A DNA stretch of 64,000 nt from Bacteroidaceae bacterium. Lineage in GTDB: Bacteria > Bacteroidota > Bacteroidia > Bacteroidales > Bacteroidaceae. Made by a program: the position numbers and the translations under genes. Positions 1-64,000 of the stretch are shown piece by piece (within the stretch, counting starts at the first letter, position 1; each line of letters opens with the position of its first letter). The notes below the pieces were generated by a model. That model was not told the origin of the DNA and searched no databases. It worked only from the letters and a program-made list of their open reading frames with translations. Location: contig JAFXGV010000026.1 of NCBI GenBank assembly GCA_017536765.1, forward strand, positions 1 to 64,000, read 5' to 3'.

Positions 1-1
1 A

Positions 2-100
2 AAGGCTTTAGAAGACTACATCGAATACTACAACAATAAAAGAATAAAATACCGGTTAAAAGGAAAGAGCCCGGTGGAGTACCGAACTCTTTACCAATAA
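2..100 (+). CDS. IS3-family transposase OrfB, C-terminal fragment (cut by window edge)
   Basis: The frame beginning at base 2 reads to a TAA at 98-100 and encodes 32 residues. They contain [19 protein letters not shown] followed by VEYR, the hallmark C-terminal end of the DDE integrase domain in IS3/IS150 transposases. The catalytic DDE residues would lie upstream and are not visible. The truncation comes from the window border, not necessarily from the genome. Confidence 0.9.
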
Positions 101-116
101 AACTATTTATTAATCC

Positions 117-140
117 GTCCAACTTTTCGGGGTCACTTCA
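117..140 (+). repeat. Right terminal inverted repeat of the IS3-family element
   Basis: The 24 bases from GTCC to GTCACTTCA match the general form of IS3/IS150 right ends (GTCCAACTTTTCGGGGTCA core). They lie 16 bases after the transposase stop codon, as expected for this group. The left copy is outside the window. Confidence 0.75.
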
Positions 141-209
141 TTTTAAGGGAGGGCTTTTTTACGTTTTGTACCAAAAAAAGCACCTTTTGAGCGCCTTTAT
201 GCGCTTTAA

Positions 210-647
210 GTGAAAAAAACGATGCTTTTGAGTGAAAAAGAAATACACTTTTTCTTGGCAATTTTGTTGCATAAAATAAAACGTACGCAGTTTATGACAG
301 ACGTAATGGAAAAACTGAAGAAAAGATACACAAGAATGCTGGGCTGCGAACCGCCATTCTTTGTAGATAATGGTTATACCATTGAGAAATTTGCTGCCGA
401 CTTAGGAACAAACCGCAGTTACGCATCGAAATTCACAAACTGCGCATTGGGGATATCCTTCCCCACCCTGCTCAACAAATTGAGGCTTGCACATTTCATT
501 CGTCTTAAAAGCGAGAACCCCGGCACCCCCATAAAGACACTTGCCGAAAAATGCGGGTTCAAGAACAGTTTTTCGTTTCGCAGGGCATTCAAAAGCGAAT
601 ATGGGGTATCGGCAAGCGAGTATTTCAAAAGCACATTAAGAGACTAA
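210..647 (+). CDS. Short AraC-type DNA-binding protein, possibly the remnant of a longer regulator
   Basis: The product is 145 residues. The C-terminal two thirds form an AraC/XylS double helix-turn-helix: YTIEKFAADLGTNRSYASKF is the first helix pair and IKTLAEKCGFKNSFSFRRAFK the second. No sensor, ligand-binding or membrane part is present, although Bacteroidales AraC proteins with this type of tail are usually much longer. The start used is GTG at 210, directly after an in-frame TAA at 207-209; an ATG at 222 is an alternative. An IS end stops only 70 bases upstream, so the gene may have lost its 5' part. It converges with, and overlaps by 3 bases, the DUF1573 gene. Target genes are unknown. 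Confidence 0.7.
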   Translation: MKKTMLLSEKEIHFFLAILLHKIKRTQFMTDVMEKLKKRYTRMLGCEPPFFVDNGYTIEKFAADLGTNRSYASKFTNCALGISFPTLLNKLRLAHFIRLKSENPGTPIKTLAEKCGFKNSFSFRRAFKSEYGVSASEYFKSTLRD

Positions 648-1033
648 TCCTCCTCTTGGGGAAGCACCATCGCCTTTATGCGCACCACTTTTTTGCGGGG
701 GCGCGTGTTGGTATATACATATATGCTCTTGAGGTATAGCCCTTCGCGGTTTTTGGGATAGAATGTAACAAAAACCTGCCCCTTGTCACCGGGCTGTATA
801 TCATCCTTTGAGTGCGTTGCATAGGTGCAACCACATTTCAAATAGAGGCCCTCTATGCGCATAGGCTTATCGCCCGTGTTCACCACATCGAACACACAAG
901 TTACGGAATCGGTACTTGCCGACAGGTTACCGAAATCGTGTACCTTTTTGGGCAGATGCACCTGAGCCTGGGCCGCCAAATTGAGCGGCAACAGTAGAAA
1001 GCAGAATAATATGAATGTGATTTTGCTATTCAT
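644..1033 (-). CDS. DUF1573 secreted protein
   Basis: The product is 129 residues with a signal peptide (MNSKITFILFCFLLLPLNLAAQAQ) and one DUF1573 domain of immunoglobulin-like beta-sandwich type: HDFGNL near the start, then VFDVVNTGDKPMRIEGLYLKCGC and VFVTFYPKNREG. DUF1573 proteins are abundant exported proteins of Bacteroidota with no settled biochemical role. The ATG at 1033 is preferred over an upstream alternative start because a TATCTTCG -7 element lies at 1041-1048, leaving almost no leader. It follows the DUF4249 gene on the same strand but seems to have its own promoter. Confidence 0.85.
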   Translation of the reverse strand: MNSKITFILFCFLLLPLNLAAQAQVHLPKKVHDFGNLSASTDSVTCVFDVVNTGDKPMRIEGLYLKCGCTYATHSKDDIQPGDKGQVFVTFYPKNREGLYLKSIYVYTNTRPRKKVVRIKAMVLPQEED

Positions 1034-1040
1034 TGTGCCA

Positions 1041-1048
1041 CGAAGATA
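1041..1048 (-). promoter_or_regulatory. -7 promoter element (TATCTTCG) of the DUF1573 gene
   Basis: On the minus strand TATCTTCG matches the Bacteroidota -7 form TAnnTT(T/C)G. It ends 7 bases before the ATG, so the predicted transcript would start at or just before the start codon. No TTTG is seen 19-21 bases upstream. Confidence 0.5.
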
Positions 1049-1090
1049 GAACAATATAATCGAACTTACTTTATTACAACCTATTTTTTA

Positions 1091-1924
1091 CTATCTTGCT
1101 ATTAAAAGATATTCCGTGGAACCATAACCGAACCAATACCCAAGAGCACCACTGACGTTTGAGTATGGATTCCTATTATATCTGAAGAACGGGTTTCTAC
1201 CGACTCCTACAAAATTTTTATAATCGTCCCAAAAGCGGTATGCAGCGGCATCTATCTGTGCATATTTAACATATACAACATCACCTTTCTGTAACTCGTA
1301 ATTCTGCCCTTCCTTATCATAAATGTTCAACGAAGGCAGTTCTAACGTAATTTCTGCGGGAAATGAATATTCAGCATCATCAATTGTGGCCATATTGGAG
1401 GAATAGAACATAGCATCACGCCCTAACACGCGAACAAAAAACTTGTAATAGTTCTTCTCATCGGGGTTATCTGTTATAACAGCCTTTATTTTATTATTTT
1501 CATCTAAATATACCTTTTCGGCATTTGCAGGCTTGGGTATTGTAGCAGTGGCCTCGGCATAGAAGTCTTCATACTTAACGGTAAGTTTATATGTTTTTCC
1601 AATCTCGCCACGCATATCACCTGTTGTATATACATAGGGAGGATACATCTCGGAATCGTATTTTCCCGTGAGCACCACTTCACGCTCACCATCGGAAACA
1701 ACTACTTTTGCCCATTTGATGACATAATCATAAATCTCGTCTACCTCTTCACGATTCGTCGATACGGGTATTGTCTTACTTAGCATAACCACAGGGAAGC
1801 CATCGACATCTATCCACCCCTCCACCACCATTTGCGGTGCAGCGGTAATGAGGTCATCCCTGGTGCACGCTGTGGAGAGCGTGACACAGAGTAAGCATAT
1901 TATATATTGTATGTATTTTACCAT
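1091..1924 (-). CDS. DUF4249 lipoprotein, partner of the adjacent TonB-dependent receptor
   Basis: The product is 277 residues with a lipobox (LSTAC, Cys20), so a surface or periplasmic lipoprotein is expected. The VVEGWIDVDGFPVVMLSKTIPV segment near the N-terminus, the middle beta-rich region and the C-terminal GALGYWFGYGSTEY are characteristic of DUF4249. DUF4249 genes usually sit directly downstream of a TonB-dependent receptor lacking a SusD partner; here the gap is 12 bases. By analogy it may serve as a substrate-binding or lid lipoprotein, but the substrate is unknown. Confidence 0.85.
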   Translation of the reverse strand: MVKYIQYIICLLCVTLSTACTRDDLITAAPQMVVEGWIDVDGFPVVMLSKTIPVSTNREEVDEIYDYVIKWAKVVVSDGEREVVLTGKYDSEMYPPYVYTTGDMRGEIGKTYKLTVKYEDFYAEATATIPKPANAEKVYLDENNKIKAVITDNPDEKNYYKFFVRVLGRDAMFYSSNMATIDDAEYSFPAEITLELPSLNIYDKEGQNYELQKGDVVYVKYAQIDAAAYRFWDDYKNFVGVGRNPFFRYNRNPYSNVSGALGYWFGYGSTEYLLIAR

Positions 1925-1936
1925 ATTTACATCCTG

Positions 1937-3955
1937 TTAAAATTTATAGTAAAAACTTATCGATGGCAGGATCCTCGTAAAAAACCTTACGCTTGCATAA
2001 TAAAATTTACCCTTATACACTTTCAAACGATTATATAAATCGTTTTTGGACAATAAAACATTGTATAACGAGATATTAACCCCCATTGTTTTCCCCCTGC
2101 GGTTAACTATATCATAATTGGCGGAGATATCCAAACGTGAATAAGATCTGGTCCTGTTTGCATTGTGTTCACCAAATTCCGAAACAATATTACCATTAAG
2201 TATGTAAAATTGTTTTGGTGCTGTGAACGGATTCCCTGACGCAAAGACAAAAACAGCGCCAAAATCCCATTTTTTATTCAAGCGGTAGGTGCAAACTGCG
2301 TTAAGTTCGTGGATTCGTTCGTGGTTGGCCGGTATATATTTATTGCCATATTGTGGAAATTTCCTCAAAGCCCTGCCATATGAATAGGATACCCAACCAA
2401 CGACGGCGCCGACATTCTTTTTCGCAATAACATTCACACCATAATTCTTACCATTACCCTTGAGCAACACATTATTTATAGAATACTCTTTATTGTAGAT
2501 GTCGAGCGGTGTAGCATTGTATTCTATTTGATTAAATAGTCTCTTGTAATACAGGTTCACTCCAACACTATACCTGTTATCGAGCAGGCCTTCAGAGTAG
2601 GCAAAATGGAATGAATGGGCCGAATATGGTTTCTTATCGACATCACAAGATAGCCAAAACTCCACAGGCAACCCCATACTTGTGAAACCTGTATTGAGCA
2701 TATATTGCCGGTGAAGGGTGTATCCTACCTCGAAACAACCTGCGAATATATTATCATACAACAGTTTTGCCGACGGGTTCACGGAACAATGCGTGTAATC
2801 GATTGTTTCGTTCGCGTATGCAACTCCTTTTGCAGCAAGTTCATATCTTAAATTATAGGAAATCTCCCCGCTGTATTTTGCGTATAGCGAGGCCTCGTAA
2901 GTGTTAAAATCCCGAGTATCGGATACAGGATTTATCGACGACTCTTCAAATTGTGGCCTTTGCGGTTCAATATGATGATTGACAAAGGAAAAGCCCGCAG
3001 CCAGGTTATGGTAGCGCGCATCAGCATTGTAACCAAGGTCGTAAATTCTTGATGGTAAAGCCACGCAGGTGCCACCGCCTGCAACGAACATTTTGTTTTT
3101 ATATCCCGTATAATATATCGATTGATTTACTTTTATGGCACCACTATGTTTCCAATGAATGGAGGCTAAAGTGTTACCCCACTTCACATCGGTTGAAAAA
3201 TCGACATTCGAATCATCTAAAGAGATCTCATCCTTTCCGCTATAAAAATCTACGCATATTGTATTTTTATTATTAAATTTATGTAAATAGGATATATTAA
3301 CATCACCAAACGAGTAACGTACCCTGCTATCTTCAAACTTAAGGAGAGATGCATATAACAAGTTTAGATATGATGCGCGAAACGAAATGGAAAGAAGCGA
3401 TTTCTCACTTACCGGCAAGCGCAAATTACCCTGCGAGGAAAGTACACCCACATCGAACGAACCGGTGGGTTTTGGCGGTATGGTATCATAGAGTGTCATA
3501 TTTAGTATGCCGCCAATGCGGTTTGCAGTTGTAGCTGCATCGCTGTGTGTGGTAAGAGACATACTTGAAAAATGCGCAGGATTGAATACAGAGAAGAGGC
3601 CCAGCATATGTGCAGGATTGTAAACCGGCACATTCTCTATGGAAATGAGATTGTGAGAATTGTCGCAACCATATATGTGCAATCCGGCATCATATTCGGC
3701 ATTGGTTTGCACTCCGGGCAGGAATTGGGAATATCTGAGTGGATCGGCATTGCCAAGAATCTTTGGGAAGCGATGCATAATATCCATCTTCAGAGAAAAA
3801 ACACCGGCGTATGATATTTTCAGTGGCGATTGGTTTATTGAACTTTCAACAACCACTGCATCAAGACAATGTGCAACCGAGTCTTTTTCAATACCGTAAA
3901 GCGGAACTTGAAAAAACGTAAAAATTATAAGAATGTATAGGAAACGGGTATGCAC
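1937..3955 (-). CDS. TonB-dependent outer-membrane receptor paired with DUF4249
   Basis: A gated outer-membrane transporter of about 672 residues. The plug domain holds DPLRYSQFLPGVQTNAEYDA, IYGCDNSHNLISIENVPVYN and an IGGILNM segment; the remainder is beta-barrel ending in aromatic FYYKF. The N-terminal carboxypeptidase-like extension common in SusC proteins is missing or very short. An upstream TTG at 3982 would lie inside the hairpin at 3971-4002, so the GTG at 3953-3955, which gives a clean signal peptide (HTRFLYILIIFTFFQVPLYG), is preferred. Cotranscription with the DUF4249 gene is likely. The substrate cannot be read from sequence. Confidence 0.85.
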   Translation of the reverse strand: MHTRFLYILIIFTFFQVPLYGIEKDSVAHCLDAVVVESSINQSPLKISYAGVFSLKMDIMHRFPKILGNADPLRYSQFLPGVQTNAEYDAGLHIYGCDNSHNLISIENVPVYNPAHMLGLFSVFNPAHFSSMSLTTHSDAATTANRIGGILNMTLYDTIPPKPTGSFDVGVLSSQGNLRLPVSEKSLLSISFRASYLNLLYASLLKFEDSRVRYSFGDVNISYLHKFNNKNTICVDFYSGKDEISLDDSNVDFSTDVKWGNTLASIHWKHSGAIKVNQSIYYTGYKNKMFVAGGGTCVALPSRIYDLGYNADARYHNLAAGFSFVNHHIEPQRPQFEESSINPVSDTRDFNTYEASLYAKYSGEISYNLRYELAAKGVAYANETIDYTHCSVNPSAKLLYDNIFAGCFEVGYTLHRQYMLNTGFTSMGLPVEFWLSCDVDKKPYSAHSFHFAYSEGLLDNRYSVGVNLYYKRLFNQIEYNATPLDIYNKEYSINNVLLKGNGKNYGVNVIAKKNVGAVVGWVSYSYGRALRKFPQYGNKYIPANHERIHELNAVCTYRLNKKWDFGAVFVFASGNPFTAPKQFYILNGNIVSEFGEHNANRTRSYSRLDISANYDIVNRRGKTMGVNISLYNVLLSKNDLYNRLKVYKGKFYYASVRFFTRILPSISFYYKF

Positions 3956-3970
3956 AACATTATATAATAC

Positions 3971-4002
3971 ATTAGATAGCAAGGCACGCCTTGCTATCTA
4001 AT
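3971..4002 (-). terminator. Strong hairpin between lipoprotein and TonB-receptor genes
   Basis: Two 15-base arms (3971-3985 and 3988-4002) pair perfectly around a 2-base loop. On the minus strand it follows the stop of the lipoprotein gene and precedes the receptor. There is no long T-run after it, so it may be a weak terminator or an mRNA-stabilising hairpin giving unequal expression of the two genes. Confidence 0.5.
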
Positions 4003-4013
4003 ATTTTATGATT

Positions 4014-5390
4014 TTAATCCTTTAACATATTTGAATAATCTTCGAGCAATCGCTCTGCCGTATTTATTACCTTCTTAAAGTCGTCTTTATTAAAGAACTC
4101 ATCAAAAGCATAGGATGTATCGTCATCGGCAAATACAATAACAGGAGAATAGTTCCAGTAGCTGTAATAGTACTCGTTCTCGAAGAAGGGCTTCAGTTCC
4201 ACATCGGCATATTTCTTATTATTATTGTCATAATAGAGGCCCAAATCCATAAGTTTATTTGCCTTGTTTATGTAATCTTTGAAAGTTTCCTCGTTACTTT
4301 CATTCTCCTCGGCTTTGCTTATATAGTCGTTGTAGCTCACAACATTGCTGCACATTCCCTTTATCTGCACCTGGCCCAGGATGTCTATATTAAGAGCCAA
4401 GTTGTCGCAACCATAAAATTCCTCATTATCGGCATCTACGTCGGCATTTAGCGTTATCTTGAATACCTGTTTGTTGTTGTGCTTCATTACATAGGAGATA
4501 CCGGAACCTTTCTCGGGTATATAGTTAATTTTGTCAAATTCTATTGTGTAATCACCTATTACGATAGAAGGCTGAACAAAATATCTATCCTTGCTCAAAT
4601 CGAAATTCTCACCTTCCATAGAAGACAAGTCGGTTTTAATATTCAAGGTAACCATTGCTCTGCCACTGCGTGTAAGAGTTATGGTAATATTCTCGGGCAC
4701 CTGTATATAGTTTTCTGTTATATCTATTATTTCCGAATAAGAGCTATTCTCCCAATTATATTGATAATCCCAATCCTCGGTATCGGATACATACACTTTT
4801 TTAGTGTCACCCGATGCTATCAACTCAATAACACACTGGTTTAAGTCGGCATCCTTCATCTTAAATTGCAAGGTATTAGACTCGGTATATTTCCAATTCC
4901 CATTCTTTGCCTCAAAGGAGCCTTTGAAGTTAGATGCAGCATAGATTGCAGTGTAGTAGTTGTATGTTATGCCATAACCCCATTCATCTTTCTCGTTTGA
5001 GGTTCCGGTATGCTTTATTATTGCATCCATACACTCCTCGAGCCACTCAGCAATAGGTTCAGAATCGTAATTATCGCCACAATATTCAGCCGTGAGATAT
5101 TCAACAAGATTACTTACCTCCTCGAAATTATCGGCAGGATACTCTTGCATAAAATCCAACGCCGCGTTCTCGAGTTTACTTTTTTGTGCCTCGGGGGTAA
5201 ACTCGTTGATATTTCCACCTGTACCAGTGTTATCACCACCGGTATTGTCGCCACCACCGGTATTGTCGCCACCACCGGTATTACCACCATCTTGTTCAGT
5301 GGGATCGTCTTCATCACTACCGCAAGATACCAAACTTGCTGTACACAAAACGCCAAACATCAGCGCTAAAGCAAATACTATTTTTTTCAT
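4014..5390 (-). CDS. Large lipoprotein of unknown function with Gly/Asp/Asn/Thr repeat linker
   Basis: The product is 458 residues with a lipobox (SLVSC, Cys23). An acidic stretch and a flexible linker of tandem GGGDNT units (residues about 35-60) follow, then a mainly beta-rich C-terminal part with many Tyr, Asn and Asp residues. No enzymatic motif is recognised. The linker is typical of lipoproteins exported to the Bacteroidota cell surface. It lies upstream of the TonB-receptor/DUF4249 pair on the same strand, separated by a hairpin, so a shared surface role is possible but unproven. Confidence 0.75.
   Translation of the reverse strand: MKKIVFALALMFGVLCTASLVSCGSDEDDPTEQDGGNTGGGDNTGGGDNTGGDNTGTGGNINEFTPEAQKSKLENAALDFMQEYPADNFEEVSNLVEYLTAEYCGDNYDSEPIAEWLEECMDAIIKHTGTSNEKDEWGYGITYNYYTAIYAASNFKGSFEAKNGNWKYTESNTLQFKMKDADLNQCVIELIASGDTKKVYVSDTEDWDYQYNWENSSYSEIIDITENYIQVPENITITLTRSGRAMVTLNIKTDLSSMEGENFDLSKDRYFVQPSIVIGDYTIEFDKINYIPEKGSGISYVMKHNNKQVFKITLNADVDADNEEFYGCDNLALNIDILGQVQIKGMCSNVVSYNDYISKAEENESNEETFKDYINKANKLMDLGLYYDNNNKKYADVELKPFFENEYYYSYWNYSPVIVFADDDTSYAFDEFFNKDDFKKVINTAERLLEDYSNMLKD
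5233..5290. repeat. 18-base in-frame tandem repeat coding for a GGGDNT linker
   Basis: A unit of CACCGGTATTGTCGCCAC is repeated two full times plus a partial copy. As the unit is a multiple of three, copy-number change would alter linker length without breaking the reading frame. Confidence 0.7.
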
Positions 5391-5420
5391 AGTTTTTAAG
5401 TTTTTATTTGATAATTTTTA

Positions 5421-5428
5421 CAAAATTA
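5421..5428 (-). promoter_or_regulatory. Candidate -7 element of the 458-residue lipoprotein gene
   Basis: The minus strand reads TAATTTTG, matching TAnnTTTG, 30 bases before the ATG. A -33 TTTG at the usual spacing is not present, so this is tentative. Confidence 0.35.
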
Positions 5429-5561
5429 AATCAATATTCCAAAAACACTTCATTTCCTTCACAAATTAACAGAAACAAAGTTGTGATTTAACACTAATTA
5501 ACCATCGGCAACTCTTAAGAAGCAGAATTATATTACACATAGAAGGAATGTATTTGATAAA

Positions 5562-5594
5562 TTTGTTTTATTTATCTGCCCTTTATTATTTTTG
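5562..5594 (+). promoter_or_regulatory. Bacteroidota-type promoter of the alcohol dehydrogenase gene
   Basis: TTTG at 5562-5565 and TATTTTTG at 5587-5594 are separated by 21 bases, matching the -33/-7 consensus. The transcript would start near 5600, about 60 bases before the ATG. Confidence 0.65.
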
Positions 5595-5661
5595 TATTAA
5601 AAGTAATGCAAAAATGATAGGTTAAGAGAGTAATTAAATGTATAACTAACACATATACTGT

Positions 5662-6831
5662 ATGAACAATTTTATTTATGACATACCTGTAAGGGTATAT
5701 TTCGGCGAGAACCAATTAGGGTACCTCGGCGACGAGTTAAAGAGATATGGCAAGCGTGTATTGCTCACATATGGTGGCGGCTCCATCAAGCGTATCGGCT
5801 TGTACGACCGCGTAATGGCCGAACTGCAAAAGGGCGGATTTGAGGTTTATGAGCTTTCGGGCATTGAGCCCAACCCGCGTATAGAATCGGTGCGCAAGGG
5901 TGCAGCCCTCTGCAAGGAGCATAACATTGATGTACTGCTGGCTGTTGGTGGCGGTTCCACAATAGATGCCACAAAATTTATGGCGGCAGGTGCCTGCGTG
6001 GAACACGATGCCTGGGATTTTCTCAACGACAAATGGGCTCCGATAAAAGAGGCTTTGCCCATTGTATCAGTTCTCACGCTGTCGGCCACCGGTTCCGAGA
6101 TGGATTGCGGAGGTGTTATAAGCAACCCCGAAACAAAGGACAAGATAGGCCGTCTGGCACCTCCTATGCTGCCGAAGGCATCGTTCCTCGACCCCACACT
6201 TACCTACTCGGTGAGCCCCTACCAAACGGCTTGCGGCGCGGTGGATATGTTCTCTCACATAATTGAGGTATATTTTAATATGGAACCCGACCTTTATATG
6301 CTCGACTGCTTTATGGAGGGTATGATGAAAACCATAATAAAATATGCGCCCGTGGCAATGAAAGAACCCGACAATTACGAGGCACGCGCCAACCTTATGT
6401 GGACATCGTCGTGGGCTATAAACGGTTTTGTAAATGGTGGCAAACGCCAAGAGTGGAGCTGCCACCCTATGGAGCACGAGCTGTCGGCAATTTACGACAT
6501 TACCCACGGGCTTGGGCTTGCGCTGCTCACACCACGTTGGTTGGAATATTGCCTCGACGAAAGCACGGTATCTAAATACGTACAATTTGCAGTCAATGTA
6601 TTTGGAATCGACAGCAATCTGCCACCTATGGAGATTGCACGCGAGGGCATTAAACGCCTTTCACAATTCTTCTTCGATACACTTGGCCTTGCCCGCACAT
6701 TCACCGAGGTGGGTATAAAGCGCGAGGATTTCCCCGTTATGGCAAAAAAATCGTGTGGCGGTGGTGTGCTTAAAGGATTCAAGCACCTGCAACAGGCCGA
6801 CATAGAAAAGATTTTCGAAATGTGTATGTAA
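5662..6831 (+). CDS. Iron-containing alcohol dehydrogenase, YqhD/butanol-dehydrogenase type
   Basis: A cytoplasmic group III (metal-dependent) alcohol dehydrogenase of 389 residues, the usual family length. The cofactor-binding GGGS motif is at residues 97-100. Asp195, His199, His268 and His282 align with the metal ligands of E. coli YqhD (Asp194, His198, His267, His281). The motif HPMEHELSAIYDITHGLGLA is nearly identical to the family signature. The expected activity is NADPH-dependent reduction of aldehydes to alcohols, either detoxification or fermentation. Alone in its transcription unit, with a good promoter and a palindromic terminator. Substrate preference cannot be told from sequence. 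Confidence 0.93.
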   Translation: MNNFIYDIPVRVYFGENQLGYLGDELKRYGKRVLLTYGGGSIKRIGLYDRVMAELQKGGFEVYELSGIEPNPRIESVRKGAALCKEHNIDVLLAVGGGSTIDATKFMAAGACVEHDAWDFLNDKWAPIKEALPIVSVLTLSATGSEMDCGGVISNPETKDKIGRLAPPMLPKASFLDPTLTYSVSPYQTACGAVDMFSHIIEVYFNMEPDLYMLDCFMEGMMKTIIKYAPVAMKEPDNYEARANLMWTSSWAINGFVNGGKRQEWSCHPMEHELSAIYDITHGLGLALLTPRWLEYCLDESTVSKYVQFAVNVFGIDSNLPPMEIAREGIKRLSQFFFDTLGLARTFTEVGIKREDFPVMAKKSCGGGVLKGFKHLQQADIEKIFEMCM

Positions 6832-6858
6832 TAGCAAAATTTACAAAATATACATAGT

Positions 6859-6896
6859 AAGCAAAGGGGTGGCAATCGATTGCCACCCCTTTGCTT
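6859..6896. terminator. 38-base perfect palindrome between convergent genes
   Basis: Arms 6859-6877 and 6878-6896 are exact reverse complements with no spare loop bases. It sits between the 3' ends of the alcohol dehydrogenase (+) and the secreted protease (-) and can act on both strands. Confidence 0.75.
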
Positions 6897-6910
6897 GTAA
6901 TTATAGGTTT

Positions 6911-9900
6911 TTACTTAACCATAACCTTTTTACCACCCATTATATATATGCCGCTCTTTAGCGGTGTGGTAATCTTGCGGCCCTGCAGGTCGTATATCGA
7001 GTTATCCTGCTCGCGCTCGGGCACAAACGGCAGTTCATCAACCGATGTGGTGCCGCCGTCGGCTATTATATATTCGGTATTGTCGCGTTCGAGCATAAAG
7101 CTGCTTATGTTCATACAGAGCATACCGTTCATATTCACAAGCAAACCAAGCGAAACCTTCGTGGGTTCGTCGAGGGTGAATTCCACAACGTGGCTGCTTG
7201 CAGAGCCTTTGGCCTTCATTGCCACGTAAGCAATGCTTTGTGCAACATTGGCGGTGTTGGGCAGGCCCTCGCCACGGGCAACCACAACATAGCTGTTGTC
7301 GCACTGCCCCTCCCACGTGTCGTGATAGTTCACGGTGAAGGTATAGTTACCCTCAGGAAGGTCGATTGCCTGATATACCTTGTGGTCGGTGAGTTTCGAA
7401 CTGAAGCCATCCCACGCTGTGGTAAAGGTCATACAGTAGCTCTTTTGCGCTTCGACGTGAGCACCGGTAGTCACCGAGCCACTCTTTACAGCGTTCTCTA
7501 TGGTCCAGCCGGTGAGGGTGTAGAAACGATCGCTCTGGCTGCGGTTGACAGGCGTTGTAGAATATATAAATGCAGCCTTATAGTTTTTCATAAAAATATC
7601 TGTTACATCACCCGATGCGGCAGAGGCTGCCGACTCAAGACAGAATACCCCCTTGGACAAACCCCAAGCATCGCCGTCGGGGCCAAAACCGGTGCGCACG
7701 CCATCATTGCCATTGGCTGTGCGGTCGATAACGGCACCACCGCTTTGATTAAAGTCGTAGTAGAGGATGAGGTCGCTGTAGTCTGCGGGGTTCTCTATGG
7801 GCGCATTGGATACTGCAACAATTTCGTCGGCATTGAGTGCCTTTTTCCACACGCGCAATTCATCTATCCGGCCATTCATTGGAGCATTGTCGTTACCTAT
7901 TGCAAAGGATGTCATATTGGATATTGCAAGGTTAAAGGAGATATAGCTTGTAGAGAAATACTCACCGTCGCGATAGAAGTCGGCAAAGCCATCGGAGAAC
8001 ACCGCTGTGTAGTGGTGCCACTCACCCTCAATTACATAACCCTCTTGGCTCTTGCCTGTAGTGCCACCTACGTTCATTATCATTGCACCATTTGATGCGG
8101 TGGTAAGGAGGAAGGTAGAGGCATCATCACCAATACCCAGACAGTTGTCGGCAAGTGCATCGGGGCACATCCACCAATCGACAGAGATGGCAGACATAGA
8201 AGATGCGGCACCTGCCAATGGTGCTGTAACCTTTGCATTATCGCGGCCTGTAAAGTTAAGTCCGTTCTTGCTGTCGGCATTGCATACAATGAGGGCGCGC
8301 TCACGTTTTGTAGAACTTATGCCTGCATCGTTATGCACTTTAAGTGTTACATCATATACACCGCACTCCTTTGGTGTGAGGGTACTGTGCTGCCCTATGA
8401 TGACATATTTCTTGCCCTTGCTCTCCACAGTCCACTCCCACTCCACGGGGTTATACTTGGAGAAGTCCTTGAGTACCGTGCGCTCACCTTTGAGAATAAC
8501 CACGGGAGATACTTCGAATGATGCCTCGGGAGCAGCATCAAGCACTTCAACCTGCAATGTATATGTAGCCTCTTTCTCGCCCGACATAGAGATTACTTTG
8601 AGAGTGACATAATAAACGCCACTTTCGGCATACACAGCCGATGCGTGTATGCCCTCGGCGCTCTCTACATCGGCACCTGGCATACTCCACTCATACTGTT
8701 GGCCGGGAAGGGGGCTGTCAACCGTAAAGAATACTCTTTCGTTCTTGATGCCAACCGGCGCACCGCTGTGGAACGACGCGTTCACGGGCTGCTCCTCCAA
8801 AACGGTTACAATCAACTCATCGGTAACAGTGCTACCCGATATACTCTTGCCCTCAAGCGTTATCTTATAATCGCCCGCAGCGGGGAATACAACCGAAGGC
8901 TCAAGCACCGTGACATTCTCAATGAGGCCATCAATGGTCCAAGAGAGGTTCGATACCGCATCGCTGTAATCGGCCGACAGCGTGATGAGTTTGCCTGCCG
9001 AGGGCTGCTCGTCGAATGCATTAATGGAAACAGCAAGCTCGCTCTTGGTCGATAAGAGCAATTCATCCCTGTAAGCGGTAGCATAATTGCTGTTCAGGAT
9101 GTATGCGTGGTGGCCACCCACATAGTCGCGCCATCTTACCTCGCCGTCTATTTTGGTGGTATTGCCCTTGAAGTATGCAATAAGCCCTTTGGGGAGCACA
9201 TTGCCCGCATATTGTACATTACAGCTGTTCTTTATATCGTCGGCAGTGCGTGCCACGTTCCATATACGCATCTCGTCTATGACCGCATCGGTATATGCGC
9301 GGCTGTACGAATCTACATCGGCACTGAATACAAGGTCGCCGAAGCCGCCCAAGCCACTGTACATAGACGAATGGCAAGATGATGCCGGCACACCATTTAC
9401 ATAAATAACCATTTTGTTACCATCTACCACAATGGCAATATGTGTCCACTCGCCCACCTTAAGAGCCGATGCCATTGTGGCGGTACGGTTGCTTGTATCC
9501 CAGCCTGCAGTGAAACTGCCATTATAGTCGGCGTGCATCATAAATGTACCCCAACCGGGGCCTGCACTTTGGTTCCAGGCGGCAAGGCTGTTAGGCTGTA
9601 TACTGAATTCTATTGTAGCCTCCTCATATTTGGTGGAGAACACATCGGGGATTCTTATACCTGAACGCTTGAGATTAAGAGCCGTATTGTCCCACTCCGA
9701 GGCCACAGGTGAAGAAACGGTCGTCATCATCGACTCCCGGCCACCCTCATAAACAGCCTTAACGCCATAGATGCCAAGCGGTTGGCTATCGTTCAAGTTG
9801 TAGCTTAATGCATCACCGGCAGCCTCGCCTATGTAGATGCCGTCGTTGTAAATTTTATAACCAATCACGCTGTACATAGATGGCAGAGGCTTGTTCCACG

Positions 9901-11446
9901 ACAAGATAGATGAGGTGAGCATAAGATTCTGAGGTGCATAATAGGGCTCACCGTAAACAACAACCGAAATAATTGTCTTTTCGCCGGCATTTTTTATCTC
10001 TAAACCTCCGCGAGGAAGAGAGAAAGCTGTTTCAACACCATCGCGGTTATGCTCGTAATCCATTATAGAGGCGTTGTGTATGATACCCGTGCCTTGCGCC
10101 CAGGATTTGGTGTCAACAATAAAGAAATATTTCAGGGGGAGGCTCTTGTCGTAACCCTCGGTGAGGTCGGTGAGGTCGTAACCAAACTCCATAGGCTCGG
10201 TGTGCAACTTGCCATCGGCCCAGCGGCCAAGCATTGGCACCTCGGGAGCCGGTCTGGTATTACCATAGTTTCCGTCACCTGCATATTTGAAGTGCTCAAA
10301 TGTTATGCTCTTTTCTGGCATTTCGGCATTTAAGTCGGTTGAAACACCTGCCGAGAGGCATATTTCGCTACGATGCGAATATTCCATCTCCAATTTTATT
10401 GTGCGCAAGGGACGATAATCCTTTCTCACCTTGTATATTTCGGGAGCCCACCAGTTACCGGAAAATACCTTTTTATTATTCACCATTGTAAAAGAGGCAC
10501 CACCATATGCATAAGGGCAGTAGATGAAACCGTTGTTTCCCCACCATTCGCCCCAAGAGTTTACAATAATCCAGGCACCCACCTCATCGGCATCGGCCTC
10601 GCCATAAACACCGTCACCGTCTAAATCGAACTCAATGCGGTCGTCATAACCCACAATAGTCATAGCGTGGTCCACCTGTGTGCCCCACTCTGCCACATAA
10701 CGTTTGTTAACAACGCCTGCAGCCCTGTTCGCTGCGGTATTGGGGATTCTGCCATCATAATTACCACCGACACTGGCAAGACCTATTCCACAAACTCCGC
10801 CGGCTCCAAAGCTCTCATCACCATTGTGATTCCACAGCCAGTTCTTTACGAGTTCACGCCCCTCCTCGGTTCCCACGTTCATAGGGAAATGCGCGGGCGG
10901 CAACATACGATTGTGCATAGCTTCGAACCACTTGTCGTAGCCCTGCATCCAACCAAAATCGTCGTTGGCGCAATCTTGACTACCAAAATATTGGGAATAG
11001 GTTTGACCACCATACGTAGCAGCCGATGGTACACCAATGCTTGTCACAAACTGGTCTTTGCCCGAATTACCGTTTGTAAGCAACCACACGAAATGCGAAG
11101 GATAATAATTTTCGGGTAGTTTTCCATTGAGATTACGGTAGGCATTAAGCTCGTATGTGAACATATACGAAATGCGCGATGCCGAACCGCAAGAACCACC
11201 ATCTTGATTAAATACAGGAGGGAAATATTTCTGCTCGGCATTGTTCACATACGCCGGGCGGGTGCTTGCATCGCTCTCATTGGCACGCTTGGCACCGGTT
11301 GCCGTTTCAAGCATAGACCAATCGGGGTTCAGTTTGTCGCTGTAGTCGGGATACATCTTCCGGTTTACATCAACCTGTGCCCACGCAGTCAGTGGCAATG
11401 CCACCAACAATGATAGCAACAAGCGAAACAGGTTAGTTTTTTTCAT
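6911..11446 (-). CDS. Secreted papain-like (C1) cysteine protease with LamG, PKD-like and T9SS-like C-terminal domains
   Basis: A 1511-residue exported protein. The signal peptide (residues 1-24) is followed by a C1 peptidase domain (about 70-330) with a full triad: Cys86 in NQDGGSCGSAS, His260 in VDHAMTIVGYDD and Asn296 in IVNSWGEWWG. A beta-rich region follows, then a LamG-like domain (about 590-765), two or three PKD-like Ig domains (about 815-1060), a second LamG-like domain (about 1070-1235) and a DUF5013-like carbohydrate-binding region. The end (NSIYDLQGRKITTPLKSGIY, then IMGGKKVMVK) resembles a type IX secretion sorting tail. No por/gld secretion genes are in the window. A digestive surface protease that binds glycans or host proteins is a reasonable inference. 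Confidence 0.85.
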   Translation of the reverse strand: MKKTNLFRLLLSLLVALPLTAWAQVDVNRKMYPDYSDKLNPDWSMLETATGAKRANESDASTRPAYVNNAEQKYFPPVFNQDGGSCGSASRISYMFTYELNAYRNLNGKLPENYYPSHFVWLLTNGNSGKDQFVTSIGVPSAATYGGQTYSQYFGSQDCANDDFGWMQGYDKWFEAMHNRMLPPAHFPMNVGTEEGRELVKNWLWNHNGDESFGAGGVCGIGLASVGGNYDGRIPNTAANRAAGVVNKRYVAEWGTQVDHAMTIVGYDDRIEFDLDGDGVYGEADADEVGAWIIVNSWGEWWGNNGFIYCPYAYGGASFTMVNNKKVFSGNWWAPEIYKVRKDYRPLRTIKLEMEYSHRSEICLSAGVSTDLNAEMPEKSITFEHFKYAGDGNYGNTRPAPEVPMLGRWADGKLHTEPMEFGYDLTDLTEGYDKSLPLKYFFIVDTKSWAQGTGIIHNASIMDYEHNRDGVETAFSLPRGGLEIKNAGEKTIISVVVYGEPYYAPQNLMLTSSILSWNKPLPSMYSVIGYKIYNDGIYIGEAAGDALSYNLNDSQPLGIYGVKAVYEGGRESMMTTVSSPVASEWDNTALNLKRSGIRIPDVFSTKYEEATIEFSIQPNSLAAWNQSAGPGWGTFMMHADYNGSFTAGWDTSNRTATMASALKVGEWTHIAIVVDGNKMVIYVNGVPASSCHSSMYSGLGGFGDLVFSADVDSYSRAYTDAVIDEMRIWNVARTADDIKNSCNVQYAGNVLPKGLIAYFKGNTTKIDGEVRWRDYVGGHHAYILNSNYATAYRDELLLSTKSELAVSINAFDEQPSAGKLITLSADYSDAVSNLSWTIDGLIENVTVLEPSVVFPAAGDYKITLEGKSISGSTVTDELIVTVLEEQPVNASFHSGAPVGIKNERVFFTVDSPLPGQQYEWSMPGADVESAEGIHASAVYAESGVYYVTLKVISMSGEKEATYTLQVEVLDAAPEASFEVSPVVILKGERTVLKDFSKYNPVEWEWTVESKGKKYVIIGQHSTLTPKECGVYDVTLKVHNDAGISSTKRERALIVCNADSKNGLNFTGRDNAKVTAPLAGAASSMSAISVDWWMCPDALADNCLGIGDDASTFLLTTASNGAMIMNVGGTTGKSQEGYVIEGEWHHYTAVFSDGFADFYRDGEYFSTSYISFNLAISNMTSFAIGNDNAPMNGRIDELRVWKKALNADEIVAVSNAPIENPADYSDLILYYDFNQSGGAVIDRTANGNDGVRTGFGPDGDAWGLSKGVFCLESAASAASGDVTDIFMKNYKAAFIYSTTPVNRSQSDRFYTLTGWTIENAVKSGSVTTGAHVEAQKSYCMTFTTAWDGFSSKLTDHKVYQAIDLPEGNYTFTVNYHDTWEGQCDNSYVVVARGEGLPNTANVAQSIAYVAMKAKGSASSHVVEFTLDEPTKVSLGLLVNMNGMLCMNISSFMLERDNTEYIIADGGTTSVDELPFVPEREQDNSIYDLQGRKITTPLKSGIYIMGGKKVMVK

Positions 11447-11495
11447 AGCTTTTTGTTTTATTATTTATAAATAATTTTCAATAAGTTCAACTTTG

Positions 11496-11525
11496 CAAAT
11501 TTACATAATATAAAATGTAATCAAA
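11496..11525 (-). promoter_or_regulatory. Promoter of the secreted C1 protease gene
   Basis: On the minus strand TTTG (11522-11525) and TAAATTTG (11496-11503) are 18 bases apart, close to the 19-21 consensus. The leader would be about 45 bases. Confidence 0.5.
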
Positions 11526-11569
11526 GCAACTTATGTTAAAATAAAAAAACAAAAAGAAGAAAAAGAGCG

Positions 11570-11926
11570 TTATTTCACTTTTATTACAATGTTGAGAGGT
11601 TGTAATATAATTTGGAGCTCGCCAAACTTTTGAACAATTTTCACACTCTCCACCACACCCTGCGCCATATATTGCTTGAGCAGAACTATGCAACCATCTA
11701 TTACCTGCTCGGGAACAGCGCGGCTCGCCAGCAGCTCCTCAACCCGAGCATACAGGGCATACGGAGCCGACGAAACATCTATTATTACAATCTGCTCGTC
11801 ATCGGGTACAGAGGCAGGGCAGCCGCCGTGCTTTGCCACATAAAAACACTTTGCACACAACAGCAAAAGCAGCAAAACGACAATTGCCACCGGCCATACG
11901 ATATTTGATGCGATGAATAGTGCCAT
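11570..11926 (-). CDS. Small single-pass membrane protein, unknown function
   Basis: The product is 118 residues with an N-terminal transmembrane segment (about residues 9-30, IVWPVAIVVLLLLLLCAKCF) followed by a soluble alpha/beta part. No family was recognised. The ATG at 11926 is chosen; an upstream in-frame TTG at 11941 would overlap the M23 peptidase stop by 4 bases. It lies immediately downstream of that peptidase on the same strand, so the two are almost certainly cotranscribed and a cell-envelope role is likely. Confidence 0.65.
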   Translation of the reverse strand: MALFIASNIVWPVAIVVLLLLLLCAKCFYVAKHGGCPASVPDDEQIVIIDVSSAPYALYARVEELLASRAVPEQVIDGCIVLLKQYMAQGVVESVKIVQKFGELQIILQPLNIVIKVK

Positions 11927-11937
11927 AGGTATTTTAA

Positions 11938-13236
11938 TCAATTATAAAGCATCGTATCGGCTACAATGGAATCGATGGGTTCTGTAGCTATCCTTATCCC
12001 CTTCAACCGCCCAACAAGAGAGTCGCACACAACATTAAAGGCGGGCTTGTTTGCCTCGCTTATGGGCTTTTTGGGTTGCGATTTTATAGTGAGCGGGTTT
12101 ATTGGTTTGCCATTCTCGTGTACGCGGAAATCGAGGTGCGGGCCGGTGGATATTCCCGTGGAGCCAACATAACCAATCACCTGTTTCTGCTTTACGGCAT
12201 CGCCCACCTTCAGCCCCTTTGCAAAGCGAGACAGGTGCATATAGGTGGTAACGTATGTGCTGTTGTGGCGTATCTTCACATAATTGCCACCGCCACCCGC
12301 CTGGTAGGCTTTGGCTATCACCTTGCCGCTACCCACGGCATAAACGGGGGTACCTTTGGGCGCTGCATAATCAACGCCGTGGTGTGCACGGTATCTTTTG
12401 AGCACGGGGTGAAAACGGCTGTTGGAGAAGCGCGACGATATACGATAGTAATCCAACGGCGCCTTCAAGAAAGCACCCTCGAGGCTGTTGCCATCGGCAT
12501 TGTAAAAGAGTTCCTCGCCATCCTGCACAAAGGGGATTGCATATACCGTGCTGTCCGATGCACGGAACGATGCCGCCTCAATGCGGAAATTATTCAGCGG
12601 TTTCTCCTCCACATATTCCTGCGAGTATATAAGGCGGAACTCATCGCCCTTTTGAATACCGAAGAAGTCTATTGACCAACCGAAGATGTGCGACAAAAGC
12701 ACCGCCAACTGCGGCGAAGCGTTGCTCTCCTGCATTGCCACCCAAAGCGACGAATTCACCACACCCGCAACCTCGGCTGTGCGCCACTCGGCGGGGTTCT
12801 TGCCACGCACGGCAGCGTAGTTGTTGAGAAGGTCGAACACCACATACTCCTTCACGCTCTCCTCATAAACAAAATAGCGTGGCGTGGTGGCACTATCCTT
12901 TGCGCACAGGAGGGCACAGGCCTGCCCGGGGCGCAGACGGCGCGCATCGAATATGCTGTCGGGGCACTGCACAAGGGTGTGTATCTGCTGTGCAGTGAAA
13001 CCAAACGAGAAAAGCACCTCGGCAAGTGTCTGGCGGGGGCGCAGGGTATCATATTTTACATTGTACTGCTCTATCGGAAGCCCATATTTGAGCACGGGCA
13101 TTGCAACGGATACACTATCGGCCGGCACGACCTCTTCTTCGGCCGGTGATGCGGTACTCCTCCACAGAAGAAAAGTAACCACGGCGGCAAGCAATGCTAC
13201 CGCTAAAAATCCCCATAAAATTCTGTTTTTCATCAT
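11938..13236 (-). CDS. Membrane-anchored M23-family endopeptidase (murein hydrolase-like)
   Basis: The product is 432 residues with an N-terminal transmembrane anchor (residues 5-25), a periplasmic region of OapA/LysM-like type (about 55-140) and a C-terminal LytM (M23) domain. HHGVDYAAPKGTPVYAVGSG gives the first zinc ligands (H, D). The usual HxH motif reads GPHLDFRV, so the second His is replaced by Asp; I recall this variant as common in Bacteroidota M23 proteins. Expected role: cleavage of peptidoglycan cross-links during growth, or a regulatory LytM factor if the substitution impairs zinc binding. Followed by a small membrane-protein gene in the same unit. Confidence 0.88.
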   Translation of the reverse strand: MMKNRILWGFLAVALLAAVVTFLLWRSTASPAEEEVVPADSVSVAMPVLKYGLPIEQYNVKYDTLRPRQTLAEVLFSFGFTAQQIHTLVQCPDSIFDARRLRPGQACALLCAKDSATTPRYFVYEESVKEYVVFDLLNNYAAVRGKNPAEWRTAEVAGVVNSSLWVAMQESNASPQLAVLLSHIFGWSIDFFGIQKGDEFRLIYSQEYVEEKPLNNFRIEAASFRASDSTVYAIPFVQDGEELFYNADGNSLEGAFLKAPLDYYRISSRFSNSRFHPVLKRYRAHHGVDYAAPKGTPVYAVGSGKVIAKAYQAGGGGNYVKIRHNSTYVTTYMHLSRFAKGLKVGDAVKQKQVIGYVGSTGISTGPHLDFRVHENGKPINPLTIKSQPKKPISEANKPAFNVVCDSLVGRLKGIRIATEPIDSIVADTMLYN

Positions 13237-13268
13237 ATAATAGAGTGTACCACCTGTTTTTTATACTG

Positions 13269-14222
13269 TTATGCCATTATAAGAAGATATGCAGTGTATG
13301 CCACATAAGCAGCCACAAGCAAGGCACCCTCCCAACGGGTAATGACGCTCTTACCGCCGAAACGGGTTACTAAATATATGAGCAACGACGATGCTATGAG
13401 CACATAGTAATCGACGAAGCTGAACCCTTCAAGCGCTATCGGGGTGATTGCGGCGCTGCAACCAAGTATGAAAAATACATTTAGAATATTGCTGCCAAGC
13501 ACGTTGCCAAGAGCAATACCCACATTACCCTTGCGTGCAGCGTTCACAGACACAGCGAGTTCGGGTAACGAACTGCCGGCCGACACAATGGTGATACCTA
13601 TGACAGCCTCGGAAAGGCCAAGTACACGGGCAAGCGCCGTGGCACCATCTACAAATATGTTACCACCGAAAATGAGCGCAGCAAGACCACCTGCAATGAA
13701 AATCAATATTTTACCCACCGACACGGGTGCGTGCTGCCTCTCGGCATCATCGTCGTTTGTTATGGAGAATGTATAACGGATGAACACCGCAAGGAAACAG
13801 AGCAGCAAAAGGCCGCCGTAACGTGTGATATACTCGCCCTCGGCACCACCTGCAAGCATACTGCCCGACACCAATGTGAGGGCTACCGCCGCCAACAGAT
13901 TAAAGGGAATCTCACGCGACTGCATCTTGGCACTGAACCTTATGGGGGTAATAAGCGCGGCTACACCCAAAATAAGGAGGCTGTTGAAGATATTACTGCC
14001 AATGACATTGCCAAGCGCAATACCAGAACTGCCTCTGATGGCAGAACCCAGGCTGATAACCAATTCGGGCAACGAAGTACCAATGGCCACAATTGTGAGG
14101 CCTATCATAAGCTCGCTCATATTGAAGCGGCGGGCTAAAGCCGACGCTCCCTTTGTGAGCCAGTCGGCACCAAGAATAACAAGCACAATGCCTGCTACAA
14201 ATCCAATTATTGATAATATCAT
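13269..14222 (-). CDS. Calcium/sodium antiporter, CaCA superfamily (YrbG type)
   Basis: A 317-residue inner-membrane exchanger built from two homologous halves of about five helices. Each half has the alpha-repeat motif: GTSLPELVISLGSAIRGSSG and IALGNVIGSNIFN in the first, and SAGSSLPELAVSVNAARKG and IALGNVLGSNILN in the second. The conserved Glu of SLPEL is the cation-binding residue known in this family. It probably exports Ca2+ in exchange for Na+ or H+. Its own -7 element (TACCTTCG, 14253-14260) separates it from the Nudix gene. Confidence 0.92.
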   Translation of the reverse strand: MILSIIGFVAGIVLVILGADWLTKGASALARRFNMSELMIGLTIVAIGTSLPELVISLGSAIRGSSGIALGNVIGSNIFNSLLILGVAALITPIRFSAKMQSREIPFNLLAAVALTLVSGSMLAGGAEGEYITRYGGLLLLCFLAVFIRYTFSITNDDDAERQHAPVSVGKILIFIAGGLAALIFGGNIFVDGATALARVLGLSEAVIGITIVSAGSSLPELAVSVNAARKGNVGIALGNVLGSNILNVFFILGCSAAITPIALEGFSFVDYYVLIASSLLIYLVTRFGGKSVITRWEGALLVAAYVAYTAYLLIMA

Positions 14223-14252
14223 AATAAAAAAGGGTTTTTCTTTTTGGGGATG

Positions 14253-14260
14253 CGAAGGTA
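14253..14260 (-). promoter_or_regulatory. -7 element (TACCTTCG) of the CaCA antiporter gene
   Basis: The minus-strand octamer matches TAnnTT(T/C)G, 30 bases upstream of the ATG. No -33 TTTG lies at the right spacing. Confidence 0.4.
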
Positions 14261-14298
14261 CAAAAAAACAGCAAAACTTTTATCGAATCAAGGAGCTA

Positions 14299-14805
14299 TC
14301 ATATATACGACTTTAATTTAAGGAATTCCTGTTCAAAGTTCGGTGTGAGCACACCCTGCCCCATTGCCTCCTCTATTTCGCCAAGCGACCAGAAACGGCC
14401 GCCGTCGAGTTCGTCGCTGGGGCGCACCTCACCCGTGTATGTGGTGCTGAACACATATACAAGCTCCTTCTCACGCTCGCTTTCGAACAAGTATTTAAGC
14501 AGAAAGCGCGGTTCAAAGCCGGTAATGCCAAGTTCCTCGCGTGCCTCGCGGCACAATGCGGCCGACACCTCCTCGCCAAAATCTATGTGCCCGCCAACGG
14601 CGGTATCCCATTTGCCGGGCTGTATATCCTTCCACAAAGGGCGCTGCTGCAGATAGAGCCTCCCTTGCCCATCGAACAGGTGCAGATGCACCACGGGGTG
14701 CAACAACTTGCTGCCATTGTGGCATTCGCCTCGCGTGGCCGAGCCTATGACCGTGCCATCGGCATCCACTATAGGAAAAATCTCGGCGTTGTTATCTTTT
14801 TTCAT
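14299..14805 (-). CDS. Nudix hydrolase
   Basis: The product is 168 residues. The Nudix box is complete at residues 72-94: Gly72, Glu78 and the REAREELG core at 86-93, the magnesium-binding helix for pyrophosphohydrolase activity. The N-terminal part (FPIVDADGTVIGSATRGECH, LHPVVHLHLFDGQGRLYLQQ) resembles the IPP-isomerase-like/YfcD subgroup. The substrate is unknown. It starts 9 bases after the stop of the FAD oxidoreductase gene and is probably cotranscribed with it. Confidence 0.9.
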   Translation of the reverse strand: MKKDNNAEIFPIVDADGTVIGSATRGECHNGSKLLHPVVHLHLFDGQGRLYLQQRPLWKDIQPGKWDTAVGGHIDFGEEVSAALCREAREELGITGFEPRFLLKYLFESEREKELVYVFSTTYTGEVRPSDELDGGRFWSLGEIEEAMGQGVLTPNFEQEFLKLKSYI

Positions 14806-14814
14806 AATAATTTC

Positions 14815-16380
14815 TTACTTTTCTTCGTGATAGTCACTCTCGCTGTTCACACTCCACAAAGCGCTCTTAGGCGCTCCCGTGCAAATGCAATCGACTGCAG
14901 CAAAGGCTGTGAGCATAGAGTGGTCCATATTATTGTAGCGATGTTGCCCGTTACGCCCTATGCAATAGAGGTTCTCTATGCCATTGAGGAAATCGCGCAC
15001 CACGCCAAGGTTGTAATAGCTGCCGTGGTAAGCGGGATAGGCCTTTTTCATCTTCACTTGGTGGGCCTTTATCACGGCGCCTGCATCTATTATGTCTATC
15101 TTCTCAAGCTCGGCAACGGCCATAGCTATAAAATCTTTTTCACTCATCTGCCACAGGGCATCGCCCTCGTTGCAGAAGTATTCGAGCCCTATGAATATTG
15201 TATTCTTGTAGTCGGCAACCATATATGGCGACCAGTTGTTGAACACCTGCAAACGGCCCACCTGCACATCGCGTTCCTGTATATATATCCAGGTGTCGGG
15301 CACGCGGGCTGCATATGTGCGCAGCTTGGTGTGGTTCTTTACCTTCATTCTATCCACAAGCAGCCCCACGGTGATAAAGTCGCGGTAAGGGAGCGTTGCT
15401 GCCACCTGTGCCACCTGTGCAGGGATTTCCACGCCACGCAATGCGGCCACTAAATCCTTCAATGGCATAGAGGAGAGGAGGTAATCGCACTCACGGGTTT
15501 CCAATGAGCCGCAGGCTGTGCGATAGACAACCGACACCACACGCCCGTTTTCCACGTTCACCTGTTCCACCCTGCTCTCCTTGAGCAGGGTGCCACCCTT
15601 TTCGGTAACCTCGCCTGCCACGCACTCCCACAACTGCCCGGGGCCATATTTGGGATAGAGAAACTCCTCTATGAGCGATGTTTCAACCCCCTTTTGAGCA
15701 ACATCCTTGCTGCGGAACGGGCGCAAAAGCGCATCCTTAATCACTGCCGACACCGAAAGCCCCTTCACGCGCTGGCTGCCCCAGTCGGCCCCCAGTTGCG
15801 ACGGGTGCACGCCCCACACTTTTTGGGTGTAGCCCTCGAAAAAGAGGCTGTAGAGCGGCCTACCGAAACGGTTTATGTAGAAATTCTCCAAAGAGTCCTC
15901 GGGGAGGCGGTGCATTTTGGCTGCGATATAACCACAGCCTGCCTTTATTGTGCGCCAGAGTCCCAATTTTGCAAGTGTGGCAAGGCTCAACGATATTGGA
16001 TAGGGGAAGAATTTGCGCAAGAAGAAGATGCGCGACACCCTGCGACGGCGCAGCATCACTCGGTCGCTATCTTGGGGCGAAGGTTGTTCACCGCTTTCAG
16101 CAGCCCCAAGCAACAGTTCATCGAGGGCGGGCGATGCCTGCAACGGCATCATAGAGCACCACCAGTTCATCACCCTGTCGTTTTTGGAAAAGAAACGGTG
16201 CCCGCCTATATCCATACGGTTTCCACCGAAATTCACGGTCTGCGATATGCCGCCTATGGCATTGCTCTCTTCGAGCACCACGGGGGCAATGGAACTGTTT
16301 TTCAGCAGTTCGTATGCAGCAGTGAGGCCCGCAGGGCCCGCACCCACAACCACGGCAGTATGTTTCTTCTCTTTCTCCAT
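14815..16380 (-). CDS. FAD-dependent oxidoreductase, NAD(P)-binding Rossmann/amine-oxidase type
   Basis: The product is about 521 residues. The N-terminal dinucleotide fold reads [17 protein letters not shown] (GxGxxG at residues 13-18) with the downstream [20 protein letters not shown] typical of UDP-galactopyranose-mutase-like and protoporphyrinogen-oxidase-like flavoproteins. The C-terminal [20 protein letters not shown] resembles the FAD-closing segment of UDP-galactopyranose-mutase-like proteins linked to glycan synthesis. The reaction is not established. The ATG at 16380 is chosen over an in-frame TTG at 16395 because a TACTTTTG -7 element lies just upstream (16403-16410). Confidence 0.82.
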
Positions 16381-16402
16381 TGGCAGGGTATTCAATATTT
16401 TT

Positions 16403-16410
16403 CAAAAGTA
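16403..16410 (-). promoter_or_regulatory. -7 element (TACTTTTG) of the FAD oxidoreductase gene
   Basis: The minus-strand octamer matches TAnnTTTG and lies 22 bases before the ATG at 16380. No clear -33 partner. Confidence 0.45.
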
Positions 16411-16468
16411 CAATTTTTATTCAACACTTACCCATTGTTTATATCAAAAATGTTATTTACAAACAAAA

Positions 16469-16498
16469 AACGCGGCTGCGCACGTGCGCAGCCGCGTT
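16469..16498 (-). terminator. Terminator of groES-groEL (30-base perfect palindrome)
   Basis: GC-rich arms 16469-16483 and 16484-16498 are exact reverse complements. On the minus strand the palindrome is followed by a run of six T, and it lies 20 bases after the groEL stop. Confidence 0.85.
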
Positions 16499-16518
16499 CT
16501 GTCGTTCTATATTGGGGA

Positions 16519-18171
<1,653 letters not shown>

Positions 18172-18175
18172 TTAA

Positions 18176-18448
18176 TTATCCTAAAATAGCCAACACGTCG
18201 CTCTGACGCATAATCAAATATTTCTCACCCTCGTACTCGAGCTCTGTACCCGAATATTTTCCATAGAGCACCTGGTCGCCAACGGCAATTACCATCTCCT
18301 CGTCCTTTGTACCGTTACCAACGGCTACAACCTTGCCCTGCAAGGGTTTCTCCTTTGCTGTGTCGGGGATGATGATACCACCGATAGTTTTCTCCTCTGC
18401 TGCCATAGGCAGTATAAGCACTCTGTCTGCTAATGGTTTAATGTTCAT
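18176..18448 (-). CDS. groES: Co-chaperonin GroES (Hsp10)
   Basis: A 90-residue lid of the GroEL chamber. It reads [20 protein letters not shown], the usual N-terminus, then the mobile loop ([18 protein letters not shown]) and a beta-barrel ending in [13 protein letters not shown]. The frame extends upstream to 18592, but homology begins at the ATG at 18448 and a long untranslated leader with promoter signals precedes it, so the upstream extension is discarded. Confidence 0.98.
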
Positions 18449-18489
18449 AATCTTCTTTTTATTTTGTTTGTTAATTATTCTTTTTTGCC

Positions 18490-18504
18490 GTGCCTCAATG
18501 GCAC
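18490..18504 (-). promoter_or_regulatory. Small hairpin in the groES leader
   Basis: GTGCC and GGCAC arms pair around a 5-base loop in the untranslated leader, between the sigma-54-like motif and the start codon. Role unknown; a temperature- or protein-responsive element is only a possibility. Confidence 0.35.
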
Positions 18505-18515
18505 ATTGATTATTA

Positions 18516-18532
18516 AACAAAAAGTGTGCCAA
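18516..18532 (-). promoter_or_regulatory. Sigma-54-like motif upstream of groES
   Basis: The minus strand reads TTGGCACACTTTTTGTT, which fits TTGGCAC-N5-TTG (-24/-12) except for the last GC, here GT. A near-identical motif precedes secA (28013-28029). It lies about 70 bases before the groES ATG and downstream of a standard -7 element at 18549-18556. Confidence 0.4.
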
Positions 18533-18548
18533 AAAAGTTGCGCGACTG

Positions 18549-18556
18549 CAAAGATA
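18549..18556 (-). promoter_or_regulatory. -7 element (TATCTTTG) of groES-groEL
   Basis: A perfect TAnnTTTG octamer on the minus strand. The nearest TTTG upstream (18581-18584) is 24 bases away, slightly too far for the consensus. Predicted leader about 95 bases. Confidence 0.55.
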
Positions 18557-18660
18557 GCAAACTTTTCCTTTCGTGACACCCAAATGTGACATTTTGGCAG
18601 AAAAGAGAAAGATTTACAAAATTAACCAAAGTATTATTTAATAAAAAAGGTTTTAATTAC

Positions 18661-18668
18661 TACTTTTG
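18661..18668 (+). promoter_or_regulatory. -7 element (TACTTTTG) of the YihY/BrkB gene
   Basis: Matches TAnnTTTG, 22 bases before the ATG at 18691. A TTTG at -33 is missing; the region is A+T-rich. It shares the intergenic region divergently with groES. Confidence 0.45.
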
Positions 18669-18690
18669 CAGTAAACCACGAAAAAGAGAT

Positions 18691-20061
18691 ATGATAAACT
18701 ACATAAAAAAGATTGCCGCAAAGCTTGTGGCACTGGACAATGACAAGGAGATAGACAACAACCGCGGTTTGTGGGCCATTGTAAAGCTATGCACAAGTTT
18801 CGGCAGCCTGCAACAGGCATCGGCGGCACTCACATACCACACGCTGTTTGCCATAGTGCCGGTAATGGCACTTATGGTGGCTATTGCAAATATTTTGGGA
18901 TATGGCGAGATGTTTAAGGAGCAGGTGCAGTTCTTTTTCCACGGGCAGGATATGATTTCGGAAAAGTTGCTGGGTTTTGCCGACAGCTACCTGAACAACA
19001 CACAGGTAAGTTTTTGGCTTGGCGCGGGTATTGGTTTGATACTATTGCTCTACTCGGTATTTTCCATCTTCAAAACGATAGATGCCACCTTCAACACGCT
19101 GTGGAACCTACCCGGGCGCGATTTCACCCAGTTGCTCAGCATTTTTGCCATTGTGTTGCTCATTCCCTTTGTGGCAATAATTCTGCTTGCCATCTGGTGG
19201 ACGATGTCGTCGTATCTCAAGGGCACCATAATACACGAACTGAATGTTTTTATATTCACGGTTTCGGCCTATGTTGTATGCCTTTTTGGCGCATACAAGC
19301 TGATACCGCGCGCCAAGGTGGATATAAAGTATGCTGCCATAGCATCGGTTGTGTGCGGTATGGTTTTTGCGCTGATGCAATATTTCAGCTACACCATTAT
19401 TTCAATGTTCAACAACTACCGCAACATTTACGGCGACCTTGCGAGCCTCATCATATTCCTGCTGCTCATCTACTATTCGTGGACCATCTGTATGGCAGGC
19501 AGCCGTTGGAACTACCTGTTGCAAAGGGCCGACAAATTGGTGAGAGAGAACAAATTTGCGGGCATCAGCAACAACTACCGCAAATTCCTGTGCCTCATCA
19601 CGCTCGACAAGGCCGAGCAGCTATGCTCGCTCACAGGCAAGGAGGTTTTCGACATTGAATATATATCGGGGGTGCTGAACAGCGCATACGACATACCGCC
19701 ACACATATCGGAGATATTCATAAAATCTATGATTAACCGCGGTATTTTCATTCCCGTGGACAACAAAAAGAACTACTCCATTGCACCGGCCTACCGCCAC
19801 AAAAAGATAATAGAACTCATCGACAGCCTCGACAAGGCCGGCAAAGACAAAGAGGCCATTGAGGAGGCCCCCAACGCACACATACACAAAAATGCGCGCC
19901 TGCTGCTGCAATTCATAAACGATAAAGGCTCGATGAATGCCGACGCTTGGGACACACGCCTTGAAAATTTCTTCAATGCCGACATAGACACCAACAACGC
20001 CGAGGAGATAAAACCCTACGAGGAGAGCCTCCTTGACAAGATTAGCAACATTTTCAAATAA
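18691..20061 (+). CDS. YihY/virulence factor BrkB family membrane protein
   Basis: The product is 456 residues. About six transmembrane helices occupy residues 35-290, opening with the family motif SAALTYHTLFAIVPVMALMV. The rest is a cytoplasmic winged-helix-like C-terminal part (FAGISNNYRKFLCLITLDKAEQLCSL onward), as in long Bacteroidota members. It was once annotated as ribonuclease BN, but that activity belongs to another protein, and the true function (possibly transport) is unknown. The ATG at 18691 is used because homology starts there and a -7 element lies at 18661; the frame stays open upstream to 18586. It is transcribed divergently from groES. Confidence 0.9.
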   Translation: MINYIKKIAAKLVALDNDKEIDNNRGLWAIVKLCTSFGSLQQASAALTYHTLFAIVPVMALMVAIANILGYGEMFKEQVQFFFHGQDMISEKLLGFADSYLNNTQVSFWLGAGIGLILLLYSVFSIFKTIDATFNTLWNLPGRDFTQLLSIFAIVLLIPFVAIILLAIWWTMSSYLKGTIIHELNVFIFTVSAYVVCLFGAYKLIPRAKVDIKYAAIASVVCGMVFALMQYFSYTIISMFNNYRNIYGDLASLIIFLLLIYYSWTICMAGSRWNYLLQRADKLVRENKFAGISNNYRKFLCLITLDKAEQLCSLTGKEVFDIEYISGVLNSAYDIPPHISEIFIKSMINRGIFIPVDNKKNYSIAPAYRHKKIIELIDSLDKAGKDKEAIEEAPNAHIHKNARLLLQFINDKGSMNADAWDTRLENFFNADIDTNNAEEIKPYEESLLDKISNIFK

Positions 20062-20138
20062 CACGCAAACAACGGCACAAAGCCATTGCTACTACAAAAA
20101 ATCAGCATACAATACTATTACACACAAAAATTAAAGCT

Positions 20139-20765
20139 ATGAATAGAAAAATTTTCAACAACGTATTTACCGCCTTGGCAGTTTTATTATTGTTTACATC
20201 TTGTGAGGAACTATTTGACAATGAGGAAGAGATACAATTAGCCACCGCGACAGGATTTGTCGTTAATGAAGAGGCAAATAGTATGATAGAGGGCAAGTGG
20301 AAACTTGTAAACGTTGGAGATGGTTTAGAGTTTAGAGACGGCGTTGAATACGTTATAACACACCACACCTCCATCTCCATCATAAGTTCCATAAAGGATA
20401 TGACTATAAAAATTGATAAAGACAGAATGAATAAAATATTCACTTTCAATTTTTATAGCCCAACTTTAATAAAGGAATATATAGTCATCAACAACCATTT
20501 AGGAACTTCAGAAAATGTGCATAGCTCATATACCTACAATACCAAAGACCGCAATTTCAACGTAGAATTCGAAAGAGTTAATATATCCGAAAATTCCAAT
20601 GAATACAATCTTGTTGAAAAAATTTATGTTTGGCATTCGGTAGGATGGTCCCCCCAAATCCGCATATACGGTTATGACTACGACATACCCGAAGTAACCA
20701 GAATAATTATGCATCTTTCTTCAGGCGCCGGGACTTACTATTACGAATTCGTACCTATTAGATAA
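20139..20765 (+). CDS. Orphan lipoprotein, unknown function
   Basis: The product is 208 residues with a lipobox (LLLFTSC, Cys22). The mature part is acidic at the start, then beta-rich (GKWKLVNVGDGLEF, KIFTFNFYSPTLIKEY, FNVEFERVNI), a pattern seen in lipocalin-like Bacteroidota lipoproteins, but no family is firmly recognised. The gene is more A+T-rich than both neighbours and uses many AAT/ATA/GAA codons, which may mean later acquisition. No strong promoter is visible; it stands between the BrkB-like gene and the thiamine riboswitch. Confidence 0.65.
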   Translation: MNRKIFNNVFTALAVLLLFTSCEELFDNEEEIQLATATGFVVNEEANSMIEGKWKLVNVGDGLEFRDGVEYVITHHTSISIISSIKDMTIKIDKDRMNKIFTFNFYSPTLIKEYIVINNHLGTSENVHSSYTYNTKDRNFNVEFERVNISENSNEYNLVEKIYVWHSVGWSPQIRIYGYDYDIPEVTRIIMHLSSGAGTYYYEFVPIR

Positions 20766-20815
20766 GATACGGCACACCCATTTTTTTACACAAACATCAA
20801 AATTCCATACTGTTG

Positions 20816-20847
20816 TTTGCGTGATAAAAAAGTTTGTATTACTTTCG
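20816..20847 (+). promoter_or_regulatory. Promoter of the thiamine acquisition operon
   Basis: TTTG at 20816-20819 and TACTTTCG at 20840-20847 are 20 bases apart. Transcription would begin near 20853, immediately before the riboswitch aptamer. Confidence 0.65.
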
Positions 20848-20860
20848 CAGCAGATTTCAA

Positions 20861-20932
20861 TAACGGGGTGCCTTAATATACGGGCTGAGATCATACCCAA
20901 GAACCTGATCCGGGTAATGCCGGCGTAGGGAG
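20861..20932 (+). ncRNA. TPP riboswitch (THI element)
   Basis: The aptamer core is intact: GGGGTGCC at 20865-20872, CTGAGA at 20885-20890, ACCC at 20895-20898, then CTGATCCGGGTAATGCC and GCGTAGGG ending at 20930. These are the pyrimidine- and pyrophosphate-binding helices of the thiamine pyrophosphate sensor. It lies in the leader of the thiamine receptor-transporter-kinase operon, so expression should drop when TPP is plentiful. Confidence 0.95.
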
Positions 20933-20935
20933 AGA

Positions 20936-20960
20936 GCCGAATGGCGTGCACACATTCGGC
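20936..20960 (+). promoter_or_regulatory. Expression-platform hairpin after the TPP aptamer
   Basis: GCCGAATG (20936-20943) and CATTCGGC (20953-20960) form an 8-base stem with a 9-base loop, 4 bases past the aptamer. No T-run follows, so it is not a plain intrinsic terminator. A further short complement (20970-20976 with 21006-21012) could form downstream. Translation control is more likely than termination. Confidence 0.5.
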
Positions 20961-21049
20961 ACACGCAGGAAAATCCCCATTTTCTGTTTAACAACGGAGT
21001 TTGGAGGATTTTTCATTTCCCCCAAGCTCCACTAAAATTTGGAATTGCA

Positions 21050-23287
21050 ATGAAAAAGAGAACATTGCTCTGCTGCATATTATGTGCGGCAAGCGCGGCC
21101 TATGCACACAATGGGGCTGCGCAGAAGGACAGCTTGCAGAACAAGAATCTGCAGGAAGTGGAAATATTGGCGGGGCGTGCCACGGAAACCACCCCCGTTG
21201 CCTATACCAACATAGGCAAGGAGGTGCTTAAAAAGAGCAACACGGGTGTTGATTTCCCATACCTCATAAGCAGCACGCCAAGCGCTCTGACAACAAGCGA
21301 TGCAGGAGCCGGCATAGGCTATACCACCCTGCGCGTGCGTGGCACCGATGGCACACGCATAAATGTAACAGCCAACGGAATACCGATAAACGATGCCGAG
21401 AGCCACAATGTATTCTGGGTGAATATGCCCGACCTTGCTTCGTCGGTAAAAGATGTGCAGATACAGCGCGGTGTGGGAACATCTACCAACGGAGCAGGCG
21501 CGTTCGGTGCAAGCATAAATATGCAGATAAGCGAAGCGGGTAACACGCCGTATGCCGAATTCAGCGGCTCGGCAGGCTCGTTTGGCACACACAAAGCCAC
21601 GCTCAAGGTGGGTAGCGGACTCATAGCCGACCGCTGGGCCATAGACCTGCGCCTGTCGGACATTGGCAGCGACGGTTACATAGACCGTGCCGAAACCAAC
21701 CTGCAGTCGTACTATCTGCAAGGCAGCTATTTCACCGACAACACAGCCGTAAAACTTATAACATTTGCCGGTGAGGAACAGACCTATCACGCTTGGAACT
21801 ATGCATCGAAGGAGGAGATGGCGCTCTATGGCCGCCGCTACAACAGTTGCGGTTATATGTTCACCGATGAAAACGGCAAGGCACACTACTACGACGACCA
21901 GACCGACAACTACACTCAAACAAACTACCAGTTGCTCATAGACCACCGCTTCAACAACGAGTGGAATGCCAACATTGGCCTGCACTACACAAAGGGCGAC
22001 GGCTACTACCAGGAGTACAAGACAGGCCGCACGCTCAAGGAGTATGCCCTGATGCCATACGAGCTGAACGGCGAAACAATCAAAAAGAGCGACCTTGTGC
22101 GCAAAAAGGCGATGGACAACCACTTTGGCGGTGCGGTTTTTGCTGTCACATACAACGCCAATCGTGTAAATGCCACCGTGGGTGGTGCGCTCAACCGCTA
22201 TGTGGGCGACCACTTCGGGCACGTGTTGTGGGTGAAGAATTACATTGGCAACGTAGTGCCCAACCACGAATATTATCGCAACCAAGGGCGCAAGAGCGAT
22301 GGTAACATCTACATAAAAGGAGATTTCAGCATCACGGAGCACCTTAATGCATATGCCGATGTGCAATACCGCCACATAGCATACGACATAACAGGCTGCA
22401 ACGACAAGTGGAACGATGCCACAGGCGCACCGCAACAGCTTGCAATAGACGAAACATTCAATTTCGTAAACCCCAAAGCGGGCCTTTCGTGGCAGATAGA
22501 CAGAGAGAACCGCCTATTCGGCTCGGTGAGCGTGGCTCACAAGGAGCCCACCCGCAACAACTACACCGACGGCAAGCTGAACGAGCACCCCAAAGAAGAA
22601 CGCCTGATAGATTACGAACTTGGTTACAGCTACACAGGCGAATATTTCCACGCCGGCGTGAACCTCTATTATATGGACTACAAAGACCAGCTTGTACTCA
22701 CCGGCGAGCTTAACGAGATAGGCGAGCCGCTTGCCGCAAACGTGCCGCGCAGCTACCGCACCGGCATTGAGCTTATGGCAGGCGCAAAACTCCCTTGCGG
22801 CCTGCTGTGGGAGGCCAATGCCACACTGAGCCGCAATAGAGTGAAGGATTTTACCGAAACACTCTACGAGGATGAGTGGGTAGGCGGCGAGCGTTGGGTT
22901 ATAAAGCACGGCGACACCCCCATAGCCTTCTCGCCCGACATTATTGTGAACAACACCATAGGTTATGCCTACAAGGGCTTTGAAGCATCGTTGCAATCGC
23001 AATACGTGAGCAAGCAGTATATGAGCAATTCCAAACAGAACGACCACATACTCGATGCCTATTTCGTGAGCAACCTGCGCCTTGCATACAGTTTTGATGT
23101 GCCACGCACAAAGGGAGTGACTGTGGGTGTTACAATATACAACCTGTTCGACCACGAATACGAGAACAACGGCTATGCCGGCAGCGGTTTCTACACCGAC
23201 AATGGCGAGAAGATACGCTACAACTATGCCGGTTATGCAGCGCAAGCAGGCATAAATGCACTTGGAACAATTTCAATAAGACTGTAA
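21050..23287 (+). CDS. TonB-dependent outer-membrane receptor for thiamine (inferred substrate)
   Basis: The product is 745 residues: signal peptide (1-19), TonB box region, plug domain (LRVRGTDGTRINVTANGIPI, NDAESHNVFWVNMPDLASSV, IQRGVGTSTNGAGAFGASIN) and a 22-strand-type barrel ending in an aromatic/Leu C-terminus (LGTISIRL). The TPP riboswitch in front and pnuT plus thiamine pyrophosphokinase behind point to uptake of thiamine or a phosphorylated form across the outer membrane. The same three-gene set has been described in gut Bacteroides. Substrate assignment rests on context, not on the barrel sequence. Confidence 0.9.
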   Translation: MKKRTLLCCILCAASAAYAHNGAAQKDSLQNKNLQEVEILAGRATETTPVAYTNIGKEVLKKSNTGVDFPYLISSTPSALTTSDAGAGIGYTTLRVRGTDGTRINVTANGIPINDAESHNVFWVNMPDLASSVKDVQIQRGVGTSTNGAGAFGASINMQISEAGNTPYAEFSGSAGSFGTHKATLKVGSGLIADRWAIDLRLSDIGSDGYIDRAETNLQSYYLQGSYFTDNTAVKLITFAGEEQTYHAWNYASKEEMALYGRRYNSCGYMFTDENGKAHYYDDQTDNYTQTNYQLLIDHRFNNEWNANIGLHYTKGDGYYQEYKTGRTLKEYALMPYELNGETIKKSDLVRKKAMDNHFGGAVFAVTYNANRVNATVGGALNRYVGDHFGHVLWVKNYIGNVVPNHEYYRNQGRKSDGNIYIKGDFSITEHLNAYADVQYRHIAYDITGCNDKWNDATGAPQQLAIDETFNFVNPKAGLSWQIDRENRLFGSVSVAHKEPTRNNYTDGKLNEHPKEERLIDYELGYSYTGEYFHAGVNLYYMDYKDQLVLTGELNEIGEPLAANVPRSYRTGIELMAGAKLPCGLLWEANATLSRNRVKDFTETLYEDEWVGGERWVIKHGDTPIAFSPDIIVNNTIGYAYKGFEASLQSQYVSKQYMSNSKQNDHILDAYFVSNLRLAYSFDVPRTKGVTVGVTIYNLFDHEYENNGYAGSGFYTDNGEKIRYNYAGYAAQAGINALGTISIRL

Positions 23288-23296
23288 AAAACCATT

Positions 23297-23878
23297 ATGG
23301 AACAAGCAATAGAGATTATAGGAACCTTAGTAGGCGTAATTTACCTGTGGCTTGAGTACCGCGCAAGCATCTATTTGTGGGTGACAAGCATCATAATGCC
23401 CGCAATATACCTGTATGTATATTATAACGCCGGGCTCTATGCCGATTTTGGAATAAACATCTACTACCTGCTCATAGCGCTCTATGGCTGGGCTGCGTGG
23501 CGGTACGGGTTCCACCTGTTCGGTTCCAAAAAGAAAGAGGAAAAAGAGCTTGCAATTACCCACACCCCCAAAAGGGTGTGGGGCAAGCTCGCCCTCACAT
23601 ACATTGCAGCGCAGTGCGTAATAACATACATACTTATAAACCACACCGACAGCACCGTGCCTTGGTGGGACTCATTCACCACGGCATTGAGCATTGTGGG
23701 AATGTGGATGCTTGCCCGCAAATACATTGAGCAGTGGTGGGTGTGGTTAGTGGTAGATGCCGTGAGCGCCTGGCTCTACATATATAAAGGACTCTATTTC
23801 ACCGCTGTTCTCTATGCCGTTTACGCAATAATTTCTATCTTTGGCTACTTCAAATGGAGAAAATTGATGCAAAAATGA
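23297..23878 (+). CDS. pnuT: PnuT-type thiamine transporter (PnuC family)
   Basis: The product is 193 residues with about seven transmembrane helices, the PnuC/SWEET-like fold. Conserved aromatic stretches include GVIYLWLEYRASIYLWVTSI, YGWAAWRYG and ARKYIEQWWVWLVVDAVSAW, where substrate-binding Trp residues lie in PnuC proteins. PnuC homologues carry nicotinamide riboside, riboflavin or thiamine by facilitated diffusion with trapping by phosphorylation. Here the kinase gene overlaps the stop codon and a TPP riboswitch controls the operon, so thiamine is the probable substrate. Starts 9 bases after the receptor gene. Confidence 0.9.
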   Translation: MEQAIEIIGTLVGVIYLWLEYRASIYLWVTSIIMPAIYLYVYYNAGLYADFGINIYYLLIALYGWAAWRYGFHLFGSKKKEEKELAITHTPKRVWGKLALTYIAAQCVITYILINHTDSTVPWWDSFTTALSIVGMWMLARKYIEQWWVWLVVDAVSAWLYIYKGLYFTAVLYAVYAIISIFGYFKWRKLMQK

Positions 23879-24486
23879 GAGAATTCGATGCTGTGATAAT
23901 AGCAAACGGCGAATACCCCACTGCCGCCGGACCATTGCAAATAATAGAGAACGCCCCATACGTAGTATGCTGCGACGGCGGTGCCAACGAATATATCGCC
24001 CGAGGCAACACGCCCGATATAATAATAGGCGATGGCGACTCGTTGAGCGCCTCCAACCGCGAAAAATATTCTCATATACTGCACCGCATAGAGGAGCAAG
24101 AGACCAACGACCAGACAAAAGCCGTAGGCTGGCTGCTGCAGCACGGCTACAAGAGGATAGCCATTGTGGCAGCCACAGGCAAGCGCGAGGATCACACATT
24201 GGGCAACATAAGCCTGCTAATAGAGTATATGCGTGCAGGTGCCTGCGTGCGCTCATTCACCAATTATGGCACATTTATACCCTGCAAGGATTCTTTCACA
24301 CTACCCACAAGAAAAGGGCAGCAGATTTCCATTATAAATTTCACGGCAAGCGGTTTCTCTTCACAGGGGCTGCGTTACCCATTATACGACTTCACAAATT
24401 GGTGGCAGGGCACGCTTAACGAGGCTGTAACCGACAACGTAACCATCAAGTGCAAGGGGGAATTCCTCATTTTTGCAAATTACTGA
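23875..24486 (+). CDS. Thiamine pyrophosphokinase
   Basis: The product is 203 residues, converting thiamine and ATP to TPP and AMP. Family motifs: VIIANGEYP, CCDGGANEYI, PDIIIGDGDSLS (substrate and metal-binding Asp cluster), QETNDQTKA and VAATGKREDHTLGNI, in that order. The ATG at 23875 overlaps the pnuT stop (ATGA), suggesting translational coupling; an in-frame ATG at 23854 is possible but less likely. Coupling kinase to transporter traps thiamine inside the cell. Its 3' end overlaps the convergent RluA gene by 7 bases. Confidence 0.93.
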   Translation: MREFDAVIIANGEYPTAAGPLQIIENAPYVVCCDGGANEYIARGNTPDIIIGDGDSLSASNREKYSHILHRIEEQETNDQTKAVGWLLQHGYKRIAIVAATGKREDHTLGNISLLIEYMRAGACVRSFTNYGTFIPCKDSFTLPTRKGQQISIINFTASGFSSQGLRYPLYDFTNWWQGTLNEAVTDNVTIKCKGEFLIFANY

Positions 24487-26114
24487 AAAGGCGCAGGCGA
24501 CGACAACTCCACACGCTCTCCGCTCACCGGGTGCTTGAAAGCCACATAACAAGCGTGCAGCATAAGGCGCTCGGCAGCCGAGCCATAAAGCGCATCGCCC
24601 ACTATAGGTACATTAAGCCCCAGGTGGTGTGCACAATGCACGCGCAGCTGGTGTGTGCGCCCCGTAACAGGCTGTAACGACACAAGCGCACATTCACTGC
24701 TGCCGCATTGCACATTGCGCAACAGCTTGAAAATGGTTTTTGCAGGCTTACCCTCTTCGAATGATACTTTTTGACAAGGACGGTGGTCATAATCGGGCAT
24801 TAAGGGCAGATTAACCTCGCCCTCGCTATGCACCGGCACACCATCGAGCAGAGCAACATAACGCTTTTCCACCTCGCGCGATGCAAAAAGCCCTTGCATA
24901 GCCTTGAGCATATCCATAGAACGGGCCGCCACAAGCAGGCCTGACGTGGCCATATCGAGCCTGTGAACCACAAATATATCGTTGCTCTTGTATGTGGAAC
25001 GCAGCCAATCCTGCACGCTGCTGCCGCCCACAATGCCCGGCACGCTGAGCACACCGTGAGGCTTATCCACCACAATGAGCGAATCATCTTTATACACCAC
25101 CTTTATTGCCGTGATGTTCTCGCCGCCACGTTCAAGAGCCGACTCCTCTACATCGATGCCCTGCAGCATATACGAGAGTATGGGGTAGCATTTGCTTTTG
25201 CACGAGGGGTAGAAACAGCCATCGCGGCGCACCTCGCCTGCGGGCGATGCACCCACCCAGAATTCAGCCATAGCAAGGGGTTGCATATTATTATCGTAGG
25301 CATACTGCAACATTTTGGGGGCGGCACACTCCCCCGCCCCAGCAGGGGGTAAAGCACCGTTATAAGCAGCAAATATTTCCAAAAGGCTTCTTCGTTCACC
25401 GCGCCCGTTGAGTACTTTGAACTGCGTAAAAAGCCACTCCTGCAGTGCTGCCGAGCGTTGCTTGCGTTCTGCCGCAAGGGCTGCAATCCTTTGAGTAAAA
25501 GGCTGAAGCATTGCACGAGCATCTTCCACCTTCTCATTGCAATGGCGAACAAGCCTCTTGAGTTCAGCCTTTTCGAACCGGCTCTGGTGTATAAGAGCCT
25601 CGAGCTCGGCCGCCGTTGCTGTGCCCGATGCACGTTTTTCGTCGCGGGCTTTTTTGTTGGCGGCATACTGCTGCTTGCGCGCAGCAATGGTTTCGTGAGC
25701 ATAACACTCGGAATGTGCCACAGCCTCAACGGCGGAATGATACTCATCGCTGCGCTCTATTTCCGCAATTTTATGGTTTATTGCCGTTATGGCAGCCTCC
25801 TCGCGTTTGAAATAGCCGTCGGGTGCAAGGAAATCGAACACAGGAGGTGCAAAACCCGCTTGCCTGTTGCTGCCACACAAAAGGCCCGAAAAGCCTGCAA
25901 GATAGCCCACCTCGCCCGCGACATTGCGCACAACAAGCACACCCAACATTTTGCCTGTGGCGGCATCGGCTGCCAGACGGGGGTTACCCTGCAGCAGCAG
26001 GCGCAATTCATCGGCAGCCCACACACAGAGCGTGTGTGGGCTGTAGTGGAACGGGTTATTGAAACTCGTTAGCAGTGAAACTGAAGATATATCCTTCTTA
26101 AAGCGGTGGAACAT
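24480..26114 (-). CDS. RluA-family pseudouridine synthase, long Bacteroidota form
   Basis: The product is 544 residues. The C-terminal ~210 residues are the catalytic domain: HGVLSVPG, VHRLDMATSGLLVAAR (catalytic Asp around residue 387) and the TGRTHQLRVHCAH ending motif. Typical RluA enzymes have only about 220-320 residues; the extra N-terminal ~320 residues include a long charged coiled-coil (about 150-260), a form often seen in this phylum. The target is probably an rRNA or tRNA uridine, not determinable here. It begins 4 bases after the GH110 gene and should be cotranscribed with it. Confidence 0.9.
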   Translation of the reverse strand: MFHRFKKDISSVSLLTSFNNPFHYSPHTLCVWAADELRLLLQGNPRLAADAATGKMLGVLVVRNVAGEVGYLAGFSGLLCGSNRQAGFAPPVFDFLAPDGYFKREEAAITAINHKIAEIERSDEYHSAVEAVAHSECYAHETIAARKQQYAANKKARDEKRASGTATAAELEALIHQSRFEKAELKRLVRHCNEKVEDARAMLQPFTQRIAALAAERKQRSAALQEWLFTQFKVLNGRGERRSLLEIFAAYNGALPPAGAGECAAPKMLQYAYDNNMQPLAMAEFWVGASPAGEVRRDGCFYPSCKSKCYPILSYMLQGIDVEESALERGGENITAIKVVYKDDSLIVVDKPHGVLSVPGIVGGSSVQDWLRSTYKSNDIFVVHRLDMATSGLLVAARSMDMLKAMQGLFASREVEKRYVALLDGVPVHSEGEVNLPLMPDYDHRPCQKVSFEEGKPAKTIFKLLRNVQCGSSECALVSLQPVTGRTHQLRVHCAHHLGLNVPIVGDALYGSAAERLMLHACYVAFKHPVSGERVELSSPAPFQ

Positions 26115-26118
26115 CTTT

Positions 26119-27930
26119 TCAGTAGCGATGTTTTATATCCTTTTCGGCATCGAAACCGGTTGAAAATTCGTTATTCTCGATGGTTACATTCACCACTCGG
26201 TCGAGCAGGAAACGATGGCGGTTCCAGTGGAATGGCTCATAGTCGTTGTTCTGTATAATTTTGTTGCCACGGAACAGCAGGCCGTCGAGCGATTTTGCAT
26301 AAACAACGGGAGCATCAAAGGTTTCAAATATATTATCCTCTATAACAACGCCCGTGCCGTTACCACCGTGGAAATACTTTTTCTGCGCCTGCAGGTTGGG
26401 TATTTCGGGGTAGATTGAGATGATGCCATCGGTAAACTGGAACATATTGGTGAGGGCGTTCACAAAACGGTTTTTGCGTATCACCACATTGCGGCACGCA
26501 CCTGTTTCGAACCATCCGTTGCAGTCGCCGCAAAGCAATATGGCAGTGCCCGATGTGTGGTCGAACAGATTGTTCTCGACAAGCACATCCTGAGGAGTGC
26601 TGAAGAGCGCGCCGCGTGCACGGTTATTACGTATGGTATTGTCGCGGAATGTAACACGGGGAGTCCATTCGAGATTTTCAATTCCATAATCGCCACAGGC
26701 AATATCATCGGCCACTTTGTCGCGCAGGGTTATCTTGAACTCCTTGGCACCGACAATCTCCTTTTTGTCATAGGGCTCTATGCTTTCCACGACATTGGGC
26801 TCGCACACCTCCATTGTGGATGAGCGTACAAACTGCACCGCATCGCCCTTGCCGCCCCAATAGAAGCCATAAGCCTGCGGGTGCATATAACGGGCCACAA
26901 TCACATTATCGGCAAGACGTTGCGTGACACGCAGATAAGTTCCGTGCACATTGATAGCGTCGTCCATCATACCGCTATAAATGCCGCTATGAGAATCTAT
27001 CAACCCCTTGCAACCCGAAAAGTGCGTAGCGTCGGCCTGGGTGGAGAAATAGCGGTCGCCGCCCTCGCGGGGAGCCACATTGAAGCAATCAAGATGAAGG
27101 TTCTCGCTGTTTTGCACCAAAAGGCCCATACCCTCGGCATAATGTACCCAAACATTTTCGAAGCCGGTATCCTTGCACTTGGAGACGAAGATTCCCGGTG
27201 TGGGGCGATAGTATGAACGCATAGCCACGCGTGTACCGGGGAGAAGGCGTGCATCGCTCCACGGCGCGCGTATCACACCCCGCTCAACCTCCTCTACATT
27301 ATACACGCCCACACCGATGTCGCTTGTGCGATAGACCAGGCGGCCCGTTTCGCCCTCAAACGCAATACCGGCAGTAGGGGTAAGTTCCCAATTGTTGCCG
27401 TATGCGACAAAGCGCCCGTCCACAATTTTATAATTGGACCACGGAGCCACGCGGTAGGTGATGAAGCCGTTTTCATTTTCAAGCACCTCTACCTGTGTAA
27501 TCTGTGGCGCACGGGTATCCACCACGATGGAAGATAATTTACAATTTTCGCAATCTACCATAGCAATGGGCAACATACGGCCGTTCATAAGGAACTCCGC
27601 CGCACCCTCACCTTGCAGGGTGAGGTTCTTCACACCCTCGAGAGCTACAGCCACAAGTTTGGGATTGTCCTGGTCGTGGTTCGAAATATAGAACTCGCGC
27701 ACATTGGCACTATCGGGGTAGAAATCGTACTCGCCCGCCTCGAACACCAAACGGGCAGGCTTTCCACCACGCTCGGTCTTTATGGTGGCTATGGCTGTTG
27801 CCACCTCCTTTGTCATATCGGCACCGGTGTTTGGCACAGCGCCAAAATCTTTTGCATAATAGACCTTTTCGGTAATGCTGCAAGAAGCGAGCAATACCAC
27901 TGCCAAAGCACAAGAAAACAGGTTTTTCAT
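26119..27930 (-). CDS. GH110-type alpha-1,3-galactosidase lipoprotein, right-handed beta-helix
   Basis: The product is 603 residues with a lipobox (LLASC, Cys17) and a right-handed parallel beta-helix, visible as recurring N-N/F-x-N rungs (FRDNTIRNNRARGALF, VLVENNLFDHTSGTAILL, VVIRKNRFVNALTN, VVIEDNIFETF). Motifs QADATHFSGCKG and MMDDAINVHG contain three Asp at the spacing (0, +23, +24) I recall for proposed catalytic residues in Akkermansia GH110. Expected activity: removal of terminal alpha-1,3-galactose, for example blood-group B or linear Gal-alpha-1,3-Gal on mucin. Whether it is B-specific (GlaA-like) or broad (GlaB-like) cannot be told. Confidence 0.85.
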   Translation of the reverse strand: MKNLFSCALAVVLLASCSITEKVYYAKDFGAVPNTGADMTKEVATAIATIKTERGGKPARLVFEAGEYDFYPDSANVREFYISNHDQDNPKLVAVALEGVKNLTLQGEGAAEFLMNGRMLPIAMVDCENCKLSSIVVDTRAPQITQVEVLENENGFITYRVAPWSNYKIVDGRFVAYGNNWELTPTAGIAFEGETGRLVYRTSDIGVGVYNVEEVERGVIRAPWSDARLLPGTRVAMRSYYRPTPGIFVSKCKDTGFENVWVHYAEGMGLLVQNSENLHLDCFNVAPREGGDRYFSTQADATHFSGCKGLIDSHSGIYSGMMDDAINVHGTYLRVTQRLADNVIVARYMHPQAYGFYWGGKGDAVQFVRSSTMEVCEPNVVESIEPYDKKEIVGAKEFKITLRDKVADDIACGDYGIENLEWTPRVTFRDNTIRNNRARGALFSTPQDVLVENNLFDHTSGTAILLCGDCNGWFETGACRNVVIRKNRFVNALTNMFQFTDGIISIYPEIPNLQAQKKYFHGGNGTGVVIEDNIFETFDAPVVYAKSLDGLLFRGNKIIQNNDYEPFHWNRHRFLLDRVVNVTIENNEFSTGFDAEKDIKHRY

Positions 27931-27952
27931 ATTATATCAGTTAATTTTTCTG

Positions 27953-27983
27953 CGAAGATACACAAAAGCATTTTTACATCAAA
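27953..27983 (-). promoter_or_regulatory. Promoter of the GH110-rluA unit
   Basis: On the minus strand TTTG (27980-27983) and TATCTTCG (27953-27960) are 19 bases apart, a full consensus promoter, 22 bases before the ATG. Confidence 0.65.
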
Positions 27984-28012
27984 ATTATAGAAAAAAATTA
28001 TAAAGCCACACT

Positions 28013-28029
28013 TTGGCACGCTTTTTGTA
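28013..28029 (+). promoter_or_regulatory. Sigma-54-like motif upstream of secA
   Basis: TTGGCACGCTTTTTGTA fits YTGGCACGRNNNTTGCW at 15 of 17 positions; GT replaces the -12 GC. The same string, with one or two changes, precedes groES (18516-18532). It stands 120 bases upstream of secA, ahead of a standard -7 element. Confidence 0.4.
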
Positions 28030-28101
28030 GTATATCAAATAGCATCGCATTCATCTATAAAACATTTTGTGCGATATATCATTAAATTATAATTATATTA
28101 T

Positions 28102-28109
28102 TATCTTTG
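28102..28109 (+). promoter_or_regulatory. -7 element (TATCTTTG) of secA
   Basis: Perfect TAnnTTTG, 40 bases before the ATG; a second match (TACTTTTG, 28114-28121) follows. No TTTG lies at 19-21 bases, but one is found 32 bases upstream (28066-28069). Confidence 0.5.
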
Positions 28110-28149
28110 CAATTACTTTTGAAAATAACGAAAAAACAAAAACAAAATA

Positions 28150-31100
28150 ATGGGATTTAACGAATTTATAAGCAAGCTATTCGGCAACAAAGCAAGCCGA
28201 GACAGACGTGAGATAGCTCCCTGGGTGGAGAAGATAAAAGCGGCCTACCCCGCCATAAACGCACTTAGCAACGACGAGCTGCGTGCTGCCACTGCCGCTT
28301 TGAAAGAGAAGATACAGGGAACGGTTACCGCCGAGCGCAACAGGATTGCCGAACTTAAGGCAAGCATAGAGAATACCGAGCTCGAAAAGCGCGAAAGCAT
28401 CTTCAACCAGATAGACAAATTGGAGAAAGAGGTTCTCGAAAAACTCGACGAGGCGCTCGACAAGGCATTGCCCGAGGCATTTGCCATTGTAAAGGACACC
28501 GCGCGCCGTTTCAGCGAGAACGAGACCATTGAGGTTACAGCCACAGAGTTCGACCGCGACCTTGCCGCCAAGTACGATTTTGTAACAATCGACGGTGACA
28601 AGGCAATATACAGGAACCACTGGACCGCCGGCGGCAACGACACCGTGTGGAATATGGTGCACTACGACGTGCAGCTATTCGGTGGCGTGGTGCTGCACAA
28701 GGGCCGCATTGCCGAGATGGCTACCGGTGAGGGTAAAACACTTGTGGCCACACTGCCCGTGTTCCTCAACGCCCTCACAGGCAACGGTGTGCACGTGGTA
28801 ACCGTGAACGACTACCTTGCAAAGCGCGACTCCGAGTGGATGGGGCCGCTTTATATGTTCCACGGCTTGAGCGTGGATTGCATAGACAAGCACCAGCCCA
28901 ATTCCGATGCCCGCCGCAACGCCTACCTTGCCGACATTACATTCGGTACCAACAACGAGTTCGGTTTCGACTACCTGCGCGACAATATGGCCACCCAGCC
29001 CGCCGACCTTGTTCAGCGTGTGCACAACTATGCCATTGTCGATGAGGTGGACTCGGTGCTCATTGACGATGCTCGTACCCCGCTTATCATTTCGGGCCCC
29101 GTGCCCCGCGGCGAGGACCAGCTGTTCGAGGAGTACCGCCCCTTGGTGGAGCGCCTGGTGGATGCACAGAAGAAACTTGCCACACAATACCTTGCCGATG
29201 CGCGCAAGCTCATATATTCCGACAACAAGGACGAGGTGACCGCCGGTTACCTGTCGCTTTTCCGCAGCCACAAGGCATTGCCCAAAAACAAGCCTCTTAT
29301 AAAGCTGCTGAGCGAGCCCGGCGTAAAGACAGGCCTTTTGAAGACCGAGGAGTACTACATTGAGCAGAACAATAAGCGTATGCCCGAGGCCACCGAGCCC
29401 CTCTTCTTTGTAATAGACGAGAAGAACAACAGCGTGGAACTCACTGACAAGGGTATAGAGCTCATTACGGGAAATGCCAAAGACCAGACACTCTTCGTAC
29501 TGCCCGACATAGCATCGGAGATGGCCGAGCTCGAGAACAACACCGAGCTTAGCAACGAGGAGAAGGCTGCCAAGAAGGATGAGATGCTCACCAACTACGC
29601 AGTGAAATCGGAACGCATACACACCATAAGCCAGCTGTTGAAGGCTTATACAATGTTCGACCGCGACGTGGAGTATGTGGTAACCGAGGATGGACAGGTG
29701 AAGATTGTAGATGAGCAGACAGGCCGTATTATGGAGGGCCGCCGCTACTCCGACGGTTTGCACCAGGCCATCGAGGCAAAAGAGCGTGTGAAGGTGGAGG
29801 CTGCTTCGCAGACATTTGCCACCATCACTTTGCAGAACTATTTCCGTATGTACCACAAGCTTGCCGGTATGACCGGTACAGCCGAGACCGAGGCCGGTGA
29901 GTTTTGGGATATCTACAAACTTGATGTGGTTGTAATCCCCACTAACCGCCCCATTGCCCGCGAGGATATGAACGACCGCGTTTATAAAACCAAACGCGAG
30001 AAATACAAAGCGGTAATAGAGGAGATTGAGAGCCTTGTGCAGCAGGGTCGCCCCGTGCTTGTAGGTACCACATCGGTTGAAATATCGGAAATGCTGAGCC
30101 GTATGCTCAAAATGCGCGGCATAGCACACAACGTACTTAACGCCAAACTGCACCAGAAGGAGGCCGACATTGTTGCAAAGGCCGGTCTTTCGGGCACGGT
30201 GACCATTGCAACCAATATGGCCGGCCGTGGTACCGACATCAAGTTGAGCGAGGAGGTACGCGCAGCAGGCGGTCTTGCCATCATAGGTACAGAACGCCAC
30301 GAATCGCGCCGTGTTGACAGGCAGCTGCGCGGACGTGCCGGCCGCCAGGGCGATCCCGGTTCTTCGGTATTCTTCGTGTCACTCGAGGACAACCTGATGC
30401 GCCTGTTCGGTTCGGAGCGTATCTCAAAAATACTCGACAGCAAGTTTATTGGCTTCAAGGATGGCGATATGATTGAGCATCCTATGATTTCGAGCTCCAT
30501 CGAGCGTGCGCAGAAAAAGGTGGAGGAGAACAACTTCGGTATCCGTAAGCGCCTGCTGGAGTACGACGACGTGATGAACAAGCAGCGTTCAGTCATATAC
30601 ACAAAACGCCGCCACGCACTCATAGGCGAGCGCATTGGTATGGATATAGTGAATATGGTGTGGGACCGTTGCTGCAACATTGTGGAGAATTGCGACTACG
30701 AGGATGCAAAAATGGAGTTCCTGCGCGTGCTCGCCAGCGAAATGCCCATTGCAAGCCAGGAAGAGTATCGCAAAATGGACACCGAGGAACTTGCCGAAAA
30801 ATGCTTCGAGGCTGTAATGAGCAACTTCAAGCAGAAAACCGAGCGTATGGCACAGGTGGCATACCCCTACATAGAGTACATATACAAGAACAACGAGCAG
30901 ATGCGCGACAAGCACATATATGTGCCCATCACCGATGGCCGCCACGTATATCAGATTCCCGTGCCTCTTGCCGCCGCATACGAAACAAAGGGCAAGGAGG
31001 TTATAAAGTGCTTTGAAAAGGCTATATTGCTACACACCATAGACAACGCCTGGAAGGAGAACTTGCGCGACCTCGACGAGCTCAAACACTCGGTGCAGAA

Positions 31101-31461
31101 CGCAAGCTACGAACAGAAAGACCCGTTGCTCATCTTCAAATTAGAGTCGGTTACCCTATTTGACAAGATGGTGAATAAGATAAACGACCAGACGGCATCC
31201 ATCCTGTTGCGCGGACAAATCCCCGTACAGGAGCGCCAGGATGTAAAGGTGGCACCCGACCCGCAGCGTAGCAAGCAGAAGCCCAAATACAACGAGACAA
31301 AGGTAGATTTGAACGACGCCAACCAGCAGGCTGCCGCACAACACGACACACGCGCCGAGCAGCGCACGCCCGTGAGAGCCGAAAAGACTGTGGGGCGCAA
31401 CGACCCCTGCCCTTGCGGCAGTGGCAAAAAGTTCAAACACTGCCACGGCAAGAACCTGTAA
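28150..31461 (+). CDS. secA: Preprotein translocase ATPase SecA
   Basis: The motor of the Sec export channel, 1103 residues (Bacteroidota SecA is about 1100; E. coli 901). Walker A lies in [20 protein letters not shown] near residue 190, DEAD-like Walker B in [20 protein letters not shown], and the helicase motif VI in [20 protein letters not shown]. The C-terminus carries the zinc finger [17 protein letters not shown] that binds SecB or ribosome. Extra residues sit in the first ATPase half (about 85-150 and 340-480). The preceding divergent region has a sigma-54-like site and a -7 element. Confidence 0.99.
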
Positions 31462-31512
31462 AGAGCACTGCTACATAAAGAATTACACGACAAACCTAAA
31501 CCCTCCACAAAT

Positions 31513-31947
31513 ATGCCATTAAGTAAACAGACACAAGAGAGCCTTAGAAATGCCATAAATGATATGGCAAAAAAATACATAACGGCCGAAACCGCAATGG
31601 TCACCGATTTCCACATATATGTAAACGGCGACAATGGCACGCTCACCATCTACGACGATGACGACAACAGCCTCGCGCGCGTACATATTAAAGAATGGGA
31701 AAACGTACACGACGAAAAATTGTTTGAAAAAGTGCTGCGCGGCGAACTTGCCAAAATGCAGGAAGAGGGCATATTTGAGAGCATCAACATAGTGAAACCC
31801 TACTCTTTTGTGCTTGTAGATGAAGATAAAGAGACTATAGTGGACTTGCTGTATATTGACGACGACACACTAATCCTGAGCGAGGACCTTTTGAAGGGAT
31901 TCGACGAGGAGATGAACGACTTTTTGAAGCACCTGTTAGAGGATTGA
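31513..31947 (+). CDS. Small acidic cytosolic protein of unknown function
   Basis: The product is 144 residues with no signal peptide or membrane segment. It alternates short helices with beta-strands (DFHIYVNGDNGTLTIYDDDD, SFVLVDEDKETIVDLLYIDD) and ends in an acidic helix (FDEEMNDFLKHLLED). No known domain is recognised. It lies 51 bases after secA, with a terminator behind it, so it may be transcribed together with secA. Confidence 0.7.
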   Translation: MPLSKQTQESLRNAINDMAKKYITAETAMVTDFHIYVNGDNGTLTIYDDDDNSLARVHIKEWENVHDEKLFEKVLRGELAKMQEEGIFESINIVKPYSFVLVDEDKETIVDLLYIDDDTLILSEDLLKGFDEEMNDFLKHLLED

Positions 31948-31980
31948 TGAACGGGATTCAAAAAGAATAAAAAAGACAAA

Positions 31981-32014
31981 AAGGCACGCAATCATCATAA
32001 TTGCGTGCCTTTTT
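31981..32014 (+). terminator. Intrinsic terminator after the secA unit
   Basis: Twelve-base arms (31981-31992 and 32000-32011) with a 7-base loop are followed by a T-run on the plus strand. Confidence 0.85.
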
Positions 32015-32067
32015 GTTGTATAAATTCTAAAAAACCTTAATAAAGGAACATTTTGCCAAGAATTGAA

Positions 32068-32099
32068 TAGAAAACTTTTTTGCCAAAAAAAGTTTTCTA
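32068..32099 (+). promoter_or_regulatory. Operator-like inverted repeat of the efflux operon
   Basis: Fourteen-base arms (32068-32081 and 32086-32099) are exact reverse complements around GCCA. The repeat covers the -33 TTTG of the tetR promoter, the position expected for autorepression by the TetR protein encoded directly downstream. Confidence 0.65.
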
Positions 32100-32109
32100 C
32101 GTATCTTTG
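32079..32109 (+). promoter_or_regulatory. Promoter of the tetR-efflux operon
   Basis: TTTG (32079-32082) and TATCTTTG (32102-32109) with a 19-base spacer form a full consensus promoter embedded in the inverted repeat. The transcript is predicted to start at about 32114-32116, the same place as the likely start codon. Confidence 0.7.
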
Positions 32110-32113
32110 CATC

Positions 32114-32761
32114 GTGAAAAACAGTAAAGAGGAAAATAGCAAAGAGGAGGTAAAGCAAAAGATAATTTCTGCTGCACTGGGCTTGTTTCGCAAGCAAGGA
32201 ATAAAAGAGGTAAAAATGGACGACATTGCCTCTTTAATTTCTGTATCGAAGCGTACCATTTATGAACTGTTCACCGACAAGGAGAACCTTATTATAGAGG
32301 CGCTGAAGTTGAGCCACGAGAGTGTTTCGGCCGAAGCAAAAGAGATTATCAGGAACTCCAACGACATCCTGGATATAATTCTTAAACTCTACGAGCTTTA
32401 TTTCAGGATTTTGAGCGAAACCAACAGACTGTTTTTTACCGACCTCGAACGATACCCCGAAGTTCTGAACCGCCGTAAAGCTCGCGAGAAAAAGAACAAC
32501 AAACGCTTTATTGCCTGGATGGAAGAGGGGCGCAAGCAGGGGCTGTTCCGCGAAGATGCCGACTTTGAGATACTCGCTTTTATATTGCAACGAGACCTGG
32601 AGCTCATTATGACGGTAAACAAGCAACCCGGCAACAGCGACCTCAGCCGCTACAAGCCCGAGGAGCTCGGCCGCCTGCTCATTCTGTTCTACCTGCGAGG
32701 CATTGCCACGGCAAAAGGACGAGAAAAGATTGAAGACTTTATACAGAAGAATAAACAATAA
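32114..32761 (+). CDS. TetR/AcrR-family transcriptional regulator of the efflux operon
   Basis: The product is about 215 residues. The N-terminal helix-turn-helix reads KQKIISAALGLFRKQGIKEV, then MDDIASLISVSKRTIYELFT, a clear TetR DNA-binding domain; the C-terminal helices form the ligand-binding and dimer part. Homology begins close to the GTG at 32114. An in-frame TTG at 32063 lies inside the operator and is rejected. With the promoter ending at 32109, the mRNA may be leaderless. It is followed 10 bases later by tolC, so it probably represses its own efflux operon until an inducer binds. Confidence 0.88.
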   Translation: MKNSKEENSKEEVKQKIISAALGLFRKQGIKEVKMDDIASLISVSKRTIYELFTDKENLIIEALKLSHESVSAEAKEIIRNSNDILDIILKLYELYFRILSETNRLFFTDLERYPEVLNRRKAREKKNNKRFIAWMEEGRKQGLFREDADFEILAFILQRDLELIMTVNKQPGNSDLSRYKPEELGRLLILFYLRGIATAKGREKIEDFIQKNKQ

Positions 32762-32771
32762 AATAACAATT

Positions 32772-34091
32772 ATGAATCTTAAAATGCGATTGACAACAGT
32801 GGTAGCCCTGCTGGCAATGTTAATGCCGGCACGTGCACAGGAGGCCACACCCACAATGCACCTTACACTCGACAAAGCCATTGAGCTTGCTATGAGCGAG
32901 AACCCCACAATAAAGGTTGCAGAGAAGGAGATTGAGTTGAAGAAGGTATCGAAGAACGAGGCTTGGCAGAACCTGCTGCCCACAGCAACGATTAACGGTA
33001 GCGTGAACTATGCAATAAAGGCGGCCGAGATGAACTTGGGCGGCCAGACATTCAAAATGGGTAAAGACGATGCAAGCACCTGGAACGGCACCCTGCAGGT
33101 ATCACTCCCCGTGTTTGCACCCGCAATATACAAGAGTATGAGCCTCACCAAGGCCGACGTGGAGCTTGCCGTGGAGAAGAGCCGCGGTTCAAAGATTGAC
33201 CTTGTGAACCAAGTAACAAAAGCATACTACCAGCTGATGCTTGCACAGGACTCTTACACCGTGCTGATGGAAAACTACAAGCTGGCCGAGGAGAATTTCA
33301 ACATTGTAAACGCAAAGTTCCAGCAGGGAAGCGTGAGCGAGTATGACAAGATAAGCGCCGAGGTACAAAAGAGCAACGCCTGGCCCTCTGTAATAAGCGG
33401 CAAAAACGCTGTGGAGATTGCCAAATTGCAACTGAAAGTGCTTATGGGCATTACAGCCGATGTGAACCTCGTGATTGACGACAACCTCAAAAACCACGAG
33501 AGCGAGATGGACAAGAATGCCGCAAAACAAGCCATCGACCTGCAGAACAACTCAGCATTGAGGAGCATCGACCTGCAAGCACAACTGCTCAAGAAGCAGC
33601 GTGGTTTGTTGAAAACCAACTTCTTGCCCACACTCGCCTTGTCGGGCAACCTGCAATACCAATCGCTTTACAACGAGGATTGGAAAGTTATGGACTACAC
33701 CTGGGGCAACAGCTCATCTGTAGCACTTTCGTTGAGCATTCCCCTGTTCCAGGCAAGCAATTTCACAAAGCTCAAAAGCAACAAGATACAGCAGTGGCAG
33801 CTTGCCGAGACACGCACCAACACCGAGCGTATGCTCAATATGCAGGCACAAAGCTACCTTGACAATATGACAAAGAGTGCCGAGCAGCTCGAGAGTAACA
33901 AAACCGCTGTGGAGCTTGCAAAGAAGGGGCTGGAGATAAGCCAAAAGCGTTACGACGTGGGTAAAGGCACCATTCTGGAGCTCACAAACTCGCAGGTATC
34001 GCTCACAAACGTACAGCTGAGCTACAATAACACCATATACGACTACTTGGTGGCAAAATCGGAATTGAACACAGTTTTAGGAAAGGAATAA
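32772..34091 (+). CDS. TolC-family outer-membrane efflux protein
   Basis: A 439-residue outer-membrane channel, with signal peptide to about residue 23 (MPARAQ). It has two outer-membrane-efflux-protein repeats: DKAIELAMSENPTIKVAEKE starts the first, and the helical hairpins around KAYYQLMLAQDSYTVLMENY and NGSVNYAIKAAEM recur in the second half (AKKGLEISQKRYDVGKGTIL). It forms the exit duct for the RND pump encoded downstream. The ATG at 32772 is used; the longer frame from 32703 overlaps tetR without homology. Confidence 0.92.
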   Translation: MNLKMRLTTVVALLAMLMPARAQEATPTMHLTLDKAIELAMSENPTIKVAEKEIELKKVSKNEAWQNLLPTATINGSVNYAIKAAEMNLGGQTFKMGKDDASTWNGTLQVSLPVFAPAIYKSMSLTKADVELAVEKSRGSKIDLVNQVTKAYYQLMLAQDSYTVLMENYKLAEENFNIVNAKFQQGSVSEYDKISAEVQKSNAWPSVISGKNAVEIAKLQLKVLMGITADVNLVIDDNLKNHESEMDKNAAKQAIDLQNNSALRSIDLQAQLLKKQRGLLKTNFLPTLALSGNLQYQSLYNEDWKVMDYTWGNSSSVALSLSIPLFQASNFTKLKSNKIQQWQLAETRTNTERMLNMQAQSYLDNMTKSAEQLESNKTAVELAKKGLEISQKRYDVGKGTILELTNSQVSLTNVQLSYNNTIYDYLVAKSELNTVLGKE

Positions 34092-34105
34092 AAACAAAAC
34101 TTTGT

Positions 34106-34187
34106 TTTGTCATTCTGAGCATTAGCGAAGAATCTCATACAAAAAGCAATAGGGATTTTTCATCCTTGCAGTCGTCAAAATGACAAA
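34106..34187. repeat. REP-like intergenic repeat with terminal inverted repeats
   Basis: Nine-base ends TTTGTCATT (34106-34114) and AATGACAAA (34179-34187) are exact reverse complements, and the left part continues GTCATTCTGAGC, then AGCGAAGAATCT, a string known as a dispersed intergenic repeat in many bacterial genomes. The centre is divergent, so the element looks decayed. It separates tolC from the adaptor gene within the operon. Confidence 0.5.
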
Positions 34188-34222
34188 GAGAAGAAACAAA
34201 CAAAAAAAACATATAGACGATT

Positions 34223-35251
34223 ATGAAAAAGAATCTGACATTTATCGCATTGGCCGCAACTGCCATTCTATGTTCTTGCGGCAGTTCAGAGAAAACAGAG
34301 ACAGCTGAAACCACACAGGTGGAGGTGCAGCAGGAGAAACCCAAAGTGAAGATTGCACAGGTGGTAGCCGAGGAGGTTGCACAGCTTGAGCAATACACTA
34401 CAACCGTGGAGGCCGAGGTTAAGAACAACATCATTCCCAGCTCGGCACTGCGCATCGAAAAGATTCTTGTTGAGGTGGGCGACAACGTGCGCAAAGGCCA
34501 GAAACTGGTATTGCTCGATGCAAGCAGCCTCGACCAGTTGAAACTGCAGGTTGAGAATCAGGAGATAGATTTCAAACGCATTGAGGAGCTCTACAAAGTG
34601 GGCGGTGCCTCAAAAGCAGAATACGATAACGCCAAGACACAGTTGGAGGTAAACAAGCGTGCACTTGCCAACAAGTTGGAGAACACTGTGCTTGTGAGCC
34701 CCATCGACGGTGTCGTATCGGCACGTAACTACGACAACGGCGATATGTATGGCAGCAAGCCCATTTTAGTGGTGGAGCAGATTTCTCCCGTGAAGATGAA
34801 GATAAATGTGAGCGAGAGCCTCTATGCACAGACCAACAAGAGCTTGGCAGTAACAGCCACATTCGACACTTATGGCGATGAAAAATTCACAGGAAAGATT
34901 GATATTATATACCCCACTATCGATGCAACCACACACACATTCCCCGTGGAGATTAAGATTGCCAACAATGACCGCAAGGTGCGCCCCGGTATGTTTGGGC
35001 AAGTAACAGTGAACTTTGGTACAAAGAGCCACGTGGTTGTGCCCGACCAGGCTGTCGTTAAGCAGGCCGGTGCAGGCGATTACTATGTTTACACATACGA
35101 AAACGGAAGAGTTACATATAACAAGGTAGAACTTGGCCGTCGTATGGGCGACAAATATGAGCTCATTTCGGGTATCGAACCCGGCAGTTCTGTTGTAATT
35201 GCAGGACACACAGGGCTCAACAATGGCAAAGAAGTTGAAGTGATTGAATAA
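34223..35251 (+). CDS. RND efflux periplasmic adaptor (membrane fusion protein)
   Basis: A 342-residue lipoprotein (CSC, Cys19) linking pump and TolC. Two biotinyl-lipoyl halves surround a short hairpin: LRIEKILVEVGDNVRKGQKL, then ENTVLVSPIDGVVSARNYDN. A beta-barrel domain (FDTYGDEKFTGKIDII) and membrane-proximal domain follow. Compact size fits the AcrA/MexA family without a long coiled-coil. Between tolC and the RND gene. Confidence 0.93.
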   Translation: MKKNLTFIALAATAILCSCGSSEKTETAETTQVEVQQEKPKVKIAQVVAEEVAQLEQYTTTVEAEVKNNIIPSSALRIEKILVEVGDNVRKGQKLVLLDASSLDQLKLQVENQEIDFKRIEELYKVGGASKAEYDNAKTQLEVNKRALANKLENTVLVSPIDGVVSARNYDNGDMYGSKPILVVEQISPVKMKINVSESLYAQTNKSLAVTATFDTYGDEKFTGKIDIIYPTIDATTHTFPVEIKIANNDRKVRPGMFGQVTVNFGTKSHVVVPDQAVVKQAGAGDYYVYTYENGRVTYNKVELGRRMGDKYELISGIEPGSSVVIAGHTGLNNGKEVEVIE

Positions 35252-35274
35252 TAACACAATAAACATTATATAAT

Positions 35275-38200
35275 ATGAGCATATATGAAAGTGCGGTGAA
35301 AAAACCGATTATGACATCGCTATGCTTTATTGCGATTGCTCTATTCGGCCTTTTCTCGCTATCAAAACTCCCCATCGACCTATATCCCGATATTGAGACA
35401 AACACTCTTATGGTATTTACATACTATAACGGTGCAAGTGCTTCGGATATTGAGAACAATGTAACACGCCCATTGGAGAACACTCTTAACTCAGTGGAAC
35501 ACCTCAAGCACATCAAATCGGATTCGCGTGAGAATGTATCGGTTATCACACTTGAGTTTGAGTTCGGATACGATATAGACAACCTCACCAACGACGTGCG
35601 CGACAAGTTAGATATGGTATCATCGTCGCTCCCCGACGAGGCCAACACGCCTATCATCTTCAAATTCTCTACCGATATGATTCCCATCATTGTAATGTCG
35701 GTAAAGGCCGAAGAGAGCCAGAGCGCACTATACAAAATACTTGATGACAATGTGGCCAACCCCCTTGCCCGTATCGACGGTGTGGGTTCAGTATCTATCG
35801 CCGGTGCTCCCGAGCGCGAGATAAACATCTATATGGACCCTATAAAAATGGAGGCATACAATATACCCGTGGAGACTGTAAGTTCTATAATTGCGGCCGA
35901 AAACCGCAATATCCCGGGTGGCAACTTCGATGTGGGTAACAACACCTATTCGCTGCGTGTTGAAGGCGAATTTAAGGATCCTCGCCAGATGATGGATCTT
36001 GTTGTGGGCACACACAACGGTGCCAATGTATATTTGAAGGATATTGCCCGCATTGTTGACAACGTACAAGAGCGCTCGCAGCACACATACATAGAGGGCC
36101 AGCAGGGAGCTATGATTATTGTGCAGAAGCAGAGCGGTGGTAACTCGGTTGCAATCTCCAAAGCAGTAAAAGAAGAGCTCCCCAATCTGCAAAAGCGCCT
36201 GCCCTCGGATGTGGAACTTGAAATAATGATTGACACATCGGACAATATTCTAAACACTGTAAACACACTTTCGAGCACCATACGCGATGCTATGATATTT
36301 GTGGTACTTGTGGTATTCATCTTCCTTGGCCGATGGAGAGCTACAGTGATTATTGCTATTACCATTCCCTTCTCGCTTGTAGCATCATTCATTTATCTGT
36401 TTGCAACGGGTGGTTCAATAAACATTATTTCGCTATCCTGTTTAAGTATCGCCATTGGTTCGGTTGTAGACGACGCCATCGTGGTATTGGAGAACGTAAC
36501 ATCGCATATTGAACGAGGTTCAGACCCCAACAATGCCGCCGTGCACGGTACCAATGAGGTTGCAGTTTCGGTTATAGCATCTACCCTGACTATGTGGGCC
36601 GTATTCTTCCCATTGACTATGGTTACCGGTATGAGTGGAGTCCTCTTTAAGCAACTTGGTTGGATGATGTGTATCATTATGCTCATATCAACAGCAGCCG
36701 CCCTTTCACTCACACCTATGATGTGTGCAAAGATGCTTAAACTGCAGAAGAAACAGAGCAAGTTCTTCATAACCTTCTACAAACCCATTCAAAAGGTACT
36801 CGACATCATTGATATTAAATATGCAATTGCAGTAAACTGGGCAATGCGCCACCGCTGGACAACGCTTGCAGCCTGTTTCGGTCTCTTCTTGGTGAGTTTG
36901 CTTTGTGCAAAAGGTATCAAGAGCGAGTTCTTCCCTGCAAACGACAACGGCCGTGTGGGAGTAAGCTTGGAAATGCCTATAGGCACACGTATAGAGCGTT
37001 CACAGGAGGTTGGTTTGCGCCTCACCAAACTATGGATGGACCGCTATGGTGACCAGCTCATTGCCTGCGGTTTCACAACAGGACAAGCCGACGAGAATAA
37101 CACTTTTGCTTCGCTCAGTGACAACGGTACTCACATCATATCGTTTAACATAATGTTTGTACCCTCGAACGAACGCGAAAAGAGTCTTGAAATCCTATGC
37201 GACGAAATGCGTGCCGACCTTAAGATGTTCCCCGAACTTGCCAAAAGCAATGTAATGCTTGGCGGTAGTCAAGGTGGTGGTATGGGTGGCCAGTCTATGG
37301 CATCGTTCGAGATATACGGATACGATATGGAAACAACCGACCGCCTATCAAAAGAACTTGCATCATCGCTAAGGGAGTGGGAAAAAGTGACACAGGTAAA
37401 CATCAGCCGTAGCGACTACCAACCGCAATATATAGTTGATTTTGACCGCGAAAAACTGGCAATGCACGGTCTCAACCTATCTACTGCAGCAAATTATATG
37501 CGTAACCGCTACAATGGAGCGCTTGCCACATACTACCGCGAAGATGGTGATGAATACGACGTAAAAGTACGTTATGAGCCCAATGCACGCCAGAGCATAA
37601 ACGACATTGAGAACATTGTTATATATGGCAGCAACGGACAGCCTGTACGCATAAAGGAACTCGGTAAAGTTGTACTTAACGAAATGCCCCCTACCATTGA
37701 GCGTAAGGATCGTGAGCGCATCGTTACCGTAGATGCGGTACTTGCAGCCGGAACAGCGCTTAGCGATGGAGTGAACTACGGACAAGCTATTATTGACAAG
37801 ATGGATATCCCTGCCGGAATATCTATTGAGGTGGCCGGTTCGTACGAGGACCAACAGGATTCTAATCGCGACCTCGGACAACTTGCAATCATCATCCTTG
37901 TGATGGTATTCATAGTGATGGCATCGCAGTTCGAATCGCTCACCTACCCCTTCATTCTTATGATATCGGTGCTATTTGCGATAAGTGGTGTATTGCTTGC
38001 CCTCTTCATTACCGGTACCAACCTTAATGTAATGTCGATGCTTGGTAGCATTATGCTTATAGGTATTGTTGTGAAGAATGGTATTGTGCTCATAGACTAT
38101 ACTATGCTGTTGCGCGAAAGAGGTCTTGGTGTTATTCAGGCCTGCGTAGGCGCAGCCAAGAGCCGTATGCGTCCCGTGCTTATGACCACCCTCACCACCA

Positions 38201-38457
38201 TTCTTGGTATGGTGCCTTTGGCAGTGAGCCAAGGTGTAGGTGCCGAGATGTGGCGTCCTTTGGGTATTGCCATCATAGGCGGTCTCACGGTATCCACTAT
38301 AATGACACTTATATACGTACCTGCAATGTATGGTATATTTGCCGGTAACGGTATCCAGAACCGTCGCCGCGCCATAAAGAAACAGCGCGAGTTACAGGCA
38401 TACTGGAACGAGAATAAAGAGACAGAGCAATTAAAAGGCAAAGACAAAAAGCATTAA
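35275..38457 (+). CDS. RND-family multidrug efflux transporter (AcrB-type permease)
   Basis: A 1060-residue proton-driven inner-membrane pump in two homologous halves. The N-terminal YESAVKKPIMTSLCFIAIAL and PIDLYPDIETNTLMVFTYY are standard. TM4 carries the proton-relay pair Asp-Asp in IAIGSVVDDAIVVLENVTSH. The two periplasmic loops hold the porter domains; the second half has GYSEDQQDSNRD-like and IVVKNGIVLIDYTMLLRERG motifs. Substrate could be drugs, bile acids or lipids; not determinable. Cotranscribed with tetR, tolC, adaptor and the PII-like gene. Confidence 0.96.
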   Translation: MSIYESAVKKPIMTSLCFIAIALFGLFSLSKLPIDLYPDIETNTLMVFTYYNGASASDIENNVTRPLENTLNSVEHLKHIKSDSRENVSVITLEFEFGYDIDNLTNDVRDKLDMVSSSLPDEANTPIIFKFSTDMIPIIVMSVKAEESQSALYKILDDNVANPLARIDGVGSVSIAGAPEREINIYMDPIKMEAYNIPVETVSSIIAAENRNIPGGNFDVGNNTYSLRVEGEFKDPRQMMDLVVGTHNGANVYLKDIARIVDNVQERSQHTYIEGQQGAMIIVQKQSGGNSVAISKAVKEELPNLQKRLPSDVELEIMIDTSDNILNTVNTLSSTIRDAMIFVVLVVFIFLGRWRATVIIAITIPFSLVASFIYLFATGGSINIISLSCLSIAIGSVVDDAIVVLENVTSHIERGSDPNNAAVHGTNEVAVSVIASTLTMWAVFFPLTMVTGMSGVLFKQLGWMMCIIMLISTAAALSLTPMMCAKMLKLQKKQSKFFITFYKPIQKVLDIIDIKYAIAVNWAMRHRWTTLAACFGLFLVSLLCAKGIKSEFFPANDNGRVGVSLEMPIGTRIERSQEVGLRLTKLWMDRYGDQLIACGFTTGQADENNTFASLSDNGTHIISFNIMFVPSNEREKSLEILCDEMRADLKMFPELAKSNVMLGGSQGGGMGGQSMASFEIYGYDMETTDRLSKELASSLREWEKVTQVNISRSDYQPQYIVDFDREKLAMHGLNLSTAANYMRNRYNGALATYYREDGDEYDVKVRYEPNARQSINDIENIVIYGSNGQPVRIKELGKVVLNEMPPTIERKDRERIVTVDAVLAAGTALSDGVNYGQAIIDKMDIPAGISIEVAGSYEDQQDSNRDLGQLAIIILVMVFIVMASQFESLTYPFILMISVLFAISGVLLALFITGTNLNVMSMLGSIMLIGIVVKNGIVLIDYTMLLRERGLGVIQACVGAAKSRMRPVLMTTLTTILGMVPLAVSQGVGAEMWRPLGIAIIGGLTVSTIMTLIYVPAMYGIFAGNGIQNRRRAIKKQRELQAYWNENKETEQLKGKDKKH

Positions 38458-38490
38458 TTGCCACCATAATTCAATAAAACAGGAATAATT

Positions 38491-38784
38491 ATGAAAAGTA
38501 TATTCATTACATTCGATATTTCTCACAAAGAGAAGATTGTTGATATGCTCACACATAACAGCTGTCGCGGTTACTCCTTCTTTGACCAAATACAAGGACG
38601 CGGTTCAAAGACAGGCGATCCCCACTATGGTTCACACGCGTGGCCCTCGATGTGTGGTTCCATAATAACCATTGTAGATGACAACAAGGTGGCCAAAATT
38701 CTTAAAGACATTGAGGCCATTGACAAAGAGACACCGCAGTTAGGCCTGCGTGCCTTTGTGTGGAACATTGAGCAACAGTACTAA
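38491..38784 (+). CDS. PG0541-like, PII-fold transporter-associated protein
   Basis: A 97-residue soluble protein. The sequence MKSIFITFDISHKEKIVDML, then GYSFFDQIQGRG, GDPHYG and the C-terminal VFVWNIEQQY-like strand recall the PG0541 family, small ferredoxin-fold proteins related to nitrogen-regulatory PII. It lies 33 bases after the RND permease and before a palindromic terminator, so it is the last gene of the efflux operon. By analogy to PII it might bind a small molecule or the pump, but no ligand has been established. Confidence 0.75.
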   Translation: MKSIFITFDISHKEKIVDMLTHNSCRGYSFFDQIQGRGSKTGDPHYGSHAWPSMCGSIITIVDDNKVAKILKDIEAIDKETPQLGLRAFVWNIEQQY

Positions 38785-38800
38785 AAAGAGATAATCACTT

Positions 38801-38838
38801 CAAGAAAGCCGCGCCAAAATTTTGGCGCGGCTTTCTTG
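38801..38838. terminator. 38-base perfect palindrome ending the efflux operon
   Basis: Arms 38801-38819 and 38820-38838 are exact reverse complements with no spare loop. It lies 17 bases past the stop of the PG0541-like gene. Confidence 0.8.
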
Positions 38839-38885
38839 AATATATCCTTTTTGCATCAGGTTACCGAAATCTCCCTTATTTTTAC

Positions 38886-38893
38886 TATCTTCG
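38886..38893 (+). promoter_or_regulatory. -7 element (TATCTTCG) of the Lnb-like gene
   Basis: Matches TAnnTT(T/C)G, 20 bases before the ATG at 38914. The only TTTG upstream is 32 bases away (38850-38853). Confidence 0.45.
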
Positions 38894-38913
38894 CGGGCGT
38901 AAAACAAAGAACA

Positions 38914-40104
38914 ATGACAAGAACACTTACACACACCATAAAACAACTGTTCATAGCCTTTGCATTTATTGCAATGGCGCTGCAACCTGTCCGTGCCGGT
39001 GAGGCACGGGTGAGTCTGCTCACCTGCTCCCCCGGCGAGGAGGTATATGAACTGTTCGGCCACACAGCCCTGCGATACACCGACGACAAGAGCGATATCG
39101 TGTTCGGATATGGCTACTTCAGTTTCAACACCCCCAATTTCGTATGGCGCTTCATTCTTGGGGAAACCGATTATATGGCAGGTGCCGTGGATTACAGCAG
39201 TTTCATTGAAGAGTACAGGCTGCGCGGGGCGGGTGTAACCGAACAGATTATTCCACTCGATTCGCTTCAAAAGGAGCAGCTGCTGCGGGCACTTATAACC
39301 AACTGCCGAATGGAGAACCGTGTTTACCGGTACAACTATTTCTACAACAACTGCACAACCAAAATACGCGACATACTCACCGAGCACATAGGTGCAGGGA
39401 ATATTGAATATAACGCACCCTTGCAGGCAGCAACAATACGAGAGGCCCTTGCCGCACACACCGCTGTGCAGCCGTGGAGCGAATTCGGCATAAACCTGTT
39501 GCTTGGCGCCGACATCGATGCCCCTGCCACAAGCGATGTATTGCAGTTTCTTCCGGCCTATCTGATGAACGATTTTGCCACTGCGCAGATAACAGGCGAG
39601 GCGGGCAACCGCCCGCTGGTGAGCGAGCAGAAGGAGCTGTTGCAACCTGTGGAGAAGGCAAAAACGCCCAACCACCTCACCCCCTTCAACTGCGCTCTGC
39701 TGCTGTTGCTCTTCACTATGATAATTATGCTGTGCGAGGTGCGCAGCCACAGGATATTCTGGGGTTACGACATACTGCTTATGGGAACACAGGGCTTAGC
39801 CGGCACGTTGCTGCTGTTTATGACAACCTGCTCGCAGCATCCTGCGGTGGATAACAATTTCCTGCTTATATGGCTTAACCCACTGCCGCTCTTACTGCTG
39901 CCCCTGCTCATATATTGCGCGATAAAACATAAACACCCCACGTTTATGTGGATACAGGTGGCTATGGTTGTGGCATTTATAATAAGTGCTCCATTTGTAC
40001 CGCAGCATTACCCCGCCCCCATTTTCATCTATTCGACATCTATACTTGTACGTTCAATTTTTCACATATACCGAGAAAGAATATGCGAATTAAGCCTTTA
40101 TTGA
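38914..40104 (+). CDS. DUF4105 protein, Lnb-like (candidate lipoprotein N-acyltransferase)
   Basis: The product is 396 residues. A signal segment (about 10-29) is followed by a periplasmic DUF4105 domain (about 30-250) in which His50 (YELFGHTALR) and Cys147 (YNNCTTK) are the conserved potential catalytic pair. The C-terminal part (from about 265) has roughly five transmembrane helices and the conserved TCSQHPAVDNNFLLIWLNPL. This architecture fits Lnb, recently linked to lipoprotein N-acylation in Bacteroides; I recall that assignment and cannot verify it here. The ATG at 38914 is used, not the upstream frame. It overlaps the next gene by 22 bases. Confidence 0.75.
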   Translation: MTRTLTHTIKQLFIAFAFIAMALQPVRAGEARVSLLTCSPGEEVYELFGHTALRYTDDKSDIVFGYGYFSFNTPNFVWRFILGETDYMAGAVDYSSFIEEYRLRGAGVTEQIIPLDSLQKEQLLRALITNCRMENRVYRYNYFYNNCTTKIRDILTEHIGAGNIEYNAPLQAATIREALAAHTAVQPWSEFGINLLLGADIDAPATSDVLQFLPAYLMNDFATAQITGEAGNRPLVSEQKELLQPVEKAKTPNHLTPFNCALLLLLFTMIIMLCEVRSHRIFWGYDILLMGTQGLAGTLLLFMTTCSQHPAVDNNFLLIWLNPLPLLLLPLLIYCAIKHKHPTFMWIQVAMVVAFIISAPFVPQHYPAPIFIYSTSILVRSIFHIYRERICELSLY

Positions 40105-41627
40105 TTACATTGCTTGCACTCCCCTTGCTGTTGCAAGCACAGGAGAAGATAGAATCGCCCAAGCTTTTGGTTACAATAACAATAGACCAGCTGCGTAGCG
40201 ATTTTATGTATGAGTTCGAGGACCTATATACCCCCGACGGTTTCAAGCGTCTGCTGGCGGGAGGGCGTGTATATCCCAACAGTTACTATGCCTTCGAGAA
40301 CATCGACCGTGCATCGGCCACAGCCACTCTTGTTACCGGCACCAACCCATACACGCACGGCATTGTTGGCGAACGATGGCTCGACCGCCATTCGTTGAAC
40401 ATTGTAGGGTGTGCCGACGACAGCAAACAGCAGGGATTATACACCAATGATAAGGTGTCGCCGGTGAAGCTGAAAGCCATAGCCCTTGCCGACGAGATAA
40501 AACGCGCCACACGCGGCAAAGCGCAGGTGTGCGTGATAGCCCCCGACTGCGAAGCGGCAGTAATGCAGGGCGGGCACGCTGCCGATGTGGTGCTGTGGAA
40601 GAACGACGACACCGGTTACTGGTGCAGTTCGTCGTACTACGGCCTCTTCCCCGACTGGGCTGCTAATATAAACAAGACAATTGTGGGCCGTTCGGCAAAA
40701 TGGGAACCAATATTCCCCACCGAGCTATACAATAATTTTGGCGACAAAGCCCCCAAGCAATTCTCATACTCGTTCAACGGAAAGGATGACATACGCCTGT
40801 ACAAGACAAGCGCCTGTATGAACGACGAGGTGAACGAGGTGGCTATTGCCTGTCTGCGCAGTGGCGATATGGGAATGGACAACATAACCGATATGCTGTC
40901 GGTTACATACTACGCGGGCAACTACAACAATGTATCTATGGAGGACCGCCCCATTGAGATACAGGATATATACACCCGCCTCGACAAGAACATTGCCGAC
41001 CTTTTGAAGGAGATTGACCGTCGCATAGGATTAGAGAATGTGGTAATATCATTGGCATCCACGGGATATGTGGTGGAGGACGATTCCAACGATGAGAAAT
41101 ACCGCCTGCCATCGGGCACCGTGCATATGGACCGCGTGAAAGCCCTGTTGAACGTATATTTGAGCGCCCTCTTTGGCAAAGGGGATTACATAGACGGTTA
41201 CTTCAACTCGGAGTTCTACCTCAACCGCAAAATGATGGAGCAACTGCAACTTAACAAGGTGGATATTGTAGCCCACGCCGTGGAGTTCCTCAAAACGATT
41301 GACGGCATAGAAGATGTATTTACCATTTACCGTTTGGGCGGTATGCTAAGCCCCGAACTGCAATATGTGAAGAACGGCTACAACGCAAAATGCTCGGGCG
41401 ACATATGGTTGCGCCTTATGCCCGGCTGGAAGATGGCAAAGGACGTGCTGGAGGCAAGCAATCTTGTGCGCCGCAGCCCTGTGACATTCCCGATGATTAT
41501 ATTTGGTACAGGGGTAAAGGCCGAGGTGATAAACGAATTCACGCCTGCCAACATCATTGCTCCAGAACTTGCCAACAGCCTGCACATACGCCGCCCCAAC
41601 GACAATTGTTTGAGAATATTCAGGTAA
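40083..41627 (+). CDS. Alkaline-phosphatase-fold protein lacking most metal ligands (likely pseudoenzyme)
   Basis: A secreted protein of 514 residues with signal peptide (1-20). The fold is that of type I phosphodiesterase/PafA-like alkaline phosphatase: LLVTITIDQLRSDFMYEFED at the start and LVTGTNPYTHGIVGERWLD at about 83-101. Asp35 is kept. The nucleophile loop reads RASATAT (76-82). Where the family has DxxGH the sequence is YYAGN (276-280); where it has ADHG it is ASTG (325-328); and near residue 468 the His is replaced (PVTFP). A catalytic zinc site is improbable. It overlaps the Lnb-like gene and may act as its partner. Confidence 0.75.
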   Translation: MRIKPLLITLLALPLLLQAQEKIESPKLLVTITIDQLRSDFMYEFEDLYTPDGFKRLLAGGRVYPNSYYAFENIDRASATATLVTGTNPYTHGIVGERWLDRHSLNIVGCADDSKQQGLYTNDKVSPVKLKAIALADEIKRATRGKAQVCVIAPDCEAAVMQGGHAADVVLWKNDDTGYWCSSSYYGLFPDWAANINKTIVGRSAKWEPIFPTELYNNFGDKAPKQFSYSFNGKDDIRLYKTSACMNDEVNEVAIACLRSGDMGMDNITDMLSVTYYAGNYNNVSMEDRPIEIQDIYTRLDKNIADLLKEIDRRIGLENVVISLASTGYVVEDDSNDEKYRLPSGTVHMDRVKALLNVYLSALFGKGDYIDGYFNSEFYLNRKMMEQLQLNKVDIVAHAVEFLKTIDGIEDVFTIYRLGGMLSPELQYVKNGYNAKCSGDIWLRLMPGWKMAKDVLEASNLVRRSPVTFPMIIFGTGVKAEVINEFTPANIIAPELANSLHIRRPNDNCLRIFR

Positions 41628-41686
41628 ATCCTTGCAAACAAAGCCGAAAAGTTGCCGCAAATTGCCGTAATTCGGATAATTTGCAG

Positions 41687-41694
41687 TACCTTTG
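41687..41694 (+). promoter_or_regulatory. -7 element (TACCTTTG) of the coaX cluster
   Basis: Perfect TAnnTTTG. An ATTG at 41661-41664 gives a 22-base spacer. The TTG start of coaX lies 25 bases downstream. Confidence 0.5.
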
Positions 41695-41718
41695 CAAGGA
41701 TAAACAGAGAGCAAGATT

Positions 41719-42447
41719 TTGAACCTTATAATCGACATAGGAAACAACAGCGCCAAGTTCTTTCTTTTCAGCGGAGCGCAGATGATACTGCATACACGAC
41801 GCGAAAAGAATTACCGCGAATTATTGCAGGAATGGAGCGCGCAATATGGCATTGAACGAGCCATAGTTTCCACAGTCGTAGACCTCACGGAAGAGGAAAA
41901 AGGAGATATAGAGGAACTCGGCTGCCCCATACTGTGGTTCAGCAACCAAACACCTATGCCCATAGGCATAAAATACAGCACACCGCACACTTTGGGGTGC
42001 GACCGCCTGGCTGCCGCCATTGGCGCTATGGGCGAAGCCCCCGCACGCAACCTTTTGGTAATAGATGCAGGTAGTGCCATAACCATCGATTTTGTGGACA
42101 AGGAGGGAAATTTCCGTTGCGGTAATATAGCCCCGGGAGTGAAAATGCGTCTGAGGGCACTGCACGAGTTTACCGCCCGCCTGCCACTTGTGAACAAGGA
42201 GGGTGATACACCCACGCTTGGCTACGACACCGAAACAGCCATACGCAGCGGAGTTATCAGAGGTATTTGCCACGAAATAGATGGATACATTAACGAAATA
42301 AGGGAAATTTATGGTGATGTTTTTGTTTTTTTAACGGGTGGAGACGAAAAAACATTGATAAATAACATAAAAAATCGCATCTTTGCCGATAAATTCCTCG
42401 TTGCGAAAGGATTGAACAAGATTTTATCTTATTATGATATTAAATAG
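41719..42447 (+). CDS. coaX: Type III pantothenate kinase (CoaX)
   Basis: A 242-residue cytosolic kinase that phosphorylates pantothenate in the first step of coenzyme A synthesis. The phosphate-binding motif LIIDIGNNSAKFFLF begins at residue 3. Further motifs: GCDRLAAAIGA and NLLVIDAGSAITIDFVD with the catalytic Asp, and VFLTGGDEKTL near the C-terminus. The start is TTG, since no ATG or GTG lies near the conserved N-terminus. The 3' end overlaps the next gene by 14 bases, placing it first in the envelope cluster. Confidence 0.93.
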   Translation: MNLIIDIGNNSAKFFLFSGAQMILHTRREKNYRELLQEWSAQYGIERAIVSTVVDLTEEEKGDIEELGCPILWFSNQTPMPIGIKYSTPHTLGCDRLAAAIGAMGEAPARNLLVIDAGSAITIDFVDKEGNFRCGNIAPGVKMRLRALHEFTARLPLVNKEGDTPTLGYDTETAIRSGVIRGICHEIDGYINEIREIYGDVFVFLTGGDEKTLINNIKNRIFADKFLVAKGLNKILSYYDIK

Positions 42448-43675
42448 AGTAATATTTACATTTATTTTAACAATAACAACCATTGTGGCTGCCGTGGCCG
42501 ACAATGGTATAAACTCCCCCTACTCGCGTTATGGTATGGGAGTGCTGGCCGACCAGAACTTAGGCGTAAACCGCCAGATGGGCGGCTTGGGATATGCCTT
42601 GCGCAGTGGCAGCTACATAAACCTGCTTAACCCCGCCTCTTTTGCCGCAGCCGACACGCTCACTATGCTGTTCGATGCCGGTTTCTCCATTCAAAACGTG
42701 AATTTCAAAGAGGGCAACGTGCAGAAGAATGCCAAGAACGGCAGTTTCGACTACCTGGCAATGCAGTTCCGCGCCTACAAGAACGTGGGTGTGAGCATAG
42801 GTTTCCTCCCCTACTCCAACGTGGGTTACTCATTTGCCACAAGCACAAGCGAAGGAGGCAAGGAGAGCACCAGCAACTACAATGGCGAGGGTGGCATATA
42901 CCAGCCATACATAGGTGTGGGTTGGTCACCCGTAAAAAACCTGTCGGTGGGAATGATGGCATCGTATATTTATGGCGATATCTCGCACACCATATACAAC
43001 AACTTTGCCGAGAGCAACATCACCGATATGCAGCGCCAATACTTGGTCGATGTGAGAAGCTACAAATTAGATTTCGGAGCGCAATACACCGCGGAACTAA
43101 ACAACAAGCACAAGATAACATTTGGTGCCACATATTCGTTAGGACACGATTTGGGTGCCGATGCAATGAAGATTGAAACCATTACGACAAGCGACACCAC
43201 AAAGATTGACGGTGCATTTTCACTTCCACATACTTTCGGCATTGGTGTATTATATAACTACAACGACAATTGGAAGATTGGTGCCGACTACACATTCCAG
43301 GATTGGAGCAAGGCCGGTTTCTTCGGGCACGACAAGGGTGTGAGCCGCAGCAAGGTATCGGTAGGTGCCGAGTACTCGCCCAACAAGATGATGTCACGCA
43401 ACCTTTTGAAGAAGATGAACTACCGTATGGGAGCATTCTATGCGCAACCCTACACCGAAGTGCAGGGACAAAAAGGGTGCGAGGAGTATGGTCTCAGTGC
43501 CGGCTTCTCAATGCCCATCATCAACAGAATAAACAACCGCTCGGTACTGCACGTATCGGGGCAGCTTATAAGAATGGAGCCTAAAGGAGCAGGCCTCATT
43601 GCCGAAACCTATATGCGCCTGAACATAGGCCTCACATTCAACGAAAGCTGGTTTATGAAGATAAGAGTGAGATAA
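42434..43675 (+). CDS. Outer-membrane beta-barrel protein, FadL/OmpP1-like
   Basis: The product is 413 residues with a signal peptide (about 1-22). The N-terminus NGINSPYSRYGMGVLADQNL and RQMGGLGYALRSGSYINLLN, then alternating hydrophobic strands up to the terminal LNIGLTFNESWFMKIRVR, show a long-chain-fatty-acid-transporter-like barrel. Members of this Bacteroidota group have no assigned substrate. It overlaps coaX and is followed 18 bases later by the TPR gene; the order coaX-OMP-TPR-lptC seems to be a conserved unit. Confidence 0.8.
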   Translation: MILNRVIFTFILTITTIVAAVADNGINSPYSRYGMGVLADQNLGVNRQMGGLGYALRSGSYINLLNPASFAAADTLTMLFDAGFSIQNVNFKEGNVQKNAKNGSFDYLAMQFRAYKNVGVSIGFLPYSNVGYSFATSTSEGGKESTSNYNGEGGIYQPYIGVGWSPVKNLSVGMMASYIYGDISHTIYNNFAESNITDMQRQYLVDVRSYKLDFGAQYTAELNNKHKITFGATYSLGHDLGADAMKIETITTSDTTKIDGAFSLPHTFGIGVLYNYNDNWKIGADYTFQDWSKAGFFGHDKGVSRSKVSVGAEYSPNKMMSRNLLKKMNYRMGAFYAQPYTEVQGQKGCEEYGLSAGFSMPIINRINNRSVLHVSGQLIRMEPKGAGLIAETYMRLNIGLTFNESWFMKIRVR

Positions 43676-43693
43676 ACAAAATAATTAAGAGAT

Positions 43694-45133
43694 ATGAAAA
43701 AAAGCATTTTAGTACTTATGACACTTGCCGTTTCTTGCCTATATGCACAGAACGGAATCACAAACAACACACGATTCGGCGTGGGAGAGGATAGTTTGAA
43801 ATGCACCGAGAACATCTTCCTTGTGAACCAGGCCGTTAAAGGCAGCAAACCCAAATACGACGATTGTGTGCAGGCTTATCCCCTGTGGAAAGACATCTTC
43901 ACCAATTTCCCCGTTGCACGCGTGGATACTTACACAAATGGCACAAAACTGCTAAAGGCTCTCATTGCAAAAGAGACCGATGCAGCAAAGAAGGCTGTTT
44001 ACATAGAGGAACTTATGGCAACATACGACCAGGAGATAAAATACCTCGACTACTTGCAGGAGATAACCAAGACTCCCCTTTCAAAGGGCGAAATCCTTGG
44101 TAAGAAGGCACTCGACTACATACAGATTGTTCCCAATGCCGACCTTGACCAGGCATATGATATGCTTGCAGAATCGGTGGGCATCGAGAAAGGCCAGTCG
44201 GACTTCAAGGTGACAGAGCAGTTTATGAAACAGTCGGCTCTCAAATACAAGAGAAACAAAGAGGGCCACGGCGAGCAGATTATCGAGGACTACTTGAATG
44301 CATCGGTTTACATTGTGGACGTACTCGATAAATATTACGAGAGAATAGAGCACTACACCAACAAATACAACGAGTATGGCGATCCCAAGGACAGCACACG
44401 CGCAGCAGGATACAGCACATACATCGACTATTCACGTATTGCACGTAACAACATAGATGCCTATTTCATAAACAGCGGTGCTGCCAAGTGCGAGGACCTC
44501 AACGAGATATACGCAGCAAAGGTTGAGGAGAACAAAGACAACATCGAGTACCTGAACAAGGTTATTTCGGTAATGGGTATGCTTAAGTGTACCAACGAAG
44601 ATACATACCTCACAGCATCGGAGTATGCTCTTGCCATAGAGCCCACAGCCAAGGCTGCTATGGGTTGCGGTTACCGCTACTACAAGAAGGGCGAGATTGA
44701 CAAGGCTATGGAGCTCTTCGACCAGGCTATCGAACTTGAAACATCTGTTACCAACAAGGCCGATATGTGCTACAAGGTTGGTGCAGTATACTATGGTTTG
44801 AAAAAGTTCATCAAGGCACGTGAGTATGCACAGAAGGCTATTGCGCTCAACTCCAAGTTCGGCCAGCCCTATATTCTTATTGCACAGTGCTACGCTGCCA
44901 ACCCCAACTGGAGCGAGGATGGCGTGATGAACCGTTGTACATACTATGCAGCGCTCGACAAACTCTACCGCGCAAAGGCTGTCGATCCCTCGGTAAAGAA
45001 GGAGGCCGACAAGTTCATCGGTACATACAAATCGTACTTGCCCGAGATTAGCGACATCTTTATGAAGGGTTACAAGAGCGGTTCAAAAATAACCATTGGT
45101 GGCTGGATAAATGAAACAACAACAATTCAGTAA
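43694..45133 (+). CDS. Periplasmic TPR-repeat protein
   Basis: The product is 479 residues with a signal peptide (to about 18). Long helical pairs cover the whole length; the clearest tetratricopeptide repeats lie near residues 315-390 (YRYYKKGEIDKAMELFDQAI, YYGLKKFIKAREYAQKAIAL). No enzymatic part. TPR proteins usually hold other proteins together; position between an outer-membrane barrel and lptC suggests a role in envelope assembly. Its end overlaps lptC by 23 bases. Confidence 0.82.
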   Translation: MKKSILVLMTLAVSCLYAQNGITNNTRFGVGEDSLKCTENIFLVNQAVKGSKPKYDDCVQAYPLWKDIFTNFPVARVDTYTNGTKLLKALIAKETDAAKKAVYIEELMATYDQEIKYLDYLQEITKTPLSKGEILGKKALDYIQIVPNADLDQAYDMLAESVGIEKGQSDFKVTEQFMKQSALKYKRNKEGHGEQIIEDYLNASVYIVDVLDKYYERIEHYTNKYNEYGDPKDSTRAAGYSTYIDYSRIARNNIDAYFINSGAAKCEDLNEIYAAKVEENKDNIEYLNKVISVMGMLKCTNEDTYLTASEYALAIEPTAKAAMGCGYRYYKKGEIDKAMELFDQAIELETSVTNKADMCYKVGAVYYGLKKFIKAREYAQKAIALNSKFGQPYILIAQCYAANPNWSEDGVMNRCTYYAALDKLYRAKAVDPSVKKEADKFIGTYKSYLPEISDIFMKGYKSGSKITIGGWINETTTIQ

Positions 45134-45695
45134 AGTGTATAATAATATAATAGGTACAACAATCGCATTTTTTGCGATTGTTGTGCTGTTTTTTCAATTT
45201 TCTTGCCAAAGCGGCAAGAAAAAAGAGGCTGTTGCCTTTGAAGAACCCGATTCCATTGCTATGATGAGCACCTACGGGGTAAGCACCCTCATAAGCGATT
45301 CGGGAAGAATAAGCTACAAGATTGATGCCGAGGAGTGGATGGTATATGACAAGCGCAACCCACCCCATTGGGCATTTGAAAAGGGCGCAATGCTAGAAAA
45401 ATATGACAGAGATATGAATGTGGAGGCTGTTATAAAGTGTGACACAGCATATTTCTACACCGATGCCAAATTGTGGAAACTTATTGGCAACGTGGATATA
45501 AGAAACATAAAGAACGAGAAATTCTTTACCGACCTGCTCTACTGGAGCCAGGAGGAAAAACGCATCTATTCCGATGCATACATAAAAATTGAACAAGAAG
45601 ACCAAATAACCGAGGGGTATGGGTTCACAGCCGACCAGAATCTCGACACCTGGCTCATTAAGAACACCAAAGGAATATACCCCATCGGAGAATAA
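45111..45695 (+). CDS. lptC: LPS export periplasmic protein LptC
   Basis: The product is 194 residues with one N-terminal membrane segment ending in FQFSC (Cys32), then a beta-jellyroll LptC domain (about 55-190): EEWMVYDKRNPPHWAFEKGA, NVEAVIKCDTAYFYTDAKLW and LIGNVDIRNIKNEKFFTDLL. LptC takes LPS from the LptBFG transporter and hands it to LptA. It is longer at the C-terminus than E. coli LptC. Overlap with the TPR gene implies coupled translation. Confidence 0.9.
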   Translation: MKQQQFSKVYNNIIGTTIAFFAIVVLFFQFSCQSGKKKEAVAFEEPDSIAMMSTYGVSTLISDSGRISYKIDAEEWMVYDKRNPPHWAFEKGAMLEKYDRDMNVEAVIKCDTAYFYTDAKLWKLIGNVDIRNIKNEKFFTDLLYWSQEEKRIYSDAYIKIEQEDQITEGYGFTADQNLDTWLIKNTKGIYPIGE

Positions 45696-45701
45696 TCATA
45701 T

Positions 45702-46964
45702 ATGACAACCACCTTTATTCTATTAGTTATCGTTATACTATTGTCGGCTCTGTTCTCGGGAATGGAAATTGCCTTCATAGCATCGAACAAGCTGCTTATG
45801 GGCATCGACCTGAATGAACGCAACGCAACATCTTATGTACTAAACCGTTTCTATTCGAACAGCAACAATTTCATATCGGCCCTGCTTGTCGGTAACAACA
45901 TAGTGCTTGTTATCTATGGTATATTGATGGCCGACATACTGAACACCCTGTTCCTTGAGGAGCTTACCACATCAACCTCACTGAGGCTCATTTTAGAAAC
46001 GGTAATATCTACCGTGGTAATTATACTCACAGGTGAATTTGTGCCCAAGGCTCTCTTTAGAGCGAACCCCAACGGAGCATTGAAAAGATTTGCCCTTTTC
46101 ACATACCTGCTGTATATACTGCTCTATCCCCTATCGCGTTTCACCAGCTGGCTTGCGTGCGTAGTGATGCGTATGTTCAACATAAAGATTGAGAAAGAGA
46201 CACGAGAAACAACCTTCTCGAAACGCGAGCTCAACAACCTGATACAGGATTCTATAGAGAATGCAAAAGAGGAGGAGGAGATTGACAACGATGTGAGGAT
46301 ATTCCAAAATGTACTCGACTTTTCAAACATCAAGGTGCGCGACTGCTATGTGCCCCGCACCGAAATTGAGGCAGTGGAGATAAACACCCCGTTGGAGGAG
46401 CTGAAGAGCCTTTTCATAGAGTCGGGGCACTCGAAGATTGTTGTATTCAAGGAGAACATTGACAACATCATAGGCTACATACACTCATCGGAACTATTCC
46501 GTAATGCCAACAAATGGCAGCAACGCATATGCCGTATGCCCATTGTACCCGAAACACTGTCGGCACACAAGCTTATGCGCACACTTATGCAGCAGAAGAA
46601 GTCGCTTGCGGTGGTGGTTGACGAGTTTGGCGGCACATCGGGCATAATATCGCTCGAAGACCTTGTAGAAGAGATATTTGGCGAAATAGAGGACGAACAC
46701 GACAACACAAACCACGTTGCAAAGGTGTTGAACACAGGCGAGTACCTGCTGTCGTGCCGTTTGGAGATTGAGAGAGTGAACGAGATGTTCGACTTGGGAA
46801 TACCCGAATCGGAAGAATATCAGACACTTGGTGGTTTCATTCTTGCCAAGCACCAGCGTTTCCCCGCACTGAACGAAACAATAAAAATTGGCAAATTCCA
46901 AATACAGATTATAAAGAAACACAGCACCAAGATTGAACTTGTAAAATTAAAGATTCTCGACTGA
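45702..46964 (+). CDS. CNNM/CBS-domain membrane protein (hemolysin/CorC family)
   Basis: The product is 420 residues: DUF21 (CNNM) transmembrane domain about 1-185 with SGMEIAFIASNKLLMG, two CBS domains about 205-330 (VPRTEIEAVEINTPLEELKS, KSLAVVVDEFGGTSGIISLE) and a CorC_HlyC domain to the end. Members are linked to Mg2+/Co2+ handling, and in gliding Bacteroidota to GldE. The former name hemolysin is misleading. Starts 6 bases after lptC. Confidence 0.9.
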   Translation: MTTTFILLVIVILLSALFSGMEIAFIASNKLLMGIDLNERNATSYVLNRFYSNSNNFISALLVGNNIVLVIYGILMADILNTLFLEELTTSTSLRLILETVISTVVIILTGEFVPKALFRANPNGALKRFALFTYLLYILLYPLSRFTSWLACVVMRMFNIKIEKETRETTFSKRELNNLIQDSIENAKEEEEIDNDVRIFQNVLDFSNIKVRDCYVPRTEIEAVEINTPLEELKSLFIESGHSKIVVFKENIDNIIGYIHSSELFRNANKWQQRICRMPIVPETLSAHKLMRTLMQQKKSLAVVVDEFGGTSGIISLEDLVEEIFGEIEDEHDNTNHVAKVLNTGEYLLSCRLEIERVNEMFDLGIPESEEYQTLGGFILAKHQRFPALNETIKIGKFQIQIIKKHSTKIELVKLKILD

Positions 46965-47087
46965 TAGGATAAAATGTTACAGTAAACGCTTTTAATGAAG
47001 AAAAAGCAGAAAATAAAGTTAAGAAAAAGCGACAAAAACAGGGTTTAACTTTTTGCTTTATTATTATAATAATTAAAAGCTATTTTG

Positions 47088-47095
47088 TATCTTTG
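47088..47095 (+). promoter_or_regulatory. -7 element (TATCTTTG) of the ppiD-like gene
   Basis: Perfect TAnnTTTG, 73 bases before the ATG. The nearest useful TTTG (47052-47055) is 32 bases upstream rather than 19-21. Confidence 0.5.
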
Positions 47096-47168
47096 CAGCC
47101 TTGGTTGCGAAAAACATACGATGAAAAACGACTTTTTAAGTATAATAACTAAAAACATATAAATAATT

Positions 47169-49292
47169 ATGGCAACATTACAAAAATTGCGCAACATGGG
47201 TCCACTATTGGTTATCTTTGTGGGCTTGGCATTGTTTGCTTTCATTGCAGGCGATGCTTGGAGATTGTTCCAGTCACACACAGTAGACCAGAACGTGGGT
47301 AGTGTAAACGGAGAGAAACTTTCGGCAATGGATTTCCAGAAGATGTACGAGGAATATACCAATGCCGTTAAGTTTGCAAGAGGCACAAACGCCCTCACCG
47401 AGGACGAGATGAACCAGGTGAAAGACGAGGTATGGAGTACATATATCAGCAACCAGGTATTGTCTGCCGAGGCTGAGAAAGCCGGCCTCACCGTTACTGC
47501 AACCGAATTGCAGGCTATCGTAAACGCCGGTAGCGATCCTCTTCTTGCACAAACACCCTTCCGTAACGAGAAAGGTGTGTTTGACAAGGACATTCTCAAC
47601 AACTTCCTAACACAGTACGATAACAACAAGGAGAACCCCGAGTTCTTGGAGCAGTACAAGCCTGTTTACGACTACTGGAAGTTCATTGAGAAGACCATTA
47701 TGCTCAATGCACTTACAGGTAAATACCAGGCATTGGTTCAAAACTCATTCATAGGCAACCCCATTGTTGCAAAGAGCAACTACGAAGCCAACAGCAACAC
47801 ATACGACATTGAGGTAGTGGCATATCCCTACTCTGCCGTTAAGGGTGACGACTGCGTTGCAACAGAGAGCGAGATAGAAAAGCTCTACAACCAGAAGAAA
47901 GAGAACTACAAGCAGCCCTATGAGAGCCGTAGCATCAAGTATGCAAGCTACCGCGTTACTCCCAGCCCCGCCGACCGCGAGGAGTTGCGTGCAGAACTTA
48001 GCGAGTATGCCGACTCTTTGAAGGCCGGCGATACCGACTACGCTTCTATCGTGCGCCTTGCAAGCAGTGAGGTTGCATATTCAGACCAACCTTGGCAGAA
48101 GAGCGCCTTCCCCGAGGAGGTGCAGGCTCGTTTGGATTCTGTAGCTGTGAACAGTGTTACAGGCCCCATCTACAGCCAGTCCGATGACTCTTATACAGTG
48201 TTCAAACTTTTGTCAAAGAGCACATTGCCCGATTCTGTGAAATATGATTTGTTGGTTGTAAGCGCCGAGAACATTGAGAAGACCAACGCACTTGCCGACA
48301 GCCTCTTGGGCGCACTCAAAGGCGGTGCAAACTTTGCAGAGGTTTCAAAGAAATACAACCAGGAGAACAACGAGGGTATGTGGTTCACATCGGCTCAGTA
48401 CGAGGGTATGCCCGTTGCAAGCAACTCTTTGATTGACAAATTAGTTGAAGGTAAAAAATGTGGTTACGAAGTTGTTGATATTGAGAATGCAAACTCAAAG
48501 GCAATCGTACGTATCACCGAAAGCAAAAATCCTGTTGAGAAATATCACGCAGTGGTTATTAAGCGTGCAAACGAGTTCAGCAAAGACACCTACAACGATG
48601 CATACAATAAGTTCAGCCAATTCGTGGCAAACTGCAAAGATGCTGCCGATATGGAGGCAAAGGCCGACGAGTTTGGTTTCCGCGTGATGACACAGAACAA
48701 CATCCACACAGGTACACACAAGGTTGCCAACATTGCGGGCACACGCGATGCTCTCAGATGGATATTCGAAGCTGCCGAGGGCGACATTTCTCCCCTCTAC
48801 GAGTGTGGCGAGAACGACTACCTGTTGGTAGCCGCCGTTACAGCAGTGAACGAGAAGGGTTATGCACCCCTTGAGAACCTCCGTCATATGCTCGGTTACG
48901 AGATTGCCAATGACAAGAAGGCTAAGAAGATTATGGCCGAAATAAAGGGCAAGACAATGGAGCAGATTAAGGGAATGGAGAATGTGAAGAGCTGCGAAAC
49001 AAAACGCATCTCATTCAGCGCTCCCGCTTACATCAGCGCCACAGCATCTAACGAGCCCGCTATCAGTGCCATTGCCGGCAAACTGAACATTGGCCAGGAG
49101 AGCGCACCCATCAAGGGTAATAACGGTGTTTACGTTATTAAGCTTGTTGCAAAGAACGCAAAGGGCGGCGAGTTCAATGCCAAGAGCGAGGAGGATGCTA
49201 TAAAGACTATGGGCGCACGCAACAGCAACAATATATTTGGCGAGCTCATACAGAATGCCGAAATTGAAGACAATAGATATCGTTTCTTCTAA
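47169..49292 (+). CDS. PpiD-like membrane-anchored peptidylprolyl isomerase/chaperone
   Basis: The product is 707 residues. One transmembrane segment (about 11-28, GPLLVIFVGLALFAFIAGD) anchors a periplasmic body with a SurA_N domain (about 36-230) and a parvulin-like rotamase domain near residues 340-460 (VSKKYNQENNEGMWFTSAQY). A second C-terminal chaperone part ends in RYRFF. Role: folding of exported and outer-membrane proteins at the Sec exit. It has its own promoter after the CNNM gene and a strong terminator. Confidence 0.9.
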   Translation: MATLQKLRNMGPLLVIFVGLALFAFIAGDAWRLFQSHTVDQNVGSVNGEKLSAMDFQKMYEEYTNAVKFARGTNALTEDEMNQVKDEVWSTYISNQVLSAEAEKAGLTVTATELQAIVNAGSDPLLAQTPFRNEKGVFDKDILNNFLTQYDNNKENPEFLEQYKPVYDYWKFIEKTIMLNALTGKYQALVQNSFIGNPIVAKSNYEANSNTYDIEVVAYPYSAVKGDDCVATESEIEKLYNQKKENYKQPYESRSIKYASYRVTPSPADREELRAELSEYADSLKAGDTDYASIVRLASSEVAYSDQPWQKSAFPEEVQARLDSVAVNSVTGPIYSQSDDSYTVFKLLSKSTLPDSVKYDLLVVSAENIEKTNALADSLLGALKGGANFAEVSKKYNQENNEGMWFTSAQYEGMPVASNSLIDKLVEGKKCGYEVVDIENANSKAIVRITESKNPVEKYHAVVIKRANEFSKDTYNDAYNKFSQFVANCKDAADMEAKADEFGFRVMTQNNIHTGTHKVANIAGTRDALRWIFEAAEGDISPLYECGENDYLLVAAVTAVNEKGYAPLENLRHMLGYEIANDKKAKKIMAEIKGKTMEQIKGMENVKSCETKRISFSAPAYISATASNEPAISAIAGKLNIGQESAPIKGNNGVYVIKLVAKNAKGGEFNAKSEEDAIKTMGARNSNNIFGELIQNAEIEDNRYRFF

Positions 49293-49314
49293 TTGGCAAC
49301 ACATAGCAATCATA

Positions 49315-49349
49315 AAACGAGGCAGCGACCAATGGTCGCTGCCTCGTTT
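49315..49349. terminator. Terminator after the ppiD-like gene
   Basis: Sixteen-base arms (49315-49330 and 49334-49349) pair perfectly with a 3-base loop; the stem ends in a short T-run on the plus strand. It also faces the convergent tRNA gene. Confidence 0.85.
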
Positions 49350-49383
49350 GCGTTTCTATAATTTTTGATTGAGCCGAATTTTG

Positions 49384-49416
49384 GCAAAAAAAAGCGAGTG
49401 GATAACCACTCGCTTT
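49384..49416 (-). terminator. Terminator of the tRNA-Asn gene
   Basis: Eleven-base arms (49391-49401 and 49406-49416) with loop ATAA; on the minus strand an eight-base T-run follows, directly behind the tRNA 3' end. Confidence 0.85.
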
Positions 49417-49418
49417 CG

Positions 49419-49492
49419 CTCTTCAGGTAGGACTTGAACCTACGACCCCCTGATTAACAGTCAGGTGCTCTAACCGACTGAGCTACTGAAGA
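49419..49492 (-). tRNA. tRNA-Asn (GTT anticodon)
   Basis: On the minus strand the 74-base gene folds as a cloverleaf: acceptor stem TCTTCAG/CTGAAGA with discriminator G, D-arm GCTCAGTCGGTTAGAGC, anticodon arm CTGACTGTTAATCAG (anticodon GTT) and T-arm GTAGGTTCAAGTCCTAC. CCA is not encoded. Single-gene unit. Confidence 0.97.
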
Positions 49493-49516
49493 ATTTGTCT
49501 CTCTTGTTTGACGATG

Positions 49517-49548
49517 CAAAAGTAGTACATCTTTTTTAATCGTGCAAG
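49517..49548 (-). promoter_or_regulatory. Promoter of tRNA-Asn
   Basis: On the minus strand CTTG (49545-49548) and TACTTTTG (49517-49524) are 20 bases apart. The -7 box matches fully, the -33 box has one change. The tRNA begins 24 bases downstream. Confidence 0.55.
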
Positions 49549-49659
49549 CAATTCGCAGTTTTTTTTCAAAAAAAGTTGAATTTTTCTTTCAAACACCCCA
49601 TTTCGGCCAAAAAAGAATAAAATACAACGAGAAATTGGGTAAAAAAGCGATGAAAGCAC

Positions 49660-49667
49660 TATCTTCG
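49660..49667 (+). promoter_or_regulatory. -7 element (TATCTTCG) of the S41 protease gene
   Basis: Matches TAnnTT(T/C)G, 33 bases before the ATG at 49701. An ATTG at 49634-49637 gives a spacer of 22. Confidence 0.45.
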
Positions 49668-49700
49668 CGTAAAATAAACAATATACAAGTGCTACCGATT

Positions 49701-51374
49701 ATGAAACTCAAAAAAGCAACCATATTTGTTCCACTCACCATTGTTGCCATTATTGCCGTTCTGGCATTCAGCAACGACAACAGGAAATACCAGCTTTCGC
49801 GCCAGATTTCCATATTCAACGCCATAGTTAAGGAACTCGACCTTTTTTATGTAGATACCATACAACCCAAAAAGATGATTGACAAGGGCATCGAGAGTAT
49901 GCTTAAGAACCTCGATCCTTATACCGAATACTACTCCGAGGAGCACGCCGACGAGCTAAAGATGCTCACCACAGGAAAATATGCGGGCATAGGCTCGGTA
50001 ATACGCTATCACGACAAGAAAGAAACCACCGTGCTTACCGACCCTTACGAGGGACTACCAGCCGCAAAAGCAGGGTTAAGGGCAGGCGACATCATTTTGA
50101 GCATAGACGGCAAGGATATTCACCGGTTGAGCACCGACAGCGTGAGCGATATGCTGCGCGGTGTGCCCGGCACCAAACTCACACTCGAAATAGAGCGCCC
50201 GGGCGAGGAGAAACCAAGAACGGTGAAACTGGAGCGCGAAAGCATAGCGCTGCCCGCCATAAGCTACTATGGAATGCACAATGGCAATGTCGGATTCATA
50301 CAGCTCGAGAGCTTCACCGAAAATTGCGCCAAGAATATGCGCCGTGCCGTGGTTGAGCTGAAACAGGCCGGTGCCACGGGATTCATCATAGACCTGCGTG
50401 GCAATGGTGGCGGCCTGCTGAACGAGGCTGTGGAGATTGTAAACCTGTTCGTACCCAAAGGACTTACAATTGTTACCACAAAAGGAAAGATAAAACAGGC
50501 CAATTCTTCGTACAAGACGAGCAAAGAACCCATTGACACAGAATCGCCGCTTGTGATACTTGTAGATGGGCACAGCGCATCGGCAGCCGAGATTGTGGCA
50601 GGCTCATTACAGGACCTCGACAGGGCTGTGGTTGTAGGTTCGCGCACATATGGCAAGGGACTTGTACAGACAACACGCCAACTGCCCGGCGGTGGCTATC
50701 TGAAACTCACCACAAGCAAATATTACATACCCAGCGGCCGTTGCATACAGGCGCTCGACTACTCACATATGATTGACGATGGCAAGAGCACACGCATAGC
50801 CGACAGCCTCACAACCGTGTTCCACACTGCCGGCGGGCGCGAGGTGCGCGATGGTGGTGGCATACGCCCCGACGTGGAACCCAAGGAAGAGGAGCTATCC
50901 ACCCTACTGCTCTATCTGTTGCAGGACATTGCCCTGTTCGATTACGCCACCAACTACCGCCTGGCACACGACAGCATTGCCACCGCCGATAAATTCACCA
51001 TCAGCGACAAAGAGTACGAAGAGTTCAAGGAGTATTTGAAATCAACGAAGTTCAACTACGACATCCAGAGCCTCAAAGCACTCGAACAGTTGAAAAAGAT
51101 GCTGGAGTTCGAGGGCTACACCGGCATCACCAAGGATGAAATTGCCTCATTGGAAAAGAAATTACAGGCAAACCTCGACTACTCGCTAAACCATTTTGAG
51201 AAACACATAAGGGAGATTGTGGAGAGTGAGATTATCACCCGCTACTACGGGCGCACAGGTAGCATAATATACAGCCTGCGCGAAGATGATGACATAAAAG
51301 AAGCCTGCGACATATTAGCAGATGCAAAACGATACAAAAAGATTCTTACGGTTGCCACAGGTGAGAATAAATAA
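49701..51374 (+). CDS. S41-family C-terminal processing protease (CtpA-like)
   Basis: The product is 557 residues with an N-terminal signal-anchor (about 7-24). A PDZ domain (about 95-185; LPAAKAGLRAGDIILSIDGK) precedes the S41 core with the catalytic Ser in DGHSASAAEIVAGSL (near 292-294) and Lys in SRTYGKGLVQ. A C-terminal helical extension follows. These enzymes cleave C-terminal tails of exported proteins. The frame is open upstream to 49542, but homology and the membrane anchor begin at 49701. Confidence 0.94.
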   Translation: MKLKKATIFVPLTIVAIIAVLAFSNDNRKYQLSRQISIFNAIVKELDLFYVDTIQPKKMIDKGIESMLKNLDPYTEYYSEEHADELKMLTTGKYAGIGSVIRYHDKKETTVLTDPYEGLPAAKAGLRAGDIILSIDGKDIHRLSTDSVSDMLRGVPGTKLTLEIERPGEEKPRTVKLERESIALPAISYYGMHNGNVGFIQLESFTENCAKNMRRAVVELKQAGATGFIIDLRGNGGGLLNEAVEIVNLFVPKGLTIVTTKGKIKQANSSYKTSKEPIDTESPLVILVDGHSASAAEIVAGSLQDLDRAVVVGSRTYGKGLVQTTRQLPGGGYLKLTTSKYYIPSGRCIQALDYSHMIDDGKSTRIADSLTTVFHTAGGREVRDGGGIRPDVEPKEEELSTLLLYLLQDIALFDYATNYRLAHDSIATADKFTISDKEYEEFKEYLKSTKFNYDIQSLKALEQLKKMLEFEGYTGITKDEIASLEKKLQANLDYSLNHFEKHIREIVESEIITRYYGRTGSIIYSLREDDDIKEACDILADAKRYKKILTVATGENK

Positions 51375-51417
51375 AAGAGATATGGCAGCGCCGCGGCGCT
51401 GCCATATCTCTTTTATT
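51370..51417. terminator. 48-base perfect palindrome between convergent genes
   Basis: Arms 51370-51393 and 51394-51417 are exact reverse complements. It begins within the S41 gene's final codons and reaches into the stop codon of the convergent gene (51416), serving both strands. Confidence 0.8.
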
Positions 51418-51811
51418 ATTTTATATAGGTGGTCACGTTCCCATCCTTCAACTGCAGTTCTATTTTTCCACGCGAAGGTATTTGCATTATAGACACCCTG
51501 TCGGTTGCTTGCTCCACCACAAGCAGGGCGTTATCCTCGGCAAAGCGGTTGAGGCGCAACACGGTATCGGTATCAACAGGGGAGCCTGCATATAACAAAC
51601 TGTCGTTCAGATAGAGCGTATAAGCCCTTCCCTCAAACGACGAAGCAAAGGAAATCTCATAACTGAAACCCTTATTGCCTGGTTTGTTCCAGTACTTATA
51701 CAGCGAATAGTAGGCAAAAAGCCCTATGGTCACTATTATTACAAAAAAGAAAAACACGCTGCCGAAAAGGAAGCGCATATTGGCCCCTTGGCCCCTTGTT
51801 CTGCCTATCAT
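51416..51811 (-). CDS. Small single-pass membrane protein, unknown function
   Basis: The product is 131 residues. One transmembrane helix (about 13-35, RFLFGSVFFFFVIIVTIGLF) precedes an exported beta-rich part (GRAYTLYLNDSLLYAGSPVD, VLRLNRFAEDNALLVVEQAT). The pattern of small DxTVLRxxRF repeats suggests an envelope protein. No family recognised. A consensus promoter lies just upstream, and the gene converges with the S41 protease. Confidence 0.65.
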   Translation of the reverse strand: MIGRTRGQGANMRFLFGSVFFFFVIIVTIGLFAYYSLYKYWNKPGNKGFSYEISFASSFEGRAYTLYLNDSLLYAGSPVDTDTVLRLNRFAEDNALLVVEQATDRVSIMQIPSRGKIELQLKDGNVTTYIK

Positions 51812-51835
51812 TGCTTTAGAATTTATTTACAGGTG

Positions 51836-51866
51836 CGAAGATACTATTTTACCGCGAAACAGCAAA
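51836..51866 (-). promoter_or_regulatory. Promoter of the small membrane protein gene
   Basis: On the minus strand TTTG (51863-51866) and TATCTTCG (51836-51843) are 19 bases apart; start codon 24 bases further. Confidence 0.65.
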
Positions 51867-51882
51867 AGAGTTAATTGGAATA

Positions 51883-53082
51883 TCACTCAGAGAAATAGAG
51901 TTCGTTCAACGGCTCCGAGCTATCGCGAACAACTACAAAAGCAGAGTAACGGCTGTCGGCAGTAACGGGCGACAGCGGCATATAACCGCTCACCACTCTA
52001 CTCTTCTCCATACAAAGCGGATGACGGGCACTCATTTCATTGTGCACCGTTAGTGCCTCTCCGTTGCTTTTGTAATACGGCACTCTAAAACAGCCCTGCG
52101 AGCCTGCTGCAATATATTTATCGAAGAATATGCGCGACACTGCGCCCATATTCATTCTGAGGTTGAGCTCCACGCAGGGGTTCAGGCGATAGCCGCCGGC
52201 AGTGCGGTATATAAGCATATCCACGCCCACATAACCATCGTAGCCTACGGGCAAGAGCAGGCGGGATAGTTCTGCCGCGAGTTTCTTTTTTACATCGGCA
52301 AGAACATCAAAAGAGATATATTCACACAAGAAATTCTCTATTGCTGCATCGGATGCAAGGATATTGCCAGAATAGGAGCCGCCATCGCAGGTAAAAAGCG
52401 AATAACCGGCAAACGCAGCCACACCACCCGATACGGTGAATTCCATTGCAAAATCTACCACCTTATCCAAATAGCGCTCGCACACCACGCCGCCCTGGCG
52501 CTTTATCACACCCATATAAAAATGTTCCACAGGCACCTCCACGCGCCCTATGCCCCAGGCAATTCCCTTGCCACTACCCGACCACGGAGCCTTTATCACC
52601 GAACGGGGCATACTGTTTATGAAGGCAGCCACATCGGCGGGAAAAGATGTATATAGCGGAATTTCGGGGGTATCTATCCCTGCCGAGCGCAATGATTGCA
52701 TAACATCTATTGCCACCCGACGATTGGAAAGCGCGCGTATATGCTCCAAAACTTGCTGCGCAGGGAGCAGCGAATCGTTCACGCCCATATCCCTGAAACG
52801 GCGTTTCATCTGTGCGCTCCAGCCCCACGGAGCAACGGCAGTCATCTGCTGCAACGGAGGAGCCATACACGCAGCAGCAATGGTAAAATTTTGCGACATA
52901 CGCGTCGCATACTCCAAGTGAATGTTTGATGGTACAAGAACACTATCACACTCGGCCGCATACCACAATGGCAATGCTGCCAAATCGCGTGATATGGCAC
53001 GTGCCATAGGCGGCGGACAGTAATTGCTATTGCCGTCGGCCAGGGCCAAATCGTTCTCGGGGTTGAAGATATGCAGTTTCAT
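51883..53082 (-). CDS. ATP-grasp-like protein of unknown function
   Basis: The product is 399 residues, cytosolic. The second half resembles an ATP-grasp fold: SVIKAPWSGSGKGIAWGI (Lys and flexible Gly loop for ATP), VCERYLDKVVDFAMEFTVSG and GYVGVDMLIYRTAGGYRLNP, then VELNLRMNMGAVSR with the acidic-plus-Asn metal site. The N-terminal MKLHIFNPENDLALADG is a conspicuous motif. No substrate or pathway is known to me. ATP-grasp enzymes join a carboxylate to an amine or thiol. Monocistronic, with a TATCTTCG -7 element at 53144-53151. Confidence 0.65.
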   Translation of the reverse strand: MKLHIFNPENDLALADGNSNYCPPPMARAISRDLAALPLWYAAECDSVLVPSNIHLEYATRMSQNFTIAAACMAPPLQQMTAVAPWGWSAQMKRRFRDMGVNDSLLPAQQVLEHIRALSNRRVAIDVMQSLRSAGIDTPEIPLYTSFPADVAAFINSMPRSVIKAPWSGSGKGIAWGIGRVEVPVEHFYMGVIKRQGGVVCERYLDKVVDFAMEFTVSGGVAAFAGYSLFTCDGGSYSGNILASDAAIENFLCEYISFDVLADVKKKLAAELSRLLLPVGYDGYVGVDMLIYRTAGGYRLNPCVELNLRMNMGAVSRIFFDKYIAAGSQGCFRVPYYKSNGEALTVHNEMSARHPLCMEKSRVVSGYMPLSPVTADSRYSAFVVVRDSSEPLNELYFSE

Positions 53083-53143
53083 TTTTCTTTACAAGTAAAG
53101 ACGTGTATGATTCTTGTGCACGCCTTGCAAAACTTTTCGGTTG

Positions 53144-53151
53144 CGAAGATA
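53144..53151 (-). promoter_or_regulatory. -7 element (TATCTTCG) of the ATP-grasp-like gene
   Basis: Matches TAnnTT(T/C)G, about 60 bases before the ATG at 53082. No TTTG at 19-21 bases. Confidence 0.45.
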
Positions 53152-53207
53152 GTAAAAAAACAGCATAAAAATATTTGTGCGCGCAATATATAAAAAAGCG
53201 CGAAACG

Positions 53208-53239
53208 CTTGCGCGGGAGAGTATTATTTACTACTTTTG
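53208..53239 (+). promoter_or_regulatory. Promoter of the rimP-nusA-infB operon
   Basis: CTTG (53208-53211) and TACTTTTG (53232-53239) are 20 bases apart. An AAGCG/CGCTT inverted repeat (53196-53210) overlaps the -33 box. Start of transcription near 53245. Confidence 0.6.
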
Positions 53240-53257
53240 CATTGTAAAGATGATAGT

Positions 53258-53282
53258 GAGGGGCCTGCAAGCCCCTCTTTTT
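53258..53282 (+). terminator. Leader terminator/attenuator candidate before rimP
   Basis: GAGGGGC (53258-53264) and GCCCCTC (53271-53277) pair around CTGCAA, followed by TTTTT (53278-53282): a textbook intrinsic terminator. It lies between the promoter and the first gene of its own operon, about 15-38 bases after the predicted start. A following CCCCTTGGGG (53292-53301) could pair with either arm and open it. Confidence 0.6.
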
Positions 53283-53323
53283 CATAAAATACCCCTTGGG
53301 GCATCATAATTAAAACAAACTAT

Positions 53324-53791
53324 ATGATTGACAGACAACAAGTAATCGACCTGACAAACGAATGGCTTGCCGACAAAGAGTATTTTTTGGTAGATGTAGC
53401 CATAAGTAAAGATGACAAAATCACGGTGGAAATCGACCACGCCGAGGGTGTGTGGATTGAAGATTGTGCCGACCTCAGCCGCCACATAGAGCAGGGGTTG
53501 AGCAGCGAAATGGATGATTACGAACTTGAGGTGGGCTCGGCAGGCCTGGGACAGCCGTTCAAGGTGCTGCAACAGTACATCAACCACACCGGCTTGGAGG
53601 TTGAGGTGCTCACTAAAGAGGGTAAAAAGCTCAAAGGTATTCTTAAGAGCGCCTGCGAGCAGGAGTTTGTGCTCACAATATCCAAGAAAGAGAAGATTGA
53701 GGGAGCAAAACGTCCGCAGATTGTCGAGGAGGATTTGCATTTCGCCTACGACAGCGTTAAATACACAAGATATATTATAAATTTCAAATAA
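53324..53791 (+). CDS. rimP: Ribosome maturation factor RimP
   Basis: A 155-residue factor for 30S subunit maturation. DITVEIDHAEGVWIEDCADL-like strand, SRHIEQGLSSE and YELEVGSAGLGQPFKVLQQY (family EVSSPGLDRPL region, altered) give the N-terminal alpha/beta domain; the C-terminal SH3-like domain follows. First gene of the rimP-nusA-infB operon, with a candidate attenuator in the leader. One base separates it from nusA. Confidence 0.92.
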   Translation: MIDRQQVIDLTNEWLADKEYFLVDVAISKDDKITVEIDHAEGVWIEDCADLSRHIEQGLSSEMDDYELEVGSAGLGQPFKVLQQYINHTGLEVEVLTKEGKKLKGILKSACEQEFVLTISKKEKIEGAKRPQIVEEDLHFAYDSVKYTRYIINFK

Positions 53792-53792
53792 A

Positions 53793-55055
53793 ATGGCAAA
53801 GAAAGAAGAAACAATCAGCCTTCTTGATACATTTCAAGAGTTCAAAGAGTCGAAAAACATCGACCGCACTACTATGATCAGCGTGCTCGAGGAGAGTTTT
53901 CGCAAGGTATTGGTAAATATGTTCGGCAGCGACGAGAACTACTCGGTTATCGTGAACCCCGACCGTGGCGACTTTGAGATACAGCGCCGCCGCACCGTGG
54001 TTGCCGACAACGAGGTGAAGAACAGCAATATGGAGATTTCGTTGAGCGAGGCTCAGCAGATTGACGACTCGTTCGAGGTGGGCGAGGACGTGAGCGAGAT
54101 TGTGAATTTTGCCGAGTTTGGCCGCCGCGCCATCCTCAACCTGCGCCAGACACTTGCTTCAAAGATTCTGGAGTTAGAGAAAGACAGCCTCTACAACAAA
54201 TACAACGAGCGTGTAGGACAGATTGTAAGCGGCGAGGTATATCAGATTTGGAAAAAGGAGCTCCTGCTTGTGGATGACGAGAACAACGAGCTCATTCTCC
54301 CCAAGACCGAGCAGATACCTTCGGATTTCTACCGCAAGGGAGAGAACGTGCGTGCCGTTATTGCCCGCGTTGACAACCAGAACAACAACCCCAAGATTAT
54401 CTTGAGCCGCACATCACCTATGTTCCTGCAGCGTCTTTTCGAGCTCGAAGTTCCCGAGATTAACGACGGCCTCATAACCATCAAGAAGATTGCCCGCATC
54501 CCCGGCAAGCGTGCCAAGATTGCTGTGGAAACATACGACGAGCGCATCGATCCCGTAGGTGCTTGCGTGGGTGTAAAGGGCTCACGTATTCACGGCATCG
54601 TGCGCGAGTTGCGCAACGAGAACATCGACGTTATCCCCTACACATCGAACATCGAGCTCTTCATCAAGCGTGCATTGAGCCCCGCCAAGATACAGAGCAT
54701 CACACTCGACGAGGAGAAACGTGTTGCCGATGTAAACCTCAAGCAGGAGGAGGTGTCGCTTGCCATTGGTAAGGATGGTCTTAACATCAAGCTTGCAAGT
54801 ATGCTCACCGACTACACCATAAACGTATATCGCGAGATTGACGAGCAGCAGGAAGATGATATCTACCTTGAGGAGTTTGCCGACGAGATTGACGAGTGGA
54901 TAATAGCAGCCATCAAGAAGATTGGCCTCGACACCGCAAAAGCCGTTCTCAACGCACCCCGCGAGGTTCTCATTGAGAAAGCCGACTTGGAGGAGGATAC
55001 TGTAGATCACGTAATCGAGGTACTCAAAGCCGAGTTTGAAGAGGACGAGGAATAA
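53793..55055 (+). CDS. nusA: Transcription termination/antitermination factor NusA
   Basis: A 420-residue RNA-polymerase-associated factor. N-terminal RNAP-binding domain (about 1-130), S1 domain (about 130-200; VGQIVSGEVYQIWKKELLLV) and two KH domains (about 230-370) with PGKRAKIAVETYDERIDPVG and GVKGSRIHGIVRELRNENID. It lacks the acidic C-terminal repeats of E. coli NusA, having only an acidic end. In E. coli NusA regulates its own operon, a point relevant to the leader hairpin here. Confidence 0.97.
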   Translation: MAKKEETISLLDTFQEFKESKNIDRTTMISVLEESFRKVLVNMFGSDENYSVIVNPDRGDFEIQRRRTVVADNEVKNSNMEISLSEAQQIDDSFEVGEDVSEIVNFAEFGRRAILNLRQTLASKILELEKDSLYNKYNERVGQIVSGEVYQIWKKELLLVDDENNELILPKTEQIPSDFYRKGENVRAVIARVDNQNNNPKIILSRTSPMFLQRLFELEVPEINDGLITIKKIARIPGKRAKIAVETYDERIDPVGACVGVKGSRIHGIVRELRNENIDVIPYTSNIELFIKRALSPAKIQSITLDEEKRVADVNLKQEEVSLAIGKDGLNIKLASMLTDYTINVYREIDEQQEDDIYLEEFADEIDEWIIAAIKKIGLDTAKAVLNAPREVLIEKADLEEDTVDHVIEVLKAEFEEDEE

Positions 55056-55087
55056 TTCCCTATTAACCCAAAAAGAAAAAGCGACTA

Positions 55088-57940
55088 ATGAAGATAAGAC
55101 TAAATAAAGTACAAGGAGAGCTTAATCTGGGACTGTCCACTATCGTGGAATTCTTGCAGAAGAAGGGCTTCGAGATAAAAGAAGACCCCAATGCAGTTGT
55201 GCCCGAAGAGGGTTACAAACTATTGATAGAGGAGTTCAGCGCAGATAAGAAAGCTCGCATACAATCGGACAATTTCACCAAGGAACGCCAAAACAAGGAG
55301 AAGCCTAAGGCTGCACCCGTTGAGGCACCCAAGGCCGAGGAGCCTAAACCCGTGGTGAAGCCTGCGCCCGAGGCACCCAAGAAGGAGGAGCCTAAACCCG
55401 TGGAAGAGCCCAAGAAAGAGGAGCCCAAACCCGAGAGCAAAATTGTAATTACAGGCCGTATAGACCTCGATGCGTTAAAGAAACCCGCGAAGAAGGAGCA
55501 GCCCAAAAAGGAGGAGGCAAAACCTGTTGAGCAGCCCAAGCCCGTGGAACAGCCCAAGGCCGAGGAGCCCAAGAAAGAGGAGCCCAAACCCGTGGAGCAA
55601 CCTATGGAAGAGGAGCCCAAAGCAGAACAGAAACCTGCACAGCCCACACTCACACAACTTGAAGAGGTGGAGGCACCCAAGCTCAACATCATAGGCCAGA
55701 TAGACCTTTCGGCCATCAACCAATCTACACGCCCCAAGAAGAAGAGCAAAGAGGAGAAAAAGAAGGAGCGTGAGGAGAAAGACAAGCAGCGCCAGCAGCA
55801 ACGCGAGGCACAACGCCAGCAGAACAACGGCGGTGCACAGGGCGAGGGTGGCAAGAAAAAGCGTCAACGCATAAACAACCAGCGCGTTAACATCAACGAC
55901 GTGAAGGAGGGTGGCGAGCAGAACAATAACCAGGACTGGAGCGCCAACCGCAACAAGAACAACGGTGGCAACAACCCGTCACAGGGCAGCCGCCGCGACC
56001 GCGACCGCCAGCACAAGCGTTTCGACAAGAACGATGTGAACGAGGAGGATGTATCGAAGCAGGTACGCGAGACACTCGACCGCCTCACACAGCGCGGCAA
56101 GAACAACAAGGCCGCAAAATACCGCAAGGACAAGCGCGAGCTTGCCGCAGAGCGCCAGATGCAGGCAATGGATGCCGAGATGGCCGACAGCAAGGTGCTG
56201 AAGCTCACCGAGTTTGTGACAGCCAACGAGCTTGCAAGTATGATGAATATCTCTGTGACACAGGTAATTGCCACCTGTATGAGCATTGGTATGATGGTAT
56301 CCATCAACCAGCGCCTCGACGCAGAGACCATCAACCTTGTGGCCGAGGAGTTCGGCTTCACCACCGAGTATGTGAGCGCCGAGGTTGCCAATGCCATTGA
56401 GGTGGAGGCCGACTCCGACGAGGACCTGCTCCCCCGCGCCCCCATTATCACCGTAATGGGACACGTTGACCACGGAAAGACATCGTTGCTCGACTATATA
56501 CGAAAAGCAAATGTTATTGCAGGTGAGGCCGGTGGTATCACCCAGCACATCGGTGCATACAATGTGAAGATGGAGAGCGGCAAGCACATCACCTTCCTCG
56601 ACACCCCCGGTCACGAGGCGTTTACCGCTATGCGTGCCCGTGGTGCCAAGGTTACCGACATTGTTATCATCATAATTGCAGCCGACGACAACGTGATGCC
56701 CCAGACCAAGGAAGCCATCAACCACGCTATGGCTGCCGGTGTACCCATTGTATTTGCCATAAACAAGTGCGACAAGCCCGCAGCCGATCCCAACCGCATT
56801 AAAGAGGAGCTTGCACAGCTCAATATGCTTGTTGAGGACTGGGGCGGAAAGTACCAGTCGCAGGAGATTTCGGCAAAGAAAGGTATGGGCGTTGAGGAGC
56901 TTATGGAGAAGGTTCTCTTGGAGGCCGAGATGCTCGACCTCAAAGCAAACCCCAACCGCAAGGCAACCGGTTCCATCATTGAATCTACACTGGACAAGGG
57001 CCGTGGATATGTAGCCACCGTACTTGTGCAGAACGGTACACTCAAGGTGGGCGACATTGTGGTTGCCGGTACACAGTGGGGAAAGGTAAAGGCTATCTTC
57101 AACGAGCGTAACCAACGCATCAAGGGAGTGGCACCTGCCGAGCCCGCACTCATACTGGGACTCAACGGCGCACCCACCGCAGGTGACACATTCAATGTGG
57201 TGGAGAGCGAGCGCGAGGCACGCGAAATCACAAGCAAGCGCGAGCAGTTGCAGCGCGAGCAAGGCCTGCGCACACAGAAGATGCTTACACTCGACGAGGT
57301 GGGCCGCCGCATTGCACTTGGTAACTTCCAGACACTCAACATCATTGTTAAGGGCGACGTTGACGGCTCTATCGAGGCGTTGAGCGACTCACTCATAAAG
57401 CTATCTACCGAGACTATACAGATAAACGTAATCCACAAAGCTGTGGGACAGATTTCAGAGAGCGACGTGAGCCTCGCCGCAGCATCGGATGCCATTATCG
57501 TGGGCTTCCAGGTGCGCCCCTCTGTAACAGCACGCAAGGTAGCCGAGAACGAGGGTGTGGATATTCGCATCTACTCAATCATCTACGATGCCATCGAGGA
57601 GGTGAAGGCCGCTATGGAGGGTATGCTTGCTCCCATTGTGAAGGAGGAGGTTACTGCTACCATCGAGGTGCGCGAAACATTCCACATCAGCAAGGTGGGT
57701 ACCGTTGCCGGCTGTATGGTGCGCGAGGGTAAGGTGAAACGTACCGACCGTGCACGCCTCATACGCGATGGTATTGTAATACACACCGGCAACCTTGCAG
57801 CCCTCAAACGCTTCAAGGATGATGTGAAGGAGGTTGGTACCAACTTTGAGTGCGGTATCAGCTTGCAGAACCAGGACGACATCAAGGTGGGCGATATTAT
57901 TGAGACCTTTGTTGAGGTGGAGGTTAAGCAGAAGCTTTAA
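55088..57940 (+). CDS. infB: Translation initiation factor IF-2
   Basis: A 950-residue GTPase that delivers initiator tRNA. IF2_N (about 1-60) is followed by a long Pro/Lys/Glu-rich disordered linker (about 65-200) and a basic Gln/Asn/Arg stretch (about 205-330). The GTPase begins at [19 protein letters not shown] (G1 near residue 458), with DTPGHEAF (G3) and NKCDKP (G4). Domains II-IV follow, ending VEVEVKQKL. The linker is typical of Bacteroidota IF-2 in nature but variable in length. Confidence 0.98.
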
Positions 57941-57952
57941 CAACGAATTGAG

Positions 57953-58438
57953 ATGAACACACTCGATATCATTCTTTTGATAGCCGCTGCCGCAGGATTC
58001 GGATACGGCTATTTCAAGGGTATCATAAAGCAGCTCACGCTGGGAGCAGGCATCGTATTGGGCCTGCTCCTTGCAGTGCTTTACTACCCTGTAGGCAGCG
58101 AAATTGTAAAGGGATACACCAACCTGCAGGATTGGCTGTGCATACCCATAGCATTTGCCTTAATACTCCTATGCACCACCTTGCTGCTTAAGGTGGTGGG
58201 GGTTTTGCTGTCGGGGTTGCTGAAACTCATTCACTTAGGGTTCATCGACAGCATTTTAGGTGCAGTGTTTTCCACTATAATTGGGTTGATGCTTTTTGTG
58301 GGTGCAGTGAACCTTACAAGCCGCATTATGCCCGACAACGAATACACCGGCAAAACATCGCAGGAAAATTCGTTGTTATACAAGCATACGCAAATTTTCA
58401 CCTCCTTGATTATTGACAAAGCGGAGAAGAATTTATAA
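57953..58438 (+). CDS. CvpA-family inner-membrane protein
   Basis: The product is 161 residues with about four transmembrane helices. The start LDIILLIAAAAGFGYGYFKG and the LGAGIVLGLLLAVLYYPVG stretch match CvpA, a colicin-V-production homologue of unclear function found in most bacteria. Its stop codon is immediately followed by the sufB start, joining the translation operon and the suf cluster. Confidence 0.88.
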   Translation: MNTLDIILLIAAAAGFGYGYFKGIIKQLTLGAGIVLGLLLAVLYYPVGSEIVKGYTNLQDWLCIPIAFALILLCTTLLLKVVGVLLSGLLKLIHLGFIDSILGAVFSTIIGLMLFVGAVNLTSRIMPDNEYTGKTSQENSLLYKHTQIFTSLIIDKAEKNL

Positions 58439-59884
58439 ATGGGAAAGAAGAGCAATAATATATTCAAGAAGATAGCCAACAAGGCATACGAGTTTGGCTT
58501 TATCACAAACATTAAGACCGATATCATAGAGAGCGGGCTTAACGAAGAGGTCATAAGGCTTATTTCCAAGAAGAAGAACGAGCCCGAGTGGTTGCTTGAG
58601 TTCCGCCTGCAGGCTTATAGATACTGGCTCACACAGAAGATGCCCACCTGGCCGCATCTCAACATTCCGCCAATAGACTATCAGGCCATATCGTACTATG
58701 CCGATCCTTTGAAGAAGAAGGAGAAAAAGAACAACGAGATAGACCCCGAGTTGATGAAGACATTCGAAAAACTTGGAATACCGTTGGAGGAGCGCTTAGC
58801 ATTGAGCGGCACAGCAGTGGATGCGGTGATGGATTCGGTGTCGGTAAAAACCACATTTAAGGAAGAACTCAAAGAGAAAGGAATAATCTTCTGCTCTATG
58901 AGCGAGGCGGTGCAGGAGTACCCCGACCTTGTGCGCAAATATTTGGGCTCGGTGGTAAACTACCGCGATAACTTTTTTGCAGCGCTCAACAGCGCCGTGT
59001 TCAGCGACGGCTCCTTTGTATATATTCCCAAAGGGGTGCGCTGCCCTATGGAGCTATCGACCTACTTCAGAATAAATGCAGCTAACACGGGGCAGTTTGA
59101 GCGCACGCTCATTGTGGCCGACGACAACAGCTATGTATCGTATCTTGAGGGCTGCACAGCACCTATGCGCGACGAGAACCAGTTGCACGCTGCCATTGTG
59201 GAGATAATCGTGTGCGACAATGCCGAAGTGAAATACAGCACCGTACAGAACTGGTACCCGGGCGATGCCGAAGGCAAAGGTGGTGTATATAACTTTGTGA
59301 CCAAACGAGGCGACTGCCGCGGCCGTAACAGCAAGCTGTCGTGGACACAGGTGGAGACAGGCTCGGCCATTACCTGGAAATACCCAAGCTGCGTACTGCG
59401 CGGCGACAATTCGCAAGGCGAGTTCTACTCGGTGGCACTCACAAACAACTACCAGCAGGCCGACACAGGTACAAAGATGATTCACTTGGGAAAGAACTGC
59501 AGCAGCACCATCATAAGCAAAGGAATATCGGCAGGGCACAGCCAGAACTCGTATCGCGGCCTTGTGCGCGTGAGCAAGAACGCCGACGGTGCACGCAACT
59601 ACAGCCAATGCGACTCGCTGTTGCTTGGCAGCAAGTGCGGCGCACACACATTCCCGTATATGGATATTCACAACAACAGCGCAGTGATAGAGCACGAGGC
59701 AACAACCTCAAAAATATCGGAGGACCAACTATTCTACTGCAACCAACGCGGCATAGGCACCGAGGAGGCCATAGGCCTCATTGTAAACGGATATGCCAAA
59801 GAGGTACTCAATAAGTTGCCTATGGAATTTGCCATTGAGGCGCAAAAACTATTGAGTGTGTCACTTGAAGGCGCAGTAGGCTAA
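58439..59884 (+). CDS. sufB: Fe-S cluster assembly scaffold SufB
   Basis: A 481-residue component of the SufBC2D scaffold. Family motifs: [20 protein letters not shown], then [40 protein letters not shown] and [20 protein letters not shown]. The core beta-helix and the C-terminal [20 protein letters not shown] are intact. The suf gene order (B-C-D-S) is complete; the sufB start abuts the cvpA stop. Confidence 0.97.
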
Positions 59885-59899
59885 AAGAGGGAAGATATT

Positions 59900-60655
<756 letters not shown>

Positions 60656-60656
60656 A

Positions 60657-61994
60657 ATGAGCAACGAACAGGAATATATCAATCTCTTTTGCACGAACAG
60701 GGAGCTGATAGAAAAGCCCTGTGCGGCAATGCTCAACGAGGAGCGTAGCAAAGCATTTGAGAGGTTCAAGGAGGCAGGCTTACCCGATATGAAGGAGGAG
60801 AACTGGCTGCATACAAACGTGGCCGCACAGTTCGCCACCGACTATGGTATGAACTTGGGGCGCGTGGCCACCGAGGCGGGCACACGCGATATTTTCACCT
60901 GCGATGTTCCCAACCTGGGTACACACAAGGCATACATAGTGAACGACACGTTCCAGGCGGCGGCTAACAACAACAGCCTGCCCACCGGTGTGTTGTTTGG
61001 CAGCCTTAATGCCATTGCAACGGAACTGCCTGCACTATTGACACCCTTCTACAACAAATTGGCAGCTGGTGGCGACAGCATTGCGCAGTTCAACACCACA
61101 TTTGTACAGGACGGCATAGTGCTCTACATACCGCGCAATACCGAGATTAACGAAACGATACAGATTGTGAGTCTTTTGCAAAGCAAGGTGGAGATGATGT
61201 CGAACCGCCGTTTGCTCGTTATACTCGAAGAGGGAGCAAAAGCAAGCCTGCTTATGTGCGACCACTCCTCTACTGCGCATAAATCGCTGTCGACACAGGT
61301 GACCGAGGTGTTTGTCAGTGCCGGCGCATCGCTCGACATTTACGAGTTGGAGGAGACAAGCGAGAGCAACTGCCGCCTGGCACACCTGTTTGTGCAGCAG
61401 CAGGCCGACAGCCGTTTCAACCACTGCAACATAACCCTTACCAACGGCTTCACGCGCAACTATGTGAATGTGCAGCTTGCAGGCAAGGGTGGCGATACAA
61501 ACATCACAGGGCTCGCTATTGGCGACCGCAAGCAGCACATAGACAACCGCACGCTCGTGGAGCACAAGACAAGCCACTGCACAAGCAACGAGCTCTATAA
61601 ATACATACTCGACGAGGAGTCGGTGGGTGTGTTTGCCGGCAAAATGCTCATTCAGCCCGATGCGCAGCAGACCATTTCGCAGCAGACCAACCGCAATCTG
61701 TGCCTCACAAAATGCGCGCATATGTATGCCCAACCACAGTTGGAGATATATGCCGACGATGTAAAGTGCAGCCACGGCTCCACCGTGGGACAGCTCGACG
61801 AGAGCGCGCTCTTCTATATGCAGCAACGCGGCATCCCCAAGGAGGAGGCCCGCCACCTGCTTATGTATGCCTTTGCCGGCGAGGTTATAGAGAATATAAA
61901 GATAGAGGCGTTGCGCGACCGCCTGCACCTGTTGGTGGAGAAGCGTTTCCGCGGCGAACTCAACCGCTGCAAAGGGTGTTCACTCTGTAAATAG
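60657..61994 (+). CDS. sufD: Fe-S assembly protein SufD
   Basis: A 445-residue SufB paralogue. The beta-helix core carries DVKCSHGSTVGQLDESALFY, where the functional His of SufD lies, followed by RGIPKEEARHLLMYAFAGEV. The C-terminal CKGCSLCK is a cysteine-rich tail seen in Bacteroidota members. It starts one base after sufC. Confidence 0.95.
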   Translation: MSNEQEYINLFCTNRELIEKPCAAMLNEERSKAFERFKEAGLPDMKEENWLHTNVAAQFATDYGMNLGRVATEAGTRDIFTCDVPNLGTHKAYIVNDTFQAAANNNSLPTGVLFGSLNAIATELPALLTPFYNKLAAGGDSIAQFNTTFVQDGIVLYIPRNTEINETIQIVSLLQSKVEMMSNRRLLVILEEGAKASLLMCDHSSTAHKSLSTQVTEVFVSAGASLDIYELEETSESNCRLAHLFVQQQADSRFNHCNITLTNGFTRNYVNVQLAGKGGDTNITGLAIGDRKQHIDNRTLVEHKTSHCTSNELYKYILDEESVGVFAGKMLIQPDAQQTISQQTNRNLCLTKCAHMYAQPQLEIYADDVKCSHGSTVGQLDESALFYMQQRGIPKEEARHLLMYAFAGEVIENIKIEALRDRLHLLVEKRFRGELNRCKGCSLCK

Positions 61995-62000
61995 ACCATT

Positions 62001-63212
62001 ATGCTTAACCCGCAAGAAATAAGAAAGGAGTTTCCCATACTCACACAAACCGTGTATGGGAAACCGCTTATATACCTGGACAACGCGGCAACCACACAGA
62101 AACCGCAATGCGTTATCGATGCCATAAGCAATGCATACTGCACTATAAATGCCAATGTTCACCGCGGTGTGCACCACCTGTCACAGGTGGCAACCGAGGA
62201 GTTCGAGCAGGCACGCCGCACCGTGCAGCAGTTCTTGGGCGCAGCCCACAGCCACGAGGTTATTTTCACCCGTGGCACCACAGAGAGCATAAACCTTGTG
62301 GCAACCTCCTTTGGTAACACATTCCTCAAAGAGGGTGACGAGGTTATAATATCCACTATGGAGCACCACAGCAACATTGTGCCCTGGCAGATGCTGCGCG
62401 ACCGCATAGGCATTGTACTGCGCGTGATACCCCTCACAAGCGACGAAAAGCTCGACATTGCGGCCTACAAAGCCCTTTTCAACGAGCGCACCAAACTGGC
62501 GAGCATCACGCACGTATCTAATGTAATGGGTGTGACAAACCCCGTGAAAGAGTGCATAGAGATAGCGCACAGCCATAATGTACCCGTGCTTATAGATGGT
62601 GCACAAAGCGCCCCCCACATAAAGATAGATGTGCAGGCGCTGGATGCCGACTTTTTTGTGATGAGCGGACACAAGGTATATGCCCCCACAGGCATAGGCG
62701 TGCTCTACGGCAAGGAGAAGTGGCTGAACGCAATGCAACCATACCACGGCGGTGGCGAAATGATACAGACCGTTCGTTTCGAAAAGACCACATACAACGA
62801 ATTGCCATATAAGTTCGAGGCGGGTACCCCCGACTATGTGGGTGCAATAGCATTAGGCAAGGCGCTTGAGTGGGTAAACAGCATAGGCATTGAAAAGATT
62901 GCCGCACACGAGCAGATGCTCACCCGCTATGCCGTGGAGAAACTGCGTGAGATACCGCAGATGAGAATATTCGGCAAGCCCGACGGCGCAGCCGTTTCAT
63001 TCCTTGTTGGCGACATACACCCTGCCGACCTTGGCACCATACTCGACCACCTTGGCATAGCCATACGCACAGGACACCACTGCGCCCAGCCACTGATAGA
63101 CCATTTTGGAATACCGGGCACCGTGCGTGCATCATTTGCGGCATACAACACAAAAGAGGAGGTCGATATACTCATAGAGGGCATCAAACGTGCCGTAAAG
63201 ATGTTTTCATAA
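62001..63212 (+). CDS. sufS: Cysteine desulfurase SufS
   Basis: A 403-residue PLP enzyme taking sulfur from cysteine. The PLP Lys is in [18 protein letters not shown]; the persulfide Cys is in [15 protein letters not shown] near residue 360. PLP-binding DGAQSAPH and the N-terminal [11 protein letters not shown] are standard. SufS usually needs SufE or SufU as acceptor; neither is present in the cluster. Its stop overlaps the rnhB start (TAATG). Confidence 0.97.
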
Positions 63213-63823
63213 TGCTTAAACAGTTTCAAACGGAAGGAGTTATTGAGGCAGGGTGCGACGAGGCCGGCCGTGGATGCCTTGCAGGCGACGTATATGCCGC
63301 AGCGGTCATCTTGCCACCCGACTTTGAAAACGAACTGCTGAACGATTCAAAGCAGCTGACCGAAGCTCAGCGTTACGAACTGCGCGAAATAATAGAGAAA
63401 GAGGCTGTAGCGTGGGCTGTGGGCATTGTTACTGCGGCCGAAATTGACAAAATAAATATTCTGCGTGCATCAATCCTTGCTATGCACCGCGCAGTGGACA
63501 AACTGAAAGTGCGCCCACAGCACCTGCTTATAGATGGCAACAAATTCAGCCCCTACCCCGGCATAACACATAACACCGTGGTTAAGGGCGATGCCACATA
63601 TATGAGCATAGCCGCGGCATCAATCCTTGCAAAGACCTATCGCGACGATTATATGCTTGCCCTTGCAAAGGAGTACCCAATGTACGACTGGCAGAGCAAT
63701 AAGGGCTACCCTACAGCCAAGCATCGCGCCGCCATACGCAAGCACGGCACTACGCCCCACCACCGTATGTCGTTCAATCTTTTAGGCGAGGAACCCAAGC
63801 AGTTGGAGTTGTCGTTTGAGTAG
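63212..63823 (+). CDS. rnhB: Ribonuclease HII
   Basis: A 203-residue enzyme that cuts RNA in RNA-DNA hybrids and misincorporated ribonucleotides. The catalytic Asp-Glu pair is in [19 protein letters not shown] (about residues 12-14), further acidic residues in LLIDGNKF and the C-terminal [34 protein letters not shown] stretch is standard. The start overlaps sufS by one base, so translation is likely coupled. Confidence 0.97.
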
Positions 63824-63830
63824 AAATCAT

Positions 63831-63878
63831 ATAAGACCAAAAAAGGCTACCCATTCGGGTAGCCTTTTTTGGTCTTAT
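63831..63878. terminator. Bidirectional terminator between rnhB and tsf
   Basis: Twenty-two-base arms (63831-63852 and 63857-63878) pair perfectly around ATTC, with six-base A and T runs inside the stem. It lies between convergent gene ends. Confidence 0.88.
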
Positions 63879-63890
63879 GCTATTTGCTAA

Positions 63891-64000
63891 TTACTCAGCA
63901 CGCAATGTGAAACGCTGGAAGCCTGTTGCTGTGAGCTCCTTGTCGAAGCCTTTCAAGAAATCTGCAACAGAAATCTTCTCGTTCTGGCAGTAGCCCTGCT
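63891..64000 (-). CDS. tsf: Elongation factor Ts, C-terminal fragment (cut by window edge)
   Basis: Read on the minus strand, the last 35 codons encode QGYCQNEKISVADFLKGFDK, then ELTATGFQRFTLRAE and stop. The ending FxRFTLRAE is the tail I recall from Bacteroidales EF-Ts, the nucleotide-exchange factor of EF-Tu. Only the 3' end is in the window, so the identification rests on this short stretch. Confidence 0.75.
   Translation of the reverse strand, partial: QGYCQNEKISVADFLKGFDKELTATGFQRFTLRAE

What the first reader, a model, noticed from the sequence alone, without database searches (positions are those of the whole stretch)
40083..41627. Secreted alkaline-phosphatase-fold protein that has lost most metal ligands
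Comparing motifs by eye with the PafA/type I phosphodiesterase pattern, only the first Asp (Asp35) remains. DxxGH reads YYAGN, ADHG reads ASTG, the late His near 468 is gone, and the nucleophile loop has no clear Thr/Ser in context. Overall fold motifs and full length remain, which suggests selection for a non-catalytic function. The gene overlaps a DUF4105/Lnb-like gene by 22 bases, hinting at a regulatory or binding partner for a lipoprotein-modifying enzyme.
Basis: partly seen in the sequence, partly recalled or inferred. Interest (0 to 1): 0.6.

Follow-up and report, generated by a model that had tools for sequence, protein, structure and literature searches.

The report
Dead phosphatase partnered with lipoprotein acyltransferase
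In many Bacteroidales, the enzyme Lnb, which adds the last fatty acid to lipoproteins, is encoded next to (and in some species fused to) an exported phosphatase-shaped protein that has lost the residues needed to be a phosphatase, so the dead enzyme is probably a working part or regulator of lipoprotein assembly.

Summary
Window 40083-41627 encodes a 514-aa secreted PafA-fold protein (AF2 pLDDT 87.7; VIA-align Z 47.2 to PafA 5TJ3). Of PafA's ten metal, nucleophile and phosphate-binding residues only Asp38 (here Asp35) remains. Across 76 clade members, nearly all next to or fused to Lnb, at most 2 of 7 metal/nucleophile residues are kept; 23 of 23 homologues sampled elsewhere in the class are fully intact. 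The phosphate-binding Lys/Arg pair is usually replaced by acids. dN/dS is 0.03-0.09.

The neighbour is now-named Lnb, lipoprotein N-acyltransferase. It sits directly upstream on the same strand in 68 loci (52 overlapping or within 10 nt), often with SecA downstream. Six genomes from five genera carry one uninterrupted 914-937-aa Lnb-pseudophosphatase frame; both trees suggest at least two fusions. Nearly every genome with the protein has Lnb; the reverse fails.

Best explanation: a non-catalytic periplasmic accessory subunit of Lnb. The association is well supported; physical contact and what it binds or regulates are inferred. A model of the fusion did not fix how the halves dock. No described family names it; I found no report in the held literature.

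The parts
40083..41627 (+). Pseudophosphatase gene, 514 aa, PafA fold without metal site
40083..40139 (+). Signal peptide, residues 1-19 (MRIKPLLITLLALPLLLQA), no lipobox Cys; product expected in the periplasm or secreted
   Evidence: sequence; similar signal peptides at most homologue N-termini; cleavage site inferred by eye
38914..40104 (+). Lnb, lipoprotein N-acyltransferase (DUF4105), catalytic His and Cys present
   Evidence: PF13387 85 bits, PF25221 130 bits, NF051878 371 bits, below the curated cut-off of 550; His/Cys columns 90 of 90 readable rows
40083..40104 (+). 22-nt overlap of the Lnb stop region and the pseudophosphatase start
   Evidence: overlap or gap of 10 nt or less in 52 of 68 pairs
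40185..40187 (+). Asp35 = PafA Asp38, the only retained metal ligand (acidic in 75 of 76 clade members)
40308..40310 (+). Arg76 at the nucleophile position (PafA Thr79)
40545..40553 (+). Asp155 and Glu157 at the phosphate-binding positions (PafA Lys162, Arg164): charge reversal
40920..40934 (+). Asn280...Val284 at PafA Asp305/His309
41061..41066 (+). Thr327-Gly328 at PafA Asp352/His353 (STG motif)
41457..41459 (+). Ser459 at PafA His486
   Evidence: local pLDDT is low (455-460), so the register here is less sure
28150..31461 (+). SecA; in most relatives outside this lineage and f42 it is directly downstream of the pseudophosphatase, here about 7.5 kb upstream of Lnb

Best explanation
The gene encodes a catalytically dead PafA-type alkaline phosphatase that is exported to the periplasm and works as a non-catalytic accessory subunit of Lnb, the Bacteroidales lipoprotein N-acyltransferase in the inner membrane. 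Shown: fold, loss of the metal and phosphate site, purifying selection, clade-wide pairing with Lnb, overlapping genes, and natural fusions in which the former signal peptide appears to become a sixth transmembrane helix, placing the domain on the same periplasmic side as Lnb's catalytic domain. Inferred: that the separate protein docks on Lnb, and that it holds or positions a substrate (diacylated lipoprotein leaving the Sec translocon, or the phospholipid acyl donor) or gates Lnb activity. It is probably not essential to the chemistry, since some lineages keep Lnb without it.
For: AF2 model pLDDT 87.7, pTM 0.87; Z 47.2 to PafA over 479 residues. Catalytic loss clade-wide with intact relatives outside. 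Clade SH-aLRT 99 in a tree built without the catalytic columns. dN/dS 0.03-0.09. Lnb at position -1, same strand, in 36 of 36 loci examined with wide context and in 68 linked loci overall. Single-ORF fusions L108, L140-L144, Pfam-confirmed for L108 as Lnb_N + 5TMH_Lnb + Phosphodiest. Fusion has at least two origins, or one with later splits: fused L141 is sister to unfused L145 in both trees. Asymmetric co-occurrence: 68 of 69 assignable genomes with it have Lnb, against 191 of 393 overall (Fisher 2.7e-25 on the 68, not corrected for relatedness).
Against: Lnb occurs without the protein in reduced genomes of f91, in f68 and in many other families, so it is not strictly required. From memory, Lnb alone acts in E. 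coli (Armbruster 2024 PNAS; not held). Some clade members in f42 and f31 are not adjacent to Lnb. The fusion model's pTM of 0.63 does not fix a docked arrangement.
Confidence: 0.66

Rival explanations
1. It is a partner of protein export (SecA/SecYEG exit side) that links translocation to lipoprotein maturation, and adjacency to Lnb reflects a shared export/lipoprotein cluster rather than contact with Lnb.
For: SecA is the next gene downstream in 34 of 36 loci with wide context; in f31 (L103) the gene stays with SecA although Lnb is elsewhere.
Against: The fusions and f42 pairs have no SecA nearby, and in the window lineage the Lnb pair is intact while SecA is separated. Fusion is to Lnb; none with a Sec component was seen. 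SecA is cytosolic, this protein is exported.
Confidence: 0.12
2. It acts on its own in the periplasm as a binding protein or sensor (for example for a lysophospholipid released by Lnb), co-expressed with Lnb but not bound to it.
For: Soluble exported form in most species; a few clade members are unlinked to Lnb but present in Lnb-bearing genomes.
Against: Repeated covalent fusion with Lnb. The old phosphate pocket carries acids instead of Lys/Arg in 61 of 76.
Confidence: 0.11
3. It is still an enzyme of the phosphatase superfamily, using other residues or no metal.
For: Asp35 is kept in nearly all, and Ser78/Thr80 lie close to the old nucleophile.
Against: No other set of metal-type residues is conserved in the clade; clade-specific conserved residues are L37, G118, K140, P154, P209, K241, Q294, T327, G328, R351, L355, A362, R503. 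The nucleophile position is Arg/Lys in 34 of 76.
Confidence: 0.06

Closest known systems
PafA alkaline phosphatase (Elizabethkingia meningoseptica, PDB 5TJ3; NCBIfam NF042991)
   Same: Whole-length homology and fold (Z 47.2, rmsd 3.1, 479 residues, 26% identity); exported
   Different: Metal ligands except Asp38, nucleophile Thr79, Asn100, Lys162 and Arg164 all replaced; scores 280 bits against a cut-off of 650; linked to Lnb
PbgA/YejM/LapC periplasmic domain (alkaline phosphatase superfamily; PMC7018646)
   Same: An alkaline phosphatase superfamily domain reported to lack the family's typical catalytic residues, placed in the periplasm beside a membrane module and used in envelope lipid homeostasis
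   Different: Different branch of the superfamily; its membrane module is not Lnb and it is not described as having an acyltransferase; whether YejM is truly inactive is disputed (PMC7576196 reports a metalloenzyme)
Lnb lipoprotein N-acyltransferase (NF051878, PF13387 + PF25221)
   Same: Encoded next door; fused as the N-terminal half in six genomes
   Different: Lnb is the catalytic partner with conserved His and Cys; the protein here is an unrelated fold

Membership tests
PafA alkaline phosphatase | Alkaline phosphatase superfamily fold of the PafA type over full length | tested here: met
   AF2 model, VIA-align Z 47.2 over 479 of 514 residues
PafA alkaline phosphatase | Two-zinc site: D38, D305, H309, D352, H353, H486 | tested here: not met
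   Only D38 (D35) present by sequence alignment; no 3D coordinates were available to look for substitutes in space
PafA alkaline phosphatase | Nucleophile Thr79 and phosphate-binding N100, K162, R164 | tested here: not met
   R76, E97, D155, E157
PafA alkaline phosphatase | NCBIfam equivalog score of at least 650 | tested here: not met
   280 bits; intact L091 scores 689
PafA alkaline phosphatase | Phosphatase activity | not testable with these tools
   no assay
Lnb-linked pseudophosphatase clade (defined here) | One clade apart from intact PafA in a tree built without catalytic columns | tested here: met
   SH-aLRT 99, 55 rows; the clade includes a few unlinked f42 and f31 rows
Lnb-linked pseudophosphatase clade (defined here) | Directly downstream of, or fused to, Lnb | tested here: met
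   window overlap 22 nt; 68 linked loci and 6 fusions
Lnb accessory subunit | Physical complex with Lnb | tested here: inconclusive
   natural fusions; fusion model pTM 0.63, docking not fixed
Lnb (neighbouring gene) | Lnb_N and 5TMH_Lnb domains with catalytic His and Cys | tested here: met
   NF051878 score 371, below the curated 550, as in most of the order (only 3 of 393 sampled genomes pass)

The most novel reading that the evidence does not exclude
Lipoprotein N-acylation in Bacteroidales is carried out by a two-part machine: Lnb plus a pseudoenzyme subunit derived once from PafA phosphatase that recognises the lipoprotein or phospholipid substrate at the Sec exit site, parallel to the phosphatase-fold lipid regulator PbgA/YejM in enterobacteria.
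Probability: 0.35. Interest if true: 0.8.

Novelty: new variant of a known kind. Interest (0 to 1): 0.62.

Why it matters
Lipoproteins carry most surface nutrient capture of gut Bacteroidales, and their last maturation enzyme, Lnb, was identified only in 2024. A conserved pseudoenzyme partner would show that the pathway has an unrecognised component. Databases file its members only under generic phosphodiesterase or phosphatase models, so it may be miscounted as phosphatase activity in gut genomes. The six natural fusions give ready-made constructs for structure work.

Tried and rejected
Lnb paper PMC11573676: not held. Literature searches for a link between Lnb and a phosphatase-fold neighbour, and for essentiality data: nothing in the held library. 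Simple neglected gene or pseudogene: rejected by dN/dS of 0.03-0.09 and full-length conservation. Sequencing artefact for the fusions: rejected, since they occur in six genomes of five genera without stops. Loss confined to the window genus: rejected. Adjacency as mere local synteny: rejected, since only Lnb (36 of 36) and SecA (34 of 36) persist as neighbours while others change, and the pair stays together when its surroundings are inverted. Fusion model to show docking: inconclusive. A conserved neighbour for the unlinked, partly degenerate relatives: none beyond 5 of 19 loci. A guessed accession for a Bacteroides reference genome was not in the collections.

Full report
What is there. The window ORF 40083-41627 (+) encodes 514 aa with a Sec-type signal peptide and no lipobox. 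It matches PF01663 at 68.8 bits and the PafA equivalog at 280 bits, far under its 650 cut-off. The closest solved chain is PafA 5TJ3, E 2.8e-45. Its start overlaps the upstream gene by 22 nt. That gene (38914-40104) is Lnb, the lipoprotein N-acyltransferase, by PF13387, PF25221 and NF051878 (371 bits against a cut-off of 550; only 3 of 393 genomes of the order pass that cut-off, so low scores are usual here). Downstream lie CoaX, BamG, a TPR protein and LptC.

Active site. Catalytic positions were read from an alignment to the 5TJ3 sequence; the 5TOO mutant (T79S, N100A, K162A, R164A) confirms four of them in the same printed alignment; the other PafA positions come from my knowledge of the structure. 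Here they read D35, R76, E97, D155, E157, N280, V284, T327, G328, S459. Only Asp38 survives.

Fold. AlphaFold2 with 49 clade members gave pLDDT 87.7 and pTM 0.87. VIA-align's best match is 5TJ3, Z 47.2, rmsd 3.1, 479 residues, 26% identity; Foldseek agrees. The fold is intact while the metal site is gone.

Clade-wide loss. I collected homologues from sampled genomes of the order, of one further family (f42), and of the class. Of the Lnb-linked proteins, 68 adjacent and 6 fused sequences keep 1 or 2 of the 7 metal/nucleophile residues; with two clade members whose Lnb lies elsewhere the set is 76, and in 63 non-redundant members the counts are 58 with one and 5 with two. All 23 homologues taken from elsewhere in the class are intact 7 of 7, and so are 7 unlinked Bacteroidales copies. 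Loss is concentrated at the site: 9 of 10 catalytic columns lost against 23 of 69 other invariant columns, p = 0.001. PafA Lys162 or Arg164 is replaced by an acid in 61 of 76, and a basic residue remains at either in only one; the nucleophile position is Arg or Lys in 34. I infer that the pocket no longer holds phosphate, and that Arg76 with Asp35 may replace the zinc by a salt bridge; this was not tested in 3D.

Selection. Against four close relatives dN/dS is 0.026-0.091, mostly lower than for Lnb in the same genomes (0.085-0.130). This is a functional protein.

Partnership with Lnb. In 36 loci examined with wide context from many families, the gene at -1 on the same strand is Lnb in all 36 and SecA is at +1 in 34 (identity of two SecA examples by Pfam). 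In 68 pairs, 52 overlap or lie within 10 nt, 4-nt and 22-nt overlaps being commonest. In the window lineage SecA lies about 7.5 kb upstream (28150-31461) and the Lnb pair stays together even where the neighbouring CoaX-BamG-LptC block is inverted.

Fusions. In family f42, six genomes of five genera hold one open frame of 914-937 aa (L108, L140-L144). It contains Lnb with its membrane helices, a basic linker, a hydrophobic segment where the signal peptide used to be, and the phosphatase fold; Pfam finds Lnb_N, 5TMH_Lnb and Phosphodiest in L108. By simple hydropathy L108 has a signal-like segment, five membrane segments and a sixth at 396-414, which fits Lnb's C-terminus inside and the phosphatase domain outside; the count was less complete for some other fusions. 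Fused L141 is sister to unfused L145 in both the phosphatase and the Lnb trees, so fusion arose at least twice or was later split. AlphaFold2 of the L108 fusion gave good domains (pLDDT 88) but pTM 0.63, so the docking of the halves is not determined.

Phylogeny and distribution. In a tree built without the catalytic columns the linked clade is one branch (55 rows, SH-aLRT 99) beside unlinked, partly degenerate Bacteroidales copies, with intact PafA outside. In the order sample at least 68 genomes carry clade members together with Lnb; one further likely member, G239, is in a 65% complete genome with no Lnb hit. Lnb itself is in 191 of 393. In f42, 40 of 40 genomes with a match have Lnb; G446 is a partial match at a contig end. 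Lnb without the protein is common, including reduced genomes of f91 and family f68, where Lnb is directly followed by SecA. So the protein depends on Lnb but Lnb does not depend on it. Lnb keeps its His and Cys in all 90 readable rows. Outside Bacteroidales the listed Lnb and PafA copies that I compared are on different contigs or far apart.

Interpretation. The pattern (dead site, kept fold, strong constraint, overlapping genes, repeated fusion, one-way co-occurrence) is that of a non-catalytic accessory subunit. The likeliest role is positioning a substrate or gating Lnb at the outer face of the inner membrane, near where lipoproteins leave the Sec translocon. Which substrate is a guess. PbgA/YejM gives a precedent for a phosphatase-superfamily periplasmic domain without typical catalytic residues in envelope lipid control (PMC7018646), although PMC7576196 argues that YejM is a metalloenzyme (known here from its title and abstract only).

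Limits. Most genomes are metagenome-assembled or unnamed; adjacency counts are not independent because relatives share ancestry; Fisher values ignore this. Two trees used the quick method. The PNAS paper on Lnb could not be read, so I cannot exclude that it mentions this neighbour; PLoS Biol PMC12994826 discusses DUF4105 context but its text contains no mention of a phosphatase or phosphodiesterase.

Noticed in passing
L078-L100 (loci from G386, G191, G351, G085, G064, G195 and others): A second set of PafA-like proteins in other Bacteroidales, not linked to Lnb, shows graded loss of metal ligands (mostly 1 to 5 of 7 kept; L091 intact 7 of 7). They sit beside the Lnb-linked clade in the tree and have no widely conserved neighbour.
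   Followed up: partly
L048-L077 and others; window 28150-31461: Lnb - pseudophosphatase - SecA is a conserved gene order in many Bacteroidales families, tying lipoprotein maturation to the Sec ATPase; in f68 (L109, L110) Lnb is followed directly by SecA with the pseudophosphatase missing.
   Followed up: yes
L117:5679-6671, L118:4970-6025: In f42 genus g176 the Lnb frame is shortened to about 330 aa and seems to lack the last membrane helices, while the pseudophosphatase gene overlaps its end.
   Followed up: no
L111, L112 (genomes G091, G345, about 1.0-1.2 Mb): Reduced genomes keep Lnb and CoaX as neighbours but have lost the pseudophosphatase, while relatives of the same family (G193, G280) keep it.
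   Followed up: partly
window 32703-38457: A TolC-like, periplasmic adaptor and RND transporter set lies between SecA and the Lnb pair in the window lineage, apparently separating a once adjacent cluster.
   Followed up: no
window 42434-46964: BamG, a TPR protein, LptC and a GldE-like CNNM/CorC protein follow the pair and CoaX: an envelope-biogenesis gene cluster conserved in close relatives, in inverted orientation in L009-L017.
   Followed up: partly

Follow-up and report, generated by a model that had tools for sequence, protein, structure and literature searches.

A candidate promoter-proximal attenuator in the rimP-nusA-infB leader of Bacteroidota

Organization of the rimP-nusA-infB leader

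The window analysed here is a stretch of 64,000 nucleotides from a Bacteroidaceae genome in which rimP, nusA and infB follow one another on the plus strand (Table 1). This gene order had been stated in an earlier annotation made from the letters alone (the sequence-only reading) and agrees with the ORF list; the third frame is presumably infB (IF-2), judging from its sequence. A NusA match was present 3' of rimP on the same strand in all 166 loci long enough for testing. Upstream of rimP lies TACTTTTG, which we take to be a promoter-like motif of the Bacteroidota TAnnTTTG type, preceded by a TTG at about position -33 relative to the expected start. Judged from the position of this promoter, transcription would start at about 53243-53247.

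The hairpin begins 18 nt downstream of the TAnnTTTG motif, within the leader, and consists of the 5' arm GAGGGGC (53258-53264), the loop CTGCAA (53265-53270) and the 3' arm GCCCCTC (53271-53277). Because the gene beyond the promoter is divergent, the structure at 53258-53282 is not the end of an upstream plus-strand gene. Given a start in the predicted interval, the short product would comprise about 35-40 nt; a predicted RNA of 39 nt folded with -14.6 kcal/mol (z -2.61), and 2 of 200 shuffled sequences folded equally well. The site was flagged independently by a pattern scanner. As this scanner reported 3 terminator-like sites in 1.2 kb where 1.3 were expected, a single sequence is weak evidence.

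Table 1. Features in and around the rimP leader of the window
Feature	Position	Strand	Basis or remark
Divergent gene across the promoter	51883-53082	-	ORF list
Predicted promoter	53209-53239	+	TTG (53209-53211) and TACTTTTG (53232-53239), TAnnTTTG type; from sequence
GATGA motif between predicted start site and hairpin	53249-53253	+	motif count across leaders versus shuffles
Terminator hairpin, 7-bp GC stem, 6-nt loop	53258-53277	+	sequence, pattern scanner, folding, conservation, outer-pair covariation
U-tract (T5), expected 3' end of the short RNA	53278-53282	+	sequence; pattern scanner
CCCCTTGGGG, earlier proposed as alternative-pairing element	53292-53301	+	judged outside the conserved mechanism
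rimP	53324-53791	+	ORF; RimP search
nusA, proposed feedback factor	53793-55055	+	ORF
infB (IF-2), presumed	55088-57940	+	ORF

Conservation of the leader hairpin

The RimP search was positive in 147 of 151 family, 190 of 198 order and 110 of 148 phylum genomes. Leaders were collected from the family (90), from a named set overlapping with the family (80), from the order (88, including one Bacteroidaceae leader, L171) and from other orders of the class (29). From 117 family matches that came without loci, 60 were retrieved; 60 order matches were added to those given as loci, and 20 of 73 matches were retrieved for the other classes of the phylum. Each leader was examined with a fixed rule that demanded a perfect stem of 5 bp or more, including 3 GC pairs, and 5 or more T in 8 nt, within the last 130 nt before rimP.

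The intrinsic terminator that the sequence-only reading had placed between promoter and rimP (7-bp GC stem, 6-nt loop, T5) is present in the window, and a terminator-like hairpin was detected by the fixed rule in 89 of 90 family, 79 of 80 named and 86 of 88 order leaders as well as in 25 of 29 leaders from other orders of the class. Dinucleotide shuffles yielded means of 5.7 of 90 (family) and 5.9 of 88 (order) under the same rule, and control leaders scored in 6 of 30 cases for secA and 2 of 29 for ppiC, the latter without one of 30 loci (L342), which lies at a contig edge. For L047, L163, L215 and L216 a looser search within 130 nt failed, and inspection by eye revealed a hairpin farther upstream; L260 and L261 have, again by eye, a hairpin with a longer loop. 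In other classes of the phylum, a rule allowing loops of up to 12 nt found the hairpin in 21 of 26 leaders (mononucleotide-shuffle mean 2.45). The remaining ones are near misses by eye (L362, L363, L368 and L369) or have their site beyond 130 nt (L386).

In these other classes the hairpin sequence is lineage-specific; one form, TCGCCC..GGGCGA, has a 5' arm rich in C. An arrangement opposite to the Bacteroidia core, CGCCC..GGGCG, was seen in L370, L372-L374, L376, L379, L380 and L385. As far as the sequences tell, what persists across classes is the place and the terminator form and not the sequence. The sequence-only reading had made its proposal depend on conservation of the hairpin, and conservation was found in the family, the order, the class and the other classes. 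Found in 89 of 90 family leaders when shuffles give 5.7 on average, the hairpin is beyond chance; it is conserved and very probably functional.

Spacing and associated motifs

Of the 89 hairpin-bearing family leaders, 87 carry a TAnnTT(T/C)G motif at most 45 nt before the stem. Family leaders have 8-28 nt between promoter and stem (median 20 nt) and order leaders as many as 36 nt (median 22 nt); with medians of 20-25 nt over the leader sets this distance is steady. The distance from stem to ATG is free: it varies between 8 and 107 nt inside the 130 nt that were scanned and reaches about 175 nt in L047; its median in Bacteroidaceae leaders is 23 nt.

GATGA occurs at most 28 nt after the promoter motif in 72 of 90 family and 74 of 79 named leaders, with shuffle expectations of 5.6 and 4.7, respectively. 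Elsewhere it was found in 6 of 88 order, 0 of 29 class, 1 of 24 secA and 0 of 29 ppiC leaders. In many of the ppiC (L323-L352) and secA (L293-L299) leaders the promoter-like motif reads TAnnTTCG instead of TAnnTTTG, as in GTATCTTCGTGCGC. At ppiC this form is conserved over many genera, and at both genes it is perhaps a promoter variant.

Stem core, covariation and hairpin strength

The window stem GGGGC..GCCCC contains a GGGc(...)gCCC core with a G-rich 5' arm. A test for the core GGG..C/G.. was passed by 78 of 90 family, 79 of 88 order and 24 of 29 class leaders and failed in several other classes of the phylum, where the arms are inverted. Outside the Bacteroidaceae, the pattern GGG(G/A)(A/G)C-N-G(T/C)(C/T)CCC fits 92 of the 112 segments from order and class. 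Being near-invariant, the core is silent on pairing, and its sequence itself may matter too. Just outside it, pair 8 was paired in 99 of 109 leaders, as GC, AT, TA, GT or CG, compared with a shuffle mean of 49.2, in a count where the inner four pairs are paired by construction.

RNAalifold returned no pairs on the raw alignment of 83 family leaders, which we attribute to variable loop lengths. Subsets of uniform loop length were used instead; they were picked by a core regular expression that fixes most core pairs by choice, and the informative pairs are the outer pairs and column pair 15-23. Dropped from the alignments were 9 of 109 (A2), 2 of 85 (A3) and 1 of 24 segments (A5). For 28 uniform leaders the covariation score amounted to 0.216 versus 0.119 (0 of 500 shuffles), and every slid register stayed at or below 0.108.

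The window hairpin has a folding energy of -13.4 kcal/mol, and the medians for family, order and class are -12.5, -15.2 and -15.4 kcal/mol. Ten terminator-like gene-end hairpins from the same window, a small sample in which some two-way hairpins are counted once per strand, showed a median of -29.2 kcal/mol with stems of 10-23 bp. Compared with these terminators of its own genome the leader hairpin is weak, a property that a terminator meant to leak should have. The T run has a median of 6 in Bacteroidaceae and comprises at most 4 T in 62 of 86 order leaders.

Searches for further copies and for known RNA families

A covariance model built from the family leaders (R2) gave a single match in the window's own genome at E ≤ 0.1, namely the rimP leader itself (E 2.5e-6). 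Across 41 family genomes R2 produced 23 matches, 17 of them at rimP, and none in 21 genomes; the six matches away from rimP include one site matched on both strands. R2 is specific but insensitive and its matches are no census; nothing among them suggests a regulon. A general model (R1) was unspecific, with many matches away from rimP.

Rfam searches over the window returned a single tRNA, with no match to a riboswitch, a T-box or a ribosomal protein leader, and the leader alone gave two matches, both far below the cut-offs. For RF01770, the gammaproteobacterial rimP leader, none of 41 genomes had a match above the gathering cut-off of 47 bits, and there was none in the window or in 10 related loci. 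Six weak matches to RF01770 were obtained in G000, none of them on the window's contig.

Alternative pairing and leader peptide

In the window, CCCCTTGGGG is complementary to both terminator arms, and the sequence-only reading had proposed that it could form an alternative structure whose helices, like that of the terminator, should covary in an alignment of leaders. The alignments support the terminator helix, whose outer pairs covary. The alternative is not supported: the window, L002 and L091 were the only ones among 19 distinct genus leaders in which pairing with both arms clearly exceeded shuffles. In L006, L101, L103 and L104 the downstream pairing exceeded about 90% of shuffles with one arm only. 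CCCCTTGGGG together with CATCAT (53292-53309) is kept in the nearest relatives, altered in L002 and unchanged in L091, and is absent from the rest of the genus. Because of the short median distance from stem to ATG, many Bacteroidaceae leaders lack room for a downstream element. With both-arm pairing confined to 3 of 19 leaders, a competing RNA fold is hence not the general mechanism.

Pairing of a 5' GATGAT with a downstream ATCAT, seen by eye in the genus, was best in L004, where 14 of 300 shuffles were equal, and ordinary in most leaders; it was rejected as a general feature. Conserved antiterminator pairing with a downstream or a 5' segment was not detected among the 19 genus leaders. The ATG within GATGA was the one ATG considered as the start of a leader peptide, and this idea was likewise rejected, as 115 leaders share no common frame or stop (a few rows without any stop were tallied as "before/in hairpin").

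The hairpin in genomes without detectable RimP

Eight Bacteroidales genomes (G151, G258, G340, G201, G225, G232, G314 and G241), several of them fairly complete (90-99%), gave no RimP_N match above the cut-off, and ten comparison genomes all matched in the same search. The search for NusA succeeded in seven of these eight genomes, and a terminator hairpin precedes nusA in six of the seven. Promoter and hairpin immediately precede nusA in G201 and G225, the latter with the typical GAGGGGAC-AAAA-GTCCCCTC. In G232, a hairpin of the GAGAGAGG/CTCTCTC type with TTTT behind it lies a short way past a TAGTATGTTTGC stretch and about 155 nt upstream of nusA. Three genomes of one genus (G151, G258 and G340) have a tRNA-Gln gene, then a terminator hairpin of another kind and then nusA; this hairpin could be the tRNA's own terminator. 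In G314 no hairpin was found in the 244 nt from nusA to the contig end. When the genus is counted once, four lineages without RimP have the hairpin, three of them clean. From these sequences, nusA rather than rimP seems to be the gene that keeps the hairpin.

The nusA matches in L354 and L357 contain one in-frame TAA each, an assembly error or a real break. A tRNA-Gln (anticodon ttg) also lies shortly upstream of the hairpin in the order rimP leaders L226, L232, L234, L243 and L255 and in L358-L360, which parallels metY before rimP-nusA-infB in E. coli.

Discussion

The leader probably contains the Bacteroidota version of the rimP-leader, an attenuator of transcription close to the promoter, through which NusA would exert negative feedback. 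RNA polymerase would start about 12 nt upstream of the hairpin, and the weak 7-bp terminator would free a share of the polymerases with an RNA of about 35-40 nt while the rest proceed into rimP-nusA-infB. At weak terminators of this kind, release is stimulated by NusA. A rise in NusA would then lower read-through and the supply of NusA, RimP and IF-2, a negative feedback that would operate without a competing RNA fold. Within this scheme we infer that termination takes place in the cell, that it is leaky and that NusA is the signal. The sequence-only reading had proposed a promoter-proximal attenuator of the nusA operon, and the proposal is strengthened by a hairpin that is conserved, covaries in its outer stem, is weaker than the ten gene-end terminators and is kept upstream of nusA after loss of rimP. 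Owing to these properties and to the reports from E. coli and B. subtilis, we regard NusA feedback as the best available explanation, with NusA dependence in Bacteroidota presumed by analogy. Several points speak against a NusA-dependent attenuator. The U-tract of Bacteroidaceae often comprises 6 T and could be efficient without NusA, the differences between the hairpins of different classes, extending even to a C-rich 5' arm, argue against one conserved protein contact, and G314, in which RimP was not detected, shows no hairpin before nusA in the stretch available.

A constitutive leaky terminator that merely sets the basal level of the operon is the most serious competitor, if an unlikely one: no antiterminator or ligand site is visible, and sequence alone cannot show regulation. 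However, a weaker promoter would suffice for this purpose, the hairpin is retained throughout the phylum and together with nusA after rimP loss, and feedback by NusA at the same operon has been reported for E. coli and B. subtilis. We consider it improbable that the hairpin serves mRNA stability or control of translation start with no role as a terminator. Its distance of 8-12 nt from the ATG in some leaders would suit such a function, but the spacing to the ATG is free overall (8 to about 175 nt), whereas that to the promoter is constrained, and a T-rich tail follows the stem.

The signal sensed could also be RimP or another cue from ribosome assembly in place of NusA. rimP is the first gene of the operon, and Naville and Gautheret name RimP feedback as a possible hypothesis in the main text of their paper (PMC2965389); the hairpin still stands before nusA in six of seven genomes in which RimP was not found, however, and we give this version very little credence. 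The same low standing falls to a competing-fold attenuator acting via CCCCTTGGGG or a leader peptide from the ATG within GATGA: good as the pairing with both arms is in the window genome, it recurs in so few genus leaders, and the GATGA reading frames have neither a conserved frame nor a conserved stop. Least probable of all is a small RNA acting in trans. The predicted product would be discrete at 35-40 nt, but conservation is limited to the stem core and GATGA, with a variable loop and variable flanks, and nothing points to targets.

The NusA attenuator favoured here is of a known type. In 2010, an attenuator termed rimP-leader was predicted upstream of rimP-nusA-infB, consisting of a terminator without antiterminator, with NusA proposed as the factor; the main text describes it for Firmicutes, Gammaproteobacteria and "the majority of species" and contains no word beginning with Bacteroid (Naville and Gautheret, PMC2965389). 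With that element, as described there, the Bacteroidota leader shares G-rich 5' and C-rich 3' arms of the form GGGc(...)gCCC, a T-stretch, a short distance to the gene and lack of an antiterminator. It differs in its GGGGAC/GUCCCC core, the GATGA motif of Bacteroidaceae and arms that can be inverted in other classes. RF01770 precedes the same operon and its 3' hairpin GGGCU..GCCC with U7 resembles that of the window, but the model comprises 102 positions and two hairpins. E. coli has GGGC...GCCC and T7 before rimP.

In B. subtilis, according to a review, NusA is autoregulated by intrinsic termination in the leader of its own operon (PMC12288461); NusA dependence is reported there and supposed for the window. 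For the gbs0413-0418 leader of Streptococcus agalactiae, RNA-seq data revealed a short RNA that ends 31 nt after the start at an intrinsic terminator, together with a long transcript from the same start, and feedback by NusA was proposed (PMC4448216). This geometry equals the one predicted here, but it stems from another phylum and was mapped by RNA-seq. Within the same phylum and at the same gene, a structured 5' element of rimP that is kept in other genera of Flavobacteriaceae and has no Rfam hit was listed for Flavobacterium psychrophilum, in the portion of the paper at hand without a mechanism, and is a possible counterpart of the present one (PMC9723704). The main texts of two transcriptome papers on Bacteroides thetaiotaomicron mention neither rimP nor nusA. 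In the literature covered, with supplements and most subscription papers outside its scope, we found neither a description of the Bacteroidota element as a NusA attenuator nor, in the parts of the sources available, a NusA titration in any member of this phylum. What is new is how widely the element occurs in Bacteroidota, its GATGA motif and its association with nusA where rimP has been lost.

Tentatively, the observations may be generalized to a phylum-wide nusA leader, in which a weak terminator would lie about 10-35 nt from the promoter and ahead of whichever gene heads the operon, be it rimP, nusA or nusA behind tRNA-Gln. Hairpin sequences would be swapped between classes with the geometry kept, polymerase and NusA would form the whole sensor, and GATGA would be a lineage-specific tuning part.

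NusA feedback of this kind would bring a loop reported for E. coli and B. subtilis into a phylum whose transcription control is little studied. It would also offer a very small test system in which promoter and stop signal are about 40 nt apart, with relatives that swap the hairpin sequence and natural losses of rimP, and these losses make it directly testable which product of the operon is sensed.
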